From NCBI RefSeq assembly GCF_900119895.1, contig NZ_FQLR01000003.1, positions 124,001-188,000 on the forward strand: 64,000 bases of DNA, given 5' to 3'. The stretch's first letter is position 1, and each line of letters opens with the position of its first letter. Under the pieces are notes generated by a model. That model saw only the letters and a program-made list of their open reading frames with translations. It made no database searches and had not been told where the DNA came from. A program made the position numbers and the translations under genes. This DNA comes from Collinsella phocaeensis (GTDB taxonomy: Bacteria; Actinomycetota; Coriobacteriia; Coriobacteriales; Coriobacteriaceae). This document shows, piece by piece, positions 1 through 64,000 of this stretch.

Positions 1-493
1 GGACCGTACGAGCAAGACCGCTGGAAACGCCATTGACGCAAACAGCGATGTCGCGGGCGAAGCCGTTGATGAGGCCGGCGATCTGGCCGAGAAGCTGATC
101 CTTGGTGGGCAGCTCGGCGATAGCGTTGACCTCCTCGGCGGAAACCGCCTGACCGTCGGAGATACCGCCCTTGATCTCGAGAACACCCTTGGACTTCTTG
201 GCGAACTCCTTGAGGGCCTTAGCGGCCTCCACGGGCTCGTTCTCGTAGAACACGTAGGCGACGGGACCGACGAGGATGTCGTCGATCTCCGGCTGATCCT
301 GGTTCTTCAGAGCGATGCGGACGAGGTTGTTCTTGTACACCTTCATCTCGGCACCGGCCTCGCGAAGCTGATGACGCAGCTCCTCGGCCTGCTTGACGGT
401 AAGACCGTTGTAGTTGACAACGAACACACCGGCGTTGGCCTCGACGCGAGACTCGATCTCTGCGACCTTGTCGATCTTGTACTGCTGTGGCAT
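1..493 (-). CDS. rplJ: 50S ribosomal protein L10 (partial, C-terminus off the left edge)
   Basis: The reverse strand from an ATG at 493 translates to a protein starting MPQQYKIDKVAEIESR, followed by the L10 signature region (VVNYNGLTVKQAEELR and VYKNNLVRIAL). The frame is still open at base 1 after about 164 codons, so only the last few residues are missing compared with the usual 165-175. L10 forms the base of the ribosomal stalk that carries L7/L12 and binds 23S rRNA; the rplL gene would be expected just beyond the left edge. The start is fixed by a strong Shine-Dalgarno, AAGGAGG, 8 bases upstream. Codon use is strongly biased, as expected for a ribosomal protein. Expression is probably autoregulated through the leader upstream. 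Confidence 0.95.
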   Translation of the reverse strand, partial: MPQQYKIDKVAEIESRVEANAGVFVVNYNGLTVKQAEELRHQLREAGAEMKVYKNNLVRIALKNQDQPEIDDILVGPVAYVFYENEPVEAAKALKEFAKKSKGVLEIKGGISDGQAVSAEEVNAIAELPTKDQLLGQIAGLINGFARDIAVCVNGVSSGLARTV

Positions 494-705
494 GAAATAC
501 ACCTCCTTGTGTTTCTTCCCGGGCACGGCTCCCCTGCAAGAGTGACGGGGGCATGCCTGAAAAGAAAAGCCCCCGCGCTGCGAAGAGCGACGGGGGCGAG
601 AAGACATATCTGCTCGACCACCTCGGCGGGCGGGTTTCCCCATTAAGCCTTGGGCTTAACGCCCGCAGCGCCTGCTGTCTCCGGCAGCGGATTCGTGCTT
701 GAACC
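494..705 (-). promoter_or_regulatory. L10 (rplJ) mRNA leader with attenuator
   Basis: The transcribed strand between the promoter and rplJ contains a TGCCGAGGTG-like segment (CCGCCGAGGTGGTCG, about 617-631), which resembles the conserved 3' part of Gram-positive L10 leader RNAs. It is followed by a terminator hairpin with a U-rich tract and then the rplJ ribosome binding site. In known L10 leaders the L10-(L12)4 complex binds the leader RNA and reduces rplJL expression. Here the internal terminator suggests transcription attenuation. The leader family is inferred from motif and position; no covariance model was run. Confidence 0.7.
560..597 (-). terminator. intrinsic terminator/attenuator inside the rplJ leader
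   Basis: On the minus strand GCCCCCG (597-591) pairs with CGGGGGC (575-569), with extra pairing in the loop, followed by TTTTCTTTT. It lies between the leader motif and the rplJ start codon, so it would act as an attenuator and not as an end-of-operon terminator. Confidence 0.75.
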
Positions 706-711
706 TTCGCC

Positions 712-740
712 AGTATGCCCGTTGGATCAATACCAGTCAA
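712..740 (-). promoter_or_regulatory. sigma-70 type promoter of rplJ
   Basis: On the minus strand TTGACT (740-735) is separated by exactly 17 bases from CATACT (717-712). It lies about 220 bases upstream of rplJ and just ahead of the leader. Confidence 0.75.
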
Positions 741-944
741 GCAAGCAGCATTCTCCCCCACGTTTTGCGCACATACCGCGAGGTGCCCCGAGGGCTCAAA
801 CGATCGAAGCGGAGCTAAGGGCCCATCCGGGGCGCGTCGCCCATCCGCCGCACGCGCGGGCGCGACGTGCGCCACGCCCCTCGGTCGCAGCCACGAACCG
901 AACGGATCCCGCCCCCGCTGCGCTCGGAGCCGGACCGAAGGTCC

Positions 945-2096
945 TCAGGCGTCCTTGTCGGACAGCCGCGCGACGAACGACGCGAGGCGGCGCAGGCCCT
1001 CGTCGAGATCCTCATCGGCCACGCAATACGACAAGCGCACATACCCTTCGCATCCGAAACACGTCCCAGGGACCAGCGCGACGCCCGCCTCCTCGATGGC
1101 GCGCTCGCAGAAGGCATCGGAAGGCAGGCCGAAGCGGCCGACGTTCGGAAACGCGTAGAACGCCCCCGCGGGCTCGACGAGCGGAAGCCCCATGTCTCGA
1201 AGGGCCGCCATCACACGCTCGCGGCGCGCCCGGTACGCCTCGAGCATCGGGGCGGGGTCGCACGTCAGCGCACACTCAGCCGCAGGCATCTCGAACGCGG
1301 GGACGGAGGAGACCGTGAACTGGTGGGCCTTGGCGATCTCCGACGCGACGTCGGCGCACGCGGCGACCCATCCCAAGCGCCACCCCGTCATCGCCCACGG
1401 CTTGGAGAAGCTGTCGACCACGACGATGCGGTCGCGCAGCTCGCCGTGGAGCGCCGCGAAGCGCGCGTAGCCCCCTGTGTACACGAGCCGGTTGTACACG
1501 TCGTCGCACACCACGTAGATCCCCGTCTCGGAGGCGAGGCGGGCGATCGCGTCCAGGGACCCCGTCGACAGCACGCATCCCGTCGGGTTGCCCGGCGAGC
1601 ACAGCACGATCGCCTTCGTCGCAGGCGAGATGCGCCGCCGCAGGGCCGCCTCGTCGATTTGGAACCCATGGGGCTCGGTGTCGACCGGGACCGGGACCGC
1701 ATGGTTCATGAGCGCGAGCGACTCGTACAGGCCGAACGCCGGAGTGAGGATCGCGACCTCGTCGCCCGGATTCAGCAGCGCGGCGAAGGTGGCGGCCAGC
1801 GCCTCGGTGGCCCCGCAGGTCACGACGACCTCATCCGGCTCGTACGCCAGGCCCGAAGCGGCCATGTAGCGCGCCAGGGCGCGCCGCAGCTCCGGCGTGC
1901 CGGCATTCGGAGGATAGTGGGTGGCACCCGAGGCGAGCGATAGGGCCGCGGCGTCGACGATCGGGGCCGGAGTCCCGAAATCCGGCTCCCCCAGGGCGAG
2001 CGCGATGCATCCCGGGCGCTGCGCAGCAAGGGCGTTGATGCGCCTGATGCCGGAGGGCCGAAGCGAGCCCAGCGCCGTGTTGAGTAGTTTTGGCAT
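945..2096 (-). CDS. class I/II PLP-dependent aminotransferase
   Basis: A 383-residue fold-type I aminotransferase of the aspartate aminotransferase superfamily. It transfers an amino group between an amino acid and a 2-oxo acid, using PLP bound to the lysine of SFSKPWAMTGWRLGW. Other family marks are ALGEPDFGTP near the N-terminus, the SPGNPTG motif, CDDVYNRLVY around the PLP-contacting Asp/Tyr, and the C-terminal YVRLSYC, where the Arg binds the substrate carboxylate. The start MPKLLNTALG (2096) aligns with the family start; the open frame continues upstream to 2327 without conserved sequence. The SD is poor (GGGGGACA). It stands alone, and the substrate cannot be told from sequence. It is not the AlaT-type enzyme found at 17624. 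Confidence 0.85.
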   Translation of the reverse strand: MPKLLNTALGSLRPSGIRRINALAAQRPGCIALALGEPDFGTPAPIVDAAALSLASGATHYPPNAGTPELRRALARYMAASGLAYEPDEVVVTCGATEALAATFAALLNPGDEVAILTPAFGLYESLALMNHAVPVPVDTEPHGFQIDEAALRRRISPATKAIVLCSPGNPTGCVLSTGSLDAIARLASETGIYVVCDDVYNRLVYTGGYARFAALHGELRDRIVVVDSFSKPWAMTGWRLGWVAACADVASEIAKAHQFTVSSVPAFEMPAAECALTCDPAPMLEAYRARRERVMAALRDMGLPLVEPAGAFYAFPNVGRFGLPSDAFCERAIEEAGVALVPGTCFGCEGYVRLSYCVADEDLDEGLRRLASFVARLSDKDA

Positions 2097-2353
2097 GTCG
2101 TGTCCCCCGCTTCCGCCGCTGTTCGTCGCAAGCAGCATACCGCAGGCGCACGGGCGCCAGGCGCTCTGTAACGCAGGCGAAACCCGGGGCCGGCGCACAA
2201 GCGGAACGGCGGCGCGACGCGGAGCCGCCTTAGCCACCGGTCCCGATGCGAGGCGCCCACATGACGGGCCCCACGCCGAGGCCTCGGTGTCCGAGCCCTG
2301 GTGTAAGCTGCTGTACGCAGGGTGCATGCATGCAGGAGAGGAAGGCTTGGCGC

Positions 2354-3049
2354 ATGACCGACTCGACGTTCGGGCAAGACTCCGGCGAACAGCGCGTCGT
2401 GGCTTACGCCGCGTTCGATGCGGCGGGCGGCGACGCCGCGCGCAGGCTGTCCGAGGACTTCGCGCAGGCGCTTGCCGCCTACGAGGAGCTCTCGCGGCGC
2501 CAGCTCCCCCATCCGGCTCCGCGGCTCGCCGCCGAGCGGATCGAGCGCACGGAGGAGGCCGGGCAGACGACGAGCGCGCGGCCTGCGGAGACGCGGCCCC
2601 TGGAGCGCCTCGTCGTGATCGCGAGCGACCCCGATACCGCCCTGTCCGATACGGCGGCAGCGCTCACGCTCCTGGGACGGCGCGGCGAGCTGGGCGCCGA
2701 CGCCCGCGTATGGGGCCTCGTGGCCAGCGAGCGCCATCGCCCCGACGACGCCGCGATCGCCCTCGAGACGCTCGGCGCGTCACTCGGCGGCGGGCGCGGC
2801 ACGTGGATGGGCGGGGTCGCCCTCGGCGGCGGCCGCCTCGCCCTTCCCGCGGCGGGCAGGCCGCGCATGGGAAGGCTGCGCGAGCGCGCGAGCGTCGCCA
2901 TCGACGGGCTCATCGGCGCCGTGCGCTGCGGCATCTCGCTCGACGAGGCAGCCCCGCTCTTTGGATTCGAGACCGAGCGCGGCGTGCTGGCCGCACCCAT
3001 CGGCATCTCCAGAGCCGAGTACCTGGTGCGGGACCGCATGCTCCGCTGA
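2354..3049 (+). CDS. hypothetical protein, possibly flavodoxin-like
   Basis: A 231-residue protein of no clear family. The start at 2354 (MTDSTFGQDSGEQ) is preceded by an AGGAGAGGAAGG stretch; an in-frame ATG exists at 2246 but with no conserved or sensible sequence. The C-terminal half has a WGLVASE strand and then GTWMGGVALGGGRLAL, reminiscent of the Gly-rich part of some flavodoxin-fold reductases, but the FMN phosphate-binding N-terminus is not evident. No signal peptide or membrane segment. It lies 117 bases upstream of the TerB/BrxD pair on the same strand, but a separate SOS-box promoter sits between them, so co-function is uncertain. Confidence 0.6.
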   Translation: MTDSTFGQDSGEQRVVAYAAFDAAGGDAARRLSEDFAQALAAYEELSRRQLPHPAPRLAAERIERTEEAGQTTSARPAETRPLERLVVIASDPDTALSDTAAALTLLGRRGELGADARVWGLVASERHRPDDAAIALETLGASLGGGRGTWMGGVALGGGRLALPAAGRPRMGRLRERASVAIDGLIGAVRCGISLDEAAPLFGFETERGVLAAPIGISRAEYLVRDRMLR

Positions 3050-3104
3050 TTCCGCCCGTCCCGTGCCGGTAAAGCGTCGAGCCTCCGGTCGCGGACGGAA
3101 AATA

Positions 3105-3118
3105 CGAACGCATGTTTG
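3105..3118 (+). promoter_or_regulatory. predicted LexA (SOS) box upstream of the TerB/BrxD-like operon
   Basis: CGAACGCATGTTTG matches the Bacillus-type LexA/DinR consensus CGAAC-RNRY-GTTYG at every defined position. It is embedded in a longer imperfect palindrome, AATACGAAC-gcat-GTTTGTATT (3101-3122). A TACGAT -10-like hexamer follows at 3129-3134 and the TerB start codon at 3167, so the box would cover the -35 region of the operon promoter. LexA control is inferred. Confidence 0.65.
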
Positions 3119-3166
3119 TATTGTGTGGTACGATGGAGGCTGCGACCGCGGGGAGAGGAGGGCGGC

Positions 3167-4996
3167 ATGGCGGACATCCAGGGCATCATCGACCAGATCA
3201 TGAACGACGAGCGCCTCAAGCGCAGCTCGCACTTCTCCGACACGGTCTTCGGCAGCGAGCCCATCCTCAAGACGGGACGCCAGATGTCGAGCTACCTCCC
3301 CGAACGCTACCGCGAGATGCGCGCCATCTCGCGCTGGCAGGAGGGCGCAGGCGGGCGGGCCGGCAGATGGCTCACCGAGGCGGAGCTCTTCGTGCGGCAG
3401 GCGGAGTTCATGGCCGATTTCGAGGATGACTGCCCCTATCGGGGCGATTTCGTCGCCTATTTCCCGACATACGGCTCGTTGAACGACCGGCAGCTGCGCG
3501 GGTACTTCACCTGGAGGGCACGCGTGCGATCCGGTGACGTTCCGCCTGCGCCCACCTCGTTCGCATATCTCTACCTGTACGAGCTCATCGCAGGCGTCGG
3601 CTACGAGGACCCGGCCGACGGGCTGCGCCTCATGCAGAGGTTCTGCGATGCCTTCAGCGCCCACGACCGCGCGATCCTTCGACTCGGCAGCGTCTGGATG
3701 CAAGACTTCGCCGTATACCACGCCCTCCCGGCCGATCTTTTGGGCAACACCCGCACCCTGCGGCACGACCGGGCGCTCGTCGAGCTCCGCCGCGCCACCG
3801 CCACGGCGCTCGACGCTCGGGCACATGCCGCCCGCGCCCTTGGGCGCAAAGCCCCCAAGGGCCTGCCCCTGCCCGCCCAGCAAGACCTCGAATCCGCGCT
3901 CATCGCGGCCCTCGACGAGCTCTCGAGCTATCGAATCTGCTCCGGGAAGCTCTACCGCGAACAACCCGAGGCCGTCGCCCACGTCGCAGGGTCGGTCTGG
4001 CTCCGTCTTGCCGACCACTATGCCCGGTCCCGCGCATCGGACGTGATCGAGCGCTTGTTCGGTTCGAGCGCCGAGCTTCCCTACACGATCTTCGCATCCG
4101 CCGTCTTCTTCGATCCGCTGCCCCACCCCGACAGCGTATACGAACTCGATCCAGTCCACCGCTACCGATGCCGCAACGGCCTTTGGACCTGCGAGCGCGT
4201 GCACGGGGCGGTCGGGCGCAGCTCCAAGCTCGGCAGCGTGCTGCGCGCGGTCGACGGAAGGCTGCGCGCCGCCGTCGGATTCGGCCATCCGCTCAAGGAG
4301 GAGAAGGTCCCCAAGTACCTAGCGGCCATCATCGACGCCGAGGCTGCGGCCTGGACCTCGTGGCACGAGGCGCATGCGCCCCGCCGCATCGCCATCGACC
4401 TCAGCCGCCTCGCCGGCATCCGGCGGACCGCGGAGGAGACGCGCGAGGCGCTGCTCGTCGATGAGGAACGCGAGGGCGCGGGGTCCATGCTCGACGCGGC
4501 CGACCGCGCTGGCGTCTCCTCCGATGGAGACGCGGCCGGACACGAGGCGGCAACGGATCCCGACCGCACGCAAACCGAGCCCACCGCGGCGGAGGGCGCA
4601 GACGGCCCGTTCGCGCCCGACGGCCCCGCACCGCTTCCCGCCGGCAGGACGAAGTCGCGCCCCGCCGCAACGGCACGCGACGACGCCGATGCGGCGGGGC
4701 GCGCGACCGATGCGCCGGCGTCCCTTGCACCCGCCGGGAATCACCCGCACGGCCCCACGCCGCACGGCCTCGACGGCCCGCAGGCCTCGTTCCTCCGCGC
4801 CCTGCTCAAAGGAGACCCGGAGCGCGTCGCCGAATCCGCCCGCGAGGCCGGAACCACGGTCGACCTGCTCGCCGACGCCGTCAACGAGGCGCTGTTCGAC
4901 GCCCTCGGGGATACCGCCGTCGAGTTCGACGCTAACGGCCCGCATATCGTGGAAGATTACCGAGAAGATATAGAGGAGCTGCTCGCCCATGCCTGA
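3167..4996 (+). CDS. TerB_N/TerB_C domain protein
   Basis: A 609-residue protein. The N-terminal part has the TerB_N signature: YFTWRARVRSG at about 113-123, then YLYLYELIAG at 134-143. The C-terminal part (about 390-609) resembles TerB_C: IDLSRLAGIRR, a linker rich in Ala, Asp and Pro (about 430-530), then LLADAVNEALFDALGD and a conserved acidic end, IVEDYREDIEELL. These domains flank TerB-type helical modules in multi-gene loci linked to stress response and DNA processing, often beside a DUF2791 ATPase. No TerB domain proper is obvious between them. The start at 3167 has GAGAGGAGGG upstream. The stop overlaps the next gene by 8 bases (ATGCCTGA), implying translational coupling. An SOS box lies 49 bases upstream. 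The molecular function is unknown. Confidence 0.8.
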   Translation: MADIQGIIDQIMNDERLKRSSHFSDTVFGSEPILKTGRQMSSYLPERYREMRAISRWQEGAGGRAGRWLTEAELFVRQAEFMADFEDDCPYRGDFVAYFPTYGSLNDRQLRGYFTWRARVRSGDVPPAPTSFAYLYLYELIAGVGYEDPADGLRLMQRFCDAFSAHDRAILRLGSVWMQDFAVYHALPADLLGNTRTLRHDRALVELRRATATALDARAHAARALGRKAPKGLPLPAQQDLESALIAALDELSSYRICSGKLYREQPEAVAHVAGSVWLRLADHYARSRASDVIERLFGSSAELPYTIFASAVFFDPLPHPDSVYELDPVHRYRCRNGLWTCERVHGAVGRSSKLGSVLRAVDGRLRAAVGFGHPLKEEKVPKYLAAIIDAEAAAWTSWHEAHAPRRIAIDLSRLAGIRRTAEETREALLVDEEREGAGSMLDAADRAGVSSDGDAAGHEAATDPDRTQTEPTAAEGADGPFAPDGPAPLPAGRTKSRPAATARDDADAAGRATDAPASLAPAGNHPHGPTPHGLDGPQASFLRALLKGDPERVAESAREAGTTVDLLADAVNEALFDALGDTAVEFDANGPHIVEDYREDIEELLAHA

Positions 4997-6284
4997 CACC
5001 GCCGTCACCTCCGGCCCGCGCGTCCCCAAGCGCGTGGCCGCGGTCATCCTCAACTCACTCAAGGGCGGCGTCGTGCCGCGCATCGGCCTGCCCTACATCA
5101 CGGTCGGGCGCGAGGTCGAGATCCGTGCGTTGCTCACCGACCTCGACCTCATCTCCGAGGGCGGGGCGAGCTTCCGCTTCCTCGTCGGCCGCTACGGCGC
5201 GGGCAAGAGCTTCCTGCTGCAGACGATCCGGACCCACGCCATGGGCGAGGGGTTCGTCGTCGCCGACGCCGACCTCTCTCCCGAGCGTCGCCTCCAAGGC
5301 GGCCAAGGGCAGGGCCTTGCCACGTATCGGGAGCTCATCCGCAACCTCTCCACCAAAACGAGACCCGAGGGAGGCGCGCTCGGCCTCATCCTGGACCGCT
5401 GGGTCGCCTCCGCGCCTGCCGGGGACGAGGCCTCCGCACGGGCCTCCATCGCGCACCTTGAAGAGCTTGTTCACGGGTTCGACTTCGCGCGCATGCTGAT
5501 GACCTACCGCACCGCCTCGATCGAGGGCGATGGCGAGCGGGCGTCGTGCGCGCTCCGCTGGCTGCGCGGCGAATACCGGACGAAGACCGAGGCGCGCGCC
5601 GACCTGGGCACCTCGACGATCATCGACGATGACAGCTGGTACGACTACATCAAGCTGTTCGCCGCGTTCCTCACCGGCGCGGGCTATCGGGGACTGCTCG
5701 TGCTGATCGACGAGCTCGTGAACCTGTACAAGATCCCCAACGCGATCACGCGCCAGTACAACTACGAGAAGATTCTCACCATGTACAACGACACCCTTCA
5801 AGGGAAGGCGCGGCATCTCGGCATCATCATGGGAGGGACGCCGACCTCCATCGAGGACCGCAGGCGCGGCGTCTTCAGCTACGAGGCGCTACGAAGCCGT
5901 CTCACGCAGGGGCGTTTCGCACGCGAGGACATGCGCGACATGCTCGCTCCCATCATCCGCCTGCATCCCTTGACCCATGAGGAGCTGCTCGTGCTCATCG
6001 AGAAGCTCGGGCAGATCCATGCCGGCTACTTCGGCTACACGTCGACCGTCACCGAAGAGGACCTTGCGGCGTTCCTGCAGATCGAATTCGGTCGCGTCGG
6101 CGCCGACACGCATCTCACGCCGCGCGAGGTGATCCGCGATTTCATCGAACTGCTCGACATCGCTTGCCAAAACCCCGACCTCGATATCTCCAAGCTCTTG
6201 CGCGACGAGGGAGCGCTCTCGGCCGGCGCCGACACCAAAGACCCGGACGACCCCGCGACAGCGTACGCGGAGTTCACCATCTAG
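4989..6284 (+). CDS. BrxD/DUF2791-type P-loop ATPase
   Basis: A 431-residue AAA-like ATPase. Walker A is GRYGAGKS (67-74) and Walker B is LLVLIDE (Asp241-Glu242), in the context typical of the DUF2791/BrxC-BrxD ATP-binding family (FLVGRYGAGKSFLL near the N-terminus, GLLVLIDELVNLYK in the middle). A GIIMGGTPTSIED segment follows, as in sensor-1 regions. In BREX phage-defence loci BrxD accompanies a helicase (BrxHI). Here there is no brxA/B/C, methylase, pglZ or helicase nearby; the only partner is the TerB_N/C gene, coupled by an 8-base overlap. A role in DNA damage response or defence is inferred from this pairing and the SOS box. Downstream the operon ends; the next gene is on the other strand. 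Confidence 0.82.
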   Translation: MPDTAVTSGPRVPKRVAAVILNSLKGGVVPRIGLPYITVGREVEIRALLTDLDLISEGGASFRFLVGRYGAGKSFLLQTIRTHAMGEGFVVADADLSPERRLQGGQGQGLATYRELIRNLSTKTRPEGGALGLILDRWVASAPAGDEASARASIAHLEELVHGFDFARMLMTYRTASIEGDGERASCALRWLRGEYRTKTEARADLGTSTIIDDDSWYDYIKLFAAFLTGAGYRGLLVLIDELVNLYKIPNAITRQYNYEKILTMYNDTLQGKARHLGIIMGGTPTSIEDRRRGVFSYEALRSRLTQGRFAREDMRDMLAPIIRLHPLTHEELLVLIEKLGQIHAGYFGYTSTVTEEDLAAFLQIEFGRVGADTHLTPREVIRDFIELLDIACQNPDLDISKLLRDEGALSAGADTKDPDDPATAYAEFTI

Positions 6285-6470
6285 CCTCAGGCGATACAGC
6301 GGGCGCCATGCGCAAGCGGGACCGCGGCGCCGCGACGAACGGCATCGCGCCCTATCGTCGCGTGAGCATCCGGCAAAGCAGCACGTCGCACACACCGCAA
6401 GCGCCCTGTCGCGGCCCGCTCGAAACGCCGCGGCGCCCCGCCGCGAACCCCGTGGCCCTGCACGCGAAAC

Positions 6471-6504
6471 GGGGCCGGATGCCCTCTAACGAGCATCCGG
6501 CCCC
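6471..6504 (-). terminator. terminator downstream of the hydrogenase gene
   Basis: A perfect 12-bp stem, GGGGCCGGATGC (6471-6482) with GCATCCGGCCCC (6493-6504), and a 10-base loop. On the minus strand GTTTCG follows. It lies between convergent genes and may serve both; the rest of 6285-6470 shows no feature. Confidence 0.65.
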
Positions 6505-6544
6505 GTCAAGTTCGGTCCGCTTCGAAGCGCCGAGCGGCTACCGC

Positions 6545-8149
6545 CTACTCCTCTGCGGGCTTCAGCGCCTCGAAGGACTCGGCCACCGCATCGCTCGTGT
6601 CGCGCTTGCCGTCCGCATCGCGCTCGAGCTCGTGGATCAGACTGCAATACGAGTTTTCCGGCGCCGTCTCGATGGGAGCCTTCTTGGCGTACACCTTGAC
6701 CGCGCCCGCGGTCTTGGTGATGCCCTGAAGGGTGCCCGCACCGGCCACGCAACCGCCGGGGCACGCCATGCCCTCGAGCAGGTAACCGTCGTACTTGCCC
6801 TTCACGGCCGCCTTCATCATCTTGCGGCACTCGTTCAGGCCCTCCGCGCTGGCGACCTTGACCTCCATATCGGGATGGTCGCGATGGATCGCGTTGACGA
6901 CGGCGTTCGCCACGCCGCCCGAAACGGCGAAGCCGCGGCCGTCGGCGCTCGCCACGTCGAAGTCGCTCGAGCCCTCACCGGCAAGCTGGGTGTAGTCGAT
7001 GTCCTTGGCGGCCATCATGCCCGCCATCTCCTCGAAGGTGAGGACGAAATCGACCTCGGACTTCACGCTGCGGCGCATCGCCTCAAGCTTCTTCGCGGCG
7101 CACGGCCCGACGAACACGATCTTCGCCTTGGGATGCTGCTTGCGGATGAGGCGGGCGGTGAGCGTCATGGGCGTGAGGGCCATGGAGATGTTCTCGGCAT
7201 GCTCCGGGAACTCCTTCTTGGCCATGACCGACCAGGCGGGGCAGCACGAGGTTCCCATGAACGGCATCTTCGCCGGAACCTCCTCGAGGAAGTCCTCCGC
7301 CTCCTGGACGGCGCAGAGGTCGGCGCCCAGCGCGACTTCCTCCATGCCGGTGAAACCGAGCTCCTTGAACGCCTGGCGCAGCTTGTCGACGTTGCCCTTG
7401 CCGCCGAACTGGCCGACGAAAGCCGGGGCGACCTCGGCGATGACCTCGTCCCCCTCGCGAATCGACTTGATCACCTGGAAGATCTGGCTCTTGTCGGCGA
7501 TGGCGCCGAACGGGCAGTTCACGAGGCACTGGCCGCAGGATACGCACTTGTCGTAGTCGATCTTCGCGCGGCCCTGGTCGTCGGAGCCGATGGCCTTCAT
7601 GCCGCAGGCCTCGGCGCAAGGGCGCGTGTGATGGTGGATTGCGGAGTACGGGCACACGTTGGCGCAGCGACCGCACTTGATGCACTTGGACTGGTCGATG
7701 ACGGCGCGGCCGCCCTCGAAGGAGATGGCGCCCTTGGGGCAGATCTCGCGGCAGGGATGGGCAAGACAGCCCTGGCAAGCGTCGCTCACGCGGTAGACGT
7801 TGTCCTCGCATGCGTTGCAGGCGAAGTTGATGACGTTGATGAGCGGCGGCTCGTAATACGTCTCCGGCTTCGCGGCCTCGGCGACGCCCTCCGAAAGCTT
7901 CGCGGGCTTATCGACGCCCTGCAGCGGAAGGCCCATCGCCAGGCGGATGCGCTCGCCCACGATGGCGCGCTCCAAAAAGACGCTCTCGCGATAGGAGGCG
8001 ACGTCGCCCTGGATGATCTGGTATGGCAGCTCGTCGACCCAGGAGTAGTCCTCCTCCTGGCATTCGTAAGCGAGGCGAGCGACCTCCTCGAACACGGTCC
8101 GGCGGATCTTCGTCACGTTGGTGTAGACGCCGCGCATGGTATTGCTCAT
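6545..8149 (-). CDS. [FeFe]-hydrogenase, monomeric group B-like
   Basis: A 534-residue iron-only hydrogenase that interconverts H2 and protons plus electrons, probably cytoplasmic and ferredoxin-linked. Cys-rich [4Fe-4S] binding segments occupy about 110-215 (ICPKG, CIKCGRCANVCP, CVSCGQCLVNCP). The H-cluster domain has L1 TSCCPAW (300-306), L2 PCAAKK (349-354) and L3 EGMACPGGC (Cys463 and Cys467). TSCCPAW, where group A enzymes have TSCCPGW, and the domain order suit group B, typical of anaerobic actinobacteria and clostridia. The start at 8149 has GAGGGG upstream; a second in-frame Met is five codons in. No HydE, HydF or HydG maturase genes and no electron-transfer subunits are adjacent, so maturation genes must lie elsewhere. 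Confidence 0.92.
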   Translation of the reverse strand: MSNTMRGVYTNVTKIRRTVFEEVARLAYECQEEDYSWVDELPYQIIQGDVASYRESVFLERAIVGERIRLAMGLPLQGVDKPAKLSEGVAEAAKPETYYEPPLINVINFACNACEDNVYRVSDACQGCLAHPCREICPKGAISFEGGRAVIDQSKCIKCGRCANVCPYSAIHHHTRPCAEACGMKAIGSDDQGRAKIDYDKCVSCGQCLVNCPFGAIADKSQIFQVIKSIREGDEVIAEVAPAFVGQFGGKGNVDKLRQAFKELGFTGMEEVALGADLCAVQEAEDFLEEVPAKMPFMGTSCCPAWSVMAKKEFPEHAENISMALTPMTLTARLIRKQHPKAKIVFVGPCAAKKLEAMRRSVKSEVDFVLTFEEMAGMMAAKDIDYTQLAGEGSSDFDVASADGRGFAVSGGVANAVVNAIHRDHPDMEVKVASAEGLNECRKMMKAAVKGKYDGYLLEGMACPGGCVAGAGTLQGITKTAGAVKVYAKKAPIETAPENSYCSLIHELERDADGKRDTSDAVAESFEALKPAEE

Positions 8150-8321
8150 GGTTTCTGTCCCCTCTCGGCAGGTATGTGCACCTCCATTCTAATGGCCCCC
8201 GGGCGACACGAGCGCTTGCGACGAACCAAGAACAGTAAAAAGATTCGACGTGTTGCGCCCGCGCCGCCGTGCGGGTGTATCGTTCACAATCGATATACCT
8301 ACAACGCGAACGGGAGTCCTC

Positions 8322-9377
8322 ATGAAGCACGCATCAACCGATTACACCGTCATTTCCCGACGCGGCGTCCTCGCCGCGGGACTCGCCGCCGTGGCGGGCG
8401 CCTCCGCGCTCGCGGGCTGCGGGGGCCATGCCGAGGCCGGCTCCGCACCTGCAGGCTCGGCGCCCTCCCATGCCAGCGCAACCGAGGTGCGGGTCGCATC
8501 GCTCAAAGGGCCGACCTCCATCGGACTCGTCTCCTTCATGGACCGCGCGAAGGACGCCGACGCGTTTGAGAACGGCTACACCTTCACCGTCGCCACCTCC
8601 GCCGACGAGATCCTCCCCTCCATGATCAAGGGCGACCTGGACATCTCACTCATCCCCGCAAACGCCGCATCGGTCCTCTACAACAAGACCGAAGGAGGGG
8701 TGCGCTGCCTCGACATCAACACGCTCGGCGTTCTCTCCGTCGTGACCGGCGATGCCTCCCTCACCGATTTCGAGCAGCTCGCGAACCGCACCGTGTACCT
8801 CACCGGCAAGGGCACCACGCCCGAGTACGCCATGAACTACCTGCTTGCCGCCGCAGGCATCGCCGACACCGTCACGCTCGAGTTCAAAAGCGAGGCGGCC
8901 GAGGTCGTGAGCGTGCTCGCCGCCGACGCCTCCGCCGTGGGCATCCTCCCGCAGCCCTTCGTGACCGCCGCGCTCGTCAAGAACCCCGCACTCTCGGCAC
9001 CCATCGACCTCACCGACGTCTGGTCCGCCTACTCGGAGGACGGCAGCCGCATGGTGACCGGCGCCACCGTCGTTCGCGCCGCGTTCGCCGACGAGCACCC
9101 CGAGGCCGTCGAGGAGTTCCTCAAGGCCCAGAACGCCTCCGTGGACGCCGTGAACGACGATCCGTCCGCGGCGGCCCCGCTCGTCGTCGAGGCGGGCATC
9201 GTCGACGCCGAGCCGATCGCCGCCAAAGCGATCCCCGGATGCCACCTCGTCTGCATCACTGGGGATGACATGGCGGCCGCCCTCTCCGGCTACCTGCAGG
9301 TGCTGTCCGATGCCGATCCCTCCTCCGTGGGCGGCGCCCTCCCCGGCGAGGACTTCTACCTCGATCTCGACGCCTAG
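8322..9377 (+). CDS. ABC transporter substrate-binding lipoprotein (NMT1/TauA-like)
   Basis: A 351-residue exported solute-binding protein. The N-terminus has a twin-arginine-like SRRGVLAAGLAAVAG and a lipobox LAGC, so it is probably a lipoprotein anchored outside the membrane. The mature part resembles NMT1/SsuA/TauA-type periplasmic-binding proteins: it reads through RVASLKGPTSIGLV, a short segment that normally contacts the ligand, and continues in two lobes. It is 12 bases upstream of a fused permease-ATPase, giving a complete importer in two genes. The true start at 8322 lies after the frame's first ATG at 8250 and is where the signal peptide begins. The substrate is unknown (nitrate, sulfonate, pyrimidine or similar); no riboswitch is visible upstream. 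Confidence 0.83.
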   Translation: MKHASTDYTVISRRGVLAAGLAAVAGASALAGCGGHAEAGSAPAGSAPSHASATEVRVASLKGPTSIGLVSFMDRAKDADAFENGYTFTVATSADEILPSMIKGDLDISLIPANAASVLYNKTEGGVRCLDINTLGVLSVVTGDASLTDFEQLANRTVYLTGKGTTPEYAMNYLLAAAGIADTVTLEFKSEAAEVVSVLAADASAVGILPQPFVTAALVKNPALSAPIDLTDVWSAYSEDGSRMVTGATVVRAAFADEHPEAVEEFLKAQNASVDAVNDDPSAAAPLVVEAGIVDAEPIAAKAIPGCHLVCITGDDMAAALSGYLQVLSDADPSSVGGALPGEDFYLDLDA

Positions 9378-9389
9378 CATAAGGATCTT

Positions 9390-10802
9390 GTGATAGCCGT
9401 GCTCAACAGAACGACGACCGAAGCCCCGTCCTCCGGATCGAGCGCCCTCGCGCGCATCGGGTCCGTCGTGTTCTGGCTCGCCGTATGGCAAGGTGTGAGC
9501 ATGCTGGTCGGCAGCTCGTTCATCCTGGCCGGCCCGCTCGACACCGCCGCCGCCCTGGCGCACCTCGTGCCCACCGGCTCCTTCTGGTCCCATGTCGCCT
9601 TCTCCGCGATGCACATCGTCGCGGGGACGGTGCTCGGCTACCTCGCCGCAAGCGCCTGCGCCTTGGCCGCTCACCGCCTTCACGCGGTCCGCCTCCTTCT
9701 GCGTCCCGCCATGGCGGCCATAAAGGGCACGCCCATCGCATGCATCGTCGTCATCCTGCTCATCTGGATCGGGTCGCGCAACGCCAGCACGGCCGCCGTG
9801 TTCCTGATGGTGCTTCCGGCGATCTATTTCCCCATGCTGGGTGCCCTGGACTCGGTCGATCCCCGCATGCGGGAGCTTGCCGACGTGTTCGGCATGCGGG
9901 GCGCGCGACGTGCGCTCGCCGTCGTCTGGCCCCATGTGCTTCCCTACCTGCGCGCCGCGAGTGAGACGGCGCTGTCCATGAGCTGGAAGGCCGGTGTCGC
10001 CGCCGAGCTGATCGGAACCCCCACGGGTTCCATCGGTGAGCGCATCTACCAAGCGAAGCTCCTGCTCGAGACTGCCGACCTCTTCGCATGGACCGTCACC
10101 GTCATCGCCGTCGCCTGGCTGCTCGAGCGCGTCGCGCTCATGCTGCTCGACGCGACATGGCCCGCCGCGGGAAGCCTGGCCGTCCGCCTCGCGCGCAGCC
10201 GCCGCAGCCTGACCGCGTCTCCCGCCGCCAGCGAGCGCGCGGCCATCCTCTCCACCTCCGAGCTCGTCGTCGGCCACGACGACCTCGCCGCCGCGGGCCC
10301 CTTCACCTTCACCGTGCGGGGCGGTGAGACCTTGGTCCTGATGGGTCCGTCCGGAGCAGGCAAGACGACGCTGCTCTCCACTATCGCGCGCCAATGCGAG
10401 CCCCGTTCCGGCGTGGTCCAACTCGCTGCCGAGACGAACCTATCCGCCGTCTTCCAGGACGCCCGCCTCATCGATCAGCTGAGCTGCCTGGACAACATAC
10501 TCCTCGTCGCCCCAGGTTCGGACGCGTGCGCGTTGCTCGCCGAGCTCGGGCTTGCCGAGGTCGCCGGCCGGCCGGCGGACATGCTCTCGGGCGGCCAACG
10601 ACGTCGCCTCGAACTCGCCCGCGCGCTTGCCGCGCCCGCGCAGCTCACGCTTCTCGATGAGCCGTTTACCGGCCTGGACGAAGGGGCTCGCGACCTCGCG
10701 CTCACCTTCCTCGACCGTCACCGAGGCGATCGCGCAATCGTGCTCTCGACGCACAACCCGCGGGACGCCGAGCGGCTTGGCGCTCGCATCCTCCGCATCT
10801 AG
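9390..10802 (+). CDS. fused ABC transporter permease-ATPase
   Basis: A 470-residue protein joining two normally separate subunits. Residues 1 to about 260 are a BPD-type permease with five or six membrane segments and the EAA-like loop LADVFGMRGARRALAVVWP. Residues about 285-470 are a short ABC ATPase: Walker A GPSGAGKTT, signature LSGGQRRRLELARAL, Walker B LTLLDEP, and a switch histidine in STHNP. It starts with GTG at 9390, 12 bases after the binding-protein gene, with AAGGATC upstream. The ATPase is shorter than the usual 240-260 residues but keeps the catalytic motifs. Permease-ATPase fusion is uncommon in the nitrate/sulfonate importer class. A 12-bp stem hairpin follows the stop. Confidence 0.85.
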   Translation: MIAVLNRTTTEAPSSGSSALARIGSVVFWLAVWQGVSMLVGSSFILAGPLDTAAALAHLVPTGSFWSHVAFSAMHIVAGTVLGYLAASACALAAHRLHAVRLLLRPAMAAIKGTPIACIVVILLIWIGSRNASTAAVFLMVLPAIYFPMLGALDSVDPRMRELADVFGMRGARRALAVVWPHVLPYLRAASETALSMSWKAGVAAELIGTPTGSIGERIYQAKLLLETADLFAWTVTVIAVAWLLERVALMLLDATWPAAGSLAVRLARSRRSLTASPAASERAAILSTSELVVGHDDLAAAGPFTFTVRGGETLVLMGPSGAGKTTLLSTIARQCEPRSGVVQLAAETNLSAVFQDARLIDQLSCLDNILLVAPGSDACALLAELGLAEVAGRPADMLSGGQRRRLELARALAAPAQLTLLDEPFTGLDEGARDLALTFLDRHRGDRAIVLSTHNPRDAERLGARILRI

Positions 10803-10818
10803 GCCATCTTGCGACGAC

Positions 10819-10859
10819 GGCCGCGCCGCGGCGGGCGCACCCGTCGTCGCGGCGCGGCC
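10819..10859 (+). terminator. GC-rich hairpin after the ABC importer operon
   Basis: A perfect 12-bp stem, GGCCGCGCCGCG (10819-10830) with CGCGGCGCGGCC (10848-10859), 16 bases after the stop codon. There is no clear T-tract, so termination may be weak or factor-assisted. Confidence 0.45.
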
Positions 10860-10933
10860 GATGGAAAGGACGCGGCGTTCCGCGCGCCCCGCAGCGAGCG
10901 CTTCCAGCGCAAGCGCCGGATGCCCCATATGAA

Positions 10934-10962
10934 AAGAGGGCCACCCGAAGGGCAGCCCTCTT
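10934..10962 (-). terminator. terminator of ftsE-ftsX
   Basis: AAGAGGGC and CCC pair with GGG and GCCCTCTT across a UUCG-type tetraloop (CCCTTCGGG on the minus strand). TTTTCATAT follows on the minus strand. It sits about 45 bases beyond the ftsX stop and could also stop plus-strand readthrough. Confidence 0.8.
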
Positions 10963-11006
10963 GCATACGAATGCTTCGCACTCGCGCCGGCGTATCCGCG
11001 CGGCGT

Positions 11007-11954
11007 CTACACCTTGAGGTAGCGACGCATCGCGATGGCGGAACCGAACAGGCCGATGACGACGCCGATGAGAATCAGCGCGCCATACGTCGCCAGGTAC
11101 ATGTTCAGCGGGATGGCGAACGTGAACAGGCTCATGGCGTTGGAAAGCGCGGGCATGCCGAAGTTGCGGATGAGCTCCAGCGCGCCGATGGAAAGCAGGG
11201 CACCCAGGAACGCCTGGATGACGCCCTCCGTGATGAAGGGTCCGCGAATGAAGCCGTTCGAAGCGCCCACCAGGCGCATGATGGCGATCTCGCGACGGCG
11301 CGCGGTGATGGAGAGTCGGATGGTGTTGTTGATGAAGATGAAAGCGATGAAGGTGAGCAGGGCGACGAGCACCACGGCACCGATGCGCACGTACGAGGTG
11401 AACTCGAAGAGGCGCGCGACCTCCTTCTGACCGTACAGGACGCCCGCCTCGACATCGGCGTCGACGTTGTCCTCGTTGACGTTGGCGTCGTCGACGATTT
11501 CGCGGAAGTCGGCATCGCTCTTGATCTTGGCGGCCGTGCTCTCGACCTGGGAGGGCTCGTCCATCTCGATCACGAACGAGCGCGGGAGCGGATTCTCGCC
11601 ATCGAGGGCGGCAAGCGTGGCGTCGGCGTTGTTCGAGATGTTGTCCTTGTAGTCCTTAAGGGCATCGTCTTTCGTCTTGAAGGCGACGCTCTTGACGTTG
11701 TCCCAGCCCTCGAGCTTCTCCTGGAAGGCTTCGATGGCCTCGTCGGATGCGTCGTCAGCGATGAACGCCTGGATGGTGACCTGCTGCTCGACGGTACCGA
11801 TCAGCGAGTTGACCATCGCGGAACCCACGATGAACAAACCGATGATGAACAGCGACAGAAAGATGGTGATGACGGCGCCGAGCGAGGTGCCCAGATTGCG
11901 GAAGAAGTGGCTGCCCGCCTCGCGGAGGGAATAGCCGAAGTTAGTGGGTGCCAT
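11007..11954 (-). CDS. ftsX: cell division protein FtsX
   Basis: A 315-residue membrane protein of the FtsEX complex, which links ATP hydrolysis to activation of peptidoglycan hydrolases at the septum. It has a membrane segment at about 22-48, a large external domain (about 50-190) and three more membrane segments in the C-terminal half, ending RRYLKV. The segment RRREIAIMRLVGAS is the cytoplasmic coupling motif typical of FtsX/MacB permeases. Length matches the family (about 300). Its start overlaps the end of ftsE by 14 bases, so the two are translationally coupled. Confidence 0.93.
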   Translation of the reverse strand: MAPTNFGYSLREAGSHFFRNLGTSLGAVITIFLSLFIIGLFIVGSAMVNSLIGTVEQQVTIQAFIADDASDEAIEAFQEKLEGWDNVKSVAFKTKDDALKDYKDNISNNADATLAALDGENPLPRSFVIEMDEPSQVESTAAKIKSDADFREIVDDANVNEDNVDADVEAGVLYGQKEVARLFEFTSYVRIGAVVLVALLTFIAFIFINNTIRLSITARRREIAIMRLVGASNGFIRGPFITEGVIQAFLGALLSIGALELIRNFGMPALSNAMSLFTFAIPLNMYLATYGALILIGVVIGLFGSAIAMRRYLKV

Positions 11955-13125
11955 ACAGTCCGTAGCCTCCCCTCTCCTGGTCGCGAATGACGTGACCGGC
12001 CTCGAGCGCGATGACGCGGCGATGCATGGAGTCGACCATCTCGCGGTCGTGCGTCGCCACGATGACCGTGGTGCCGGTGCGGTTGATGCGCTCGAGCAGC
12101 TTCATGATGCCGAGCGAAATGGCGGGGTCGAGATTGCCCGTGGGCTCGTCGCAGATGAGCAGCGGCGGACGATTGACCATCGCGCGCGCCACGGCGACGC
12201 GCTGCTGCTCGCCACCGGAAAGCTGATCCGGCATGGAGTCCATCTGATCGGCGAGACCGACCAGGCGCAGCACCTCGGGAACCTGCGAGCGAATGACCGC
12301 GCGGGGCTTGCCGATGCACTCCAGGGCGAAGGCGACGTTCTCGTACGCTGTCTTGTTGGGAAGCAGCTTGAAGTCCTGGAACACGGTGCCGATCTGACGG
12401 CGCAGGAACGGGACCTTGCGATTCTTGATGCGCATGAGGTCCTGGCCCGCGACGAGCACGCGGCCGGACGTCGGCTTGACGTCGCGAACCATGGTGGAGA
12501 GAAGCGTGGTCTTGCCGGATCCGGAATGACCGACGAGGAAGACGAACTCGCCCGGATAGATCTCCAGGCTCACGTCGTCGAGCGCCGGCTTGTTCGGCTG
12601 GGCGGCATAGACCTTGGTGAGATGCTCCATCAGGATGACGGGCTCGACGCCGGCCTCACGCGCCATCTTCGCCCGGGATTCGCCCACCGGGGCGAACACC
12701 GAGGTGAAGTCGGGATTCTGCAGCGCGCTCTCGACCGCCTGAACCTGGCGCTGCTCGGATGCATCCGTCGAGGGAACCGCAGGGCCCGCATGCGTCATGA
12801 AGACGCCGGTGGTCGACGGCTCGGCGGGAGACGGAATGCTCGAAAGCGGAGAGGGGACCGCGGCGGCGGGGACCGACGCGGTCTCGGACGGGGCCGCGAT
12901 CGGATCCGCACCAGGTGCGGGCGATGCCTTCGCGGGCGCGGATGCGAACTCATCCGCAGGCGTATAGGCAAAGGGATCGTGTGCATGCTGGGGAGCGGGA
13001 GCGAAAGCGCCCGTCTGCGAGGGTGTCTGTCCCTCGATGTCCGGAGCGACGGCATCCGGCGCGGACGCCTGGGGCGCCTGGGGCGCTGCCTGCTCGTCTC
13101 CGGGCTTACGGAAGTGGTTACCCAC
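11941..13125 (-). CDS. ftsE: cell division ATPase FtsE with a long N-terminal extension
   Basis: A 394-residue ABC ATPase, the cytoplasmic partner of FtsX. The ABC domain fills about 170-394: Walker [26 protein letters not shown] (typical of FtsE), signature [15 protein letters not shown], Walker [14 protein letters not shown], switch His in ATHDREM. FtsE is normally 220-235 residues. Here about 165 Ala/Pro/Ser-rich, apparently disordered residues precede it. The start is set at GTG 13125 because AAGGAG lies 7 bases upstream; the frame remains open to 13494 but without an SD or conserved sequence. What the extension binds is unknown. Confidence 0.88.
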
Positions 13126-13486
13126 TGGTAGCTCCTTCGAGTCGTGCGTTTGAACTACATATACGCTCTGAATTTTAGCAGGATGATTCCCGCTGCACGA
13201 AAGCGACACGGAGCCATCGGGCGGCGCGTTCCGTGGCCCTGTGGACGCACCGAGCCAACGCCACCTCCTATCGATGCTCCACAGGAGCCGGCGGCTGAGG
13301 CTCCATCGGCGGCCGCATGCCGCCACGGCGTACGGAATGGCGCGGGAATCGCACGGATCCGACCATGCCCGCGAGCCTACAAAGATGCGACGCGCGATAG
13401 TCGCGAGGGGCATCTCGAGCTTTTTTTCATCCAAGACGACGAGTGAGGGAGGGGGACGCTGGTTATCTGCTATACTTTCACGCGCT
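13126..13486. other. intergenic region between ftsE and tRNA-Glu
   Basis: No convincing gene. On the minus strand TTCGTG (13201-13196), an 18-base gap and TAAAAT (13177-13172) form a plausible ftsE promoter. On the plus strand TATACT (13471-13476) is a likely -10 for tRNA-Glu, with no good -35. Short open frames here lack ribosome binding sites. Confidence 0.45.
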
Positions 13487-13563
13487 GTCCCCATCGTCTA
13501 GCGGCCAAGGACGCCACCCTTTCAAGGTGGATATCACGGGTTCGAATCCCGTTGGGGGCACCA
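13487..13563 (+). tRNA. tRNA-Glu (anticodon TTC)
   Basis: A full cloverleaf. Acceptor GTCCCCA pairs with TGGGGGC (one G-T). The anticodon stem CCACC/GGTGG encloses loop CTTTCAA, giving anticodon TTC. The T-arm is ACGGG-TTCGAAT-CCCGT. The 3' CCA is encoded (13561-13563). A TATACT -10 lies 10 bases upstream. Confidence 0.97.
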
Positions 13564-13573
13564 TCGACCGTTC

Positions 13574-13609
13574 AAGCCCGGGCATCCCCTTGCGGACCCC
13601 GGGCTTTTT
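13574..13609 (+). terminator. terminator of tRNA-Glu
   Basis: AAGCCCGGG (13574-13582) pairs with CCCGGGCTT (13598-13606) and a T5 tract follows. It starts 10 bases after the tRNA. Confidence 0.88.
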
Positions 13610-13764
13610 GCTGCCGCGCGCCGCAGATTCGGACCCGATGGGGTCGCGAGCCGTCAACCTCCCCCATCCCGCACGGACGCCCCGGCGCCCCAGGCAAGCT
13701 CCGGGAGATGGTTTTCCTCGAGAAGTTACCTAGATCTTACTTACTGTGAAGGATATTTGAACTT

Positions 13765-13781
13765 TTAGGAATCGTTCTCAA
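13765..13781 (+). promoter_or_regulatory. Fur/PerR-like operator before the rubrerythrin gene
   Basis: TTAGGAATCGTTCTCAA (reverse complement TTGAGAACGATTCCTAA) agrees at 12 of 15 core positions with the palindrome TGAGAAT-n-ATTCTCA seen in many Fur-family boxes. It directly follows a TTGAAC hexamer (13757-13762) and overlaps a possible -10, CAATAT (13779-13784). Control of a peroxide-defence gene by a Fur/PerR protein fits, but the regulator is inferred. Confidence 0.5.
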
Positions 13782-13884
13782 TATGCTGCTTCGTCGCTTT
13801 CATTTGAGCATAATGAGGGTGTCACGACGCGGACGCATCCTCAGAAGTGCTACGCGCCAAATGCCATATGATCGGAGGATCAAC

Positions 13885-14445
13885 ATGAAGTTCGTTTGCC
13901 CCGTTTGCGGTTACGTTGAGGAGTTCGACGGCGAGGAGCTGCCCGCCGATTTCAAGTGCCCCCAGTGCGGCGTCTCTGGTGACCGCTTCACCAAGGTCGT
14001 CGAGGGCGAGATGAGCTGGGCCGCCGAGCACATCGTGGGCGTCGCTCACGAGGAGGGCGTGACCGAGGACATCATCGCCGATCTGCGCGCCAACTTCGAG
14101 GGCGAGTGCTCCGAGGTCGGTATGTACCTGGCCATGGCTCGCGTTGCCCATCGCGAGGGCTACCCCGAGATCGGCCTGTACTGGGAGAAGGCCGCGTACG
14201 AGGAGGCCGAGCATGCTTCCAAGTTCGCAGAGCTCCTGGGTGAGGTCGTGACCACCTCCACCAAGAAGAACCTCGAGATGCGCGTCGAGGCCGAAAACGG
14301 CGCCACCGCCGGCAAGTTCGACCTCGCCAAGCGCGCCAAGGCCGCTGGCCTGGACGCCATCCACGACACCGTGCACGAGATGGCTCGCGACGAGGCTCGT
14401 CACGGCAAGGCGTTCGCCGGCCTGCTGAAGCGCTACTTCGGCTAA
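13885..14445 (+). CDS. reverse rubrerythrin (N-terminal rubredoxin domain)
   Basis: A 186-residue non-haem iron peroxidase that reduces hydrogen peroxide to water in anaerobes, with electrons relayed from NADH through rubredoxin. The rubredoxin [Fe(SCys)4] site comes first (CPVC at 5-8, CPQC at 25-28), followed by the four-helix diiron domain with its Glu/His ligands ([40 protein letters not shown]). In classical rubrerythrin the rubredoxin domain is C-terminal, so this is the reverse type known from clostridia. The start at 13885 has GGAGG 6 bases upstream. Codon use resembles that of rplJ and suggests high expression. It stands alone, with a Fur/PerR-like site upstream and a strong terminator downstream. 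Confidence 0.93.
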
Positions 14446-14481
14446 GCCGAACTTGCGCCTTCTTCCTCTAGGCTTTGCAAA

Positions 14482-14520
14482 ACGGGAGGTCTGCATCATG
14501 CAGGCCTCCCGTTCTTGTCT
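14482..14520 (+). terminator. terminator of the rubrerythrin gene
   Basis: ACGGGAGG and CTGCA pair with TGCAG and CCTCCCGT around a 3-base loop, followed by TCTTGTCTT. It begins 36 bases after the stop codon. Confidence 0.82.
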
Positions 14521-14802
14521 TGCCTGCAGTCTTCCCATGTCCCCTCCTGCAGCGAAGACCCCCGGTCTCAGCCTCAAAGATGAGAGGAGCCTCGCGCGTC
14601 GAGCACTCCAGATCGGTCAACCAGACTGGTTGACCGCCGATGCGCAGCGATCCCATGCTTACCACCGCGTCCGCCGCGACTCGTCGAGCAGCCTTGATCA
14701 TTCTCGATAGTGTACAAACGACCCCGATCGCACCCGGTCTACACGGACGAGGGCTCGGCCTTGGTGGAAACCGACGGCAACGGTCCTCCGCCTCGCCGGC
14801 TC
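14521..14802. other. gene-free stretch with a perfect 23-bp palindrome (14614-14636)
   Basis: CGGTCAACCAG-a-CTGGTTGACCG is an 11-bp perfect inverted repeat around one base. It resembles a GntR/FadR-type operator (TGGT..ACCA) but no gene starts nearby; the flanking genes converge on it. Nothing else is recognised in the stretch. Confidence 0.5.
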
Positions 14803-15756
14803 TCAGCCATCCCCCAGCCGCCCAATCGATCGAATAAGCCTTGCGCGGAGTAGATTCTGGCGCGCCGCAAACGAAGCGCTGCGAATCCTGAGCCGTATGC
14901 CCATCGCGCGCACGAGATCTGAAATCAGTTGCTGGAACAGGTGATCCTGAGCAACATCTTCGTACCATACGTTCATGATCGTCATTCCGGTCCCAACAAT
15001 CTTATTCTGACGACGGTCGTCCCGACCGGCCTGCTCGACAGCATGGAATGCGCGACCTTTGTACTCAAGACCTACGCCAACTTCGGGAAATGCGATATCG
15101 ACATAACGCTGGCCATCCGCGGTGAGTACGCGATGATTGAGCGACACGGGCCCGAAACCGTATCCGCCCAGCCGCCTGGGAAACGTGAGGAACGCACACA
15201 GCACCGTTTCCATCGGGGAGTTTGACCCATCCCGTACAAGAGACAGGGCTTCGCGCGCCCTGCTTACACCAGCGCAGCCGGCCCGACCTTCAATCATGCG
15301 CCCGATCTTTGCAACCGACGTCATGCTCTCGGCTGTATTGGTCAGGCCGTCCCATGAATCGTCCAGGATGTAGGTTCCGCACAGCTCGTAACCGAGTACA
15401 GCAAGGTCGATCACATCGAAGTCTTCACGGGCGGCAAGGTCGCAGAACAGGAATTCCGGTCCTGTGACGAGCAGGTCGTCATTCACCACGATGAAGGACC
15501 GGCGGGGATTCCGCCCCGACCTCCGATGCACGACGACATCGCCTCGATGTCGGCCGCCCGCATCGTTCGCCAGCATCACATGCACGGGCCTCCGCTTCAC
15601 GCCAGAATGGAGCAAGACGTCGTCGAAAAACGGCAGAGGCGTCAAACCGCAATCGGCAAGGCTACCCGTACGCGGACGTTCGAGCAGCTCGGGAAGCAGA
15701 CGTCCGCTCGAGCGCAGGAGCTCCAAAGCAGATGTGTCGCAGATGCAAAGCCTCAT
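14803..15756 (-). CDS. hypothetical protein with a PD-(D/E)XK nuclease-like C-terminal core
   Basis: A protein of 317 residues when started at MRLCICDTSALELLR (15756). The start is uncertain: the SD is weak and the frame is open to 16110. The C-terminal third contains RYVDIAFPEVGVGLEYKG and then a segment rich in charged residues (about 230-290), spaced like the Asp...Glu-X-Lys core of Vsr/DUF559-type endonuclease folds. The N-terminal part opens with a possible PIN-like CDTSAL, unsupported by further motifs. The gene and its upstream region have clearly lower GC than their neighbours and no partner genes, suggesting accessory or acquired DNA. Nuclease activity is inference only. Confidence 0.6.
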   Translation of the reverse strand: MRLCICDTSALELLRSSGRLLPELLERPRTGSLADCGLTPLPFFDDVLLHSGVKRRPVHVMLANDAGGRHRGDVVVHRRSGRNPRRSFIVVNDDLLVTGPEFLFCDLAAREDFDVIDLAVLGYELCGTYILDDSWDGLTNTAESMTSVAKIGRMIEGRAGCAGVSRAREALSLVRDGSNSPMETVLCAFLTFPRRLGGYGFGPVSLNHRVLTADGQRYVDIAFPEVGVGLEYKGRAFHAVEQAGRDDRRQNKIVGTGMTIMNVWYEDVAQDHLFQQLISDLVRAMGIRLRIRSASFAARQNLLRARLIRSIGRLGDG

Positions 15757-16102
15757 AGCGTCTCGATTCAGATTCGCGTGGCAAGGTCTGGTCATTTTAC
15801 ACTGATTTCGCGCCGAACAACACTCTATGCCGCTCATCCAGATCAGCTCAAGGAGCCCACCTATCAAGATGAACAGCATCTTGATAGACATTCGTCGCTT
15901 ATATCGGAGTCGTATTATCTTTCTGTTTATCACATGCACATGACTATATGATGAGCGGCGCGATATTCGATTGTTTTGACCACTACCCACAAAATGAACG
16001 GTTTCTATGCCGTCAAAGCCAAACGAATTGCGTAACCTCAAGCTCAGATTTGCGCATTCGACCGTCTTCCCCAGGAATTCGCCTCGTCCGCAAAGGGCGA
16101 CG
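15757..16102. other. AT-richer region upstream of the nuclease-like gene, with an 11-bp inverted repeat
   Basis: CTATCAAGATG (15861-15871) and CATCTTGATAG (15877-15887) form a perfect inverted repeat with a 5-base loop, about 105 bases before the chosen start at 15756. It could be an operator or an mRNA hairpin. No other gene is seen; the region is among the lowest-GC parts of the window. Confidence 0.5.
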
Positions 16103-16140
16103 TAGAACAAAACAGGGCCCGGAGCATGCTCCGGGCCCTG
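16103..16140 (-). terminator. terminator of the RGG-repeat protein gene
   Basis: AGGGCCCGGAGCA-TGCTCCGGGCCCT (16115-16140) is a 13-bp self-complementary stem. On the minus strand GTTTTGTTCT follows. It lies 55 bases past the stop codon. Confidence 0.85.
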
Positions 16141-16194
16141 AACCGATTCACCTGATACGAGACGACGCGCTAAGCCGAGGTGATGGTAAGTGAA

Positions 16195-17136
16195 TTAGTA
16201 GCGGTTGCGATTTCCGCTGAAGCCACCACGGCCGCCGCGGTCGCCGCCGCGGTCGAAACCGCCACGACGGTCACGGTCGCCGCCACGGCCACCGAAACCG
16301 GAGCGCGGAGCGCCATAGGAGCCGTGGCTGCGGTCGCCGCCGCGGTCGAAGCCGCCACGACCGCCGCGGTCGCCGCCGCGGTCGAAGCCGCCACGCCCGC
16401 CGCGGCCGCCGCGGTCGCCGCCGCGGTCGAAGCCGCCACGACCACCACGGTCGAAGCCGCCACGGCCACCACGGTCGCCGCCGCGGTCGAAGCCACCACG
16501 GCCGCCGCGCTCGTCACGGCCGCCGCGCGGGCCGCGATCCTCGTCGAGGCCAAGGGCGACGAGCGGCTCGATGACCTGATCGAGCTCATCGAGGAGCTGC
16601 TGGGCGGTCTCAGCGGAAAGCTGGGCGACGAGCTTCTTGCGCTTGTTGCCCTGAGCCTCCGCCATCTCGACGGCGTTCTCGCTCGCGAAGACAACGACCT
16701 TGCGCATGTCCTCGTCCTCGGGCTCGATACGGCCGACGATGTCGTTCTTCTCGGCTTCCTTCAGGATCTCGTTGAGCTCACGGAGACGCATGCCCATGAG
16801 ATCGGACATCTCCTTCTGCTCCATCTTGGGCTTGAGCTCGAGGAGCTTGAGCGCGCGGATCAGGATAGCGGTGCGCTCGGCCTCGGCCTCGGCCTCCTTA
16901 GCGAGCTGGGCACGGCGGTTGCGCAGCAGGCGGGCAGCGCGGTTCACCTTGTCGAACAGCTGGTCGTCGAGGTCCACGGGGGCCTCGCCCTTCTTCTCTG
17001 CTTCGGTCTCGGCGGAGACGGCGGTCTCGCTCGCCTCAACGGCCTCGGCGGCCTCGGTAGCGACCTCGGTCTCGGCTACGTTCTCGATGGTCTCGGTCTC
17101 GGTCATGGTCTCTTCGATCTCGCTGTTCTCAAACAT
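16195..17136 (-). CDS. winged-helix protein with a long RGG-repeat tail
   Basis: A 313-residue protein in three parts. Residues 1 to about 55 are acidic and Thr/Glu/Ala-rich. Residues about 60-190 are helical and contain a MarR-like winged helix (ILIRALKLLELKPKMEQKE, then MSDLMGMRLRELNEILK and DIVGRIEPEDEDMRKVV). Residues about 205-313 are almost pure Gly/Arg/Asp/Phe repeats of the type GGRGGFDRGGDRG, ending SGNRNRY. RGG boxes bind RNA and promote phase separation in other proteins. The start has AGGAGG 5 bases upstream, so expression is likely good. The neighbours are unrelated. No known enzymatic motif. A regulator whose tail binds nucleic acid is an inference. Confidence 0.78.
   Translation of the reverse strand: MFENSEIEETMTETETIENVAETEVATEAAEAVEASETAVSAETEAEKKGEAPVDLDDQLFDKVNRAARLLRNRRAQLAKEAEAEAERTAILIRALKLLELKPKMEQKEMSDLMGMRLRELNEILKEAEKNDIVGRIEPEDEDMRKVVVFASENAVEMAEAQGNKRKKLVAQLSAETAQQLLDELDQVIEPLVALGLDEDRGPRGGRDERGGRGGFDRGGDRGGRGGFDRGGRGGFDRGGDRGGRGGRGGFDRGGDRGGRGGFDRGGDRSHGSYGAPRSGFGGRGGDRDRRGGFDRGGDRGGRGGFSGNRNRY
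16199..16530. repeat. tandem GC-rich repeats coding the RGG tail
   Basis: Imperfect 9- to 30-base units based on CCGCCGCGGTCGAAGCC repeat many times on the plus strand, coding GGFDRGGDRGGR-type peptides on the minus strand. Such arrays can expand or contract, so repeat number may vary between strains. Confidence 0.85.
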
Positions 17137-17623
17137 GCGTTCCTCCTGCGCCCGCGGCGCTCTTTCGGCGGCGCCCTCACACGTTCACGCGCCGCATCTC
17201 ACAAAATCGGGCCTTCCGGCCGGACAGTAAGTTTAGGGTCGGATATCCCCGACGACGTGCAGAAACCATGCCTCCATAAAACGTGCGCCAACGAGGGTCG
17301 ACGAAAAGCGCGACGGAGCGGGGCGTCGAGACCCGATATCGGCCGCGATTGCGGCCCCCGATGTCCCAGCAGACCTCGAAAGGACGCTCGCGGCCGGACT
17401 CGAGCCCCCCCCCAGGCGGGCCGGGCATCCCCGTCAACTCCTGGCAGAACGCTCGGGGCAGCCCGGATTCCATTCCGGGTGCGGCCGTCCCAGCGGAGGC
17501 ATCCTCAAGACCCCCTCCGAGGCTGCAGGCCGCCCCGCAAGAAGACGGCACGGACCTCAAGCCATGACCAGCCGATTGGTAGTCGAGGCTCGGCGCCCGG
17601 AGAAGCCGCTCGGGAGGTCCGGC
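17137..17623. other. intergenic region with no recognised gene
   Basis: About 490 bases of GC-rich sequence between two minus-strand genes. A TAAACT hexamer (minus strand, near 17229-17234) could be a -10 for the RGG protein gene but lacks a -35. GTCGGGGATATCCGAC (17236-17251) is a short inverted repeat next to it. Nothing else can be supported. Confidence 0.4.
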
Positions 17624-19240
17624 CTAGTGCTGGCGGTAATGGGCGAAGAAATCGGCCAGGTCCTCCATCGACTCCTTGAGCACGCCCATGCGCGGCAGGT
17701 ACACGATCCGGAAGTGATCGGGTTCGCCCCAGTTGAAGCCGCCGCCGCGCGTGATGAGGATCTTCTTCTCGTGCAGCAGGTCGAGCGCGAACTGCTCGTC
17801 ATCGGTGATGTTGAACTTCTTGACGTCCATCTTGGGGAAGATGTAGAACGCCGCCTTGGGCTTGACGGCGGTGATGCCATCGATGGCGTTGAGCGCCTCG
17901 TACACGTAGTTGCGTTGCTCGTACACGCGGCCGCCGGGACGAATGTACTCGTTGACGCTCTGGTAGCCGCCCAGCGCCGTCTGCACGATGGACTGCGCGG
18001 GCACGTTGGAGCACAGGCGCATGTTGGACAGCATGTTGATGCCCAAGATGAAATCGCGCATGCAGCGCTTGTTGCCGGACAGGATCATCCAGCCCACGCG
18101 GTAGCCGCAGATCATGTGGCTCTTGGACAGGCCCGAGAACGTGACGCACGGCAGGTCGGGCGCGAGGCTCGCGATAGAGATGTGCTCGTAGTCGTCCATG
18201 ATGAGACGGTCATAGATCTCGTCGGAGAAGATCATGAGCTGGTGCCTACGGGCGATCTCGGCGACGCCCTCCAAGATCTCCTTGCTGTAGACCGCGCCCG
18301 TGGGGTTGTTGGGGTTGATGATGACAAGCGCCTTGGTGCGGCTCGTGATCTTCTTCTCCATGTCCTCCAGGTCGGGGTTCCACTCGTTTTGCTCGTCGCA
18401 GAGATAGTGGACGGGGTTGCCGCCCGCAAGCGTGACGCACGCGGTCCACAGCGGATAGTCCGGGCTGGGGATGAGGATCTCGTCGCCGTCCTCGATAAGC
18501 GCGTGCATGGCGAGCTGGATGAGCTCGGACACGCCGTTGCCGGTGTAGATGTGCTTCATGTCCACACCGGGGATGTTCCGCAGCTGGGCGTACTGCATGA
18601 TCGCCTTGCGGGCGGCGAAGAGCCCGCGGGAATCCGAGTAGCCCTCGCACTCCGTGAGCTGCTGGCGCATGTCGAAGACGACCTCGTCGGGCGCGCGGAA
18701 GCCGAAGGGCGCAGGATTGCCGATGTTGAGCTTGAGGATGCGGGCGCCGTCCTCCTCCATGCGGTTGGCCTCGTCGACGACGGGGCCGCGGACATCGTAG
18801 AGGACGTTATCGAGCTTGGAAGACTTCTTGAACTCGCGCATGGGGACGCTCCTTTGCGTTTCGCAGACGTTGCGGACGATTTCGGCGCCATCGGTCGCGG
18901 GCGTCGGGGGAATGGCGGCGGCAGGCCGCCTCGCAGCTCGCTCCTCAGGGGGACGGGGCCGCCCGGAAGCAGGCGCGCCCCGGCGGCCAAGCCCTTCATC
19001 GCACGCATCGTGCATCGAGCCCTCGCCAGCCGCGAGCCAGCGCTCGCGCACGTCGAGAACGCGGGCGAGCAACGCCATCACATCGGCACGAGGCAGGGTC
19101 TTGCCGCTCACATACTGGCTGACCTGGCTCTTTCCGAGCCTTCCCCCCAGCTCGCCCGCAACCCGGATGACATCGGCCTGCTTGAAGCCGGCATCTGCCA
19201 TCGCATCTGCGAGTCGCCCCGCAAAGGTATCGTCGGCCAT
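17624..19240 (-). CDS. alaT: XRE-type HTH domain fused to an AlaT-like aminotransferase
   Basis: A 538-residue fusion. Residues 1 to about 75 are a Cro/C1-type helix-turn-helix (KQADVIRVAG, then GKSQVSQYVSGKTLPRADVM). A Pro/Ala/Arg-rich linker runs to about 133. Residues 134-538 are a full-length AlaT-type alanine aminotransferase (405 residues): NIGNPAPFGF, SPDYPLWTACV, NPNNPTGAVYS, the PLP lysine in FSGLSKSHMICGYRVGW, and the substrate Arg in HFRIVYLP. AlaT makes alanine from pyruvate and glutamate. The fusion starts at 19240 with GGAGGTGGAG upstream. The aminotransferase portion has its own strong SD and ATG at 18841, so two products are possible. GTTCAA half-sites crowd the upstream region, fitting autoregulation by the HTH domain. 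Confidence 0.88.
   Translation of the reverse strand: MADDTFAGRLADAMADAGFKQADVIRVAGELGGRLGKSQVSQYVSGKTLPRADVMALLARVLDVRERWLAAGEGSMHDACDEGLGRRGAPASGRPRPPEERAARRPAAAIPPTPATDGAEIVRNVCETQRSVPMREFKKSSKLDNVLYDVRGPVVDEANRMEEDGARILKLNIGNPAPFGFRAPDEVVFDMRQQLTECEGYSDSRGLFAARKAIMQYAQLRNIPGVDMKHIYTGNGVSELIQLAMHALIEDGDEILIPSPDYPLWTACVTLAGGNPVHYLCDEQNEWNPDLEDMEKKITSRTKALVIINPNNPTGAVYSKEILEGVAEIARRHQLMIFSDEIYDRLIMDDYEHISIASLAPDLPCVTFSGLSKSHMICGYRVGWMILSGNKRCMRDFILGINMLSNMRLCSNVPAQSIVQTALGGYQSVNEYIRPGGRVYEQRNYVYEALNAIDGITAVKPKAAFYIFPKMDVKKFNITDDEQFALDLLHEKKILITRGGGFNWGEPDHFRIVYLPRMGVLKESMEDLADFFAHYRQH
18841..18858 (-). promoter_or_regulatory. internal ribosome binding site and ATG within the HTH-AlaT gene
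   Basis: CGCAAAGGAGC on the minus strand (18858-18848) lies at ideal spacing before an in-frame ATG at 18841. Translation from here gives MREFKKSSKLDNVLYD and a 405-residue AlaT of normal length without the HTH domain. Confidence 0.6.
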
Positions 19241-19258
19241 GGCGCTCCACCTCCATAA

Positions 19259-19347
19259 GTTCAATTTCTGTAAGATATTGAACTACTATCCCTGCTCAAA
19301 GGGTTCAAAGTTCAATTTTTGGCAGTCTAGCACAGTTTGAATTGAAC
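19259..19347. promoter_or_regulatory. operator array of GTTCAA(T) half-sites upstream of HTH-AlaT
   Basis: GTTCAAT occurs at 19259-19265 and 19310-19316, GTTCAAA at 19303-19309, and the complement ATTGAAC at 19277-19283 and 19341-19347, with a variant TTTGAA at 19336. The 19259/19277 pair forms an inverted repeat with an 11-base spacer directly before the start codon. TTGAGC (minus, 19299-19294) and TATCTT (19277-19272), 16 bases apart, are a possible promoter buried in the array. Confidence 0.6.
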
Positions 19348-19360
19348 TCCATGGAGATTC

Positions 19361-19534
19361 CGAGCTGTTCGTCGGAAGGGGCGCAGCATGGGTGTGCGCG
19401 GCGCGCACCGCCGCCCGAGGCCCAAAAGCGGGCGCGGCGCTCATGTCCCACCGCGCCCGCGTGAGACGGGATCGCCCGCAGCCGCCATGCGCCGGGGCGC
19501 CTGCGCCCCGGCATGGTCCCGGCGGCTCGAAACG
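19361..19534. other. gene-free stretch with a GC-rich hairpin
   Basis: CCGGGGCGC-ct-GCGCCCCGG with flanking CCATG/CATGG (about 19485-19516) forms a strong stem. No gene is seen between the operator array and the murB terminator. Confidence 0.4.
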
Positions 19535-19574
19535 CGATCGCTCCCCGAGCGGCCACGTGCCCGGGGAGCGATCG
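19535..19574 (-). terminator. terminator downstream of murB
   Basis: A perfect 13-bp stem, CGATCGCTCCCCG (19535-19547) with CGGGGAGCGATCG (19562-19574), and on the minus strand CGTTTCG. It lies 65 bases past the murB stop. Confidence 0.65.
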
Positions 19575-19639
19575 TCTTCCACGCCCGCCATGCACCCGCG
19601 CGGCAAGCGGGCAGGTGCCGCAACTCGCCGCGCGGGCTC

Positions 19640-20599
19640 CTAGAACTCGCCGACGCGGCGGACCTCCGTCTCCAAATCGACGCCGAACTGCTGCTTGACC
19701 TCGGCCTGGATATGCTCGATGAGGCCGTTGACGTCCGCAGCCGTCGCGCCGTCGGCGTTGACCACGAAGCCACAGTGCTTCTCCGACACCTGGGCACCGC
19801 CGACCCGCGCGCCGCGCAGGCCGGCATCCATGATGAGCTTCCCGGCGAAATACCCTTCCGGGCGCTTGAACGTCGAGCCCGCGCTCGGCATCTCGAGCGG
19901 CTGCTTCTCCTCACGCCGGCGCTGGAAATCGTCCATCGCCGAACGGATCTGCTCGGGCGCGTCCGGGACCAGCGAGAACGTTGCGGAAAGGACGATCAAG
20001 CCATCATCGTGGACGCGGCTTTTGCGGTATCCCATGGACAGCTCTTCGCGCGAGAAGGTCCGGACGCGTCCCGAAGCGCGCGACCCGTCGGGCAGCTCGG
20101 GGCCGGGAACGTAAGCCTCGATGGACTCGAGGACGTCGGAGGTCGAGCCGCCGTACGCCCCCGCGTTCATGAAGCACGCGCCGCCGACCGTGGCCGGGAT
20201 CCCCCAAAGCGGCTCCATGCCGGAAAGGCCGGCGTCGGCCGCGGCGATGGCGACATCGCGGAGCAGCGCGCCCGCCTGAGCGCGCACGCGAGACCCCTCG
20301 ACCTCGATGGCGGCGAGGTTCTCGCGCAGCAGGACGACGACGCCGCGCACGCCGCGGTCACCCACGAGCAGGTCACTGCCGTTGCCCACCACCAGGACGG
20401 GAACCGGGCCCATCGCGCAGACGTCGAGCACGCGCACGAGCGCCTCGGGGGTCTCGGGGGTCACGAGGACATCGGCCGGGCCGCCGATCTTGAAGGTGGT
20501 ATGCGCCCGCATGGGCTCGCTCATCACCACGTTGTCCTCGCCCGCCGCCATGGCCAGGGCGGAAAGGAGGCTGGGGTCGAAGCTGTCGAACTCGTGCAT
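19640..20599 (-). CDS. murB: UDP-N-acetylenolpyruvoylglucosamine reductase MurB
   Basis: A 319-residue FAD enzyme that reduces UDP-GlcNAc-enolpyruvate to UDP-MurNAc with NADPH, the second committed step of peptidoglycan synthesis. It has the FAD-binding AHTTFKIGGPADV and VGNGSDLLV, the GIPATVGGACFMNAGAYG loop, and PSAGSTFKRPEGYFAGKLI carrying the conserved serine region near the active site. Lacking the extra loop of E. coli MurB, it belongs to the shorter type II group. The start at 20599 (MHEFDSF) follows AAGGCGGTG; an in-frame ATG at 20620 is seven codons upstream but lacks an SD. It is monocistronic here. Confidence 0.94.
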   Translation of the reverse strand: MHEFDSFDPSLLSALAMAAGEDNVVMSEPMRAHTTFKIGGPADVLVTPETPEALVRVLDVCAMGPVPVLVVGNGSDLLVGDRGVRGVVVLLRENLAAIEVEGSRVRAQAGALLRDVAIAAADAGLSGMEPLWGIPATVGGACFMNAGAYGGSTSDVLESIEAYVPGPELPDGSRASGRVRTFSREELSMGYRKSRVHDDGLIVLSATFSLVPDAPEQIRSAMDDFQRRREEKQPLEMPSAGSTFKRPEGYFAGKLIMDAGLRGARVGGAQVSEKHCGFVVNADGATAADVNGLIEHIQAEVKQQFGVDLETEVRRVGEF

Positions 20600-21080
20600 A
20601 GGGCACCGCCTTACATACATAGCGTGTAGATTCGCGTTGACTATACCCCAGACGCCCGCACGGACGCCGCCGACACGCCCCTCTTTGCGATCGGGAGGAA
20701 TTCTCCCAATTTCGCGATTTGGAACGAACGGCGCAAGAGGAAGCGGGATTCAGGCGGGCAGAATCGGCAGAGACCTGAGCGGGGTCAGCCGCGCCGACGG
20801 GAACGGAAGCGGAAGGCACCCTGCCTGCAGAGACGGGGGCGGAGTGGGCCGCGCAGGCCGAAACGCGCTTAACGGCAGGCCGCGTCGGTGGAGGCGGGAG
20901 AGGAGACGGCGGACCGGGGGCTGCCGACACGTGCAAGAGCCATCACGGCACCCGCGGGTGCTGACGGCGCCTGCGGGCCATCGGCTTCCCGCCCCTATGC
21001 CCCACATGCCGTGGACCGAGCGGCGGGGCGAACGAAGTATGTTGCAGATTTGGTCACATGTTACGAATCGCCGCGCGTCC
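20600..21080. other. intergenic region between murB and the riboflavin operon
   Basis: About 480 bases with no supported gene. TATAGT (minus, near 20641-20646) could be a murB -10 but no matching -35 is seen. Open frames in the stretch lack ribosome binding sites. Confidence 0.4.
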
Positions 21081-21110
21081 TTGTTGCGCGGGCGGCCGCG
21101 GGTGTATAGT
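21081..21110 (+). promoter_or_regulatory. promoter of the ribU-ecf operon
   Basis: TTGTTG (21081-21086), an 18-base spacer and TATAGT (21105-21110), placing transcription start a few bases before the FMN riboswitch. Confidence 0.65.
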
Positions 21111-21120
21111 CGAGCTGTAT

Positions 21121-21248
21121 GTTTCATGGTTGGGTGAAATTCCCTACCGGCGGTGATCGATGGCGGAGCCATCGCGAGCCCGCGACCCGCGCAAGCGGCT
21201 GATCCGGTGAGAATCCGGAGCCGACGGTACAGTCCGGATGAGAGAAAC
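21121..21248 (+). ncRNA. FMN riboswitch (RFN element)
   Basis: The conserved RFN blocks are present in order: GGGTGAAATTCCCTACCGGC, then GGCGGAGCC with a stem, AGCCCGCGACCC, GATCCGGTGAGAATCCGG, GCCGACGGTACAGTCCGGAT and GAGAGAA. The closing stem is GTTTC (21121-21125) with GAAAC (21244-21248). It ends 14 bases before the ribU start codon and close to its SD, so FMN binding probably blocks translation; no separate terminator hairpin is seen. Confidence 0.95.
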
Positions 21249-21262
21249 GCGAGGTTACCCCT

Positions 21263-21820
21263 ATGCACAACCGTATCGACAGCAAGCGCATCGCCCTCAC
21301 CGCCCTCTTCACGGCGGCTTCCCTCATGGCGAGCTTCATCCAGATCCCCATCTTCCCCGCGGCACCCTGGCTCATGTACGACCCCTCCGGCATCATCTGC
21401 CTGATCGCGGGTATGGCCTTCGGACCCAAGCTCGGCTGCGCCGTCGCCGTCATCAGCTGGCTTCCGCGCATCCTGCTCGACCCCATCGGGGCGCCCATGG
21501 GCATCCTCTCAACCTGCGCCCTCGTGATTCCCTCCGCGCTCGCCTACCGCGCGCGGCGCACGCGCGCCGCCTCGATCGCCGGCATGGCCATGGGCGCCGT
21601 GCTCTCCATCGCGATCGCCTGCGCGATGAATCTCGTGGTCACGCCGTTGTACACGGCCGTAAGCGTCGCCGACGTCGCCGCGATGATCATCCCCGTGCTG
21701 CTCCCCTTCAACGCGCTGAAGATGGCCATCAACGTCGCCGCGGGCCAGGTGTTCCTCGCCCCCTGCCTGCGCGTCGTGGACGCGGGCGCGCCGCAGGCCG
21801 CCGCCCGCTCGGCACGCTAG
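21263..21820 (+). CDS. ribU: riboflavin ECF transporter S component RibU
   Basis: A 185-residue membrane protein, the substrate-binding subunit of an energy-coupling-factor importer. It has about five or six membrane helices, and the family's AALFTAASLMASFIQIP opening and LPFNALKMAIN segment near the C-terminus. The FMN riboswitch directly upstream identifies the vitamin as riboflavin or FMN. The SD is GAGG, 8 bases before the ATG. The genes for the energizing module (EcfA, EcfA', EcfT) follow in the same operon, so the whole importer is encoded together. The C-terminal tail is Ala/Arg-rich and probably cytoplasmic. Confidence 0.92.
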   Translation: MHNRIDSKRIALTALFTAASLMASFIQIPIFPAAPWLMYDPSGIICLIAGMAFGPKLGCAVAVISWLPRILLDPIGAPMGILSTCALVIPSALAYRARRTRAASIAGMAMGAVLSIAIACAMNLVVTPLYTAVSVADVAAMIIPVLLPFNALKMAINVAAGQVFLAPCLRVVDAGAPQAAARSAR

Positions 21821-21853
21821 GACCCCATTCGCCGCAACGGACCCGGTCCCGCC

Positions 21854-23848
21854 ATGCACGACATCAATCGCCCCCACACAACTCAGGCCGGCCCCAACCG
21901 AACGGGCGCCGAAACCCCGCACGGCATCGAACGGCGCCGTCCATTCGCCCCCGGCCCGGATGGACGGCAGGGCGACGCGGACACGCCCCTCATCGAGGTC
22001 GCCGATGCCTCCTACTCCTATCCCGGCGCCGACCGTCCCGCGCTTGAGCGCGTGGGCCTGCGCATCATGCCCGGCGAGCGGCTCTGCGTGCTCGGCGGCA
22101 ACGGGTCGGGTAAATCCACGCTACTCCAACTCATGAACGGCCTGATCGCCCCCGATGCCGGCTGCGTCCGGATCGCGGGCAGCGACATCTCGCACGGCGG
22201 GCCCTCCGCGCGCGCCGCGCGTCGCGACGTCGCGCTCGTTCTGCAGAATCCCGAGGACCAGATGGTCACGAGCGTCGTCGAGGACGATGTCGCCTTCGGG
22301 CCCGAGAACCTCGGCGTCCCCCGGGCGCAGATCGCGGAACGCGTCGCCGAGGCCCTTGCAGCCGTGGGCATGGCCGCAGAGGCGCGCCGCGACCCCGCCG
22401 ACCTCTCGGGCGGACAGCGCCAGCGCGTGGCGATCGCGGGAGCCCTGGCGATGCGACCGCGAGCGCTGCTCCTCGATGAGCCCTGCGCCATGCTGGACCC
22501 CGCAGGTCGATCCGACGTCATGGCCTGCATCGACGATCTTCGCAAGCGCGGCATCGCCATCGTCCACGTCACGCATTTCATGGACGACGCGCTCGCCGCC
22601 GACCGCGTCGTCGTGTTGGAGCACGGCGCCATCGTATGCGAGGGGACGCCGAAGGAGGTGTTCTCGCGCGTCGGCGAGCTGCAGGACCTGGGGCTCGAGC
22701 CCCCCTTTGCCCTGAGACTCGCCCGAACCCTGCGCGCGGGCGGGCTCGATATCTGCCCATCGTGCGCCCTCGACGCGCGCGCCCTGGCGCACCGCGTGGC
22801 CGAACTCCTGAACGTCCGCCGGGCCGGCGACGATGCGCCCGCCAGCTCCCCCGCAGCCGGCAGGCTCTTTACGACCGGCACGGCACCCGACGATACGAAC
22901 GCCGACGATACGCCGGCTCCCGCACTCACGTTCCACAACGTCTCGTTCTCCTACGGCGATGCCGCGACAGCGCGCAGGCGGATCTTCCCGCAGGCGCGCC
23001 ACCGCACCCAGGCGTTGCCGTCGGAGCCCCTCGCCGTCAGCGACCTTTCCGCCGAGATTGCCTTCGGTCACATCACCGCGCTGGTCGGACGCACCGGATC
23101 CGGCAAATCCACCACCGCCGAACTCGCCTGCGCGCTCAAGCTCCCCCGCTCTGGCCGCGTTGTCGTCGCGGGCATCGACACCGCTGACCTTGCGCACCGC
23201 AGGGACCTGCGAAGATCGGTCGGATATGCGGCGCAGCTTCCCGAGCATCAGCTTTTCGCCGAAACCGTCTTCGACGACGTTGCTTTTGGGCCGCGCAACC
23301 TCGGCGCCGACCCTGCATCCATCGACGCGCTCGTCCGAGCTTCGCTCGAGCGCTGCGGCATCGCAGCGGATGATGCGCTGCTGCGCCGCTCCCCGTTCGC
23401 CCTGTCCGGTGGTCAGCAACGGCTCGTGGCGCTTGCGGGCGTGCTCGCTATGGACCAGCCCGTGCTCATCCTCGATGAGCCCATGGCAGGGCTCGATCCC
23501 GCCGGACGTGCCCACATGCGCAGCTTGCTGCTGCGCCTGCGCGCGGACGGCAAGGCCATCTTGATGATCACGCACGACATGGACGACGCCGCCGAGCTTG
23601 CCGACCATATGATCGTGCTTGAGGGCGGCAGCATCGTCGCTCGCGGGTGCCCGCGAGGCGTGTTCGCGGGCGCGCGCGCAACGGGCTTCGAATCCACCGG
23701 CAGCCAAAAGGCGCTCGACGCGCTCGGGACCCCGAAGCCGCTTGCGTTCGCGCGCGAGCTCGCGCGGCTCGGCACGCCACTGCCACGCGACCCGATCACT
23801 CTTGACGAGCTTGTCGAGGAGGTGATCGGCTATGGCCTTGCGCGCTAG
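21854..23848 (+). CDS. ecfA: fused ECF transporter ATPase (EcfA-EcfA')
   Basis: A 664-residue protein carrying both energizing ATPases in one chain. Domain 1 (about 46-270): Walker A GGNGSGKST, signature LSGGQRQRVAIAGAL, Walker B LLLDEPCAMLDP, switch His in VTHFMDD. Domain 2 (about 350-640): Walker A GRTGSGKST, signature LSGGQQRLVALAGVL, Walker B LILDEPMAGLDP, switch His in ITHDMDD. The first 45 residues are low-complexity. A linker of about 75 residues joins the domains. In most organisms EcfA1 and EcfA2 are separate; the fusion keeps their order. The start at 21854 has no good SD. Its end overlaps ecfT by 17 bases. Confidence 0.9.
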   Translation: MHDINRPHTTQAGPNRTGAETPHGIERRRPFAPGPDGRQGDADTPLIEVADASYSYPGADRPALERVGLRIMPGERLCVLGGNGSGKSTLLQLMNGLIAPDAGCVRIAGSDISHGGPSARAARRDVALVLQNPEDQMVTSVVEDDVAFGPENLGVPRAQIAERVAEALAAVGMAAEARRDPADLSGGQRQRVAIAGALAMRPRALLLDEPCAMLDPAGRSDVMACIDDLRKRGIAIVHVTHFMDDALAADRVVVLEHGAIVCEGTPKEVFSRVGELQDLGLEPPFALRLARTLRAGGLDICPSCALDARALAHRVAELLNVRRAGDDAPASSPAAGRLFTTGTAPDDTNADDTPAPALTFHNVSFSYGDAATARRRIFPQARHRTQALPSEPLAVSDLSAEIAFGHITALVGRTGSGKSTTAELACALKLPRSGRVVVAGIDTADLAHRRDLRRSVGYAAQLPEHQLFAETVFDDVAFGPRNLGADPASIDALVRASLERCGIAADDALLRRSPFALSGGQQRLVALAGVLAMDQPVLILDEPMAGLDPAGRAHMRSLLLRLRADGKAILMITHDMDDAAELADHMIVLEGGSIVARGCPRGVFAGARATGFESTGSQKALDALGTPKPLAFARELARLGTPLPRDPITLDELVEEVIGYGLAR

Positions 23849-24638
23849 CATCGGGCAATACCTCAACGGGAACTCGCCGCTCCATCGCGCGGATCCGCGC
23901 GCCAAGCTCGTCGTCGCCCTCGCCTACATGGCGAGCTGCCTGTTCGTAACCGATTTCGCCTCGCTCGCTCTCGCCGCGGCGCCGATCGCCGCCGCGGCGA
24001 CCTGCGCGCGCGTGCCGTGGCGCCATCTCGCCGGCAGCCTCAAGCCCATCGCGCTCTTCCTGCTGATCACCTCGCTCGTGAACCTCTTTCTCGTGCAGAC
24101 CGGGGATCTCGTCTTCGCTCTCGGACCTCTGAGCATCCATACCGACGGCATCACGGCCGCCGCACTTTACACTGCCCGCTTCCTGCTTCTGGTCTGCGCA
24201 GGTGGTCTGCTGCTCGCCTGCACCACGCACGTCGAGCTCGCCGACGCCGCCGCGCGCCTCATGTCTCCGCTCGAGCGCATCGGGGTTCCCGTAAGCCAGG
24301 CTGCCCTCATCTTCACCATTGCCCTACGGTTCGTGCCCACGCTGCAGCGCGACGCGGCGACGATCATCGCCGCCCAGACCGCTCGCGGGGCCGACCTCGA
24401 GCGCAAGAGCGCGCTGGCCCGCGCCCGCGCTTGCCTGCCCGTCGCCGTTCCGCTGTTCGCCGCAGCCGTGCGCCACGCCGACACCCTCGGTCGCGCGATG
24501 GACGCCCGCTGCTATACGGGCGGTGAGGGACGCACCCATCTGCACGCCATGCACTTTGACCCGCGCCTCGACGGCGTGCTGGGACTCTGCTGCATCGGCT
24601 ACCTTATCGCCTTGGCCGCGGTGCGCATCCTGCTCTAG
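23832..24638 (+). CDS. ecfT: ECF transporter transmembrane protein EcfT
   Basis: A 268-residue membrane protein that couples the ATPases to the S component. It opens with NGNSPLHRADPRAKLVVAL, typical of EcfT/CbiQ, and has about five or six membrane helices. The coupling region carries the Ala-Arg-Gly motif (TARGADLERK) and a second one near AMDARCYTGG, which insert into the ATPase grooves. The start lies inside the end of ecfA (17-base overlap), implying translational coupling. This completes the ribU operon; no S component other than RibU is seen, so the module may also be shared with S components elsewhere. Confidence 0.92.
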   Translation: MALRASIGQYLNGNSPLHRADPRAKLVVALAYMASCLFVTDFASLALAAAPIAAAATCARVPWRHLAGSLKPIALFLLITSLVNLFLVQTGDLVFALGPLSIHTDGITAAALYTARFLLLVCAGGLLLACTTHVELADAAARLMSPLERIGVPVSQAALIFTIALRFVPTLQRDAATIIAAQTARGADLERKSALARARACLPVAVPLFAAAVRHADTLGRAMDARCYTGGEGRTHLHAMHFDPRLDGVLGLCCIGYLIALAAVRILL

Positions 24639-24721
24639 GGAACCGCGTGGCGCGGGGTGCACCCCTCTCGTGCGACGGCCGTCCCCCATCGGGACCAGCT
24701 CTAGGGAACCGCATGGTGCGG
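24632..24721. repeat. 24-base direct repeat at the ecfT stop codon
   Basis: GCTCTAGGGAACCGC plus RTGGYGCGG occurs at 24632-24655 and again at 24698-24721 (22 of 24 identical, 66 bases apart). The first copy contains the ecfT stop codon. A run of about ten C follows the second copy (from 24729). It looks like a local duplication. Confidence 0.7.
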
Positions 24722-24833
24722 AGGCGCACCCCCCCCCCGCCGCCGCGAGGGGGCCGATGCACCCATGGGAAACGATGTGCCCCGCACGTTCACGCGGTCA
24801 TCTCGCTACGATCGGGCTTGCAGACGTCAATTA

Positions 24834-25084
24834 GTGGGTTTCTTATATATGCATGAGCGTGAAGGTGGCACGAAATGACGTCGAGTCGGTATAATGATAG
24901 GTTTGTATTTATAGGCATGCATTGCTTCCCTGCACGTTAAACAACATTTGTCGTACGACGAGCGCCCAGCACGCTCCATCATCCTCAAAAACGGCTGGAT
25001 GTGCTTATATTTTTAACCCATTCTAGTACCGACTCGGCGTCATTCTGTGCCACTTTCGGCCTTGTGCGCGTTTTTATAACCCAC
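24834..25084. repeat. 250-bp element with long imperfect terminal inverted repeats
   Basis: The left arm (24834-24891) and the reverse complement of the right arm (25084-25027) align without gaps over 58 bases, about 70 percent identical. Both begin GTGGGTT and share a 27-base block, GTGGCAC...AATGACG.CGAGTCGGTA, with only 3 differences. A perfect TATAAT lies at the inner edge of the left arm. The roughly 135-base centre is AT-rich and codes nothing evident. It could be a MITE-like mobile repeat or a structured RNA. The surrounding 24722-25373 holds no gene. Confidence 0.65.
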
Positions 25085-25373
25085 TTTCACGCCGCCCGGC
25101 GCTCTGCGTCGGCCCAAAAGCGCCCAATCGGACCCGTTGGCACGAGCGGGAGACGTCTCTGCGCCGCATTCGAGCCGGCTGGCTCCGGCGCGCGTTGTCC
25201 GGCTTCGGCACCGGGCGCGGCGCGGTTGCCGCGCGCGAGCGATACCGCGGTCGCGCCGCGCGCGACCCTCGCCCATCCCCATGGCCGCGGGTCTTGGAAA
25301 TACGAACTCATCCCCTTCGTCAAAATATGGAGCGCGGTAGCCGACGGGCGAGGACGGCCAATCTACGGTATCC

Positions 25374-25402
25374 TTGATACTCGACGTTGCAGGACATATA
25401 TA
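25374..25402 (+). promoter_or_regulatory. promoter of the coiled-coil hydrolase gene
   Basis: TTGATA (25374-25379), exactly 17 bases, TATATA (25397-25402). The start codon follows 20 bases later. Confidence 0.75.
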
Positions 25403-25421
25403 CACACTAACTGGAGCCCAT

Positions 25422-26609
25422 ATGTCACAGCTTGTCACTTCCACCGATACCTCCGGCGACGCGGGCGCCCGCCGCCCGGCCGCCGTTTCGCGCCGCGACG
25501 CGCTCAAGGCCCTCATCGGCATCGCCGGCGCCGTGACCCTCCTGGGATCGCCCCGCCTGGCCCGCGCCGCAGAAGCGAGCAAGGAGACCACCGACGCCCT
25601 CGCCAATGCTCAGGCACAGTTCAATCAGGCGCAAAGCGAGCTTGATGCCCTCTCCGCGGAGTTCGAGGCCCTTTCCCGTCAACTCGACGAGACCATGGGA
25701 GCCATCGAGAACGTCCAGGGCGACATCGATGACACCCAGGCCCAGATCGACGAGAACCTCGAGAAGCTCGAATCCAAGCAGGAGGTGCTCGCCGATCGCG
25801 TCAGCACCAGCTACAAATCCGGCGGCAACTCCGCGCTCTCGTTGCTGCTCTCGTCCGCGTCGTTCGATGAGCTCATCTCGAACGTCTACTACATCGAGAA
25901 GGTCAACGCGCGGGACAAGTCCGCCATCGCGGACATCCATGCAATCCAGGACGAGCTCGAAGCGCAGAAAGCCGAACTCGAGCAGCAGAAGAGCGAGCTC
26001 GAGGCGCTCAAGAGCGACCAGACCGAGCAGCTTTCCAACATGAAGGCGAAAAAGGACGAGGTCCAGACACTGCTCGACGGCCTCAATTCCGAAGTCCAGC
26101 AGCTCATATCCAAACGCGACGCCGAGATCCTCGCCGCCGCCCAAGCCGAGGAGGAGGCGCGCAAGCAGGCCTCCAGCGGCGGCGCCACCTACATCCCCGG
26201 CAGCGGCCAGGACTCCATCGCCGCCGGCACCGCGCAGCAGCGTATCGTCCAGGTGGCCAAGACCACTCCCTCCCCTGGCGTGGGCCTCTGCGCCTGGTGG
26301 GTGGCCGACGTCTTCGAGCGCGCCGGGTTCGGCAGCGTTCCGGGCAACGCAGACGACATGTACGCCAACTACTGCACGAGCTCCAACAAGGCCAACCTCA
26401 AAGTGGGCATGATCATCGCCGTGCCGTCGCACCCCCACACCTCTGCGGGCCGTATCTACGGTCATGTAGGCATCTACGTCGGCGACAACACGGTCATGGA
26501 CAACATCGGCTACATCCGCAGCATCAGCGTGGACTCGTGGATCGCCTACTACGGCCTCACGTCCACGCCGCGCTGGGGCTGGGCCAAGGGCATCAACCTG
26601 GAAGGGTAG
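25422..26609 (+). CDS. secreted coiled-coil peptidoglycan hydrolase (CHAP/NlpC-like)
   Basis: A 395-residue exported protein. Residues 1 to about 48 form a signal peptide with a twin-arginine-like SRRDALKALIGIAG and an ARAAEA cleavage region. About 50-265 is a long Gln/Glu/Leu-rich coiled coil like those of PcsB/CwlO-type hydrolases. After a Ser/Gly linker, the last 110 residues form a Cys-His amidase-like domain: the catalytic Cys in GVGLCAWWVADVFE and the likely His in YGHVGIYVGDN. This architecture is used for septal or lateral cell-wall cleavage, often controlled by FtsEX; ftsEX is in this window but far away. The start at 25422 has GGAG 6 bases upstream, downstream of a good promoter. 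Confidence 0.87.
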   Translation: MSQLVTSTDTSGDAGARRPAAVSRRDALKALIGIAGAVTLLGSPRLARAAEASKETTDALANAQAQFNQAQSELDALSAEFEALSRQLDETMGAIENVQGDIDDTQAQIDENLEKLESKQEVLADRVSTSYKSGGNSALSLLLSSASFDELISNVYYIEKVNARDKSAIADIHAIQDELEAQKAELEQQKSELEALKSDQTEQLSNMKAKKDEVQTLLDGLNSEVQQLISKRDAEILAAAQAEEEARKQASSGGATYIPGSGQDSIAAGTAQQRIVQVAKTTPSPGVGLCAWWVADVFERAGFGSVPGNADDMYANYCTSSNKANLKVGMIIAVPSHPHTSAGRIYGHVGIYVGDNTVMDNIGYIRSISVDSWIAYYGLTSTPRWGWAKGINLEG

Positions 26610-26909
26610 GGCACGCCAAGCGTCGGCTGCGCGGACGGGGGCCTTCTCCGACGCGAGCGCGCCGGTAGGCGACCGCTACCCCACCCCCCCCACTCTCGCG
26701 GCAAGGGCATGGCGCGCCCCCGGTTGCCGTCGCCGAGCGGCGCGAGCCGAACGCATCCCGATCTCATCCGATCCGCCAATCCCCCTCCATTGTGCGGGCT
26801 TTGTTGACACCCGTTGCCCGCGGGGCCCTGGAGCCAGGCCCGCATGTCCCGTAGGCTATACTTCCTTTCGACATGCGCGCACCATCCCCGCGCGCCGAAA
26901 GGAGACTCA

Positions 26910-27971
26910 ATGTCCAGCAAACTCGCACCCCAGGATACCTGCGTCCTCGTCACGGGCGGTGCCGGCTTCATCGGCTCCCACACCGTCGTCGAGCTCCTCG
27001 AGCGCAACTACCAGGTCGTCATCGTGGACGACCTCTCCAACTCCAGCGAGATCGCCATCGACCGCATCAAGACCATCGTCGGTGACGACGCCGCGGCCAA
27101 CCTCACCTTCTACGAGGCGAACGTGCTCGACCGCGAGGCCCTGAACCGCATCTTCGACGCTCACGCGATCGACCGCGTCATCCACTTCGCCGGCTTCAAG
27201 GCCGTCGGCGAATCCGTGCAGAAGCCCATCGAGTACTACCACAACAACATCGAGAGCACGCTGGTCCTCGTCGACGTCATGCGCCAGCACGGCTGCAAGT
27301 CCATCATCTTCTCCAGCTCCGCCACGGTATACGGCGACCCGGACCACCTGCCGGTGCGCGAGTGCGACCCCAAGAAGCCCGCCACCAACCCCTACGGCTG
27401 GACCAAGTGGATGATCGAGGAGATGCTCACCGACCTCCACACCGCCGACCCCGAGTGGAACGTCGTCCTGCTCCGCTACTTCAACCCCATCGGCGCCCAC
27501 AAGAGCGGCCTCATCGGCGAGGACCCCAAGGGCATCCCCAACAACCTCGTCCCCTACGTCGCGCAGGTGGCAGTGGGCAAGCTCGAAGCCGTCCAGGTCT
27601 TCGGTGACGACTACGACACCCCCGACGGCACCGGCGTGCGCGACTACATCCACGTCGTCGACCTCGCGCGCGGCCACGTCTCCGCGCTCGACTGGATGAA
27701 CGGCCGCGAGGGCGTTGAGGTGTTCAACCTCGGCACCGGCCAGGGGACCTCGGTGCTCGAGGTCGTGCGCGCGTTCTCCGCGGCGTGCGGCCGCGACCTG
27801 CCCTACAAGATCTGCCCGCGCCGCGGTGGCGACGTGGCGGCCGTGTACGGCGACGCCTCCAAGGCCGAGCGCGAGATGGGCTGGAAGGCCGAGTTCGATA
27901 TCGAGGATATGTGCCGCGACTCCTGGAACTGGCAGTCCAAGAACCCCGACGGCTTCGCCACCGCCGAGTAG
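26910..27971 (+). CDS. galE: UDP-glucose 4-epimerase GalE
   Basis: A 353-residue short-chain dehydrogenase/reductase that interconverts UDP-glucose and UDP-galactose with bound NAD+. The dinucleotide motif is VTGGAGFIGSH near the N-terminus. The catalytic Ser/Tyr/Lys region is SSSATVYGDP and NPYGWTKWMIEEM; the usual NPYGxSK is here NPYGWTK, still keeping Tyr and Lys. Also present are LRYFNPIGAH and the NNLVPYVAQVA substrate loop. The start has AAAGGAG 5 bases upstream. TATACT (26857-26862) is a likely -10. The next gene begins one base after the stop, so they form an operon. Confidence 0.95.
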   Translation: MSSKLAPQDTCVLVTGGAGFIGSHTVVELLERNYQVVIVDDLSNSSEIAIDRIKTIVGDDAAANLTFYEANVLDREALNRIFDAHAIDRVIHFAGFKAVGESVQKPIEYYHNNIESTLVLVDVMRQHGCKSIIFSSSATVYGDPDHLPVRECDPKKPATNPYGWTKWMIEEMLTDLHTADPEWNVVLLRYFNPIGAHKSGLIGEDPKGIPNNLVPYVAQVAVGKLEAVQVFGDDYDTPDGTGVRDYIHVVDLARGHVSALDWMNGREGVEVFNLGTGQGTSVLEVVRAFSAACGRDLPYKICPRRGGDVAAVYGDASKAEREMGWKAEFDIEDMCRDSWNWQSKNPDGFATAE

Positions 27972-27972
27972 C

Positions 27973-28986
27973 ATGGACGGCCTTTTCGCAACGTTTCTGC
28001 GCGAGCACGCCGGCGATCTCGACGCCTACCTGGGTTCGTTCTTCTGCGACCAGACCGATAACGCCGACGTCGAGACCTACCTCTACGCTCCGCTCAAGCG
28101 CTACTCCGACAACGCGGGCAAGCGCCATCGCCCGCTCATCTGCATGCTCGCCTGCCGTGCCGTGGGCGGTTCCATGGAGCACGCCCGCTCCGCCGCCGCC
28201 GCCATCGAGCACTTCCAGAGCGCCGCGCTCATCCACGACGACATCGCCGACAACGGCCAGCTGCGCCGCGGCAAGCCCTGCCTGCACATCACCGAAGGCG
28301 AAGGGCTCGCGATCAACTGCGGCGACCTCGACCTGACGCTCGTGTTCTCGAGCGTCCTGCGCGACCCCGCGCTCGACGACGCCGTGAAGCTCCGCGTCCT
28401 GGGCGAGCTGTCCGACATGACCGTCCGCACCATCGAGGGCCAGGCGCTCGACCTGGGCTGGGTCCGCGACGGGCGCTTCGACATCGGCGTCGCGGACTAC
28501 CTCGCCATGGCCTCGCGCAAGACCGCCTACTACAGCGGAGCGATCCCTTTGGCCTGCGGCGCCATCATCGGCGGCGGCGACGAGACGCAGATCGAGGGCC
28601 TGAGGGCGTTCGGCATGGACACCGGTCTTGCGTTCCAGATCCAAGACGACCTGCTCAACCTTCTCGGCGACCCGACCGAGAAGGACTTCCGCACCGACAT
28701 CACCGAGGGTAAGCGCACCCTCATCGCCGTGCACGCGCTCGAGACGGCCGCCGAAGCGCAGCGCGCCGAGCTGCTCAAGATCCTCACCTCAGGCTCGTCT
28801 GAACGGGAGGATCTCGACCGCGCCGTCGCGATCTTCGAGGCCACCGGTTCACTCGACTTCGCGCGCACCTACGCGCATGACCTCACCGAGCGCGCGAAGG
28901 CGGGGCTCGCGTCGCTCGACCTGGAAGCTGAAGCCAAGGAGCTGTTCTCCAGCATGGCGGATTTCTTCGTCGACCGCCTGAAGTAA
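27973..28986 (+). CDS. polyprenyl diphosphate synthase
   Basis: A 337-residue trans-isoprenyl diphosphate synthase that condenses isopentenyl diphosphate onto allylic diphosphates. The first Asp-rich motif is DDIAD (89-93), followed by GQLRRGKP. The second is degenerate, QDDLLN (224-229), with Asn where Asp is usual. KRHRPL near the N-terminus binds diphosphate. Chain length cannot be set with confidence; small residues before DDIAD (SAALIH) favour a medium or long chain, e.g. for quinones. It starts one base after galE, so they are co-transcribed; no SD of its own is obvious and it likely relies on coupling. The frame extends upstream into galE, but that part is shadow. Confidence 0.88.
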   Translation: MDGLFATFLREHAGDLDAYLGSFFCDQTDNADVETYLYAPLKRYSDNAGKRHRPLICMLACRAVGGSMEHARSAAAAIEHFQSAALIHDDIADNGQLRRGKPCLHITEGEGLAINCGDLDLTLVFSSVLRDPALDDAVKLRVLGELSDMTVRTIEGQALDLGWVRDGRFDIGVADYLAMASRKTAYYSGAIPLACGAIIGGGDETQIEGLRAFGMDTGLAFQIQDDLLNLLGDPTEKDFRTDITEGKRTLIAVHALETAAEAQRAELLKILTSGSSEREDLDRAVAIFEATGSLDFARTYAHDLTERAKAGLASLDLEAEAKELFSSMADFFVDRLK

Positions 28987-29040
28987 GCAGGTCGCGGGAT
29001 CGCGGGATCGCGGAAAACGTTAGCCACGGTTGCAAGAAAC

Positions 29041-29076
29041 GCCCGGCCTGCCGCCCAGAACAGCGGCAGGCCGGGC
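29041..29076 (-). terminator. terminator between convergent operons
   Basis: A perfect 13-bp stem, GCCCGGCCTGCCG (29041-29053) with CGGCAGGCCGGGC (29064-29076). On the minus strand GTTTCTTG follows, so it best serves the FHA/kinase operon; it can also stop galE transcripts. Confidence 0.78.
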
Positions 29077-29122
29077 GTCGCCGTGCATCGCATCCGCTCG
29101 TCCCCGGCGATATCGCCTCAAG

Positions 29123-30109
29123 TTAACGGGCTACGCCGGCAGCGCCCTCCACCAAGATGAACGTGGTGCTGGAACCTAAGATGACCTCGTCGCCGGGATG
29201 GATCTCGACAGCCGCATCGCCTTCCAGGCGCACGGGTGCTCCGGTGCCGCCGTCGATCACGACGGTCCCGTTGCTCGAGTCGAGGTCGGACAGCAGCCAG
29301 CGGCCGGAGCCGGAACCGTCCGACGATCCTCCCCGCTCGTACCACACGCGCGCGTGCCGCGCCGAGACGTCACCCGCCACGTCCGTGATATCCATGGGCC
29401 CCGTGACCAGGGCTCCGACCTCGGCACCCTGGCTGTCAGACGACACCCAGTGGGGACCGCTCGAGATGCGCCCGTCCTCCACGCGGACGAAGCCCATGGC
29501 GCAGGGCAGCGCCACCTCGACATCCTCGTGGGCAACGGTGAGCGGAACCGGGCACGACGTAGGCGTGCCCAGCCTTCCCCCCATGACGGAGCGGATGTAG
29601 CTCGTGGTGTAATCGACCGCCTTGGTGACGCTCGCCGAGCATCCCGCCGCAACGAACAGCACCATGGCCGTCTCGGCTCGCTCGCCGGCGGTGTAGCCCT
29701 CGCCATGCCGCATGCGCTCGAGCGCGTTGCGGTACAGGCGGATATCGCCCTGGCATCGCTCGAGCGCCTGGACCATCGTCTCTCCCGGCTCCCCGCAGAC
29801 CATGCGGAGGATATCGGAGTACGAAGAGGTACCGGCCCGGAAGGCGTGCAGGCGGTCGACGATCCGCCGCGCCGCGACCCCGTAATCCCTGAAATAGCCC
29901 TCCTGCACCGCACTCACCGGAGCATGGACGATGGATCGCGACACCCAGGTGCGGTCGGACGCGCGACTCGCCGGGCTGCGCCCATCGAGGAGCGGGCGCT
30001 CGGACAAGATCATGGCGGCGAGTTCTTTGTGGCTGACGCCCCCATAGCGCTTGAGCACGTCGAAGAGCGCGCCGCACGGAGTCAACTCGCTAGAGCGCAT
30101 CAGCTGCAT
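29123..30109 (-). CDS. FHA-domain protein
   Basis: A 328-residue cytoplasmic protein. The C-terminal third is a forkhead-associated domain that binds phosphothreonine peptides: DVSARHARVWYE (the Arg/His binding loop) and then LSDLDSSNGTVV (the Ser-Asn-Gly-Thr turn). The first 200 residues are helical with no known family; MILSERPLLDGRSPA and YFRDYGVAARRIVDRLHAF are seen. It overlaps the end of the kinase reading frame by 20 bases, and the SD is GAGGTG. Its natural partner is the adjacent Ser/Thr kinase, whose product it would recognise after phosphorylation. It is the last gene of the locus. Confidence 0.85.
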   Translation of the reverse strand: MQLMRSSELTPCGALFDVLKRYGGVSHKELAAMILSERPLLDGRSPASRASDRTWVSRSIVHAPVSAVQEGYFRDYGVAARRIVDRLHAFRAGTSSYSDILRMVCGEPGETMVQALERCQGDIRLYRNALERMRHGEGYTAGERAETAMVLFVAAGCSASVTKAVDYTTSYIRSVMGGRLGTPTSCPVPLTVAHEDVEVALPCAMGFVRVEDGRISSGPHWVSSDSQGAEVGALVTGPMDITDVAGDVSARHARVWYERGGSSDGSGSGRWLLSDLDSSNGTVVIDGGTGAPVRLEGDAAVEIHPGDEVILGSSTTFILVEGAAGVAR

Positions 30110-31914
30110 CGGACACCTCACCTTGCATCGATTCGACGGCGGGCGCGGGCGCGCCGCCGACAACATATTGGGCCGCCTCGGGAAGCTCCGGCTGCAGCCG
30201 TGATGCCGCACCGGGATCCGAAAGCGTTGCGAGCTCGAGCACCAGCGGGCACCATCCTGCCGCCGCGGCGAAAAACACCGCGGACATCAAGGGCAACCTG
30301 CCGCTCTCGCCTGCGAACTCCACGTTCGCCGCTACGGCGAGCAGGGCCGCGGCGACCAGGACCAGTGCGGCCGTCCCGCACGCGAAGCGGCTGCGCGCGT
30401 CGCGTCCCAGAGCGCGCGCCGCCAGACCGGACGCTGCCGGCAGCGCGAGGATGCACGCGATCCAACCCATCGTGAGCTCGGCCTCGACGGCAAACGGACC
30501 CACCCGCAGCGTCGCGGTCGCGCCGTCGAGCAGAAGGCCCGTCAAGCCGCAGACGGCGAGCAGCGCCACAGCGGAGAGGGCAAGCCCGACCACGCCACCA
30601 GACGGTTCACGACCCTCGGGGCAACGGGCAGCCAGCCGTCCGCACCGTCCGCGCACGGGATGAGCGGCTCGCCGCGCAGGGCGTGCAGCGCATTCTGCCC
30701 GTACTGGGCGCAAAACGACGACAACCGGTTGCGCAGGAGCTCCGCCGTGGAGCGGTCCCGCTGGGACGGAGCCAGGCCTTCGCGCAAGATGTCCGCGAGC
30801 TGCGCATCAACGCGAACGAGGGCGCGGCACAAGTCGGCGACATCATGCTCGTCCCTCATGTCCAGCAGCGCTCCGTCCGCAACCGCGGCGACCTCCGGCT
30901 CGGACGCCGTGACCTCGCGCACATCGACCGCAGCCTCATGCGCCATGACGAGCGGCCGCGGCGTCCCCGTCCGTCTTGATGCGGTACGGGGACGCGTCGG
31001 CGTGCGCACCCAGGTCATACGGGGCGCTTCCGCCCGCGAGCCCGAAGATGACGCTCGCCGCGGCGTAGACGTCGATCTTCGCGGATTTCCTCAGCTCCGT
31101 CAGGTCGGGCAGGTCGACGGTCAGCATCTCCGGCGGGGCGTAATCCGCGGTCGCGCAGCGCATCATGGCGCAGCGCGCGGTATAGCCCGATGCCGTCGGC
31201 GGATCGAGGCTCACCGAGGAACCGAAGTCGATCAGACAGAGGTCGAACGTGCCCTCGTCCGCCTGCTCGGCGACGGACAGGTGGTTGGTGCGCACCAAGA
31301 TGTTCGATGGCGAGATATCGCGATGGACGAACCCCCTCGCCTACGAGTTCGAGACGGGTGAGCAGGCCGAACAGGTCGCGGCCGAGGCGCGCGGCGACAA
31401 GCGGGGACAGCCTTCCGTCCTCGTCGACGGCAAGCACGCGCGCCGCCTTGGCGAGCGTCACGCCCTCGACCCATTCCATGACGATCGCAGGGGCTCCCTC
31501 GACCTGCGCGAAGCCGAACAGCTTGGAAAAACCCTTGAACCCAGACAGGGTCTCGTACTCCGCGCGGAACGCCGCGCACGCAAGCTCGCAGCGCGCGGCG
31601 TACGCGGCGTCGTCTTCGGACTCCGCCCGCTCGGGCATGATGAGCGTCTTGAGCGCACAGGTCTCCCCCATCGCGTTGGAAGCGCGCGTCACGGCGCCCA
31701 GGCCGCCGCGGCACGTAGTCGAGTCATCCACGAACAGGGCGGAGAATCGGCGGCGGTACGCCGCGCGCTCACCGGACTCCATGCGGAACGGCTCCTCGAA
31801 TTCCTCCAGGCGCACCAGGCGCGCACCGCGAGGGAAGCCGTCCGCGGCCGCAGCGATCGACGCCCCGTCACCCGACAGGGGCTCGTCGGCCTGTTGTCCC
31901 GATAGCTCACTCAC
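30090..31914 (-). pseudogene. membrane Ser/Thr protein kinase, interrupted by three frameshifts
   Basis: A Hanks-type kinase spread over four overlapping frames. Frame 1 (from GTG 31914) has GGLGAVTRA, the Lys of CALKTLI, the Glu of FRAEYETL and the hinge IVMEWVEG. After a shift at a C5 run (31332-31336) come FVHRDISPSNIL, LIDFGSSVSL, YAPPEML and DVYAAASVIFG. A second shift at a C4 run (30965-30968) leads to VMAHEAAVDVREV and a helical region. A third at a G4 run (30618-30621) leads to membrane segments (VVGLALSAVALLAVCG and more) and the C-terminus. Removing or adding one base at each run restores a protein of about 607 residues with every catalytic motif. It may be a pseudogene or carry sequencing errors. 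The start overlaps the upstream gene by 4 bases (GTGA). Confidence 0.8.
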
Positions 31915-32918
31915 AGCGAAAACCTTCCGTAAACCTGTTGGAATTCCGCCAGCTGGCGGTTGACCCCGTTGACCTCTTCCGCGCGGATGGGAGCCATGAA
32001 CGCGTCGACGTTCGCCGCGGGGTCCGCGAGCTCCTTGTTGATCCCCCACGCCTCGCGCAGCGTGGCGCAATACTCGGTGAGCAGGCGGTACATGTTGATC
32101 AGGTCGCCCTGCGCATCCTTGCAACGCGACGCGTTGGGCACGTCGATGCCATCGCGCACCGCGAGGTACTCGCCCAGCGCCGCATTCATGAGGCCGTCCA
32201 CCTCGACGTAGCGCTGTCGGCGCAGGTCCTGAGAGGCAAGGCAATCGCTGTTGAAGGACTGGGTCGCTGCGTTGATGCGGGAAACGTAGCCGTCGATGAG
32301 GCTCGCCTTCGCATAGAGGGCGCTGTAGACCTCCTGCTCCTTCTCCTCCGTCACAGGAGGCTCCGTGGGAGTTTCGGGTACAGACGGCTCGTCGGGGACG
32401 CTGCCGGCTCCGTCGCCGGAACCTCCGCCGTTCGCCATCCCACCGTTACCCGTGCCGCCCGAGTTCGAGCCGCCGGACGCACCGCTGGACGCAGCGTCGC
32501 CGCCGGATCCGCTGGAACCCTCAGACGGCTCCCCGTCACCGGCGTCGCCGTCAATCGTGCCCGCAGGGGTCTTGATGCCGCTGAAGGAGGCTCCGCCCAA
32601 GGGGCTCTTCGATGTCGATGCGTCCTTGCCTGCGTCCCCATCTTGCTTGGTATCATCACCGGCATCTTTAGACGAGTCTCCGTCAGATCCACCGGAACCC
32701 TTCGATCCAATCGAGACGCTGAGCCAGCCGGTCGCGACCGCCTGGAACCTTCCGCCGGATTCGACGCGCTCGGCGATCTCGACCAGCGAGGGCAGCGTCG
32801 CGGCATAGCTCGCCATGCCGAGGCCCAGCAAAGAAAAGGAGAAGGTGACGAGCCCGACCAGACGCGGCGTGAGCGCGGTCTTGCGCAACCGGGTGCGAAC
32901 GGCGCGTGGGGCATACAT
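31911..32918 (-). CDS. membrane-anchored protein of the FHA/kinase locus
   Basis: A 335-residue protein of unknown family. A basic N-terminus is followed by one membrane segment (about 17-40), then about 130 residues of low-complexity Ser/Gly/Asp/Lys (disordered), then a helical domain of about 150 residues with several conserved-looking Cys (YCATLREAWG, CLASQDLRRQRYVEVDGLM). Topology suggests the C-terminal domain is outside the cell. The start at 32918 has CAGGAG 6 bases upstream. It overlaps the kinase by 4 bases, so they are translationally coupled; it may be a kinase substrate or ligand-sensing partner, which is inference. Confidence 0.75.
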   Translation of the reverse strand: MYAPRAVRTRLRKTALTPRLVGLVTFSFSLLGLGMASYAATLPSLVEIAERVESGGRFQAVATGWLSVSIGSKGSGGSDGDSSKDAGDDTKQDGDAGKDASTSKSPLGGASFSGIKTPAGTIDGDAGDGEPSEGSSGSGGDAASSGASGGSNSGGTGNGGMANGGGSGDGAGSVPDEPSVPETPTEPPVTEEKEQEVYSALYAKASLIDGYVSRINAATQSFNSDCLASQDLRRQRYVEVDGLMNAALGEYLAVRDGIDVPNASRCKDAQGDLINMYRLLTEYCATLREAWGINKELADPAANVDAFMAPIRAEEVNGVNRQLAEFQQVYGRFSL

Positions 32919-33550
32919 CACGACTCCTGCCTGCAGAACGTCTCTCGGGGGACCTGCAGAGAGACCGGCGACGCGGTGCCTTCGCCGCACGCGCATAATG
33001 TACCCAGGCATCGTACCATGCTGTCGGCAATCGGACGAACACGGGCTGAACGCACACGCCACCTTTTGGACAGCGCATTGCGAGCGGAGCGGTCCCGTTC
33101 CGCACTGAGGGCGCATGCGAGTCGATTGACACCGGCGGTACCCGGAGCCGGGAGGTGCCGGGCAGCCTGGATCTTTACCCCGGTTGCCCCGGATCCTTAC
33201 CTCGGACGGCATGGCCCCGGCACCGAAAGCCGCTGAACCGGCGCCGATAATCTCGGATAAGGCCGCGCGTCCCATACGGAAATATGGACCTGGTCAAAAA
33301 CCCGGTCGAGAAAGCAGCCAGAACGCATATACACGGTTCGGTTCGGTGCCCGCCCTCTTAGAAAGAGTGTGCTCGGAGACAACTAGATCGATATCTTTCC
33401 CGATTTTCGCATTCGGCCGCCCCGAGCCCGCTTCCCAGCCGCACGACCGGGGCTCACCGGCCATCGCGCCGCTCGAGCTGGAAACGGAAACGGCCTCGGG
33501 CTGAAAACCCGGACCCACAACATCGTGGTTTTCACAACCGCCCTTTAATG
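32919..33550. other. intergenic region upstream of the kinase operon
   Basis: About 630 bases without a supportable gene. A TACGAT hexamer with TTCGTC 18 bases upstream (minus, near 33013-33042) is a possible promoter for the kinase operon. A plus-strand open frame at 33184-33504 has no SD and no recognisable protein features. Confidence 0.4.
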
Positions 33551-33576
33551 AAAAAGGCTCCATCTCTGGAGCCTTT
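33551..33576 (-). terminator. terminator of tRNA-Leu(CAG)
   Basis: A 10-bp stem, AAAGGCTCCA with TGGAGCCTTT (33553-33562/33567-33576), and a 4-base loop. On the minus strand TTTTTC follows. Confidence 0.9.
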
Positions 33577-33585
33577 AACATTCTA

Positions 33586-33672
33586 TGGTGCGGGCGAAAG
33601 GACTTGAACCTTCACGGGGTTGCCCCCATATGGACCTGAACCATACGCGTCTGCCAATTCCGCCACGCCCGC
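33586..33672 (-). tRNA. tRNA-Leu (anticodon CAG)
   Basis: Acceptor GCGGGCG pairs perfectly with CGCCCGC. Anticodon stem TATGG/CCATA encloses loop TTCAGGT, giving CAG. A long variable arm (GGGGGCAACCCC), as in class II tRNAs. T-arm GAAGG-TTCAAGT-CCTTT. CCA is encoded. Confidence 0.96.
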
Positions 33673-33682
33673 GTGCTGTTAA

Positions 33683-33710
33683 ATAATAGCAAACCTTGTG
33701 GCCGCCGCAA
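33683..33710 (-). promoter_or_regulatory. promoter of tRNA-Leu(CAG)
   Basis: On the minus strand TTGCGG (33710-33705), 16 bases, TATTAT (33688-33683), 10 bases before the tRNA. Confidence 0.65.
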
Positions 33711-33759
33711 GGGGTATTTTCAAAATCTTGCAGCGAAGCACGAACACGGTGCCCGGAAT

Positions 33760-34482
33760 CTACTTGTCGGTCGTAAGGTGGATGGCGAAGCCGCCGATCT
33801 CCTCCTTGAAGTAGATGAGACGGGGGCTGCCGTCCTCGTTGAGCGTACGCGTCTCCTCGTTGAGCTCGAAACCGCGCTCGGCGAACCAAGCGCCAGCGGC
33901 ATCGAGGTCGTTCACATGGAACCCGATGTGCCCGTTCGCGCCGCGGCCGTTCTGCTTCATCGTCTCGACCAGCGTGCCCGAGAACACCGATTTCGGGGTA
34001 TCGCGCGCCTCGAGCCCCATCAGCGTCGCAAAGCGCTCGGCGATGCGGTTCGCATCCGCCGGATCCTCGGCGTTGATGCCGATATGGGCGACATACATAT
34101 CGAACAGCTCGACCGGGCTCTCTCGCTTGGTATCCGCCATGATGGCTCCCCTCTCTCCTGGCCCGTATTCGTCGGGCCGCTCCTTGTGGACGATTGGCCA
34201 TGCACCCATGATAGCCAGCACGCGCCGCTCGGCATCCTTCTGTCCCATGCCGGTTAGGAATGAAACGGCGCTCACGTATTCGCACGTCACGCCGATGGGC
34301 GCCGGGGTCGTAGCCATGAGCATCGCGGCGTCCGCGCACTCCGAGAGCACGCGCGACATCGGGCAGCGCACGATACGGTACGCCCCCGCAAGGCCCTGCC
34401 CGTCCAAAAACGCGGACAGCTTCTCGGCCACCGCCATCGAGGTCGCGACGCCGCTGCCGCATGCCACAACGATCTTTTTCAC
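33760..34482 (-). CDS. PTS IIB domain fused to a VOC (glyoxalase-fold) domain
   Basis: A 240-residue in-frame fusion. Residues 1 to about 95 resemble a lactose/galactitol-type PTS IIB subunit with the phosphorylatable Cys in KKIVVACGSGVATS. Residues about 115-240 form a vicinal-oxygen-chelate domain (MYVAHIGINAEDPADANRIA, GHIGFHVNDLDAAGAWFAERG, GGFAIHL) like the VOC domain found with some KDPG aldolases. The start is GTG 34482 with GAAGGGAAC upstream. A second strong SD (GAGAGGGGAG) precedes an in-frame ATG at 34140, which would give the VOC domain alone (126 residues). No IIA or IIC genes are nearby. The substrate is unknown; a link to sugar-acid or hexitol metabolism is inference. Confidence 0.78.
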   Translation of the reverse strand: MKKIVVACGSGVATSMAVAEKLSAFLDGQGLAGAYRIVRCPMSRVLSECADAAMLMATTPAPIGVTCEYVSAVSFLTGMGQKDAERRVLAIMGAWPIVHKERPDEYGPGERGAIMADTKRESPVELFDMYVAHIGINAEDPADANRIAERFATLMGLEARDTPKSVFSGTLVETMKQNGRGANGHIGFHVNDLDAAGAWFAERGFELNEETRTLNEDGSPRLIYFKEEIGGFAIHLTTDK

Positions 34483-34618
34483 AGCGTTCCCTTCGCCACG
34501 GTGGAGTACTTCGGCCATGGTAGCATGCACGGGGCGCCTTCACGGGGAATACTGCTGGAGCGGCGGTCCGGCATCGCCTACAATATGCCGCACACGTACA
34601 CCTGCATGCGATGAACCC

Positions 34619-35215
34619 ATGAAGCTTTTCACCCAGATCACCATCGCCCTGTTCGTCATCCTGGCCATCGCATCACTCGCGATTACCGCGCTCAAGCGGC
34701 GCCGCTTCATGCAGATGCAGACGCTGCTCAACCAGAAGCGCTTCGACGAGCTGTTCGAGCTGCTCGACTCCAAGCTCGTCCGCTACCTCTTCCCCGAGTA
34801 CAACCGTGAGTACCTACGCCTCAACGCCTATCTCGTCAAAGGCGACACCAAGGCGGCCGGACGCGTGCTCGACGGGCTGCTCACGCAGAAGGCGAGCCGG
34901 GCGCAGCGCATCGACCTTGTGGTCAAGGCGCTCAACATATACGTGAGCGAGGGCAAGACCAAGCGCGCCAAGGCGATGCTCGACGAGATCGAGAGCTGGG
35001 ATGACAAGAAGCTCGCCGGCAAGCAGCGCGAATGCCGCCAGCTGTACGACGTCGTCCTGCTCAAGCGGGCCTCCCACATCGACGAGATGGAACACGAGCT
35101 CCAAACCGCCAAGGGCGCCCGCCGCGGACAGCTTGAGTACCTCCTCGCCCTGCAGTACGAGATGCGCGGCGACATGGAGCGCCGCAACGAACACCTCAAG
35201 AACGTGCGCGGCTAG
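34619..35215 (+). CDS. small membrane-anchored helical-repeat (TPR-like) protein
   Basis: A 198-residue protein. An N-terminal membrane segment (about 5-24, FTQITIALFVILAIASLA) is followed by a cytoplasmic, wholly helical domain with repeats of about 30-35 residues (RFDELFELLDSKLVRYLFPE, YLVKGDTKAAGRVLDGLL, YVSEGKTKRAKAMLDEIE) resembling tetratricopeptide repeats. Such proteins scaffold complexes. The frame extends far upstream, but the start at 34619 begins the membrane segment. TACAAT (34579-34584) with TGGAGC 17 bases before is a possible promoter. It stands alone before tRNA-Leu. Confidence 0.75.
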   Translation: MKLFTQITIALFVILAIASLAITALKRRRFMQMQTLLNQKRFDELFELLDSKLVRYLFPEYNREYLRLNAYLVKGDTKAAGRVLDGLLTQKASRAQRIDLVVKALNIYVSEGKTKRAKAMLDEIESWDDKKLAGKQRECRQLYDVVLLKRASHIDEMEHELQTAKGARRGQLEYLLALQYEMRGDMERRNEHLKNVRG

Positions 35216-35272
35216 CCTCGTGAACCCGTCCCGACCCCCTTGCGGGCACGGCGTGCTACACTAAACCCTTGC

Positions 35273-35357
35273 GGGGGCGTGGCGGAATTGGCATACGCAG
35301 GAGACTTAAAATCTTCGGCCGAAAGGATTGTGGGTTCGAGTCCCACCACCCCTACCA
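35273..35357 (+). tRNA. tRNA-Leu (anticodon TAA) with an acceptor-stem mismatch
   Basis: A class II tRNA with anticodon stem GGAGA/TCTTC, loop CTTAAAA (anticodon TAA), variable arm GGCCGAAAGGATT, T-arm GTGGG-TTCGAGT-CCCAC, and CCA encoded. The acceptor 5' strand GGGGGCG pairs with CACCCCT: position 1-72 is G-T and position 6-67 is a C-A mismatch. The repeat 187 bases downstream has CGCCCCT, which would remove the mismatch. See the repeat feature. Confidence 0.9.
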
Positions 35358-35587
35358 TGTGAAATCGCGGGCCCCGACTAGGGGCCCGCTTCGTTTTCGG
35401 GCCTGATGCGCGGAATCGAACCCGAGAGGGCGCGGAGCCGAGGAAACGGCGGAGCCGTTTGCCGGCGGAGCGCGCGAGGGCCCGAGGGGCCCGAAGCGGG
35501 GCGCGGGCGGCGCAGCCGCACGCGGAGTCCCACCGCCCCTACCATGTGCAATCGCGGGTCCCGGCAAGGGGCCCGCTTCGCTTTTTC
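35338..35587 (+). repeat. direct repeat of the tRNA-Leu(UAA) 3' end (att-like scar)
   Basis: A block of about 60 bases starting in the T-loop of the tRNA (35338, GAGTCCCACC) and running through CCA and the terminator recurs at 35525 with about 6 differences, exactly 187 bases away. Duplicated tRNA 3' ends are the mark of integrase-mediated insertion. The 128 bases between are GC-rich, contain a T-arm-like fragment (GGAATCGAACCCGAG, reverse sense) and code nothing. No integrase lies in the window, so any element is long gone or decayed. Confidence 0.7.
35367..35397 (+). terminator. terminator of tRNA-Leu(UAA)
   Basis: GCGGGCCCC-gacta-GGGGCCCGC followed by TTCGTTTT. A second copy, GCGGGTCCC-ggcaa-GGGGCCCGC with TTCGCTTTTT, lies at 35554-35586 in the downstream repeat. 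Confidence 0.85.
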
Positions 35588-35617
35588 TCGATAGAGGGCG
35601 CCGCGGATGCCGCGCGC

Positions 35618-36592
35618 CTACAGCCTCATGAGATCCGGTGTCCAGCCGACGGCGGCGATCCGGCCATCCAGGATCTCGGCGATCGTCGCCGCCATGCCCG
35701 CCAACAGGCTGTTCTCACTGACGGTGAGCTCGCTGTAACCGCCCGCTGCCAGCAGCTCACGCACAATGAGCGCTCCGCCGAGAAGAACCGGGGCACGCTT
35801 TGCCTGCACCCCGGGAAGCTCCGCGATCTCCGCCGCGGTCTTGCCCGTCATCAGCGAGATGCAACGGTTCACGTCCGCGGCCGTCAGTGCGTGCAGATGG
35901 ACGTATGCGGGGTCATAGACCGCAAGGCCGCAGGCCATCGCAACCAGCGTCGTCGCCGTGCCGCCCACCGCCACGAGGCGGCCAGGGCGCGCGGGCACAT
36001 CGGCAAGCGCCGCGGCCAGCATGGCGTTTGCCCAGCGCGCGGCCTCTCGGATTTCCCCGTCTGCGGGAATGGGAGAGCTGGCGAGAAACCGCTCCGTGAT
36101 GCGCCGGCACCCCAAATCGAGCGAGACCGCCCGATCAAGAGACAACGGCTCGCCCGGAAGGTACCCTCCCAGCGCAAGCTCGGTCGATCCGCCCCCAGAA
36201 TCGGCCACCAAGATGCGCTCGCCCGCGAAATCGTGCGCGACGCCGAAAAATGTCAGTCGGGCCTCCGTCTCTCCTGCGATCACACAAGGAGCGAGACCGA
36301 GCGCGCGCAGGACGTCCAGCAAATCTTCCCCGTTTTCGGCATCACGTGCCGCGCTGGTAAGGGTCGTCGAGACTACTTTAGCTCCGTAGTCCCGCGCCCT
36401 GTCGATAAACTCGGCGCAGGCATCCGCCACGCGCGCCATCGCCCCCGCGGAGAGCCTGCCGGTCGCGTCGACGCCTTCACCAAGATCCGTGATGCGGGTC
36501 GTGGTATGCCAGTTCAGAGCGGTGCCGCCCTCAACCTCCCCCAGCAGCAGACGGGAGGACACGGTGCCCAAATCGATCGCCGCGATGCGCAC
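35618..36592 (-). CDS. ppx: exopolyphosphatase / pppGpp phosphohydrolase family protein
   Basis: A 324-residue ASKHA-fold phosphatase of the Ppx/GppA family, releasing phosphate from polyphosphate or converting pppGpp to ppGpp. N-terminal IDLGTVSSRLLLGEV is phosphate loop 1. TSAARDAENG and IAGETEARLTFFG are family hallmarks, and VADSGGGSTELALG is phosphate loop 2. The length (about 300-330) is that of the short actinobacterial type without a C-terminal HD domain. Translation starts at GTG 36592 with AAAAGGAG upstream. It follows the FtsB-like gene by 18 bases, the usual order in actinobacteria, and is co-transcribed with it. Confidence 0.9.
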   Translation of the reverse strand: MRIAAIDLGTVSSRLLLGEVEGGTALNWHTTTRITDLGEGVDATGRLSAGAMARVADACAEFIDRARDYGAKVVSTTLTSAARDAENGEDLLDVLRALGLAPCVIAGETEARLTFFGVAHDFAGERILVADSGGGSTELALGGYLPGEPLSLDRAVSLDLGCRRITERFLASSPIPADGEIREAARWANAMLAAALADVPARPGRLVAVGGTATTLVAMACGLAVYDPAYVHLHALTAADVNRCISLMTGKTAAEIAELPGVQAKRAPVLLGGALIVRELLAAGGYSELTVSENSLLAGMAATIAEILDGRIAAVGWTPDLMRL

Positions 36593-36610
36593 GGGTATCT
36601 CCTTTTGCAG

Positions 36611-37369
36611 TTAGCTGGCGTCGCCTGTCGACGCCACCGATTGTCCGTCCACGCCGGTGAATCCGAAGATGGCGTCGAGCATCTTGAGGTGCCACGGGGC
36701 TTCCTGCGCCACCTGGGCCTCGGCCTCATCGGCTTCAGCGGACGTGGACACCCCATCCGAAGCGGCCGCGTCCGAAGCGTCGTCCGTGCCTGTCACCTCG
36801 ATACGGGTCTCGCCCTCTTTGACCAGGCCGAGATCCCGTCGGGCCGCATCCTCTACGCCCTCATCGGTGAGGTAGGCGTCGACCTCCGACTTGAGGCCGC
36901 CGTTGTAGCCCTCGCGAATATCGACCTGTTGCTCCAGGATCCCGCCCGCGCGCCAGGCTACGTAATAGTCGCGTACGGGGCCATACAACCCGACGGCGAG
37001 GCATACGACCACGATCGAGATGAACAACGGCTTGGTCGCACCCGTCGTGAACGCGTAGATAGCCTGGACAAGACGGTTGTCCGCGGCGTATTTCATGAAG
37101 CTGCTGGGGCGCACCGATGCACGGGAAGCGCCTCCCTGCGCCGCGCGCTTCGCCTTCCCACGCGAGGCCCTTCCGCGAGAGGCCGTGCGCTCCGGGCGCG
37201 GCGGCTGCTCCTCGGAGCGGCGGGCGCCCCGCGGTGCACCCGCCTGCGCGAAGTTCGTCGGGCGAGGTTCCCTGTGGGTCCCGGCATCGCTCGAGGTGCC
37301 GAAAGAACCCGGGGCACGGCCCGTCGTCGCGGAAGCGAGAGACAAATTGTTGTTGCGGTATGTGCTCAT
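36611..37369 (-). CDS. ftsB: FtsB/DivIC-type septum formation initiator
   Basis: A 252-residue single-pass membrane protein of the divisome. Residues 1 to about 90 are a basic, disordered cytoplasmic tail. A membrane segment follows (about 113-132, PLFISIVVVCLAVGLYG), then a short coiled-coil region (AGGILEQQVDIREGYNGGLKS) and the conserved DLGLVKEGE typical of the FtsB/DivIC family. The C-terminal 65 residues are acidic and low-complexity. The core is poorly conserved, as usual, but the position before ppx/gppA supports the call. TATAAC (minus, near 37424-37429) is a possible -10 for the operon. Confidence 0.8.
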   Translation of the reverse strand: MSTYRNNNLSLASATTGRAPGSFGTSSDAGTHREPRPTNFAQAGAPRGARRSEEQPPRPERTASRGRASRGKAKRAAQGGASRASVRPSSFMKYAADNRLVQAIYAFTTGATKPLFISIVVVCLAVGLYGPVRDYYVAWRAGGILEQQVDIREGYNGGLKSEVDAYLTDEGVEDAARRDLGLVKEGETRIEVTGTDDASDAAASDGVSTSAEADEAEAQVAQEAPWHLKMLDAIFGFTGVDGQSVASTGDAS

Positions 37370-37531
37370 CGATGCGCCTTGCTATGTTTGGAGTGTGTTT
37401 GCGCGTTGTTGTGGCCTTAGTTATACCACGCGTGGCGCAGCCAGTTGTGCAGGCTTTGCGCTTCGCGCAGCGCGGCGCGCGACCAGCCCCTCAGCCAGCC
37501 GCACGGACAGAGCGAGGCGGCCGTGCTGCCG

Positions 37532-38104
37532 CTAAGCCCGGTACAGCGCGAGCTCGAGCAGCGAAAAGAGCGTCTCGCACGACCCGTCGCCACACTTGAC
37601 CCCTTCGAGCAGCGACGCCCATGCATAATCGCCCACCGCGCCCATATCGACGTTGCGCCGAACGTCCTCGGAGATCTTGGGGTCGAGCTCGAACGCGTGG
37701 CGCACGTGGCCGCGCAGGTCCTCGAAGCACGCGCGCTCGGCCTCTGCGGCGCGCATCCTGGTCCGCGCGTCCAGGCCCCCCAGGTCGCGCAGCCAGTTAT
37801 CCCGGAACCCCCGAAGCGTCTGCTCGAGCGCCTCGGAGAGCCTGCGGCAGAACTCCAGGGCGGTCCCCGCATCCCGCGCGCATTCGTCGAGCTTCGCGCC
37901 TGCGACGGCACGGCTCCAGAAGCGCTGCAGCACCTCCGTGCGAAGCGCCGCGATATCGACGACATGGTTGTATATGGTCCCCGTCGCCACGCCGCACGCA
38001 TCCGCGACGGCACGCACCGTCAGCGATCCCAAACCGTTCTCGCGGGCACGCTCGTATGCGACGTCAACAATCTGCGCCTTGGTGATCGACGCCTTGCTTC
38101 CCAT
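37532..38104 (-). CDS. TetR-family transcriptional regulator
   Basis: A 190-residue repressor. The N-terminal helix-turn-helix is typical of TetR: KAQIVDVAYERARENGLGSL, then TVRAVADACGVATGTIYNHV. The C-terminal domain is helical and would bind an inducer of unknown nature. The start at 38104 has GAGGGGAAGG upstream; an in-frame ATG at 38167 adds 21 non-conserved residues. It is divergent from the membrane-protein pair at 38307-39278, and two identical-type palindromes lie between, so it probably represses that pair. Confidence 0.87.
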   Translation of the reverse strand: MGSKASITKAQIVDVAYERARENGLGSLTVRAVADACGVATGTIYNHVVDIAALRTEVLQRFWSRAVAGAKLDECARDAGTALEFCRRLSEALEQTLRGFRDNWLRDLGGLDARTRMRAAEAERACFEDLRGHVRHAFELDPKISEDVRRNVDMGAVGDYAWASLLEGVKCGDGSCETLFSLLELALYRA

Positions 38105-38239
38105 GGCCTTCCCCTCCCATGCGGCTCGAGCGAGGCCGAATCGCCCGCCTTCGCTCATCTGAACCACGGCGTGGAGCGTTCAGGTTGTTCCGGCTGTATG
38201 CCGATTCGCCCTTGTGCGCCGCGAACGGCATCTCTACTA

Positions 38240-38267
38240 TGAACGCCGTTCAGATGAACGATGTTCA
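38240..38267 (+). promoter_or_regulatory. tandem TetR operators and promoter
   Basis: TGAACGCCGTTCA (38240-38252) and TGAACGATGTTCA (38255-38267) are 13-bp palindromes with the same TGAAC-n3-GTTCA half-sites, centres 15 bases apart. TATATA (38269-38274) follows immediately, so binding would block the promoter of the gene at 38307. Confidence 0.72.
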
Positions 38268-38306
38268 TTATATACGCACCCACACGGGATCGAAAGGGAT
38301 AACACC

Positions 38307-38795
38307 ATGTCGCCACTGCTTATGACCGCGAGCCTCGCCATCACGGGGGCCCTCATCCTCTACACCATCGGCGTCTTCAAGGAGCGCGCTGACAGCAGGC
38401 TGCGCGGCATCCACCTCGCTTTCTTCTGGCTCGGCCTTGCCTGCGATACCACCGGCACCACGCTTATGACCGTGATAGCGCGCTCGAGCTCCACGGCAGC
38501 CCCCGCCATCCATGGGGTCACCGGTCTGGCTGCGATCGTGCTCATGCTCTTCCATGCGCTCTGGGCCACTGTCGTCTTCGTGCAGGGGCGCAACCGCAGC
38601 GAGCGCGCTCTCGAGCGCGAGCGCACGTTCCATCGCTTCAGTGCCGCCGTCTGGGTCGTCTGGCTCGTTCCCTATGTCATCGGCATGCTCGTCGGCATCC
38701 CGGCCATCAAGCTCGCTTCCCTTCCCGCGACGCTCGCGAGCCTCGTCGTCGCCGGCATCGCCGCCCTCGTCGTCTTTCGTCCCCGCCGCGCATAG
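38307..38795 (+). CDS. TIGR03987/HsmA-like membrane protein
   Basis: A 162-residue protein with four or five membrane helices (LMTASLAITGALILYTIG; LAFFWLGLACDTTGTTLM; GLAAIVLMLFHALWATVVF; AAVWVVWLVPYVIGMLVG; a final one). The pattern, with conserved Glu-Arg-Thr-Phe-His-Arg between helices, resembles the TIGR03987 family of unknown function. The SD is AAAGGGAT before the ATG at 38307. It follows the tandem operators and is probably repressed by the divergent TetR; a transport or sensing role is inferred only from that arrangement. Confidence 0.72.
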   Translation: MSPLLMTASLAITGALILYTIGVFKERADSRLRGIHLAFFWLGLACDTTGTTLMTVIARSSSTAAPAIHGVTGLAAIVLMLFHALWATVVFVQGRNRSERALERERTFHRFSAAVWVVWLVPYVIGMLVGIPAIKLASLPATLASLVVAGIAALVVFRPRRA

Positions 38796-38855
38796 GGTCG
38801 CCCGATCGCCCGAGCCCTGCGCAAGTCCTCCGTACCGTCAGAAAGGATGTGCACC

Positions 38856-39278
38856 ATGCAGCTTCTCACCGTGCGCAACCGCACCCTGCTCCTGATCGCC
38901 GGCATCGTCTGGCTGATCGCCGGCATCAACATCGTTCGCATCGGACTTGAGGCCTACGGCTCCGGCCACCTCAACCTTATCAACATCGGCCTCAGCGTCG
39001 TCATCGGCGTCGTGTTCTGGACCTTCGTCTTCGGAAAGCTCGTCTCCAAGCACAGCGACCGCATCGAGGCTTATGGCGATGAGCGGCGGTTCTTCCTCTC
39101 GTTCTTCGATGTTCCCTCCTTCGTCATCATGGCGATCATGATGACCGGAGGCATCTCCATCCGCTTCTTCGGCCTCGCCCCCGAGCCCTTCATCGCCGTG
39201 TTCTACACCGGCTTGGGAGTCGCCCTCGCCTGCGCCGGCGCCGCCTTCGGACTTCGCTGGATCCGGTTCGAGCGCTAG
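38856..39278 (+). CDS. small four-helix membrane protein, unknown function
   Basis: A 140-residue protein with four predicted membrane helices (LLLIAGIVWLIAGINIVRIG; INIGLSVVIGVVFWTFVFG; PSFVIMAIMMTGGISIRFFG; FIAVFYTGLGVALACAGAAF). The start is set at 38856 because AGAAAGGA is well spaced from it; an ATG 9 bases earlier lies within the SD. It follows the TIGR03987-like gene by 60 bases on the same strand and probably shares its TetR-controlled promoter. A bidirectional terminator follows. The family was not recognised. Confidence 0.7.
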   Translation: MQLLTVRNRTLLLIAGIVWLIAGINIVRIGLEAYGSGHLNLINIGLSVVIGVVFWTFVFGKLVSKHSDRIEAYGDERRFFLSFFDVPSFVIMAIMMTGGISIRFFGLAPEPFIAVFYTGLGVALACAGAAFGLRWIRFER

Positions 39279-39380
39279 CATCCGACCCGTCGACCGGATT
39301 GCGCGCCGCGCGCTCGCCAGGGCCCGCCGCAGCGCCCACATCCGGTCCTCCCCGCACAGCCGCACCTGTCCGATGCACAA

Positions 39381-39421
39381 AATCGCCCCGCACGCCGGCA
39401 ATCGTGGCGTGCGGGGCGATT
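39381..39421. terminator. bidirectional terminator between the membrane-protein operon and mazG
   Basis: A 16-bp stem, AATCGCCCCGCACGCC (39381-39396) with GGCGTGCGGGGCGATT (39406-39421). On the minus strand TTTTGTG follows, on the plus strand CGTTTCG. Confidence 0.85.
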
Positions 39422-39441
39422 CGTTTCGATGGGGCGGTCGC

Positions 39442-40341
39442 CTAGGCGCGCTTGACCTCATCCCATAGCTCGTTGAGCCGCTCGGTGCCCAATCCCTCGA
39501 GCGCGATGCCGCGACCGTAGGCCGCATCCTCCATGGCCGCCCAGCGGAAACGGAACTTGGCGGTGCTCGCGCGCAGCGCGCTCTCGGCGTCGATCCCCTC
39601 CTTGCGGGCGACGTTCACCAGCGCGAAGAGCAGATCTCCGAACTCCATCTCGCGCTCCGCGCTCCCAGGCTCCTCGGCCTCGAACTCCGCGCGCTCCTCG
39701 GCGACCTTGTCCCATACCGCCCCGACGGTATCCCACTCGAATCCGAGCGCGGCGGCCTTGCGGGACACCTTCTGGGCCTGCATGAGCGCCGGCAGCGCAC
39801 ACGGCACGCCGTCGAGCAGCCCCTCGGGACGTGCGCCCGAGGCATCCGCCGCAGCGTCCTTCGCACCCTTCTCGGCGAGCTTCACGGTATCCCAGATCGC
39901 CAAGACCTCGTCTGCGGAGCCTGCACCCGCGCGCTCACCGAATACATGGGGATGACGACGGATGAGCTTCTCGTTGATGTCGCGCGCGACGTCGGCCATG
40001 GTGAACTCGCCGGCATCGGCAGCTATCTGCGCGTGCAGGACCACCTGCATGAGAACGTCGCCCAGCTCCTCGCGAAGGTGCGCCGGGTCGCCCGCCTCGA
40101 TGCAGTCGACCGCCTCGTAGGCCTCCTCGATCATGTTCTTGGCAATGCTCGCATGCGTCTGCTCGCGATCCCAAGGACAGCCGTCGGGCTGGCGTAGGCG
40201 CCAGATCGTCTCGACGAGCGCTTGGACCTCACGGCACGCATCCGCAAGCGTGCTCTCGTCGCGGCGGGCGGACGCGGCGTCCTCCCCCAGCATCTCCGAC
40301 AAGCTTCCTGCATTCACATCGCGCATCTTTAGCGCCATCAT
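39442..40341 (-). CDS. mazG: nucleoside triphosphate pyrophosphohydrolase MazG
   Basis: A 299-residue all-alpha pyrophosphatase that hydrolyses (d)NTPs, including damaged ones, to monophosphates. The N-terminal MazG domain has PDGCPWDREQTHASI and EEAYEAVDCIEAGD followed by LREELGDVLMQVVLHA, giving the metal-binding EExxE/EELGD motif. A second, partly conserved MazG repeat is C-terminal (FEAEEPGSAEREMEFGDLLFALV). The length fits two-domain E. coli-type MazG. The start is one of two adjacent ATGs (40341) with AAGGGAG upstream. It follows yfcE by about 50 bases on the same strand. Confidence 0.93.
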   Translation of the reverse strand: MMALKMRDVNAGSLSEMLGEDAASARRDESTLADACREVQALVETIWRLRQPDGCPWDREQTHASIAKNMIEEAYEAVDCIEAGDPAHLREELGDVLMQVVLHAQIAADAGEFTMADVARDINEKLIRRHPHVFGERAGAGSADEVLAIWDTVKLAEKGAKDAAADASGARPEGLLDGVPCALPALMQAQKVSRKAAALGFEWDTVGAVWDKVAEERAEFEAEEPGSAEREMEFGDLLFALVNVARKEGIDAESALRASTAKFRFRWAAMEDAAYGRGIALEGLGTERLNELWDEVKRA

Positions 40342-40390
40342 GCGCTCCCTTCGGATGGGCACCGACCGAACCGGACGGGCCGACAAGCAC

Positions 40391-41068
40391 TTATTGGTTC
40401 TCGTAGCGCGCCATGCGCTCGCGATCCGGCATCCCCTTCGTCGCGCATGTGAAATGACGCAGAGCCGAAGAGGTCCTCTCGAGCGTCGAGTCATCCGTTG
40501 CGGCCTTTTCGAGGACCACATGGCGGAACGACTCCCCAAGCGCCTTACCGCTCTCGTACACCCCGTAACTGTGCGACCCGTCCTTGGGGATGGAGACGCT
40601 TCCGGGGTTGAACAGCCAGATCCCGGGATGATTGACGCTCTCCTCGTTGACCTTGATGTGCGTGTGCCCGTACACGATCGCCGAACCCGCCCTCAGGGCA
40701 GGGACACGGTCCACGCTGTTGTGCATGCCCGCGCCGAACACGTGCCCGTGCGTGCAGAAGAGCTCACGGCCGTTTTCGTCGACGATGCTCGCGCTATCCG
40801 CCATGCAGGGAAACTCGAGAACCATCTGGTCCACCTCGGCCTCGCAGTTGCCGCGGACGGCGATCAGGCGCGTCGAGGCGGCGAGCTCGTTCAACATCGG
40901 GATGACGCGCTTGGGCGCGTAGTCGCGCGGGAGGTCGTTGCGGGGACCGTGGTAGAGCACATCGCCGAGAAGCACCACGGCATCGGGGCGCTCCTCCCCG
41001 ACGGCCTCTATAAGGCGAGCCGCCCAATACGCGGACCCGTGAATATCGGAAGCGATCAGGACCTTCAT
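40391..41068 (-). CDS. yfcE: YfcE/MJ0936-type metallophosphoesterase
   Basis: A 225-residue calcineurin-fold phosphodiesterase. The metal-binding motifs are all present: SDIHGS, GDVLYHGPRND, GNCEAE, THGH and GHTH. The family hydrolyses phosphodiesters such as bis-pNPP in vitro; the physiological substrate is unknown. About 35 extra residues at the C-terminus beyond the core (EKAATDDSTLERT) are unexplained. The start MKVLIASDIHG at 41068 is the canonical family opening. It precedes mazG in a probable two-gene operon. Confidence 0.9.
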   Translation of the reverse strand: MKVLIASDIHGSAYWAARLIEAVGEERPDAVVLLGDVLYHGPRNDLPRDYAPKRVIPMLNELAASTRLIAVRGNCEAEVDQMVLEFPCMADSASIVDENGRELFCTHGHVFGAGMHNSVDRVPALRAGSAIVYGHTHIKVNEESVNHPGIWLFNPGSVSIPKDGSHSYGVYESGKALGESFRHVVLEKAATDDSTLERTSSALRHFTCATKGMPDRERMARYENQ

Positions 41069-41129
41069 GCTGCCTCCTGGATCATAGGATCATAGATGGA
41101 TGGCGGCGCAGCCGCCCGCGTCCCCGATT

Positions 41130-42494
41130 CTAGCACCCGGCCTCTGCGGCCCGAAGCGCCGCACGCACCACCTCGCGCAAGGGGACTCCGGACTCCTCGG
41201 CGCAACGGGCGCAATCCTCGTACTCCGGCGTAGCGCGCAGACCGCCTCCGGGCAGCACGGCGCGCTTTACCGTCACCGCGCCGTATGGAGTCTCGACGCG
41301 CACGAGTTCGCGCGCAAGCACCGTGCGCTCCATGACGCACCTCCGTATGCCCAGGGTGGTCGTCTCCCGGAAGATGACGTCCTCGACCGCGGCAGCGTCG
41401 GCGGGATCGCATACGACCTGGAGCTCGAAGCACGCGCGCCCCTTTTTGCCGAAAACCGGAACCCAGTGCACTTCGCGCCCACCTGCCGCGCGGATCCGCT
41501 CCGCCGCGTAGGCGAGCACCTCGGGCGTCTCGTCATCGATATCGCACTCGAGCTTCACCACGGCACGGGGCGCTTCCGTCTCACGGGACAGGTCGAGCGG
41601 GGCATCAGCGGGCTCGATCAGCATCGCGCGCAGGATCGACGGCACGCCGTAACTGCGCTTACCGGCTCCGCAGCCCACCGCGCGCACGCGGTAGCGCACG
41701 GGAAGACTGCCGCCGGGCCGCATCGCGCCCAGCAAGGCGGCGCCCGTCGGCGTCGTGAGCTCGCCCTCAACCGACCCGGGCCGCAGCTCCAGCCCGCAGG
41801 CGGCGCATATGTTCACCGTGGCCGGAGCGGGAACCGGGATGATACCGTGCTGGCAGCGCACGGTGCCGCCGCCGGCGGGCAAGGGGCCGGCGACGACGCA
41901 GTCGGGCGCGAGCCGGTCGACGAGCACCGAGACGGCAACGATGTCCGCGATCGAGTCGACCGCCCCCACCTCGTGGAAATGCACCTCATCAACGGGGATA
42001 CCGTGGGCGGAGGCCTCGGCATCGGCGAGGATGCGGAAGGCGTCGAGCGCAAGCGCCCGAGCAGAATCCGTCAGGGCATGCGCGCCCCGGAGCATCCGCT
42101 CGATATCTGCGATGCCGCGATGGCCGTGCGCACGGCCGGCGTGCACGTGGATGTGGGAAGACGCGAGATCGTCATGATGCCCCTGGGCATGATGGCGACC
42201 GTGCGCATGCGCGCCCTCTTGCCCCTGCCCGTGCAGGTATGCCATATCGTGATCGTGGTTCTCGTGCTCAGCGTCCAACACCACGTCGAAATCGCAACAC
42301 GCGATGCCCGCACGGGATACATGCGAGATCGCGATCTCGTACCCGTCGACCGGCAGGCTTTCCAGCGCCGCGCGCACCGCCTGCTCGTCGGACTCGTCGC
42401 CCAAATCGAGCAGGGCCCCCGCGAGCATATCGCCCGCCACGCCGCCCGCGCACTCCAGGTACAGAACTCGCCCTTGGCCGTCCCTCATGCGCAT
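41130..42494 (-). CDS. larC: nickel-pincer cofactor biosynthesis protein LarC
   Basis: A 454-residue metallochaperone that inserts nickel into the pincer nucleotide cofactor of lactate racemase and related enzymes. It opens with VLYLECAGGVAGDMLAGALL and carries a His-rich insertion at about 80-130 (HENHDHD, HAHGRHHAQGHHDD, HIHVHAGRAHGH), probably for nickel binding. VDEVHFHEVGAVDSIADIV and LTTPTGAALLGAM are conserved LarC segments. In some species LarC is made by programmed frameshifting of two ORFs; here it is one frame. The start at 42494 overlaps larB by 10 bases. LarE and LarA are not in the window. Confidence 0.92.
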   Translation of the reverse strand: MRMRDGQGRVLYLECAGGVAGDMLAGALLDLGDESDEQAVRAALESLPVDGYEIAISHVSRAGIACCDFDVVLDAEHENHDHDMAYLHGQGQEGAHAHGRHHAQGHHDDLASSHIHVHAGRAHGHRGIADIERMLRGAHALTDSARALALDAFRILADAEASAHGIPVDEVHFHEVGAVDSIADIVAVSVLVDRLAPDCVVAGPLPAGGGTVRCQHGIIPVPAPATVNICAACGLELRPGSVEGELTTPTGAALLGAMRPGGSLPVRYRVRAVGCGAGKRSYGVPSILRAMLIEPADAPLDLSRETEAPRAVVKLECDIDDETPEVLAYAAERIRAAGGREVHWVPVFGKKGRACFELQVVCDPADAAAVEDVIFRETTTLGIRRCVMERTVLARELVRVETPYGAVTVKRAVLPGGGLRATPEYEDCARCAEESGVPLREVVRAALRAAEAGC

Positions 42495-43258
42495 GCGCCC
42501 CTTCCGGCGAGATGATTGATCAGGGATGCCTGGTAAGCCGCCCCGAACCCATTGTCGATATTGACCACGGAGACGCCGCTCGCGCAGCTGTTGACCATGG
42601 CGAGCAGCGCCGTGACGCCGCCCAGGTTCGCCCCATAGCCCACGCTCGTGGGCACCGCGATGACCGGGCACGCCGCAAGGCCGGCGACCACGCTCGCAAG
42701 AGCGCCCTCCATCCCGGCGACGGCGATGATGACCCGGGCGCGGGCGATGTCGTCCCCGCACGCGAGAAGACGGTGTATCCCGGCGACTCCGACATCCTGC
42801 ACGAGCTTCACGCGGTTGCCCAGAAATCGAGCGGTCTGGCAGGCCTCCTCGGCCACGGGCGCGTCGCTCGTGCCCGCGCTGAGGACCAAGATGGTCCCGT
42901 CGCCGTCGGGCTCGGGCAGGCTGCCGGTATAGGCGATGCGCGCTCCCGGGCGATATGTCAACTCGATGCCAGATGCGCGCACCGCCGCGGCCTTCTGCTC
43001 ATCCAATCGCGTCACGAGCACGCGCTCCTGGCAGGATTCCGCGAGCGCGCGGAGAATCTCCGCGATCTGCCCGGCGGTCTTCCCCGCCCCGTAGACAACC
43101 TCGGCCGCCCCGCAACGCAACGCGCGCTCCCCGTCGAGCCTCGCGCACCCCGCATCCACGATAGCCGCCGCTCGCACACGGGCGACGAGCTCCGCAGGCT
43201 CCAACGTGCCCGCAGCGACCGCTTGCGCAAACTCCTCGAGCCTCGTTGCATCGATCAT
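42485..43258 (-). CDS. larB: pyridinium-3,5-biscarboxylate mononucleotide synthase LarB
   Basis: A 257-residue carboxylase/hydrolase that turns nicotinic acid adenine dinucleotide into the biscarboxylate precursor of the nickel-pincer cofactor. The C-terminal half is PurE-like (VLSAGTSDAPVAEEA, DVGVAGIHRLL, VAGMEGALASVVAGL, VPTSVGYGANLGGVTALLAM). The N-terminal VVYGAGKTAGQI is typical of LarB. The start is preceded by GAGGAGG. It is coupled to larC by overlap, so the first and last steps of the three-enzyme pathway are co-expressed; the middle enzyme, LarE, must be encoded elsewhere. Confidence 0.93.
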   Translation of the reverse strand: MIDATRLEEFAQAVAAGTLEPAELVARVRAAAIVDAGCARLDGERALRCGAAEVVYGAGKTAGQIAEILRALAESCQERVLVTRLDEQKAAAVRASGIELTYRPGARIAYTGSLPEPDGDGTILVLSAGTSDAPVAEEACQTARFLGNRVKLVQDVGVAGIHRLLACGDDIARARVIIAVAGMEGALASVVAGLAACPVIAVPTSVGYGANLGGVTALLAMVNSCASGVSVVNIDNGFGAAYQASLINHLAGRGACA

Positions 43259-43446
43259 GGGCGCCGCCTCCTCTCATCGATGATTCGCATGCGACCCTAG
43301 CACAGGCACCGCACCCGAAAACACCGCCGCCGAGCAGATTTCCATACACACTCCTCATGACCGAAGCGCAAGCTGCTATTCTGCCATGAGAACGCACATG
43401 CGGCGGCTCGAGTCCGCCGGACCTCAATTCGCGACAGGAGCCCCTC

Positions 43447-43914
43447 ATGAGCGAACGCGACATCTGCAACGAGACCGAGCCGAGCGCCGAGGAGCGCCCC
43501 GAGGTCGAGGATCGATCCGCATCTGCCGACTGCGCGCCGTCCATGGCCGAAGGTGCGGACGGAGCAGCTTCTGCATCCGCCGATAGAGACGAATCCGCCG
43601 GCGAGCATGACGGTCCCGATGGCACCGAGGTCCCCGAATCGCAGGATGCGCCCGCATACGGAAACCCCGGACTGCCCGTCGCGTCCGTCATCTTCGGCAT
43701 CGTCGGCCTCATCTTGGGAGGCTACGTCAGCTGGCTCCTCAGCGTTCTTGCAGGCATCGTGGCCATCGCGCTGTCCATCTTTGCGCGCAAGCAGAACTCC
43801 CCATGGCCCGCGGTCGCGCGCGCCGGCCTCGTAATGGGCATCGTCGACATCGTCGCCAGCATCGCGCTCGTGGGCATCGTGCTCTGGCGCCTCTCGAGCA
43901 TCGGTCTGATCTAA
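43447..43914 (+). CDS. small membrane protein with acidic disordered N-terminus (DUF4190-like)
   Basis: A 155-residue protein. Residues 1 to about 75 are rich in Glu, Asp, Ser and Ala and disordered. Two membrane segments follow (VASVIFGIVGLILGGYVSWL with LLSVLAGIVAIALSIFA, and MGIVDIVASIALVGIVLW), with RKQNSPWPAVARAGLVMGI between, resembling DUF4190-type proteins of Gram-positives. AGGAGCC lies 7 bases before the ATG. The function is unknown. It is convergent with the Spx-like gene. Confidence 0.72.
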   Translation: MSERDICNETEPSAEERPEVEDRSASADCAPSMAEGADGAASASADRDESAGEHDGPDGTEVPESQDAPAYGNPGLPVASVIFGIVGLILGGYVSWLLSVLAGIVAIALSIFARKQNSPWPAVARAGLVMGIVDIVASIALVGIVLWRLSSIGLI

Positions 43915-43944
43915 CGCTGCGGCCGTACGGGCCCGAGACGCTGC

Positions 43945-44304
43945 CTAGAGCAGCGCCTCGGTCCACGCCTCCTCGCGAAACCCGACCAGCACGAAGTCGT
44001 CGCCGACAACCAGCGGGCGCTTCACCAGCATGCCATCGGTCGCCAGGAGCGCAAACGCGTCCTCGTCGCTCATGCCGGCATCCAGCTGGGCCTTGATGCC
44101 GAGCTCGCGGTACTTCATGCCGCTCGTGTTGAAGAAGCGGCGCAGCGGTAGCCCCGAACGCTGCTGCCAGCTGGCGAGCTCCTCTGCGGTGGGGTTGTCC
44201 TCCACGATATGACGATCGGTGTAATCCACCCCGTGCTCGTCGAGCCACTTCTTGGCCTTCTTGCAGGTGGTGCACTTGGGGTACTCGATGAACAGGACGG
44301 ACAT
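43945..44304 (-). CDS. Spx/ArsC-family thioredoxin-fold protein
   Basis: A 119-residue protein of the ArsC/Spx/YffB family. The N-terminal redox site is YPKCTTCKKAKKWL (CxxC at 10-13), like Spx and MgsR and unlike single-Cys arsenate reductases. Also present are the RFFNTSG segment and MLVKRPLVVGDDFVLVGF with the conserved Arg-Pro. It could be an RNA-polymerase-binding regulator of the disulfide stress type or a YffB-like thiol reductase. The start at 44304 has GGAGGAGAGG upstream. Its promoter contains a near-perfect SOS box, suggesting induction by DNA damage. Confidence 0.85.
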   Translation of the reverse strand: MSVLFIEYPKCTTCKKAKKWLDEHGVDYTDRHIVEDNPTAEELASWQQRSGLPLRRFFNTSGMKYRELGIKAQLDAGMSDEDAFALLATDGMLVKRPLVVGDDFVLVGFREEAWTEALL

Positions 44305-44364
44305 AGCCTCTCCTCCATACGGAAGGCGCGCTCCCCGCGCGACCTCGATCGTTTGCGTTCCATC

Positions 44365-44393
44365 ATAATAGAACGTCTGTTCGTGTTTTGCAA
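44365..44393 (-). promoter_or_regulatory. promoter of the Spx-like gene with embedded LexA box
   Basis: On the minus strand TTGCAA (44393-44388), exactly 17 bases, TATTAT (44370-44365). CGAACAGACGTTCT (44383-44370) fills the spacer and matches the LexA consensus CGAAC-RNRY-GTTYG at 13 of 14 positions. A plus-strand -10 (TACAAT, 44406-44411) for the PHP gene lies just beyond, so both directions might be affected. Confidence 0.65.
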
Positions 44394-44451
44394 CTCGGGA
44401 TGGTCTACAATCTGGAAAATCAACGAACCGAGATCCGGAATGCGAGGACCC

Positions 44452-45363
44452 ATGCACGCGTCGCCCATCGTGGACTGCCATACGCACACGAGCTTCTCTG
44501 ATGGCGCCTCCACCTTTGAGGAGAACGTCCGCGCCGCTTCGGCGGCCGGTTGCCGCGTGCTCGTCTCCACCGACCACCTCACGCTTCCGGCCAGCATGGA
44601 TCCAGACTGCGAATGCCAGGTGCGTGAGTCCGAGCTGCGGCTCCATCGCGAGGCGTTCGAGGCCGCGCGTGAGCTCGCCGCGCATATCGCACCCGACCTC
44701 GAGTTCGTCTACGGCTTCGAATGCGACTGGTATCCGGGGTGCGAGCCGCTCGTCGACCGCTGGTCCGCCGGGGCGGCCGTGCGCCTGGGCAGCGTGCACT
44801 GGATCGGGGATCCCGGATGTATCCGCGGCGGTGCAGCAGGCACCCCTGGAACCGAGGCCGTCGCGCCCGCGGGGGCGCCGGGCTCCGGGTCCGGCTGGAT
44901 CGACTACTCCGAGAACATGCACGTCTGGCACGAGCTGGGCGCCGACGGCGTGCGGGCCACCTACGTCGACACCTGGTGCCGTGCCTGCGAAAGCCCGCTC
45001 GCCTTCGACGTGATGGCCCATCCCGACCTCGCCGAGCGGTTCAGGAATGAGGGCCTTGCGCCGACGTCGCCCCTCGAGCCCCTCTGGGACCAGATGGCCG
45101 CCTGCGCGCGCGACACGGGCAGGCGCATCGAGGTCTCGACCGCCGGACTGCGCAAGAGCGTCGGCGGCTACTACCCCGCCCGCGGGCTGCTCGAGCGTTT
45201 CGCGCGCGCCGGCGTCCCCATCACGTTCGGGTCGGACGCGCACCGCGCCGTCGACATATGCTGGGGAATCCGCGAGGCGCAGCGTTACGCCCACAGCTGC
45301 GGCTACCGCACGTTCGACGTACCGCACGCCGACGGCAGCTGGGAGACGATCGGGCTCGATTGA
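44452..45363 (+). CDS. hisJ: histidinol-phosphatase (PHP family)
   Basis: A 303-residue PHP-domain metallohydrolase that removes phosphate from histidinol phosphate, the eighth step of histidine synthesis. The metal-binding motifs are seen in order: DCHTHTSFSDG, STDHLTL, FECDWYPG with GSVHWIG, FDVMAHPDL and FGSDAH. Gram-positive bacteria use this type in place of the HAD-type HisB phosphatase, and the HisB here has only the dehydratase domain. The start is either ATG 44440 or 44452; the latter sits after GAGG. It faces the his operon tail to tail across one hairpin, so the pathway is complete in the window. Confidence 0.9.
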   Translation: MHASPIVDCHTHTSFSDGASTFEENVRAASAAGCRVLVSTDHLTLPASMDPDCECQVRESELRLHREAFEAARELAAHIAPDLEFVYGFECDWYPGCEPLVDRWSAGAAVRLGSVHWIGDPGCIRGGAAGTPGTEAVAPAGAPGSGSGWIDYSENMHVWHELGADGVRATYVDTWCRACESPLAFDVMAHPDLAERFRNEGLAPTSPLEPLWDQMAACARDTGRRIEVSTAGLRKSVGGYYPARGLLERFARAGVPITFGSDAHRAVDICWGIREAQRYAHSCGYRTFDVPHADGSWETIGLD

Positions 45364-45408
45364 CTCCCCGTGCGAACCTTTCGCCGCCGGACGGCGATCC
45401 CGCCCGGC

Positions 45409-45437
45409 GTGCCAAAAGGGTACGTCCCTTTTGGCAC
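45409..45437. terminator. hairpin between hisJ and hisE (convergent)
   Basis: A perfect 12-bp stem, GTGCCAAAAGGG (45409-45420) with CCCTTTTGGCAC (45426-45437), and a 5-base loop. A clear T-tract is absent on either side, but its position between convergent stops supports bidirectional termination. Confidence 0.6.
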
Positions 45438-45455
45438 GGGCGCAGCTCCCGCCGC

Positions 45456-45773
45456 TTAATGCATGCGCGCGTCGAGCTCGCCGGCGAGCTCGTCGAGCCC
45501 CACCCCATAGCGCTCCAGCACCACGAGCAGGTGGTAGATCAGATCGCCCGCCTCGTAGCGGATGTGCTCATGATCGTCGTCCTTGCAGGCCATCACGACC
45601 TCGCCCGCCTCCTCGACGACCTTCTTGAGCAGGCTGTCCTCCTCGCCCGCAAGCAGGCGCGCGGTGTAGCTCTGCTGCGGGTCGGCGTCGCGGCGGCCGC
45701 GAATGGTCCCCGCGAGCCCCTCGAGGGTCGCTCCGATATTCCCGGGCTGCACGTGTTCCGTTCTGACTCCCAT
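45456..45773 (-). CDS. hisE: phosphoribosyl-ATP pyrophosphohydrolase HisE
   Basis: A 105-residue all-alpha pyrophosphatase that hydrolyses phosphoribosyl-ATP to phosphoribosyl-AMP (step 2). The metal-binding helix is KKVVEEAGEVVMACKDDD, followed by YEAGDLIYHLLVVLE. SYTARLLAGEEDSLLKKV is the family N-terminal signature. The start is set at 45773 (MGVRTEHV) with AAGGAG 8 bases upstream; an ATG at 45794 is nearer hisI but has no SD. It is the last gene of the operon. Confidence 0.93.
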   Translation of the reverse strand: MGVRTEHVQPGNIGATLEGLAGTIRGRRDADPQQSYTARLLAGEEDSLLKKVVEEAGEVVMACKDDDHEHIRYEAGDLIYHLLVVLERYGVGLDELAGELDARMH

Positions 45774-45815
45774 GGCGGTATCTCCTTGCCTCATCCCGAC
45801 GGCCCGCAGCCGCCC

Positions 45816-46132
45816 TTACGCCTCGACCGTGTTGAAAAAGCAGCTCCGGCTGCCCGTGTGGCACGCCGGCCCGGGCGAATCGACGCGCGCGAGCAGCGTG
45901 TCGCCGTCGCAGTCGGCCGCGATCGACACGAGCCTCTGCATGTTGCCGCTCGTCGCCCCCTTGTTCCAAAGCTCTTGGCGGCTGCGGCTCCAGAACCAGG
46001 TCGTGCCCGTCTCGAGCGTGAGGCGCAACGACTCGGCGTTCATCCACGCCACCATGAGCACCTCCCCGGTGTCGTGCTGCTGCACCACGCAGGGGACGAG
46101 GCCCCGCCCGTCGAAGGAAAGCTCGTCGATGC

Positions 46133-46136
<4 letters not shown>
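45816..46136 (-). CDS. hisI: phosphoribosyl-AMP cyclohydrolase HisI
   Basis: A 106-residue zinc enzyme that opens the adenine ring of phosphoribosyl-AMP (step 3). It has the family's [37 protein letters not shown], the Cys/Asp metal site [11 protein letters not shown] and the C-terminal HTGSRSCFF with Zn-binding Cys. Its start overlaps the hisF stop (ATGA), so translation is coupled. HisE and HisI are separate proteins here, not the fused HisIE of enterobacteria. Confidence 0.95.
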
Positions 46137-46918
<782 letters not shown>

Positions 46919-46921
46919 GGG

Positions 46922-47665
46922 CTACCCCCTCCCTTCCGCCGCCGCCAGCGCGTCCTCCAGCGCGAAGGACCCCTCGTAGAGCGCGCGGCCGGTGATGGCG
47001 CCCTCGATGACGCCGTCGCCGGCGGCCGCGAGCCGGCGGATATCGTCGAGCGTCGAGATGCCGCCCGAGGCGACAACGGGAAAGCCGGCGGTCCGGGCGA
47101 TGGCGCGGTAGGCGCCCACGTCGATGCCCGTCTGCATGCCGTCGCGGGCGATATCGGTGAACACGAGGTGCTTGAACCCCAGCGCCGCAAGCTCGGCGAC
47201 GAGGTCGAGCGCCTCGCGTTGCACCCCGTCGCGCCAACCGTTGACCTTGACCAGGCCCTCGCGCGCGGCGATGTCGGCGACGAGCAGCTCGCCGAAGCCG
47301 CGGGCGGCCACCTCGGCGAACCCGGGTTCGGTCACGAGCACGGTGCCGAGCGCGATGCGGGCGGCACCGGCGGCTGCAAGCTCATCGATGCGGGCGAGCG
47401 ACCGCACGCCGCCGCCCGCGTCAACCGACAGGCCCTCGATGCCGCAGATCGCCCGGATGGCGCGCAGGTTGGCCGCACGGGCGGGCTCGTCCTCCCCGAA
47501 CGCTGCGGACAAGTCGACCACGTGCACCCAGCGCGCGCCGGCGTCGGCAAACGAGCGCGCCACGGCGACGGGGTCGTCCGAGTAGACCGTCATGCGGCTC
47601 CGGTCGCCCCGCTCGAGGCGCACGACCTTGCCGTCGATGAGGTCGATGGCGGGAAACAGGATCAA
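46922..47665 (-). CDS. hisA: phosphoribosylformimino-AICAR-P isomerase HisA (TTG start)
   Basis: A 247-residue (beta/alpha)8 barrel that isomerises ProFAR to PRFAR (step 4). The catalytic Asp is in LFPAIDLIDGKVVRL and the second Asp in FTDIARDGMQTG; VDAGGGVRS and ASGGIST bind phosphate. The start is taken as TTG 47665 because AAGGAGG lies 7 bases upstream and the protein then begins at the family position. The frame is open further upstream to an ATG at 47902, but that part is low-complexity and unlike any HisA. A 244-base gap separates it from hisH, unusual in this operon. Confidence 0.93.
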   Translation of the reverse strand: MILFPAIDLIDGKVVRLERGDRSRMTVYSDDPVAVARSFADAGARWVHVVDLSAAFGEDEPARAANLRAIRAICGIEGLSVDAGGGVRSLARIDELAAAGAARIALGTVLVTEPGFAEVAARGFGELLVADIAAREGLVKVNGWRDGVQREALDLVAELAALGFKHLVFTDIARDGMQTGIDVGAYRAIARTAGFPVVASGGISTLDDIRRLAAAGDGVIEGAITGRALYEGSFALEDALAAAEGRG

Positions 47666-47909
47666 GGGGATACCTCCTTCGTAACGGATAGAGAGGAAGA
47701 GACGGGCAGGCGGCGCAGGGGCGCTGCCCGGGCGCGAACCCGAGCGGCCCGATACGGCAACGCATCCCAGACCGCTGGACGGACGGTGGACGTGGACCGA
47801 AAGGTCGGCGCGCACGGGCCGGACGGCCGGAGGCGCGGGACGGGCGGCAAGCCCGGACCGGAAGGCCGCCGACGGGCGCGCGGCGGAGGCGTCCCGCAGC
47901 ATGCTCCCC

Positions 47910-48638
47910 TTACGAGCAGATGCGGACGAAGTTCTCCAGGATGAGGTGCCCGTGGGCGGAGGACTTCTCGGGGTGGAACTGGCAGCCGAACACGTTGCCG
48001 CGCCAGACCGCCGAGGCGAAGTTGCGGGCGTAGTGCGTCACGCCGGCGACGTCGGCGGGCTCGACGTCGCCATCGAGCGCATAGGAATGCGTGAAGAACA
48101 CGTTGGCGCCCTCGGCGAAGCCCTCGAGCAGCGGGCATACCCGGCCCGCCTCGGTAAGGTGCACCTGGTCCCAGCCCACGTGCGGCACCTTCAGGCGGGA
48201 CGAGACGAGGCGCGTGCAGCTGCCCGGAAGCACGCCGAGGCCGCGCACCCAGCGCGAGCCGTCCGCCTCGAACGCCGCACCCGGCCCCAGGCCGCCGCCG
48301 CGCGCGTCGAGCGCGCACGATACCGGGGCATCCGGGGATACGCCCTCGTCTCCGCGCTCGAACAGCAGCTGCAACCCCAGGCAGATGCCCAGAAAGGGCG
48401 TGCCCTCTCCGCCCGCGACCGCCTCGACGACCGCGGCGGCCTGGCCGCTTTCCGCCATATAGGCGATGGCGTCGGCAAACGACCCCACGCCGGGCAGCAC
48501 GATGCCGTCCGCGCGCGTGAGGGCGGCGGGGTCGTCCGAGACCTCGACCGCGGCGCCCGCGCGGGCAAGCCCGCGGGCGACGCTCGAGAGGTTGCCCTTG
48601 TGGTAGTCGATCACGACGATCTTGGGCGAAGCCGCCAT
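47910..48638 (-). CDS. hisH: imidazole glycerol phosphate synthase amidotransferase HisH
   Basis: A 242-residue class I glutamine amidotransferase that supplies ammonia to HisF. The nucleophile Cys is in PFLGICLGLQLLF and the His/Glu pair in FGCQFHPEKS. DYHKGNLSSVARGL is the family start region. It is about 35 residues longer than usual because of an insertion at about 120-150 rich in Ala and Gly. The start at 48638 has GGAAGGGAG upstream; the frame is open further but without homology. It is 124 bases downstream of hisB. Confidence 0.94.
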   Translation of the reverse strand: MAASPKIVVIDYHKGNLSSVARGLARAGAAVEVSDDPAALTRADGIVLPGVGSFADAIAYMAESGQAAAVVEAVAGGEGTPFLGICLGLQLLFERGDEGVSPDAPVSCALDARGGGLGPGAAFEADGSRWVRGLGVLPGSCTRLVSSRLKVPHVGWDQVHLTEAGRVCPLLEGFAEGANVFFTHSYALDGDVEPADVAGVTHYARNFASAVWRGNVFGCQFHPEKSSAHGHLILENFVRICS

Positions 48639-48762
48639 GGACGTCCGCTCCCTTCCGCTCGCATCCCCGGCCCGCGCACGGCGGGCGGGGGCGTGCACCT
48701 CGTTCATCCCCGGCCCGCCCGCCTCGTCGCACGCAACGCGCCGGACGGAACCGAGCCCTGTC

Positions 48763-49431
48763 TTAGAGCGCGCCCTTCGTGGAGGGCACGCCCGCCACGC
48801 GCGGATCGTGCTCGCAGGCACGGCGCATCGCGCGACCCGCGGCCTTGAAGGCCGCCTCGATGATGTGATGGGAATTGCCGCCCGCCAGCTCGCGCACGTG
48901 CAGCGTCACGCCGGCGTCGCGCGCGAACGCGTAGAAGAACTCCACCGCGAGCTCGGTGTCGAAGGTGCCCACGCGCTCGGTGGGAACCGGCAGGTCGCAG
49001 TAGGCCTGTCCGCGCCCGGAGATGTCCACCGCCGCCATGACGAGGGTCTCGTCCATGGGGATCGCCGCGTCGGCGAAGCGGCCGATGCCCGCCTTGTCGC
49101 CCAAGGCCTGCGCGAACGCCTGGCCCAGGACGATGCCCGTGTCCTCCACGGTGTGGTGCGCGTCGACCTCGGTGTCGCCGACGGCGCGGACCGTGAGGTC
49201 GAACAGCCCGTGACGGCCGAACGCGTTGAGCATGTGGTCGAAGAAGGGCACCCCGGTCTCGATGTCGCAGGCACCTGCGCCGTCCAGGTTCAGGTCGATC
49301 GCGATGTCGGTCTCCCCGGTCGTGCGGGTCACGCGCGCGCGGCGCGCGGGCGCGGAGCCCTCCTCGGTCGACGCCTTGCCGGATGGGGCCACCGCCGCGA
49401 CGACGGTCGCGGGCTTGCGGTACACGGTCAT
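48763..49431 (-). CDS. hisB: imidazoleglycerol-phosphate dehydratase HisB
   Basis: A 222-residue manganese enzyme that dehydrates imidazole glycerol phosphate (step 6). The two metal-binding motifs are DAHHTVEDTG and NSHHIIEAAFKA. FFDHMLNAFGRHG and the catalytic Glu in ELAVEFFYAF are also seen. It lacks the N-terminal phosphatase domain of bifunctional enterobacterial HisB, so histidinol-phosphatase must come from the PHP gene at 44452. About 25 low-complexity N-terminal residues precede the core. Confidence 0.95.
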   Translation of the reverse strand: MTVYRKPATVVAAVAPSGKASTEEGSAPARRARVTRTTGETDIAIDLNLDGAGACDIETGVPFFDHMLNAFGRHGLFDLTVRAVGDTEVDAHHTVEDTGIVLGQAFAQALGDKAGIGRFADAAIPMDETLVMAAVDISGRGQAYCDLPVPTERVGTFDTELAVEFFYAFARDAGVTLHVRELAGGNSHHIIEAAFKAAGRAMRRACEHDPRVAGVPSTKGAL

Positions 49432-49434
49432 CTC

Positions 49435-50526
49435 TCACGCCTCCTCGTCCAGCAGCGCGGACAGCGCCGCCAGGACCTCGTCGTTTTCCTCCGGCGTCCC
49501 GACCGTGATGCGCAGGCACCCCTCGAGCCCGGGCGCATAGGAGAAGTCACGCACCAGCATAGAGTACTCGTCGCGCAGCCGCTCGCGGATACGGCTCGCC
49601 ATCGGCATGCGGACGAGCAGGAAGTTCGCGCGGCTGGGCCACACCTTCACGCGCGGGTCGGCGGAGAGTGCGGCGAACATACGCTCCCGCTCGGCGACGA
49701 TGCGCTCCACGACCGGCGCGAACTCCGCGCGGGACTCCACGAGCGCGAGCGCCGCCGCCTGGCTCAGCACGTTCACCGAGTAGATCTGGCGCACCGCGGC
49801 GAACGCCTCGATCACATCGGGAGCCGCCAGCACGTAGCCGCAACGGATCCCCGCGGCGCCGAACGCCTTGGACAGCGTGCGCAGCACGACCAGGTTGGGA
49901 TGGCGGTCGAGCAGCTGGGCGGCCGAGGCGTCCTCGCCCGCGAACTCGATATAGGCCTCGTCCACCATCACCAGGCCGCGGCACACGTGGCACAGGCGCT
50001 CCACGAAGGACAGCGGGACGAGGCCTCCCGTCGGGTTGTTGGGCGAGGTGACCACCGTGAGCTTCGACCAGTGCGCCGATGCGAGCACCGCCTCTTCGTC
50101 CAGCTCGAACGTGCGCGGGTCGCGGCCCGCGCGGCGGACCGGCGTCTGGGCGAGCGAGGCGAAAAACTCGTACTCCGAGAAGCACGGAGGGCAGACGAGC
50201 AGCTGGGACGCGCGCCCGCCGAAGGCGAGCAGGTAGTTGTAGAGCAGCTCGTCGCCGCCGTTGCCCACGCAGACGCATGCGGGCGCGACCCCGTGCCGCG
50301 CGGCGATCTCGGCGCGCAGGGCATGCGACATCGGGTCGGGGTAGCGGTTGAGCGGCGTGGACGCCAGGGCGGCGTCCACCCGCTCGCGTACCCCGTCGGG
50401 CACAGGGTAGGTGTTCTCGTTCGCGGAGAGGTTGATGCGGCAGGGCGTGAAGCTGGGGTCGTACGGCTCGATGTCGGCCAGGTGCGGCTGGACGAGGGCC
50501 CGTACGCGATCGGACAGGCGCGCCAC
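49435..50526 (-). CDS. hisC: histidinol-phosphate aminotransferase HisC
   Basis: A 363-residue PLP enzyme that transfers an amino group from glutamate to imidazole acetol phosphate (step 7). It has NLSANENTYPVPDGV, LNRYPDPMSHALR, VGNGGDELLYN, SPNNPTGGLVP, VDEAYIEF and the PLP lysine in LRTLSKAFGAAGIRCGY. The start is GTG 50526, one base after the hisD stop, with GAGGTGG upstream. Three bases separate its stop from the hisB start. All features indicate a tight operon. Confidence 0.95.
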   Translation of the reverse strand: MARLSDRVRALVQPHLADIEPYDPSFTPCRINLSANENTYPVPDGVRERVDAALASTPLNRYPDPMSHALRAEIAARHGVAPACVCVGNGGDELLYNYLLAFGGRASQLLVCPPCFSEYEFFASLAQTPVRRAGRDPRTFELDEEAVLASAHWSKLTVVTSPNNPTGGLVPLSFVERLCHVCRGLVMVDEAYIEFAGEDASAAQLLDRHPNLVVLRTLSKAFGAAGIRCGYVLAAPDVIEAFAAVRQIYSVNVLSQAAALALVESRAEFAPVVERIVAERERMFAALSADPRVKVWPSRANFLLVRMPMASRIRERLRDEYSMLVRDFSYAPGLEGCLRITVGTPEENDEVLAALSALLDEEA

Positions 50527-50527
50527 G

Positions 50528-51940
50528 CTAGCCCACCTCCCCGCACGGACGGGCGCCGGCAACGACCGTCGCCGCGTCGTCGACCGGCCACGCGATCTTC
50601 CCCAGGTCCACGTCGGCAAGCCCCGTGGCGCTCACCGCCGCCTCGCCCAGCTCGAGCGAGCGACGGCGCAGGCCCACCGAGAGGCCGTGCGCCCACAGCC
50701 CTTCAGCGCAGGCCATGCGCTGCGTCGCGGGCGCATCGGCCATAAGACCGGCAGGCGTGTAGCACACCACGGAGGAACGCTTGACGAAGTCCTCGACCGA
50801 CAGCGGGCTGGAAAACGTCGCCGTGCCGCCGGTCGGCAGGGTGTGGTTGGGGCCCGCGACGTAATCGCCCAGCGGCTCGGAGCTCCAGGCACCCACGAAG
50901 ATGGCGCCCGCGTTGCGGATCTTGCCCAGAAGGCCGAGCGCATCGGCGCAGTGCAGCTCGAGGTGCTCCGGTGCAACCGTGTTCACGGCGCCCACGGCGG
51001 CGTCCATGTCCGCCGCGATCACGACCGTGCCCTCGTTCTCGAGGGACGCGCGGGTGATGTCGGCACGGGGGCTCTGCGCGCAGAGCTGCTCCACGGCCGC
51101 CTCGACCTCGCGCGCGAAATCCGCGTCGCAGGTGACGAGGTAGCACGCCGCCAGCGGGTCGTGCTCGGCCTGGGCCATGAGGTCGGCCGCGACCACCATG
51201 GGGTTCGCGGTGACGTCCGCCAGCACGCACACCTCGGAGAGGCCGGCCACCATGTCGATGCCCACATCGCCCGAGACCACCTGCTTGGCCGCCGCCACGT
51301 AGGCGTTGCCCGGACCCGTGATCTTCTCGACGCGGGGGATGGACTCCGTGCCGTAGGCGAGCGCGGCGACCGCCTGCGCGCCGCCCACCAGGTAGATCTC
51401 GTCCACACCGGCCACCTTGGCCGCCGCGAGCGTGACGGCGGAGATGAGGCCGTCGCGCTGCGGGGGCGTCACCATCACCACGCGCTCCACCCCGGCGACC
51501 TTCGCGGGGATGGCGTTCATGAGCACCGTGGAGGGGTACTGGGCGCGACCGCCCGGCACGTAGATGCCCGCCGCGGCGAGCGGCGTCACCTTCACGCCGA
51601 GCATCGTGCCGTCTTCGCGCGTCGTGAACCACGACTGCGCGACCTCGCGCTCGTGGAAGGCGCGGATCTGGGAAACGGCCTTCTCGAGTGCGGCGACGAA
51701 GGCGGCATCGATCGCCTCGAGCGCCGCGTCGACGCGCTCGGCGGGCACATGGAAGCTCTCCAGGTCCACGCCGTCGAATTCCCGGCAGAAGCGGCGCAGG
51801 GCGACATCGCCGCCCGCGCGGACCGCGTCCACGATGTCGCGGGCGGCCTCCTGGATACGGGCGGGAAGCACGCCCTTGCGGCTGAGCTGGTCGATGACGA
51901 GGCGCTCTCCGGGCGCCAGCGAGATGGTCCTCATGGCCAT
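50528..51940 (-). CDS. hisD: histidinol dehydrogenase HisD
   Basis: A 470-residue zinc enzyme that oxidises histidinol twice to histidine with NAD+ (last two steps). Family marks are GIYVPGGRAQYPSTVLMNAI, GGAQAVAALAYGTE, ITGPGNAYVAAAK, the Zn ligands around MAQAEHDP, and NHTLPTGGTATFSSPLSV. It starts at ATG 51940, sharing a base with the hisG stop (TGATG), with AGGAG upstream; the next in-frame ATG (51934) is also well spaced. About 35 residues at the C-terminus exceed the family average. Confidence 0.96.
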   Translation of the reverse strand: MAMRTISLAPGERLVIDQLSRKGVLPARIQEAARDIVDAVRAGGDVALRRFCREFDGVDLESFHVPAERVDAALEAIDAAFVAALEKAVSQIRAFHEREVAQSWFTTREDGTMLGVKVTPLAAAGIYVPGGRAQYPSTVLMNAIPAKVAGVERVVMVTPPQRDGLISAVTLAAAKVAGVDEIYLVGGAQAVAALAYGTESIPRVEKITGPGNAYVAAAKQVVSGDVGIDMVAGLSEVCVLADVTANPMVVAADLMAQAEHDPLAACYLVTCDADFAREVEAAVEQLCAQSPRADITRASLENEGTVVIAADMDAAVGAVNTVAPEHLELHCADALGLLGKIRNAGAIFVGAWSSEPLGDYVAGPNHTLPTGGTATFSSPLSVEDFVKRSSVVCYTPAGLMADAPATQRMACAEGLWAHGLSVGLRRRSLELGEAAVSATGLADVDLGKIAWPVDDAATVVAGARPCGEVG

Positions 51941-53664
51941 CACTCCTCTCCTGTTGCGATGAGTCGGCGCACGAGCTCGCGCACGCGCGCGTCGGTGCGG
52001 GCGCGCCCCGGGTTGACGAAGAGCCGCGCGGTGCACTCCATCAGCTCCCCCGTCACGACCAGATCGTTCTCGCGCAAGGTCGTGCCCGTGGCGGTGATGT
52101 CCACGATGCGGTCGGCCATGCCCACGATCGGCCCGAGCTCGATGTTGCCGTGCAGGGAAACGATCTCGGCGTTGACGCCCCGGCGCTCGTACCAGGCGCG
52201 GGCGATGCGCGGGTACTTCGTGGCGACGCGCAGCACCCCGGTGCGGGCGTAGGAGCGCTCCGCACGCTGCGCGCGGACGCTCGCGGCGGGCTCCGCCTCG
52301 ATGAAGCGGCAGCCGCCGAACCCCAGGTCGGCGAGCTGCAGGACGTCGAGCCCCGCCTCGATGAGCGAGTCCCGGCCGCAGATGCCGCAATCGGCCCCGC
52401 CGCAGGCCACGAAGGCGGGGGCGTCCTGGGCGCGCACGATCACGAGCTCGAGGGTCCCCAGGTCGCCCGCGGTGCCGGCCGCCGCGCGGTCGGGCGCCCC
52501 CACGATGAGGTGGCGCCCCGCGTCGACGAACGCCGAGGCGTCGAAGCCGGCACCCTCGAGCGCGCGCACGGTGCCCTCCTTGAGCGACCCCTTGGGGACC
52601 GCGATGCGCAAGGGTCGCCGCGCGGAAGCGGAAGCGGATGCGGCGGCAGCCGCGGCGGAGGCCGGCTCGGCCCCGACGGATACGGGGCCGCCCGCCTCGC
52701 CCAGCGCGCGCTCAAGGCGCTCGAGTGAGAAGGCGAAACCCGCTGCGGGGACGCCCCGGGCGCCGAGAGCGCCGTCGAACACGCGGTCGTACCTGCCGCC
52801 GGAACCCACCGGGTCGGACGCGCCGGCCGCATACGCCTTGAAGACGAGGCCCGTGTAGTAATCGAAGGACCCCATGAGCGAGAAGTCGAAGGAGAGCGCG
52901 CCGCCCATCGCCGGGTCCGAGCACGCGTCTGCGTGCAGCGCGCGCAGCTCGGCCGTGGCCGAATCGTCCACGCCCGCCTCCTCCAGCAGCGCATCGACCC
53001 GGTCGAGCGCCTCGACGCCGCCCGCGACGCGCGGCAGGGCGCAGATCGCGCGGCGCATGGACTCGGGCAGGTCGGCCGCGGCCGCATGCGCGTCCAGGTC
53101 CACGAAGTCGTTGGCGTGCACGTCTGCCAGCGCCCGCTCGGCGAGCTCGGCATCGCCGCATGCCTCCAGCAGGGCGCGGAACGGACGGACGCTGCCGCAC
53201 ACGATCCGCCATCCGGGCACGCCGAGCTTCGCGAGCGCGCCCGCCACGAGACGGACCGCCTCCGCATCGCCTTGTTGCGCGCTCACGCCGATCAGCTCGA
53301 AGCCGAGCTGCGTGAACTGGCGCGTGGCGCCGGCGTCGCGCGCGGCGGCGCGCACGACGGGCGCCTCGTAGCGCAAGCGCAGCGGAAGGTCTCCCGCAGC
53401 CATGCGTGCGCGCACGATGCGAACGATGGGCAGGGTGTTGTCGGGGCGGACGACCAAAAAGCGGCCGTCGTCATCGAAGAGGCGAAACGGCGTGTCGGCC
53501 GCACGGCCGCCCGCATAGAGGCCCGCCTGGTCTTCGAGCAGCGGCGTCTCGATGGGTCGGTAGCCGCTGCCCTTGAGATGCTCCCGCACCGCCTGCGCGA
53601 TGTCCTCGCGCGCCTGCGCCTGGTCGGGCAGTATGTCTCGGAATCCCCATGGTGCGGCGGTCAT
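51940..53664 (-). CDS. hisG: HisZ-HisG fusion (ATP phosphoribosyltransferase, regulatory plus catalytic)
   Basis: A 574-residue fusion of the two subunits of short-form ATP phosphoribosyltransferase, the first step of the pathway. Residues 1 to about 335 are HisZ, a HisRS-like regulatory protein (GFRDILPDQA, LRLRYEAPVVRAA, QLGFELIG, GSGGRYD). An Ala/Ser linker of about 25 residues follows. Residues about 362-574 are the short HisG (LRIAVPKGSLKEGT, CGICGRDSLIEAG, RVATKYPRIA, GMADRIVDITATGTTLREN). In most bacteria HisZ and HisG are separate. The start at 53664 has GAGGGGAG upstream. It is the first gene of the operon; no T-box or leader peptide is apparent. Confidence 0.92.
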   Translation of the reverse strand: MTAAPWGFRDILPDQAQAREDIAQAVREHLKGSGYRPIETPLLEDQAGLYAGGRAADTPFRLFDDDGRFLVVRPDNTLPIVRIVRARMAAGDLPLRLRYEAPVVRAAARDAGATRQFTQLGFELIGVSAQQGDAEAVRLVAGALAKLGVPGWRIVCGSVRPFRALLEACGDAELAERALADVHANDFVDLDAHAAAADLPESMRRAICALPRVAGGVEALDRVDALLEEAGVDDSATAELRALHADACSDPAMGGALSFDFSLMGSFDYYTGLVFKAYAAGASDPVGSGGRYDRVFDGALGARGVPAAGFAFSLERLERALGEAGGPVSVGAEPASAAAAAASASASARRPLRIAVPKGSLKEGTVRALEGAGFDASAFVDAGRHLIVGAPDRAAAGTAGDLGTLELVIVRAQDAPAFVACGGADCGICGRDSLIEAGLDVLQLADLGFGGCRFIEAEPAASVRAQRAERSYARTGVLRVATKYPRIARAWYERRGVNAEIVSLHGNIELGPIVGMADRIVDITATGTTLRENDLVVTGELMECTARLFVNPGRARTDARVRELVRRLIATGEE

Positions 53665-54040
53665 CTGCGGATGCTCCCCTCTCGTGCGGCCGTGCCCGGG
53701 CACGCGCCCCTTCGACGCCGATGCCCGGAAGTCGCTTTAGTTTAGTGGAGTACTTAAAGCCGCCCAGCGCGGCAGCGAACCGTTACAGGGCAGAAACACG
53801 CACGCCATACCGCACGCACGGCCGGGGACGTGGCCCGGGGCCCGAAGACCATGATTCGCCGGCAGCGGCACCTCGCCTGTCGCCGTCCGTGCCCCCGGCA
53901 TTCGTTACCGTATCGCTATCATTCATTCCCATCGTGGGATACCCGCCCTGCATCGGCACCGCACGCGATACCGTAAGTATATCTGGCTGCACACGTGCCC
54001 GCTCCAGCGCGAGCCGGCGCGAGACGAACGGGGGGGGACC
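53665..54040. other. divergent intergenic region between the his operon and the C1 peptidase gene
   Basis: No gene. On the minus strand TTTAAG and TAAACT near 53738-53760 are possible promoter hexamers for his. On the plus strand TATCAT and TATATC (near 53917 and 53981) could be -10 sites for the peptidase gene, without good -35 partners. TCCCATCGTGGGA (about 53928-53940) is a short palindrome. Confidence 0.35.
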
Positions 54041-56539
54041 ATGAGCATCTATTCGTCCGGGCGCAAGCCCGGGAGCTATATGGGATGGGCCGCCGCATCC
54101 GCCGTCCTGCTCGCGGGCGTCCTCGGCACCCTGGCTGCGGCAGGGGCCGAGACGCTCGCCCAGCGCATCTCGCCCGACTACGTCCCCACCGTCGAGAGCA
54201 TCGTCTCGGGAGGCGACCCCTTCGCCTGGAGCGCGTCGCCCACCTCGCTCGCCCGCAGCGGCGCGGCGCTGCCCGCCGCCTTCGACCTGCGCGACAACGA
54301 CATCTACGGCGACACCGTCACGCCCGTGAAGTTCCAGAACCCGTGGGGCACCTGCTGGGCGTTCGGCGTGGTCGCCGCATCCGAGACGAGCATCCTGTCC
54401 GAGGCCAGCGCCAAGGGCATCGAGGTGCCCGAGGCCCTCACGGACCTCTCCGAGCGCCAGCTCGCCTGGTTCACCTACCATGCGCTGCCCGAGAACGATG
54501 ACGCCGACGGGCAGGCCGGCGAGGGCCTCATCTCCCTGCTCGACGACAGCGACGTGCTCAACTCGGGCGGCTTCGCGCTGTACGGCTCGTCGCTCTTCTC
54601 CTCCGGCATCGGCCCCACCACCGAGCAGAGCGTCCCCTACCGCGGCAAGCAGGGCATCATCCAGACCATAAAGGACGCCGAGGGCAACGAGATCGACTAC
54701 TGCCACAGCGCCGACGACGACTGGAGCGTCGACGAGGAGCAGCGCTTCGAGCAGGCCCTCGAGCTCGAAGAGTCCGTGCAGCTCCCCTCCCCCGGCACCT
54801 ACGCCCTCAACGAGAACTGGGACGCAGTCGATACGGCCAACGAGGCCATCAAGGAACAGCTCTACGCTGGTCGCGCCGTGTGCATCGGCTTCAGTGCGGA
54901 CAACTCGCAGCCCGGTCAGATCAGCGAGACCGGCTTCATGAACCCGGGTGATAACGAGACCGGCACGTGGGCGCACTACACCTACTACGACGCGGGCGCC
55001 AACCACGCGGTCACCATCGTCGGCTGGGACGACACCTACTCCCGCGAGAACTTCGGCAACCCCGACCCCGAAACCGGCGAGGTGAACGAAGCGCACCGTC
55101 CCCAGCGCGACGGCGCCTGGATCGTCAAGAACAGCTGGGGCTCGACCGGCGAGTTCCCCAACGGCACGCCGGACGGCTGGGGCACGGACGGCTCGGGCTA
55201 CTTCTACCTCTCCTACGACGACCCCACGATCTCGGACCCCCAGGCGTTCGACTTCAAGGTCGAGTCGATCGAGAGCACAGACGAGGGGTACTACAACCAC
55301 CAGTACGACTACATGCCGTCGGGCGATATCCAGACGGTCCGGAGCGAGTCGGAGGTGCGCGTCGCGAACGTGTTCACGGCCGACGAGAACGGCGAGATGA
55401 TCAGCACGCTGGGATGCGAGACGACCGCCCCCGGCACGGAGGTCACCTTCGAGGTGTACCTGCTCGACGACGATGCGGCGCTTCCCGATGACGGCGAGCT
55501 CGTCCGCACCGTCAAGCGCGACTTCGGGTGGGGCGGCTACCACACCGTCGAACTCGAGGACGACTCGCTCATCGTCGAGGGCGGGCAGCGCTTCTCCGTC
55601 GTGATAACCCAACAGGACCAAAACGGAATCTACCGCGCATCCTGGGAGGTGGGGACCGGCATGGCCGGGCGCGAGGCGATGCGCCAAAGGTACTACGACT
55701 ACTACGTGGGCGTGCACTACCGCGCCATCCGCGACCAGTACCTCTACGACAAGCGCGACGAGCTCATCGCCCAGGGCCTCGACGAGGACACGGCGTGGGA
55801 GCAGGCGATGGCCTGGGTCGACACGGACGAGGTGCACGACGAGATCTACGGGCTCGCCGAGAAGATGGCGGAGACGACCGCCGAGCGCGCACTGCCCAGC
55901 TACTACGCGAACGCCGTGGTCAACGAGGGCGAGAGCTTCCTGTTCTCCGAGGATGAGGAGACCGGGGAGGCGTCCTGGGCCGACTTCGCGCTCGTCTCCG
56001 AGGCCGCCGAAGCGAACGGCGTCGAGGCCGACAACCCCTGCATCAAGGCGTACGGCTACGTCCTCCCGGACGGCTACTTCGATGGGGCGGCCGCAGAGCA
56101 GATCGCCGAGCTCACCAAGCTCGTGGCGACCGGGACCGAGACGCTCGCCTCGGCCCAGGTGAGCGTCGACGGCACGGACGTGCCCACCTCGGCCCACTGG
56201 GTCACCGCCGACATCCGCTCCGCGCTCGCCGACGCGCTCGACGAGGCCGCGACGATGCTCGAGAAGGCACAGGCCGGAAGCGTGACGCAGCACGAGATCG
56301 AGGACATGAGCCAGCGCCTGTCCGATGCGAACGAGGCCTTCCTGGAGGCCCGCAAGCCCGGAACCAAGCAGGAGGCGTCCAAGGATCCCGACCCGAAGCC
56401 CGAAGAGAGCGAGAAGCCCGCAAAGCAGGACAAGGACGACCTGCCCAAGACGGGCGACGCCGCCCTGGCGGGCATCCTCGCGACCTCGCTCGCCGGCGCC
56501 GGAGCGCTCATCGCGGGCCTGAAGCGCCGCCGCAAGTAA
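54041..56539 (+). CDS. sortase-anchored C1-family (papain-like) cysteine peptidase
   Basis: An 832-residue cell-wall protein. A signal/membrane segment (about 13-36) is followed by a papain-like domain with Gln99, Cys105 (FQNPWGTCWAF), His322 (NHAVTIVGWD) and Asn364 (WIVKNSWGS). A lectin-like beta domain follows (about 385-545), as in the C1A peptidases of gut Gram-positives. A helical region comes next, then a Lys/Pro/Glu-rich wall spacer, LPKTG (801-805), a membrane segment and RRRK. It probably degrades host or dietary proteins at the cell surface. The start at 54041 has GGGGGGA upstream. It converges with the glycosidase locus. Confidence 0.92.
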   Translation: MSIYSSGRKPGSYMGWAAASAVLLAGVLGTLAAAGAETLAQRISPDYVPTVESIVSGGDPFAWSASPTSLARSGAALPAAFDLRDNDIYGDTVTPVKFQNPWGTCWAFGVVAASETSILSEASAKGIEVPEALTDLSERQLAWFTYHALPENDDADGQAGEGLISLLDDSDVLNSGGFALYGSSLFSSGIGPTTEQSVPYRGKQGIIQTIKDAEGNEIDYCHSADDDWSVDEEQRFEQALELEESVQLPSPGTYALNENWDAVDTANEAIKEQLYAGRAVCIGFSADNSQPGQISETGFMNPGDNETGTWAHYTYYDAGANHAVTIVGWDDTYSRENFGNPDPETGEVNEAHRPQRDGAWIVKNSWGSTGEFPNGTPDGWGTDGSGYFYLSYDDPTISDPQAFDFKVESIESTDEGYYNHQYDYMPSGDIQTVRSESEVRVANVFTADENGEMISTLGCETTAPGTEVTFEVYLLDDDAALPDDGELVRTVKRDFGWGGYHTVELEDDSLIVEGGQRFSVVITQQDQNGIYRASWEVGTGMAGREAMRQRYYDYYVGVHYRAIRDQYLYDKRDELIAQGLDEDTAWEQAMAWVDTDEVHDEIYGLAEKMAETTAERALPSYYANAVVNEGESFLFSEDEETGEASWADFALVSEAAEANGVEADNPCIKAYGYVLPDGYFDGAAAEQIAELTKLVATGTETLASAQVSVDGTDVPTSAHWVTADIRSALADALDEAATMLEKAQAGSVTQHEIEDMSQRLSDANEAFLEARKPGTKQEASKDPDPKPEESEKPAKQDKDDLPKTGDAALAGILATSLAGAGALIAGLKRRRK

Positions 56540-56578
56540 GGACGCGGCACCGCACGCCGACATATCCGCAAGGCACGC

Positions 56579-56616
56579 AAAGGACCCCGGCAGCCGTCAA
56601 GCTGCCGGGGTCCTTT
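56579..56616. terminator. bidirectional terminator between the peptidase and glycosidase genes
   Basis: A perfect 16-bp stem, AAAGGACCCCGGCAGC (56579-56594) with GCTGCCGGGGTCCTTT (56601-56616). The flanking T/A runs act on both strands. Confidence 0.92.
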
Positions 56617-56646
56617 CGGTCATATGCGAACCGTCCCGATGCGCAC

Positions 56647-59600
56647 TTACCTGCTGCGGCGGCGCACGATCACGCCCGCGACGATGGCGATCACGGCGAC
56701 CGCGGCGACGCCGCCCACGACGGCCAGCGTGTTGTCGCCGGTCTGGGCGAGCGTTCCGCCCGTACCGGGCTTGCCGGTGCTGCCGGGCTTGTTGGAGCCG
56801 CCGGCGTTACCGGCGTTGCCGGTGTTGCCGGTGTCACCCGAGCCGCCATCGCCAGGCGTGGAGGGACGGGTGAGGCCATCGATCTCCGCGAGGATATCGG
56901 CGCGAGCCGCCTCGACCTCATCGGCGGTGCCGCTCTTGAGGAGCGCCTTGCCTGCGGCGACGGCGTCCTTCAGCGCGGCGACGCTCTGATCGGTGTAGAC
57001 CGAGGTGTCGATGGCTTCGGCGCGAGCGATAGCGTCTTTCAGGGCGACCACGTTCACGAGCTGGGCGCGCGCATCGACGATAGCCTGGGCAAGCTTGCCG
57101 TTCTCGCTATCCTCATGCTCGGCCTCGGCCGCCTTGATGGCGGCGTCGAGGGCCTTCCAGCTGTCGGAGGTGTAGTCATCCTCGTCGAGCTTCTTCGCAT
57201 CCGCCAGGACGCCATCGAGATCGACGGCGACGAGCTTTGCCTGAGCGTCGGCGAGGTTCTGGGCAGCCTCGGCGATCTGCTCGGCGGTGCCGTCCTCGAG
57301 CAGCTTCTTGGACGCCTCGTAGGCGGCCTTGTACTGCGCGTAGGAATCAGGCGTGTACGCGCCCTCGGAAATGCCCTCGAACTCCGCCTGGGCAGCGAGG
57401 AGCGCCGACACGTCGACGAGACCGTCGCGGGCGGCGAACAGGTTGTCCATCGCAGCATTGAGCTGCGCGGGATCCTTCACGCCGTCATCGACCAGCTTCT
57501 GCAGGGCGCTCAGGGTCTCATCATAGGAAGCCTTGGAAGTCGTGGTGAAGTCACCCTCGCCCCACTTCAGCTCTTTTGCATCCTCGAGCACCAGCGCCGC
57601 GCGATCGGCAGCGGTGGCATCGAAGACCAGGTTCTCGCGAGCAGCCTTGAGGTTGGCCGCGAGCTCCTCGCCCTGCGTCTCGGAGATGTTGTCCGCATCC
57701 TTCAAGGCCTCGGTCGCGGCGGCCAGAGCCTGGCTGTACGCGTCCCACGTGGTCTTGGTGTACGCGGAGCCGTCCTGGATGGCGCCCTCCACGAGCTCGG
57801 AGAGCTCGCCTCCGGCGTAGCGGACGACCTTGTTGGCCACGGCGTTCTCCAGACCGGCCTTCAGCGAGGCGGCGGCGTCCGCCGTGATCGCGGACTCGTT
57901 CGCCAAAGCCCCCTCGGCAGCGGCGACCGCCGTGTCGAGCGCGGCCTTGCTGTCAGCGGTCCACGTGGAGGTGTCGGCCTTCTTGGCCGCATCGAGCGCG
58001 CCGCGCAGAGCGGCGATGCTATCGGTGCTTGCACCGGCGGCCTTGCCCAAGAGGTAGATCTCGGAGATCTGGGGCGCGATGCCCGCGGGCCACTCGATGA
58101 CGACGTCCTTCACCGCGGTGAAGTTGACGGCGGCACGGGTTGCGGCGATCACGTTGCCGAAGCGGAACTCCTGAGAGTTCTGATCGAGCGTGCCGAGGGT
58201 CACGGTCTCGGTCGCGCTGTAGGAACCGTCCGTGTAGAGGACGGCCTTGACGGTCGCGCCGCTGGGGTTGCCGCGAGAAATGATGCGGACGCCCTCATAG
58301 GCGGTGCCATCGGCCTTCAGCGGGGTGGAGACGTGATAGGTCAGGGTGCCCGCGGTGTCGCCGGAGGGCGCCCACTGGCTCTCGAGATTCTTGTCGATCA
58401 TGTTGCTGGGCAGCATGTCGCGCTGCTCGGCGACGGTGCTCTCGAAGTCGCCGCCCGCATAGGTGGAGACGTACGCGCCCTTGTTGATGCGCAGCTCGCC
58501 CAGGCAGATCCAGCGGTGACTGTAGGTACCGGTGAAGCGGATGCGCAGGTAGCGACCAGTGGCGTCGAGGTTCTCCGCCTTGGCGGTCATGTTGCCGGGG
58601 ACCTCGCTGGAGTGCGTGAGCCACGGGGCGCTCTTCGCGGTGTCGTCGTTGAACGCGTCCTCGACGATATCCTCGCTGTTGATGTCGAGGACCTGGGTCC
58701 ACTGGCCATCGGCAGCGTTGGGATCGCTTGCGACCTCGATCACGCCGTTGCGGATGAAGTCCTTGCTGGTCTCGGGAATGAAGTACTCGAAGGTGTTGAT
58801 GGTGCGCTCCTGGCCAAGATCGAAGACGACCGTGTCGCCCTCGCTCGGGTAGCCGGCGATGGTGGAGTTGGTGCCGATGTTGCCATCGAAGACCTTCGCC
58901 ACATCGAAGCTATCGGAGCCGGGAACGTCGCTGGAGACCAGCTTCGGCGCCAGGGAGTCCAGGAATGCGGCCTCATAGCCCTCGAATGCGACGGTGGCGC
59001 CGTCGGCGTTGGCCCTGTAGCCCACATAGCGTGCGCTCACGGCCTCGGAACCGAGGGGCTTCCACTCGATACCGTTCATGGAGTAGACCGCGTCCGCCTT
59101 GGTGGCAGCGGTCTCGCCGGCGGCAACCGTGACCTCGCGGCGGATGCCGCCCAGGTCGACGGCGACGACGTCGCCGCTTGCGGGCAGCTTCACCGTGGCG
59201 TCGGTCGTGGAGGCGCCATCGGTCGTCACGCGACCCTTGAGGCCGGCATCCGGAAGCTCGAACGTGGAATAGATGCTGTCGGCGCTGAACGTGTAGCGTT
59301 CGTAGGCCTCGAGCTCGTACAGCTGGAACCAGTTGGAGGTGCCGCTGTTGGATACGAGCTTGATGGCCGTCGCCTCGACGGTTGCGAAGTTCTTGGTCTC
59401 GTCGGCAGAACCGGAGAGGTCGCATGCCTTGGTCCAGGCGCCGCCCTCGGCATCGGGGGTCTCATCGACGGTGTAGTACACCGAAGCGGACGAGAACTTG
59501 TCGCTCGCGCCCTGCAGAACGCGGACGGTGTCGATCTTGACCGTGCCGCCGAGGGTCATCATGACCCAATCGCCCTGCTGCGTAGCGCGGCTGCTCCAGA

Positions 59601-62562
59601 ACTGCGTGGTCTCGTCGCCGTCGATGGCGCGCGCGATCGCGTTGCCCTGGTACTGGGGCATGTTGGTCGAGATGGTCTTGGCGGCCGTAGCCTCCTCGCC
59701 AACGGTGGCGTACAGGTCCGCAACGCGCCACCAGATGTTCTTGCGGGTGTTGTTGACGACCTTGACGGCCTTGGCCTCGACGGTCTTGCCCAGCTTGATG
59801 GCCTGCGCGGTCTTGTTGTTGATCGAACCGGCCTCATGCCACTGGCCGTCAGCCGTCTGGTAGTAGGCGGTGCCGTCATCGATGGCGTCGCCGCCGTTGT
59901 TGGAGATGGCCTGCTTGAAGACGATCGCATCGATGGACTTCACGCCGTCGAACGTGACGATGACGGCCGCACCGGCCTCGGTGCCGTCGTCCTTCTGGTC
60001 GCCGACGCCATGCGTGAGCCACGCCTCGGTGCCGTCCTCGCCGTCGGACGCGTTGCCCAAGGGCTTGCCAGAATCGGCGCTCACCTGGTTCTCAACCGCG
60101 ACCGTACCGAAATACGCCGCGGACTCGGAAGCGGGACCGTCGACCTTGTTGATCTCGACCTCGTTGATGGTGAGCCAGCAGGCTCCCTCGTTGGCGGCCG
60201 TGGCGATCAGGCGGACGCCGAAGACGTCTGTCTGGCCCAGGCCCTTGAAGTCGACGACCTGCTCGCGGTTGTTGTCGAGCGTCGCGCCCTCCACATCGAC
60301 CCATGCGCGGCCGCCTTCGGTCTCACGCAGGACCTGCAGCTTGCCCGTGCGCAGCGTATCGTTGAGGTGGCCGGCATCGTAGGTGACCGTGAAGCGATCG
60401 AGGTCGAACGCGTTGGTCTTCTCCACGCCGAAGAACGTGCCCTCGGCGATGGCCGCCGGGTCCTTGTAGCTCAGGCCGGTGCTAGCTTTGCCGTCGAACA
60501 GGACGTCCATGTCGGCAGACGGGCTGTCGGTACGGCTCGTCACGAACTTGGTGAAGTTCGCGTCGGGGTTGGAGGCCAGCTCGGCGCGCTCGGCTACGTA
60601 GGTATCGAGCGCGTTGATCGTGGGCACGATGTGCGCCTTGCCGATGCGGGCGTACTCGGTGTGGTCGATGTAGAGATAGCCATGGTTGTTGGCATCGTCG
60701 AGCTTTGCGGTGCCCGCGGAGTACTTGGCGATCAGCGTGGACTTGTCGCCCGCCAGGTCGGCCTTGACGGCCTCGAGCTCGAGAAGGGCAGCCTCGGACT
60801 GCTCCTCCATCGCGTCGACCCAGGAGCTGATCTGCTCGAGCATATCCTTGTTGCCCGCAGACGCGCGGTAGGACGCGGCGGTCTCCTTCAGCTCGGTGAA
60901 GATCGCGGTCATGCTATCCACATCGCCTGCGGTGACCGTGCCCGCGGCGAGCTTGGCGCGGAAGTCGGCCAGCGCATCCTTGATATCGGCAGACTCGCCG
61001 TTCTCCCAGGTCGCGCCGCCGCCGTACATGCGGAGCGCATGGCCGGAGAGGGCCTTGAGCGCATCGGAGCCGGCGGTTGCGACCGGAGAGTTGTGGTCCA
61101 CGTACGTGAAGGAATCGTCCCACGCGGCGTCGGCGTGCTCGGTGGACGTCCACAGGTTCCACGTGAAGTCGGCGTTCATGAAGATCGCCTGCTTGGACGG
61201 CTCGGACTGCTGCATGGGGTTGAGCACGACGCCCTCGACCTGGCCCGGCTTGAGGTCGGCGCCCAGGAAGTTGTTGTGGCCGCCCATGTGCAGGGCGTCC
61301 TTATCGTTATCGGAGCAGGGCCAGTTGATCCACATGAAGGGTGCGACGCCGGAGTTGTTCTGGAACGTGGTGGCAAACTGGCTGTCGATCTTGCCCCAGA
61401 TGCGGCCACCGGTGTTGACGACCTGGATGGTATCGGGAAGGTCCTGATACCATGCCTCGCCCTGGCCGTAATAGGCCACGGGGCAGAAGATGATCGTGTC
61501 CTTGAGGCCGGGGTACTTGAGCGAACCGTCCTCGTTGGTGGCCCGCTGCTGCTCGCGGACCCATTCCGTCATGTCCTCGCACAGCTTGATGTACAGGTCG
61601 GAGCCCTGGTCGGCCGCATCGTCGGCCAGGATGGCGATCTGGCGGACACCGTGGTCCATGACCTGCGTGAACTTCGCCTTCAGAACCTCTACGGACGCAT
61701 CGTAGTTCGCGTCGGTGATGGGGTTGCTCATGAAGGGGTGCAGCGCGTAGACGAAGCGGCACTTCGACTCGTTGCCGGCCTTTGCCAGCGGGTCGATCTT
61801 CTCGGTGAGCTCCTCCTCGGTGTAGAGGGTGCGCCACTGGGCGTTGTGCTTGGGATCGTCCTTCGGGGCGTACACGTAGGCGTTCAGCTTGTAGTAGCCG
61901 CCCCACATCATGAGGTTCACGCGGTCCTCGGTGCTCCACGGGTTGCCGTAGTAGCCCTCGATGAAGCCGCGCGTGATGACGTCCGCGTAATCGCACACGG
62001 TGAAGGCGCGAAGCTCCGCGCCCTCGGTCTGCTGCAGGATCTGGTACAGCGTGGTGAGGCCGTAGTACGCCGCATCGGTGCTGGCGCCCAGGACGATCAC
62101 GCGGTCGGGCGTGTCGCCGGTTGCGGGCAGCGACGCGAGCACGTAGGCATCGGTCTTGTCGAACAGACCCTCGGTGATGGCGAGGGTACCGGACTTCACG
62201 AGCTCCTCGACCATCGTGTCGACGACGCCGCCGGAGCCCTTCACGCCCACCAGGATGTTGGTGGAGCGCGCTCCGCCGAGCTTGTCGGACTGCTTCGCCT
62301 TCATCCCCTTGAGGGCGAGGACCTCGTCGAGGCGGGCCGCGGTATCCGCATCGACGCCGTCCTCGAGCACGACGTTCGCTTCGCCGCGAAGCGTCTGCGC
62401 GCCCGCGGCGTACGAGGCCTCATGCGGGGTCGGGTAGATCTGGTATCCATCCTCTGCTGCCCAAGCGGGCGTGACGGCACCGAAGGCCGCCACGCCGCAC
62501 AGGGTTAGAACGCAGAGGATGAACGACCAGACCGCGCGAATCTTCGTAACGGTTCGGTTCAT
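56647..62562 (-). CDS. GH84 beta-N-acetylglucosaminidase (hyaluronidase-like), sortase-anchored
   Basis: A 1971-residue surface enzyme. Signal peptide (1-35, cleavage near PAWAAE). N-terminal GH20b-like domain (about 40-190). GH84 catalytic barrel (about 195-480) with RGFIEGYYGNPWS, YYKLNAYVYAPKDDPKHN and the catalytic pair Asp314-Asp315 (AILADDAADQG). Several discoidin/CBM32-like domains (about 680-1400; FDGKASTGLSY, IDGDETTQFWSSRA, FDGNIGTNSTIAG). Five or six FIVAR-type helical repeats (about 1520-1890). Gly/Pro/Thr spacer, LAQTGD (from 1938), a membrane segment and RRRSR. It removes GlcNAc from host mucins, O-GlcNAc proteins or hyaluronan. The start has AAGGAGG upstream. The next gene upstream ends only 56 bases away. 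Confidence 0.93.
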   Translation of the reverse strand: MNRTVTKIRAVWSFILCVLTLCGVAAFGAVTPAWAAEDGYQIYPTPHEASYAAGAQTLRGEANVVLEDGVDADTAARLDEVLALKGMKAKQSDKLGGARSTNILVGVKGSGGVVDTMVEELVKSGTLAITEGLFDKTDAYVLASLPATGDTPDRVIVLGASTDAAYYGLTTLYQILQQTEGAELRAFTVCDYADVITRGFIEGYYGNPWSTEDRVNLMMWGGYYKLNAYVYAPKDDPKHNAQWRTLYTEEELTEKIDPLAKAGNESKCRFVYALHPFMSNPITDANYDASVEVLKAKFTQVMDHGVRQIAILADDAADQGSDLYIKLCEDMTEWVREQQRATNEDGSLKYPGLKDTIIFCPVAYYGQGEAWYQDLPDTIQVVNTGGRIWGKIDSQFATTFQNNSGVAPFMWINWPCSDNDKDALHMGGHNNFLGADLKPGQVEGVVLNPMQQSEPSKQAIFMNADFTWNLWTSTEHADAAWDDSFTYVDHNSPVATAGSDALKALSGHALRMYGGGATWENGESADIKDALADFRAKLAAGTVTAGDVDSMTAIFTELKETAASYRASAGNKDMLEQISSWVDAMEEQSEAALLELEAVKADLAGDKSTLIAKYSAGTAKLDDANNHGYLYIDHTEYARIGKAHIVPTINALDTYVAERAELASNPDANFTKFVTSRTDSPSADMDVLFDGKASTGLSYKDPAAIAEGTFFGVEKTNAFDLDRFTVTYDAGHLNDTLRTGKLQVLRETEGGRAWVDVEGATLDNNREQVVDFKGLGQTDVFGVRLIATAANEGACWLTINEVEINKVDGPASESAAYFGTVAVENQVSADSGKPLGNASDGEDGTEAWLTHGVGDQKDDGTEAGAAVIVTFDGVKSIDAIVFKQAISNNGGDAIDDGTAYYQTADGQWHEAGSINNKTAQAIKLGKTVEAKAVKVVNNTRKNIWWRVADLYATVGEEATAAKTISTNMPQYQGNAIARAIDGDETTQFWSSRATQQGDWVMMTLGGTVKIDTVRVLQGASDKFSSASVYYTVDETPDAEGGAWTKACDLSGSADETKNFATVEATAIKLVSNSGTSNWFQLYELEAYERYTFSADSIYSTFELPDAGLKGRVTTDGASTTDATVKLPASGDVVAVDLGGIRREVTVAAGETAATKADAVYSMNGIEWKPLGSEAVSARYVGYRANADGATVAFEGYEAAFLDSLAPKLVSSDVPGSDSFDVAKVFDGNIGTNSTIAGYPSEGDTVVFDLGQERTINTFEYFIPETSKDFIRNGVIEVASDPNAADGQWTQVLDINSEDIVEDAFNDDTAKSAPWLTHSSEVPGNMTAKAENLDATGRYLRIRFTGTYSHRWICLGELRINKGAYVSTYAGGDFESTVAEQRDMLPSNMIDKNLESQWAPSGDTAGTLTYHVSTPLKADGTAYEGVRIISRGNPSGATVKAVLYTDGSYSATETVTLGTLDQNSQEFRFGNVIAATRAAVNFTAVKDVVIEWPAGIAPQISEIYLLGKAAGASTDSIAALRGALDAAKKADTSTWTADSKAALDTAVAAAEGALANESAITADAAASLKAGLENAVANKVVRYAGGELSELVEGAIQDGSAYTKTTWDAYSQALAAATEALKDADNISETQGEELAANLKAARENLVFDATAADRAALVLEDAKELKWGEGDFTTTSKASYDETLSALQKLVDDGVKDPAQLNAAMDNLFAARDGLVDVSALLAAQAEFEGISEGAYTPDSYAQYKAAYEASKKLLEDGTAEQIAEAAQNLADAQAKLVAVDLDGVLADAKKLDEDDYTSDSWKALDAAIKAAEAEHEDSENGKLAQAIVDARAQLVNVVALKDAIARAEAIDTSVYTDQSVAALKDAVAAGKALLKSGTADEVEAARADILAEIDGLTRPSTPGDGGSGDTGNTGNAGNAGGSNKPGSTGKPGTGGTLAQTGDNTLAVVGGVAAVAVIAIVAGVIVRRRSR

Positions 62563-62618
62563 TCATCCTCCTTCTGGACTATACGGTTTACAGCCGCGCG
62601 ACCTGTGAGCCTAAACGG

Positions 62619-64000
62619 CTACTTGGCGCTGCGGCGGCGAAGGGCCACGCCCGCGCAGAGGGCGACCACGGCCGCCGCGGCGACGCCGCCGACGATGGCG
62701 AGGCTGTCATCGCCGGTCTGGACGAGCGAGCCGTCCGTGCCGGGCTTGCCGGGCTTGGCGCTCGGATCCTCGGGCTTCTGGGTGGGCTCATCGGTGCCGC
62801 CGCCCGGGACCTCGGCGCGGCTCCACTTGGCCGTGAGCACGAGGTCGGAGGTCACGGGGTCATCGAAGCTCCACTTCGCGGTCCAGCCGCCCTCGTGGCC
62901 GTCGGTGAACCAGCCCTCGAACTTCCAACCGGAAAGCTCCGGGTCGGCCTGGGCGGGAACCTTCTCGCCCTCTTTGACCTTCAGGACGATGTCCTCATGG
63001 CCGGGAACGCGGTCGTCGATGGTGACGGTGAAGGTCTTTCCCTCGGGCTCGGGATCGGGATCGACCGGAGCGCCCTCGAGGCGCAGCGCCATCATGGATG
63101 CGGCCAGCTCGCCGCGCAGGGCGTACGCGGAGTTGACGTCGCCGTCCTGCTTAGCCAGGCAGTCCTCGGCCTTCTTGACCTGAGACTGGAAGGCGGACCA
63201 GGTCTCGTCGCTGAAGCGGTCGTGATCGCAGGAGCCGTCCTGCTTCACGCCCTCGGCGACGTCGACGAGCTGCTGCAGGGCCTCGTAGTTGGGGGCGGCG
63301 GCCGCGTCGAGCAGGCGGAGCTCCGCCGCCGCGGCGTTGCCGTTGGCGCCCTTGACCCACACGAGCTTGACGGCCTTGACGTCGTCCTGGCGGTCGAAGG
63401 CGATGGTGATCGGCTCGGTGCCGCTCACCTTGAGGTCGCCCTCGGCGATCTTCTCGAAGGTCTTGCCGTCACGGGAGACCTCGATGCGGTACGTCTGGAT
63501 GTTGCCGTTGGTGCCGGTCTGGCGCGGGGTGTACACGATGCCCTCGACGCTCATGGATTCCTTCGCCTCGAGGTTGAGCCAGTGCTCGCCCGAGGTGATG
63601 TCCCACTTGCTGTGCCACATCGTGTTGGGGTTGCCGTCGAGCACGTTCTTGGGATCCGAGCCGTCGGCCTGGAAATCGGATGCGGTCGCCGCAAGCAGGG
63701 CGGGATCGACGAAGCTGAGGTCGCCGCCCTTCTTCAGCTCGAGGGCGTCCAGCGCCCTCACGATGGCGGCCTCGTAGCCGTCGACCGTGGACTGCATGCT
63801 CGCGGGCAGGTCCTCGCGCACCTGGGCCCAGGCGGCCTGCACGCGAGCGACCGACTCCTCGGTGAAGAGCTCTGCGAGCGCTGCGGTGGCCTCGTCGCCC
63901 TGCAGCTGGGCGTACGCGTCGATGCGGCAGTAATCCGCCACCTCGTAGCCGGGCTTGCCGTCCTCGCCCGCCAGCTTGCCGCGAATCTGAGCGGCCAGCT
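62619..64000 (-). CDS. C-terminal part of a sortase-anchored CBM32 surface protein (partial)
   Basis: The frame is open through the right edge, so the N-terminus is missing (at least 459 residues remain). Visible parts in order: a helical region (ELFTEESVARVQAAWAQV), a discoidin/CBM32 domain (VLDGNPNTMWHSKWD, GEHWLNLEAKESMSVEGIVY), a FIVAR-like helical repeat (NYEALQQLVDVAEGVKQDG), a beta-grasp/InlB B-repeat-like domain (GWKFEGWFTD, LVLTAKW), a Pro-rich spacer, LVQTGD, a membrane segment and RRRSAK. The domain set is typical of glycosidases acting on host glycans. It is 56 bases upstream of the GH84 gene on the same strand, so they form a surface glycan-degrading operon. The catalytic domain lies outside the window. 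Confidence 0.88.
   Translation of the reverse strand, partial: LAAQIRGKLAGEDGKPGYEVADYCRIDAYAQLQGDEATAALAELFTEESVARVQAAWAQVREDLPASMQSTVDGYEAAIVRALDALELKKGGDLSFVDPALLAATASDFQADGSDPKNVLDGNPNTMWHSKWDITSGEHWLNLEAKESMSVEGIVYTPRQTGTNGNIQTYRIEVSRDGKTFEKIAEGDLKVSGTEPITIAFDRQDDVKAVKLVWVKGANGNAAAAELRLLDAAAAPNYEALQQLVDVAEGVKQDGSCDHDRFSDETWSAFQSQVKKAEDCLAKQDGDVNSAYALRGELAASMMALRLEGAPVDPDPEPEGKTFTVTIDDRVPGHEDIVLKVKEGEKVPAQADPELSGWKFEGWFTDGHEGGWTAKWSFDDPVTSDLVLTAKWSRAEVPGGGTDEPTQKPEDPSAKPGKPGTDGSLVQTGDDSLAIVGGVAAAAVVALCAGVALRRRSAK

Follow-up and report, generated by a model that had tools for sequence, protein, structure and literature searches.

Which system does a pair of overlapping genes for a TerB-domain protein and a BrxD-like ATPase belong to, and why does no helicase gene stand beside it? 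We addressed this question for a 64,000-nucleotide stretch of the Collinsella phocaeensis genome (the window).

The gene pair matches two of the three Shango genes

The first gene, sngA (3167..4996, + strand), starts with ATG directly behind a GA-rich ribosome site and encodes a 609-aa protein in which Pfam finds TerB_N (98.7 bits) and TerB_C (63.1 bits), both above cut-off. The second, sngB (4989..6284, + strand), overlaps it by 8 bases and encodes a 431-aa ATPase of the BrxC/BrxD family (Pfam BrxC_BrxD, 511 bits), whose translation holds GRYGAGKS and LLVLIDEL unbroken; we take these to be the Walker A motif and a Walker-B-like motif. Both genes are intact, and Pfam and the translation confirm the pair as the first-pass annotation had described it, with its 8-base overlap and intact Walker motifs. 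With the PADLOC profiles, we found that SngA matches the Shango SngA profile (246 bits, 3.6e-73) and that SngB matches the SngB profile at 577 bits (6.3e-174), against 147 bits for BrxD; at 1e-5, the SngA model is the only one hit by the proteins of the SngA alignment set (26/26). By these profiles, we identify the predicted products of sngA-sngB as SngA and SngB of Shango, a system that the earlier annotation had left unnamed.

The AlphaFold2 model of SngA has a mean pLDDT of 80, with values below 50 at residues 16-42 and 436-530. Its fold search against the PDB gave nothing at E <= 0.001, and the best matches were winged-helix DNA-binding domains over 72-85 columns at E 0.1 and worse. The search table gives no query range, and we place these matches, by size and predicted elements, in the TerB_C end of the modelled protein.

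The gene that follows (6545-8149) is read from the other strand; hence, the operon ends after sngB, as had been proposed. This gene opens a metabolic block (6545..10802, from Pfam and synteny) of an FeFe hydrogenase on the - strand, which Pfam matches, a substrate-binding protein matched weakly and below cut-off, and a transporter that is presumably an ABC transporter.

The helicase gene lies elsewhere in the genome

A helicase had been named as a frequent third gene of related loci, and the PADLOC profile identifies it outside the window: sngC (C1:500871-503306, - strand), the third Shango gene, encodes an 811-aa SF2 helicase with intact helicase domains. The profile match covers C1:500907-503300 at 874 bits (3.3e-263; next in the genome 2.9e-19), and the second-best PADLOC profile, BrxHI, reaches 408 bits. 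Since sngC is on another contig than sngA-sngB, the three genes do not form one operon here. An exact LexA-type box (C1:503362-503375) lies 55 bp 5' of the sngC start codon; unlike the sngA box, it has no extended -10 element behind it.

Relatives that carry all three genes together have the order A-B-C, and in several related species the block at 6545..10802 stands between sngB and sngC. In C. phocaeensis, sngC is absent from the far side of this block. The gene order in relatives thus explains the missing helicase beside sngAB and suggests that a rearrangement separated sngC from the pair, in a direction that we infer from sequence.

A LexA-type operator covers a probable promoter of sngA

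The 14-base LexA-type box reported just upstream of the pair is an exact consensus match, CGAACGCATGTTTG at 3105..3118, and is the sole exact match to CGAACRNRYGTTYG in the window. With up to two mismatches allowed, the window holds 39 sites against a mean of 27, and 7 of 100 shuffles reach 39; as this is near chance, the weight rests solely on the exact match and on its conservation in the family. The whole genome (2.1 Mb) holds 8 distinct exact sites, including one before sngA, one before sngC, and those of lexA and a Y-family polymerase. When one mismatch is allowed genome-wide, 38 forward and 40 reverse sites stand against 26 and 25 in the reversed control, a modest excess.

Directly 3' of the operator is an extended -10 element, TGGTACGAT (3126..3134, + strand), that is conserved in relatives; the -35 would then fall within the operator. 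A consensus sigma-70 scan found no promoter before sngA and no terminator, and it is the conserved extended -10 that backs the earlier view of a box lying over the promoter. A TAnnnT hexamer occurs 10-12 bp past the operator core at all 56 sngA loci compared, as an extended -10 in 51, so that the spacing from operator to hexamer is near-fixed among family loci. Genome-wide, 4 sites combine the operator with an extended -10; the reversed control has none. Three composite operator-promoter sites are on contig C2, without a clear gene match.

The sngA operator is conserved throughout Coriobacteriaceae

We compared 65 genomes of the family Coriobacteriaceae, whose membership was inferred from named contigs. 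The box was found 5' of sngA at 58/58 loci read, 3 of them only after the search region was widened; these are the loci with sngA found among the 62 genomes with SngB, the upstream regions of G004, G035 and G039 (contig ends) and of G043 (not fetched) being left out. One uniform rule gave 56/56, skipping G057 and G040, both box-positive in the other scan. As background, 11 of 2447 tiles of 250 bp from the same loci carry the box. The same box type lies 5' of lexA in 25/26 genomes and 5' of recA at 27/27 loci read (27 of 30 fetched were used, leaving out G004, G035 and G039; recA was found in 65 genomes). LexA of C. phocaeensis itself has LexA_DNA_bind and Peptidase_S24 domains, and three boxes precede its gene. 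A chance origin of the sngA box was ruled out by its conservation, the background rate and the lexA and recA controls. The test set beforehand for LexA-type control, that the box be kept in orthologous loci, thus came out in favour of such control, as far as comparison of sequences can support it.

For sngC, a box of its own precedes the gene at 20/58 family loci. Its gap to sngB is below 500 bp at 33 of these 58, many of them from closely related C. aerofaciens-type genomes. Where sngC is at least 500 bp from sngB or unlinked, 17/25 loci have the box, against 3/33 where it is nearer (Fisher test, p 3.6e-6); the exceptions are eight distant genes without a box (G002, G031, G044, G045, G047, G049, G051 and G057) and three near ones with it (G041, G063 and G064). 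Extension with the class set, 40 SngB-bearing genomes outside the family picked for spread over genera, gave 20/31 against 3/58 (Fisher test). In a relatedness-controlled test of 12 independent pairs, from which SngC loci with fewer than 600 aligned residues were dropped, 3.6 pairs went the same way, 0.3 the opposite way and 8.1 showed no difference (median p 0.25). Hence, the association between displacement and an own box loses significance under relatedness control and is suggestive only.

SngB is present in 62/65 and SngC in 64/65 Coriobacteriaceae genomes, with one match each per genome in nearly all; one genome (G030) has kept sngC and lacks sngB. Distances correlate with those of RecA at 0.30 for SngB and 0.50 for SngC (26 genomes), which supports vertical descent only moderately. 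In this family, Shango seems to be a core function of the chromosome under SOS control, not a mobile island.

The operator recurs in Paenibacillus

Outside the family, the box is less regular. In the sister family it is rare 5' of sngA (3/27, a count that supersedes an earlier scan with a narrower search region and fewer boxes). The class-set scan skipped L236, L243, L248 and L262, and L235, L268 and L269 had no A or B match. Beyond the class, 3/16 Shango-type loci with SngA carry the box, all in Paenibacillus, some of the 16 having little upstream DNA. In Paenibacillus the box recurs at 4/7 Shango loci; at one of these seven (L192), the SngA used is a short ORF of 340 aa, and the box distance is counted to that ORF. 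We found no E. coli-type LexA box before four gamma-proteobacterial plasmid Shango loci (Aeromonas, Pantoea, Klebsiella and Salmonella).

Proposed mechanism and alternatives

We consider it likely that a complete Shango system is present, with the pair as its SngAB half and sngC split off by rearrangement, that both units are under SOS control, and that the products act on DNA as a complex. The identity of the three genes, the operators and their conservation, the near-universal presence in the family and the differing gene order are read from sequence; LexA binding, induction, complex formation and defence in C. phocaeensis are what we infer from them. Under this proposal, LexA would keep sngA-sngB and sngC low, acting at the sngA operator on a recognisable promoter. 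DNA damage, from phage replication, prophage induction or genotoxins, would lead to RecA-stimulated LexA cleavage and so release both units together, in trans. SngA would serve as a scaffold in which a long flexible linker carries the winged-helix DNA-binding domain (TerB_C) at the C-terminus, and would join SngB, an AAA-type ATPase, and the helicase SngC in a complex that may block replication of, or clear, foreign or damaged replicating DNA. The comparison thus favours LexA control, a stress or phage-defence module and a helicase as third gene, all three suggested by the first-pass annotation; its minimal variant was not supported, as the genome does encode SngC, at an unlinked site and behind a box of its own.

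More tentatively, a mobile anti-phage system may in Coriobacteriaceae have become a fixed, vertically kept SOS branch, under joint-control selection strong enough that a detached sngC either has a LexA operator to itself or acquires one, with two different promoter geometries. If this is true, Shango would be a damage-triggered genome-integrity system, anti-phage elsewhere and a core function in this family.

Less probable than the main proposal is that sngABC is a domesticated module for DNA repair or replication stress on the cell's own chromosome, with phage defence lost or only incidental. For a defence system, near-universal presence in single copy is unusual, and a repair function would account for it as well; the operator is of the same type as those of lexA, recA and the Y-family polymerase, and a search of 50,697 phage records at E 1e-30 found no SngB relative. 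Against this, 677 plasmid records, of which 538 are typed as conjugative, carry SngB relatives, as expected of defence, and all three proteins score best with Shango profiles of a defence library, the repair-side libraries being Pfam and NCBIfam only. Shango activity measured elsewhere is likewise anti-phage, according to the accessible text of PMC10250203.

Improbable, in our view, is that SOS control serves above all to restrain resident prophages, which the same signal induces, and less to stop lytic phages from outside. LexA release coincides in time with prophage induction, and lysogeny is to be expected among gut Collinsella. However, in plaque and liquid assays elsewhere, Shango is active against several phages, in the part of PMC10250203 consulted.

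A minimal two-gene variant without a helicase agrees with the window, where none stands beside the pair, but we regard it as very unlikely and rejected it, since the 811-aa SngC with intact helicase domains and a box is elsewhere in the genome and the relatives' gene order accounts for the missing neighbour. That the pair is a decayed BREX remnant, as membership of sngB in the BrxC/BrxD Pfam family might suggest, has a negligible chance and was ruled out: PglZ has no match in the genome, SngB scores 148.8 bits against the NCBI BrxD equivalog cut-off of 350, SngC prefers its own profile to BrxHI (874 against 408 bits), the genes are intact and relatives carry the sngABC set. The pair is thus outside any BREX locus, as had been noted, and no methylase or BrxC was seen beside it in the window.

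Comparison with known systems

With BREX, the locus shares the BrxC/BrxD Pfam family of SngB, and SngC groups with the BrxHI, DruE and DpdJ helicases in the available text of PMC12278908. All three C. phocaeensis proteins match best the PADLOC profiles of Shango (SngABC: a TerB-like protein, an ATPase and a DEAD/DEAH helicase). PMC10250203, in the part consulted, describes Shango as three genes forming one unit within a defence hotspot (P. aeruginosa PA14 cDHS1) and reports that it inhibits phages in this species, with a modest effect on plates. In contrast to that description, sngC of C. phocaeensis is unlinked, LexA-type operators precede both units, and the Coriobacteriaceae locus is core in the family and not in a variable island. 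It is an example of a core rather than an island-borne defence system, and defence finders that rely on linkage may score this genome as incomplete, though all three parts are present. The conserved LexA-type operators tie Shango to DNA damage; our literature search found no earlier report linking Shango to LexA. The operator type is common to sngA, lexA and recA, as in the Gram-positive LexA/SOS regulon; unlike the known regulon, the one in Coriobacteriaceae would have an anti-phage system as a conserved member.

Shango genes in two places

We found two intact genes in the window, sngA (3167-4996; 609 aa) and sngB (4989-6284; 431 aa), which overlap by 8 bases and encode TerB_N plus TerB_C and BrxC_BrxD (511 bits) by Pfam, respectively, just as the first-pass annotation had described. 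With PADLOC profiles, the sngA product was SngA (246 bits) and the sngB product was SngB, with 577 bits vs only 147 for BrxD; against the NCBI BrxD model, it reached 149 bits, far under the cut-off of 350. Walker A and Walker B are both kept in SngB. According to extracts of PMC10250203, Shango consists of a TerB-like protein, an ATPase and a helicase, and P. aeruginosa Shango has anti-phage activity that is modest on plates. Judged by these profile matches, the window pair is two of the three Shango genes.

Searching the genome of the window (G000) with the SngC profile gave a single outstanding match on its contig C1 (500907-503300, minus strand, 3.3e-263; next match 2.9e-19). Hence, the earlier proposal of a two-gene minimal variant that lacks a helicase did not hold. 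This sngC (C1:500871-503306, minus strand) encodes 811 aa with DEAD and Helicase_C domains and scores 874 bits as SngC vs 408 as BrxHI (PADLOC); extracts of PMC12278908 place SngC as akin to the BrxHI, DruE and DpdJ helicases. This sngC is preceded by an exact LexA-type site (C1:503362-503375), 55 bases upstream of its ATG.

To place this separation, we compared gene order in 60 relative loci. Five (G023, G033, G040, G044 and G045) have aminotransferase-sngA-sngB-FeFe hydrogenase-substrate-binding protein-ABC transporter-sngC-CapA-like gene, with the hydrogenase on the strand opposite to sngA-sngB, and the sngA-to-sngC stretch of this order was seen in G018 and G042. The aminotransferase, ABC transporter and CapA labels are ones we presume; by Pfam, the hydrogenase was confirmed and the substrate-binding protein weakly matched. 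The window keeps this order as far as the ABC transporter and has an extra ORF (2246-3049) present in 0 of 60 relative loci, and on C1 the CapA-like gene still adjoins sngC. Since sngA-sngB-sngC are close together in G017 and the C. aerofaciens-type genomes, a metabolic block was probably inserted between sngB and sngC, and a later break in G000 probably carried sngC off, the direction of both steps being deduced from gene order. sngC is on a separate contig also in G019 and perhaps in G032, where both pieces are near contig ends. In G030 (97% complete), sngC and its operator are kept (C18:23268-25730) with no sngB match; this sngC may act alone or may be a remnant.

A LexA-type operator before sngA

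The window has a sole exact match to CGAACRNRYGTTYG, the LexA-type operator CGAACGCATGTTTG at 3105-3118. A second strong LexA-like site, GGAACGCATGTTTG, with one mismatch, is on the minus strand at 17130-17143. Counting the core GAACN4GTTY on either strand, we found it before sngA in 55 of 58 family (Coriobacteriaceae) loci with a 300-bp window. For the remaining three, the box was within 320 bp (G002) or within a wider window (G062 and G063), the latter because the first ORF start lies further upstream. The box thus proved, as anticipated, to be kept in orthologous sngA loci, in all 58 across the windows used. With a uniform rule, it was present in 56/56 loci (two skipped). As background, away from sngA and sngC starts, 11 tiles among 2447 (250 bp each) from the same loci contained the core.

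A TAnnnT hexamer begins 10-12 bp past the operator core in 56/56 family loci compared, as an extended -10 in 51 of them. With the extended -10 of the window at 3126-3134, the sngA operator would cover the -35 place. Genome-wide, operator plus extended -10 was found 4 times vs 0 in a reversed control; the sngC and lexA sites are not among the 4. Such sites at C2:43912-43940 and C2:48854-48899 (L315-L317), two of them overlapping and divergent, are not followed by any clear large gene.

Across the genome, we counted 8 distinct exact sites: at sngA, sngC, lexA, a Y-family polymerase gene (IMS), an HNH-domain ORF (just inside its longest reading), a RelB-type antitoxin gene and two small ORFs without family. 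The HNH-domain ORF (L004) and the antitoxin gene (L005) are candidate further SOS genes. Allowing one mismatch gave 38 and 40 sites vs 26 and 25 in the reversed control, a modest excess. recA has a one-mismatch site. As controls, the core was within 300 bp of lexA in 25/26 genomes of four families (exception, G250) and before recA in 27/27 loci read. Three LexA-type operators 28 bp apart precede lexA in 9/9 family genomes examined (L277 of G000 and eight others).

Beyond the family, the same rule found the box before sngA in 3/27 loci of the sister family (f2), 2/5 of f3 and 1/1 of f4. These counts indicate, at the level of operator sites, that SOS control of Shango is a fixed trait of Coriobacteriaceae and not of the whole class, though the LexA operator itself is common to the class. 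In three loci of one f2 genus, g11 (L233, L234 and L236), sngC is separated from sngB by 1-2 kb and carries an AAACN4GTTC box of its own; upstream of sngA, neither L233 nor L234 showed a box (L236 is unreadable there). Outside the class, the box was within 400 bp in 3 of 16 named loci with SngA, several of which have little upstream DNA; all three are Paenibacillus. With two Paenibacillus plasmids added, a GAACN4GTTC operator was 125-199 bp before sngA in 4/7 Paenibacillus loci, and lexA of five chromosomal Paenibacillus genomes has the same operator type. The E. coli-type box was absent from four gamma-proteobacterial plasmid Shango loci.

Boxes at detached sngC

sngC has its own box in 17/25 family loci when at least 500 bp away or unlinked, and in 3/33 when nearer. 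Distant sngC genes without a box are those of G002, G031, G044, G045, G047, G049, G051 and G057; near ones with a box are in G041, G063 and G064. Controlling for relatedness left 12 independent contrasts (3.6 the same way, 0.3 opposite and 8.1 without difference), which is not significant. Reading by eye, we found two layouts: in one, which is also that of sngA, the box precedes an extended -10; in the other, it comes just after a -10-like element. This suggests that sngC boxes arose more than once. In G000, the sngC box lacks a downstream extended -10. We regard it as a lead that a detached sngC could keep SOS control via its own box.

Distribution and a possible mechanism

SngB is in 62/65 family genomes (56/57 good ones), SngC in 64/65 (57/57 good ones), and SngB in 163/396 sampled genomes of the class. 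Across 26 genomes, protein distances correlated with those of RecA at 0.30 for SngB (p 0.003) and 0.50 for SngC (p 0.0005), and with each other at 0.66; from these correlations, inheritance looks mainly, not cleanly, vertical. SngB relatives are on 677 plasmid records (mostly Klebsiella, 448, and Salmonella, 143; 538 typed conjugative) and in 0 of 50,697 phage records at E 1e-30.

LexA of G000 has both its DNA-binding and S24 peptidase domains, so the switch at the Shango operators should work in the usual way. The structure predicted for SngA (mean pLDDT 80) shows a helical N-terminal region, a small section rich in strands, a linker that is disordered (436-530) and a C-terminal domain that is compact; its closest PDB hits were to winged-helix DNA-binding domains and were weak (E 0.1 and worse). 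The likeliest product would be a DNA-bound ATPase-helicase complex made after damage, which could destroy invading DNA, halt phage replication or protect the host's own forks.

In the open-access literature, we found no report linking Shango to LexA: the accessible parts of PMC13216270 name both and draw no link, and those of PMC10693628, which covers LexA, anti-phage defense and an SOS box, concern a WYL regulator without TerB. Overall, this is a known system in a new setting: core to its family, with SOS-type operators and here divided in two.
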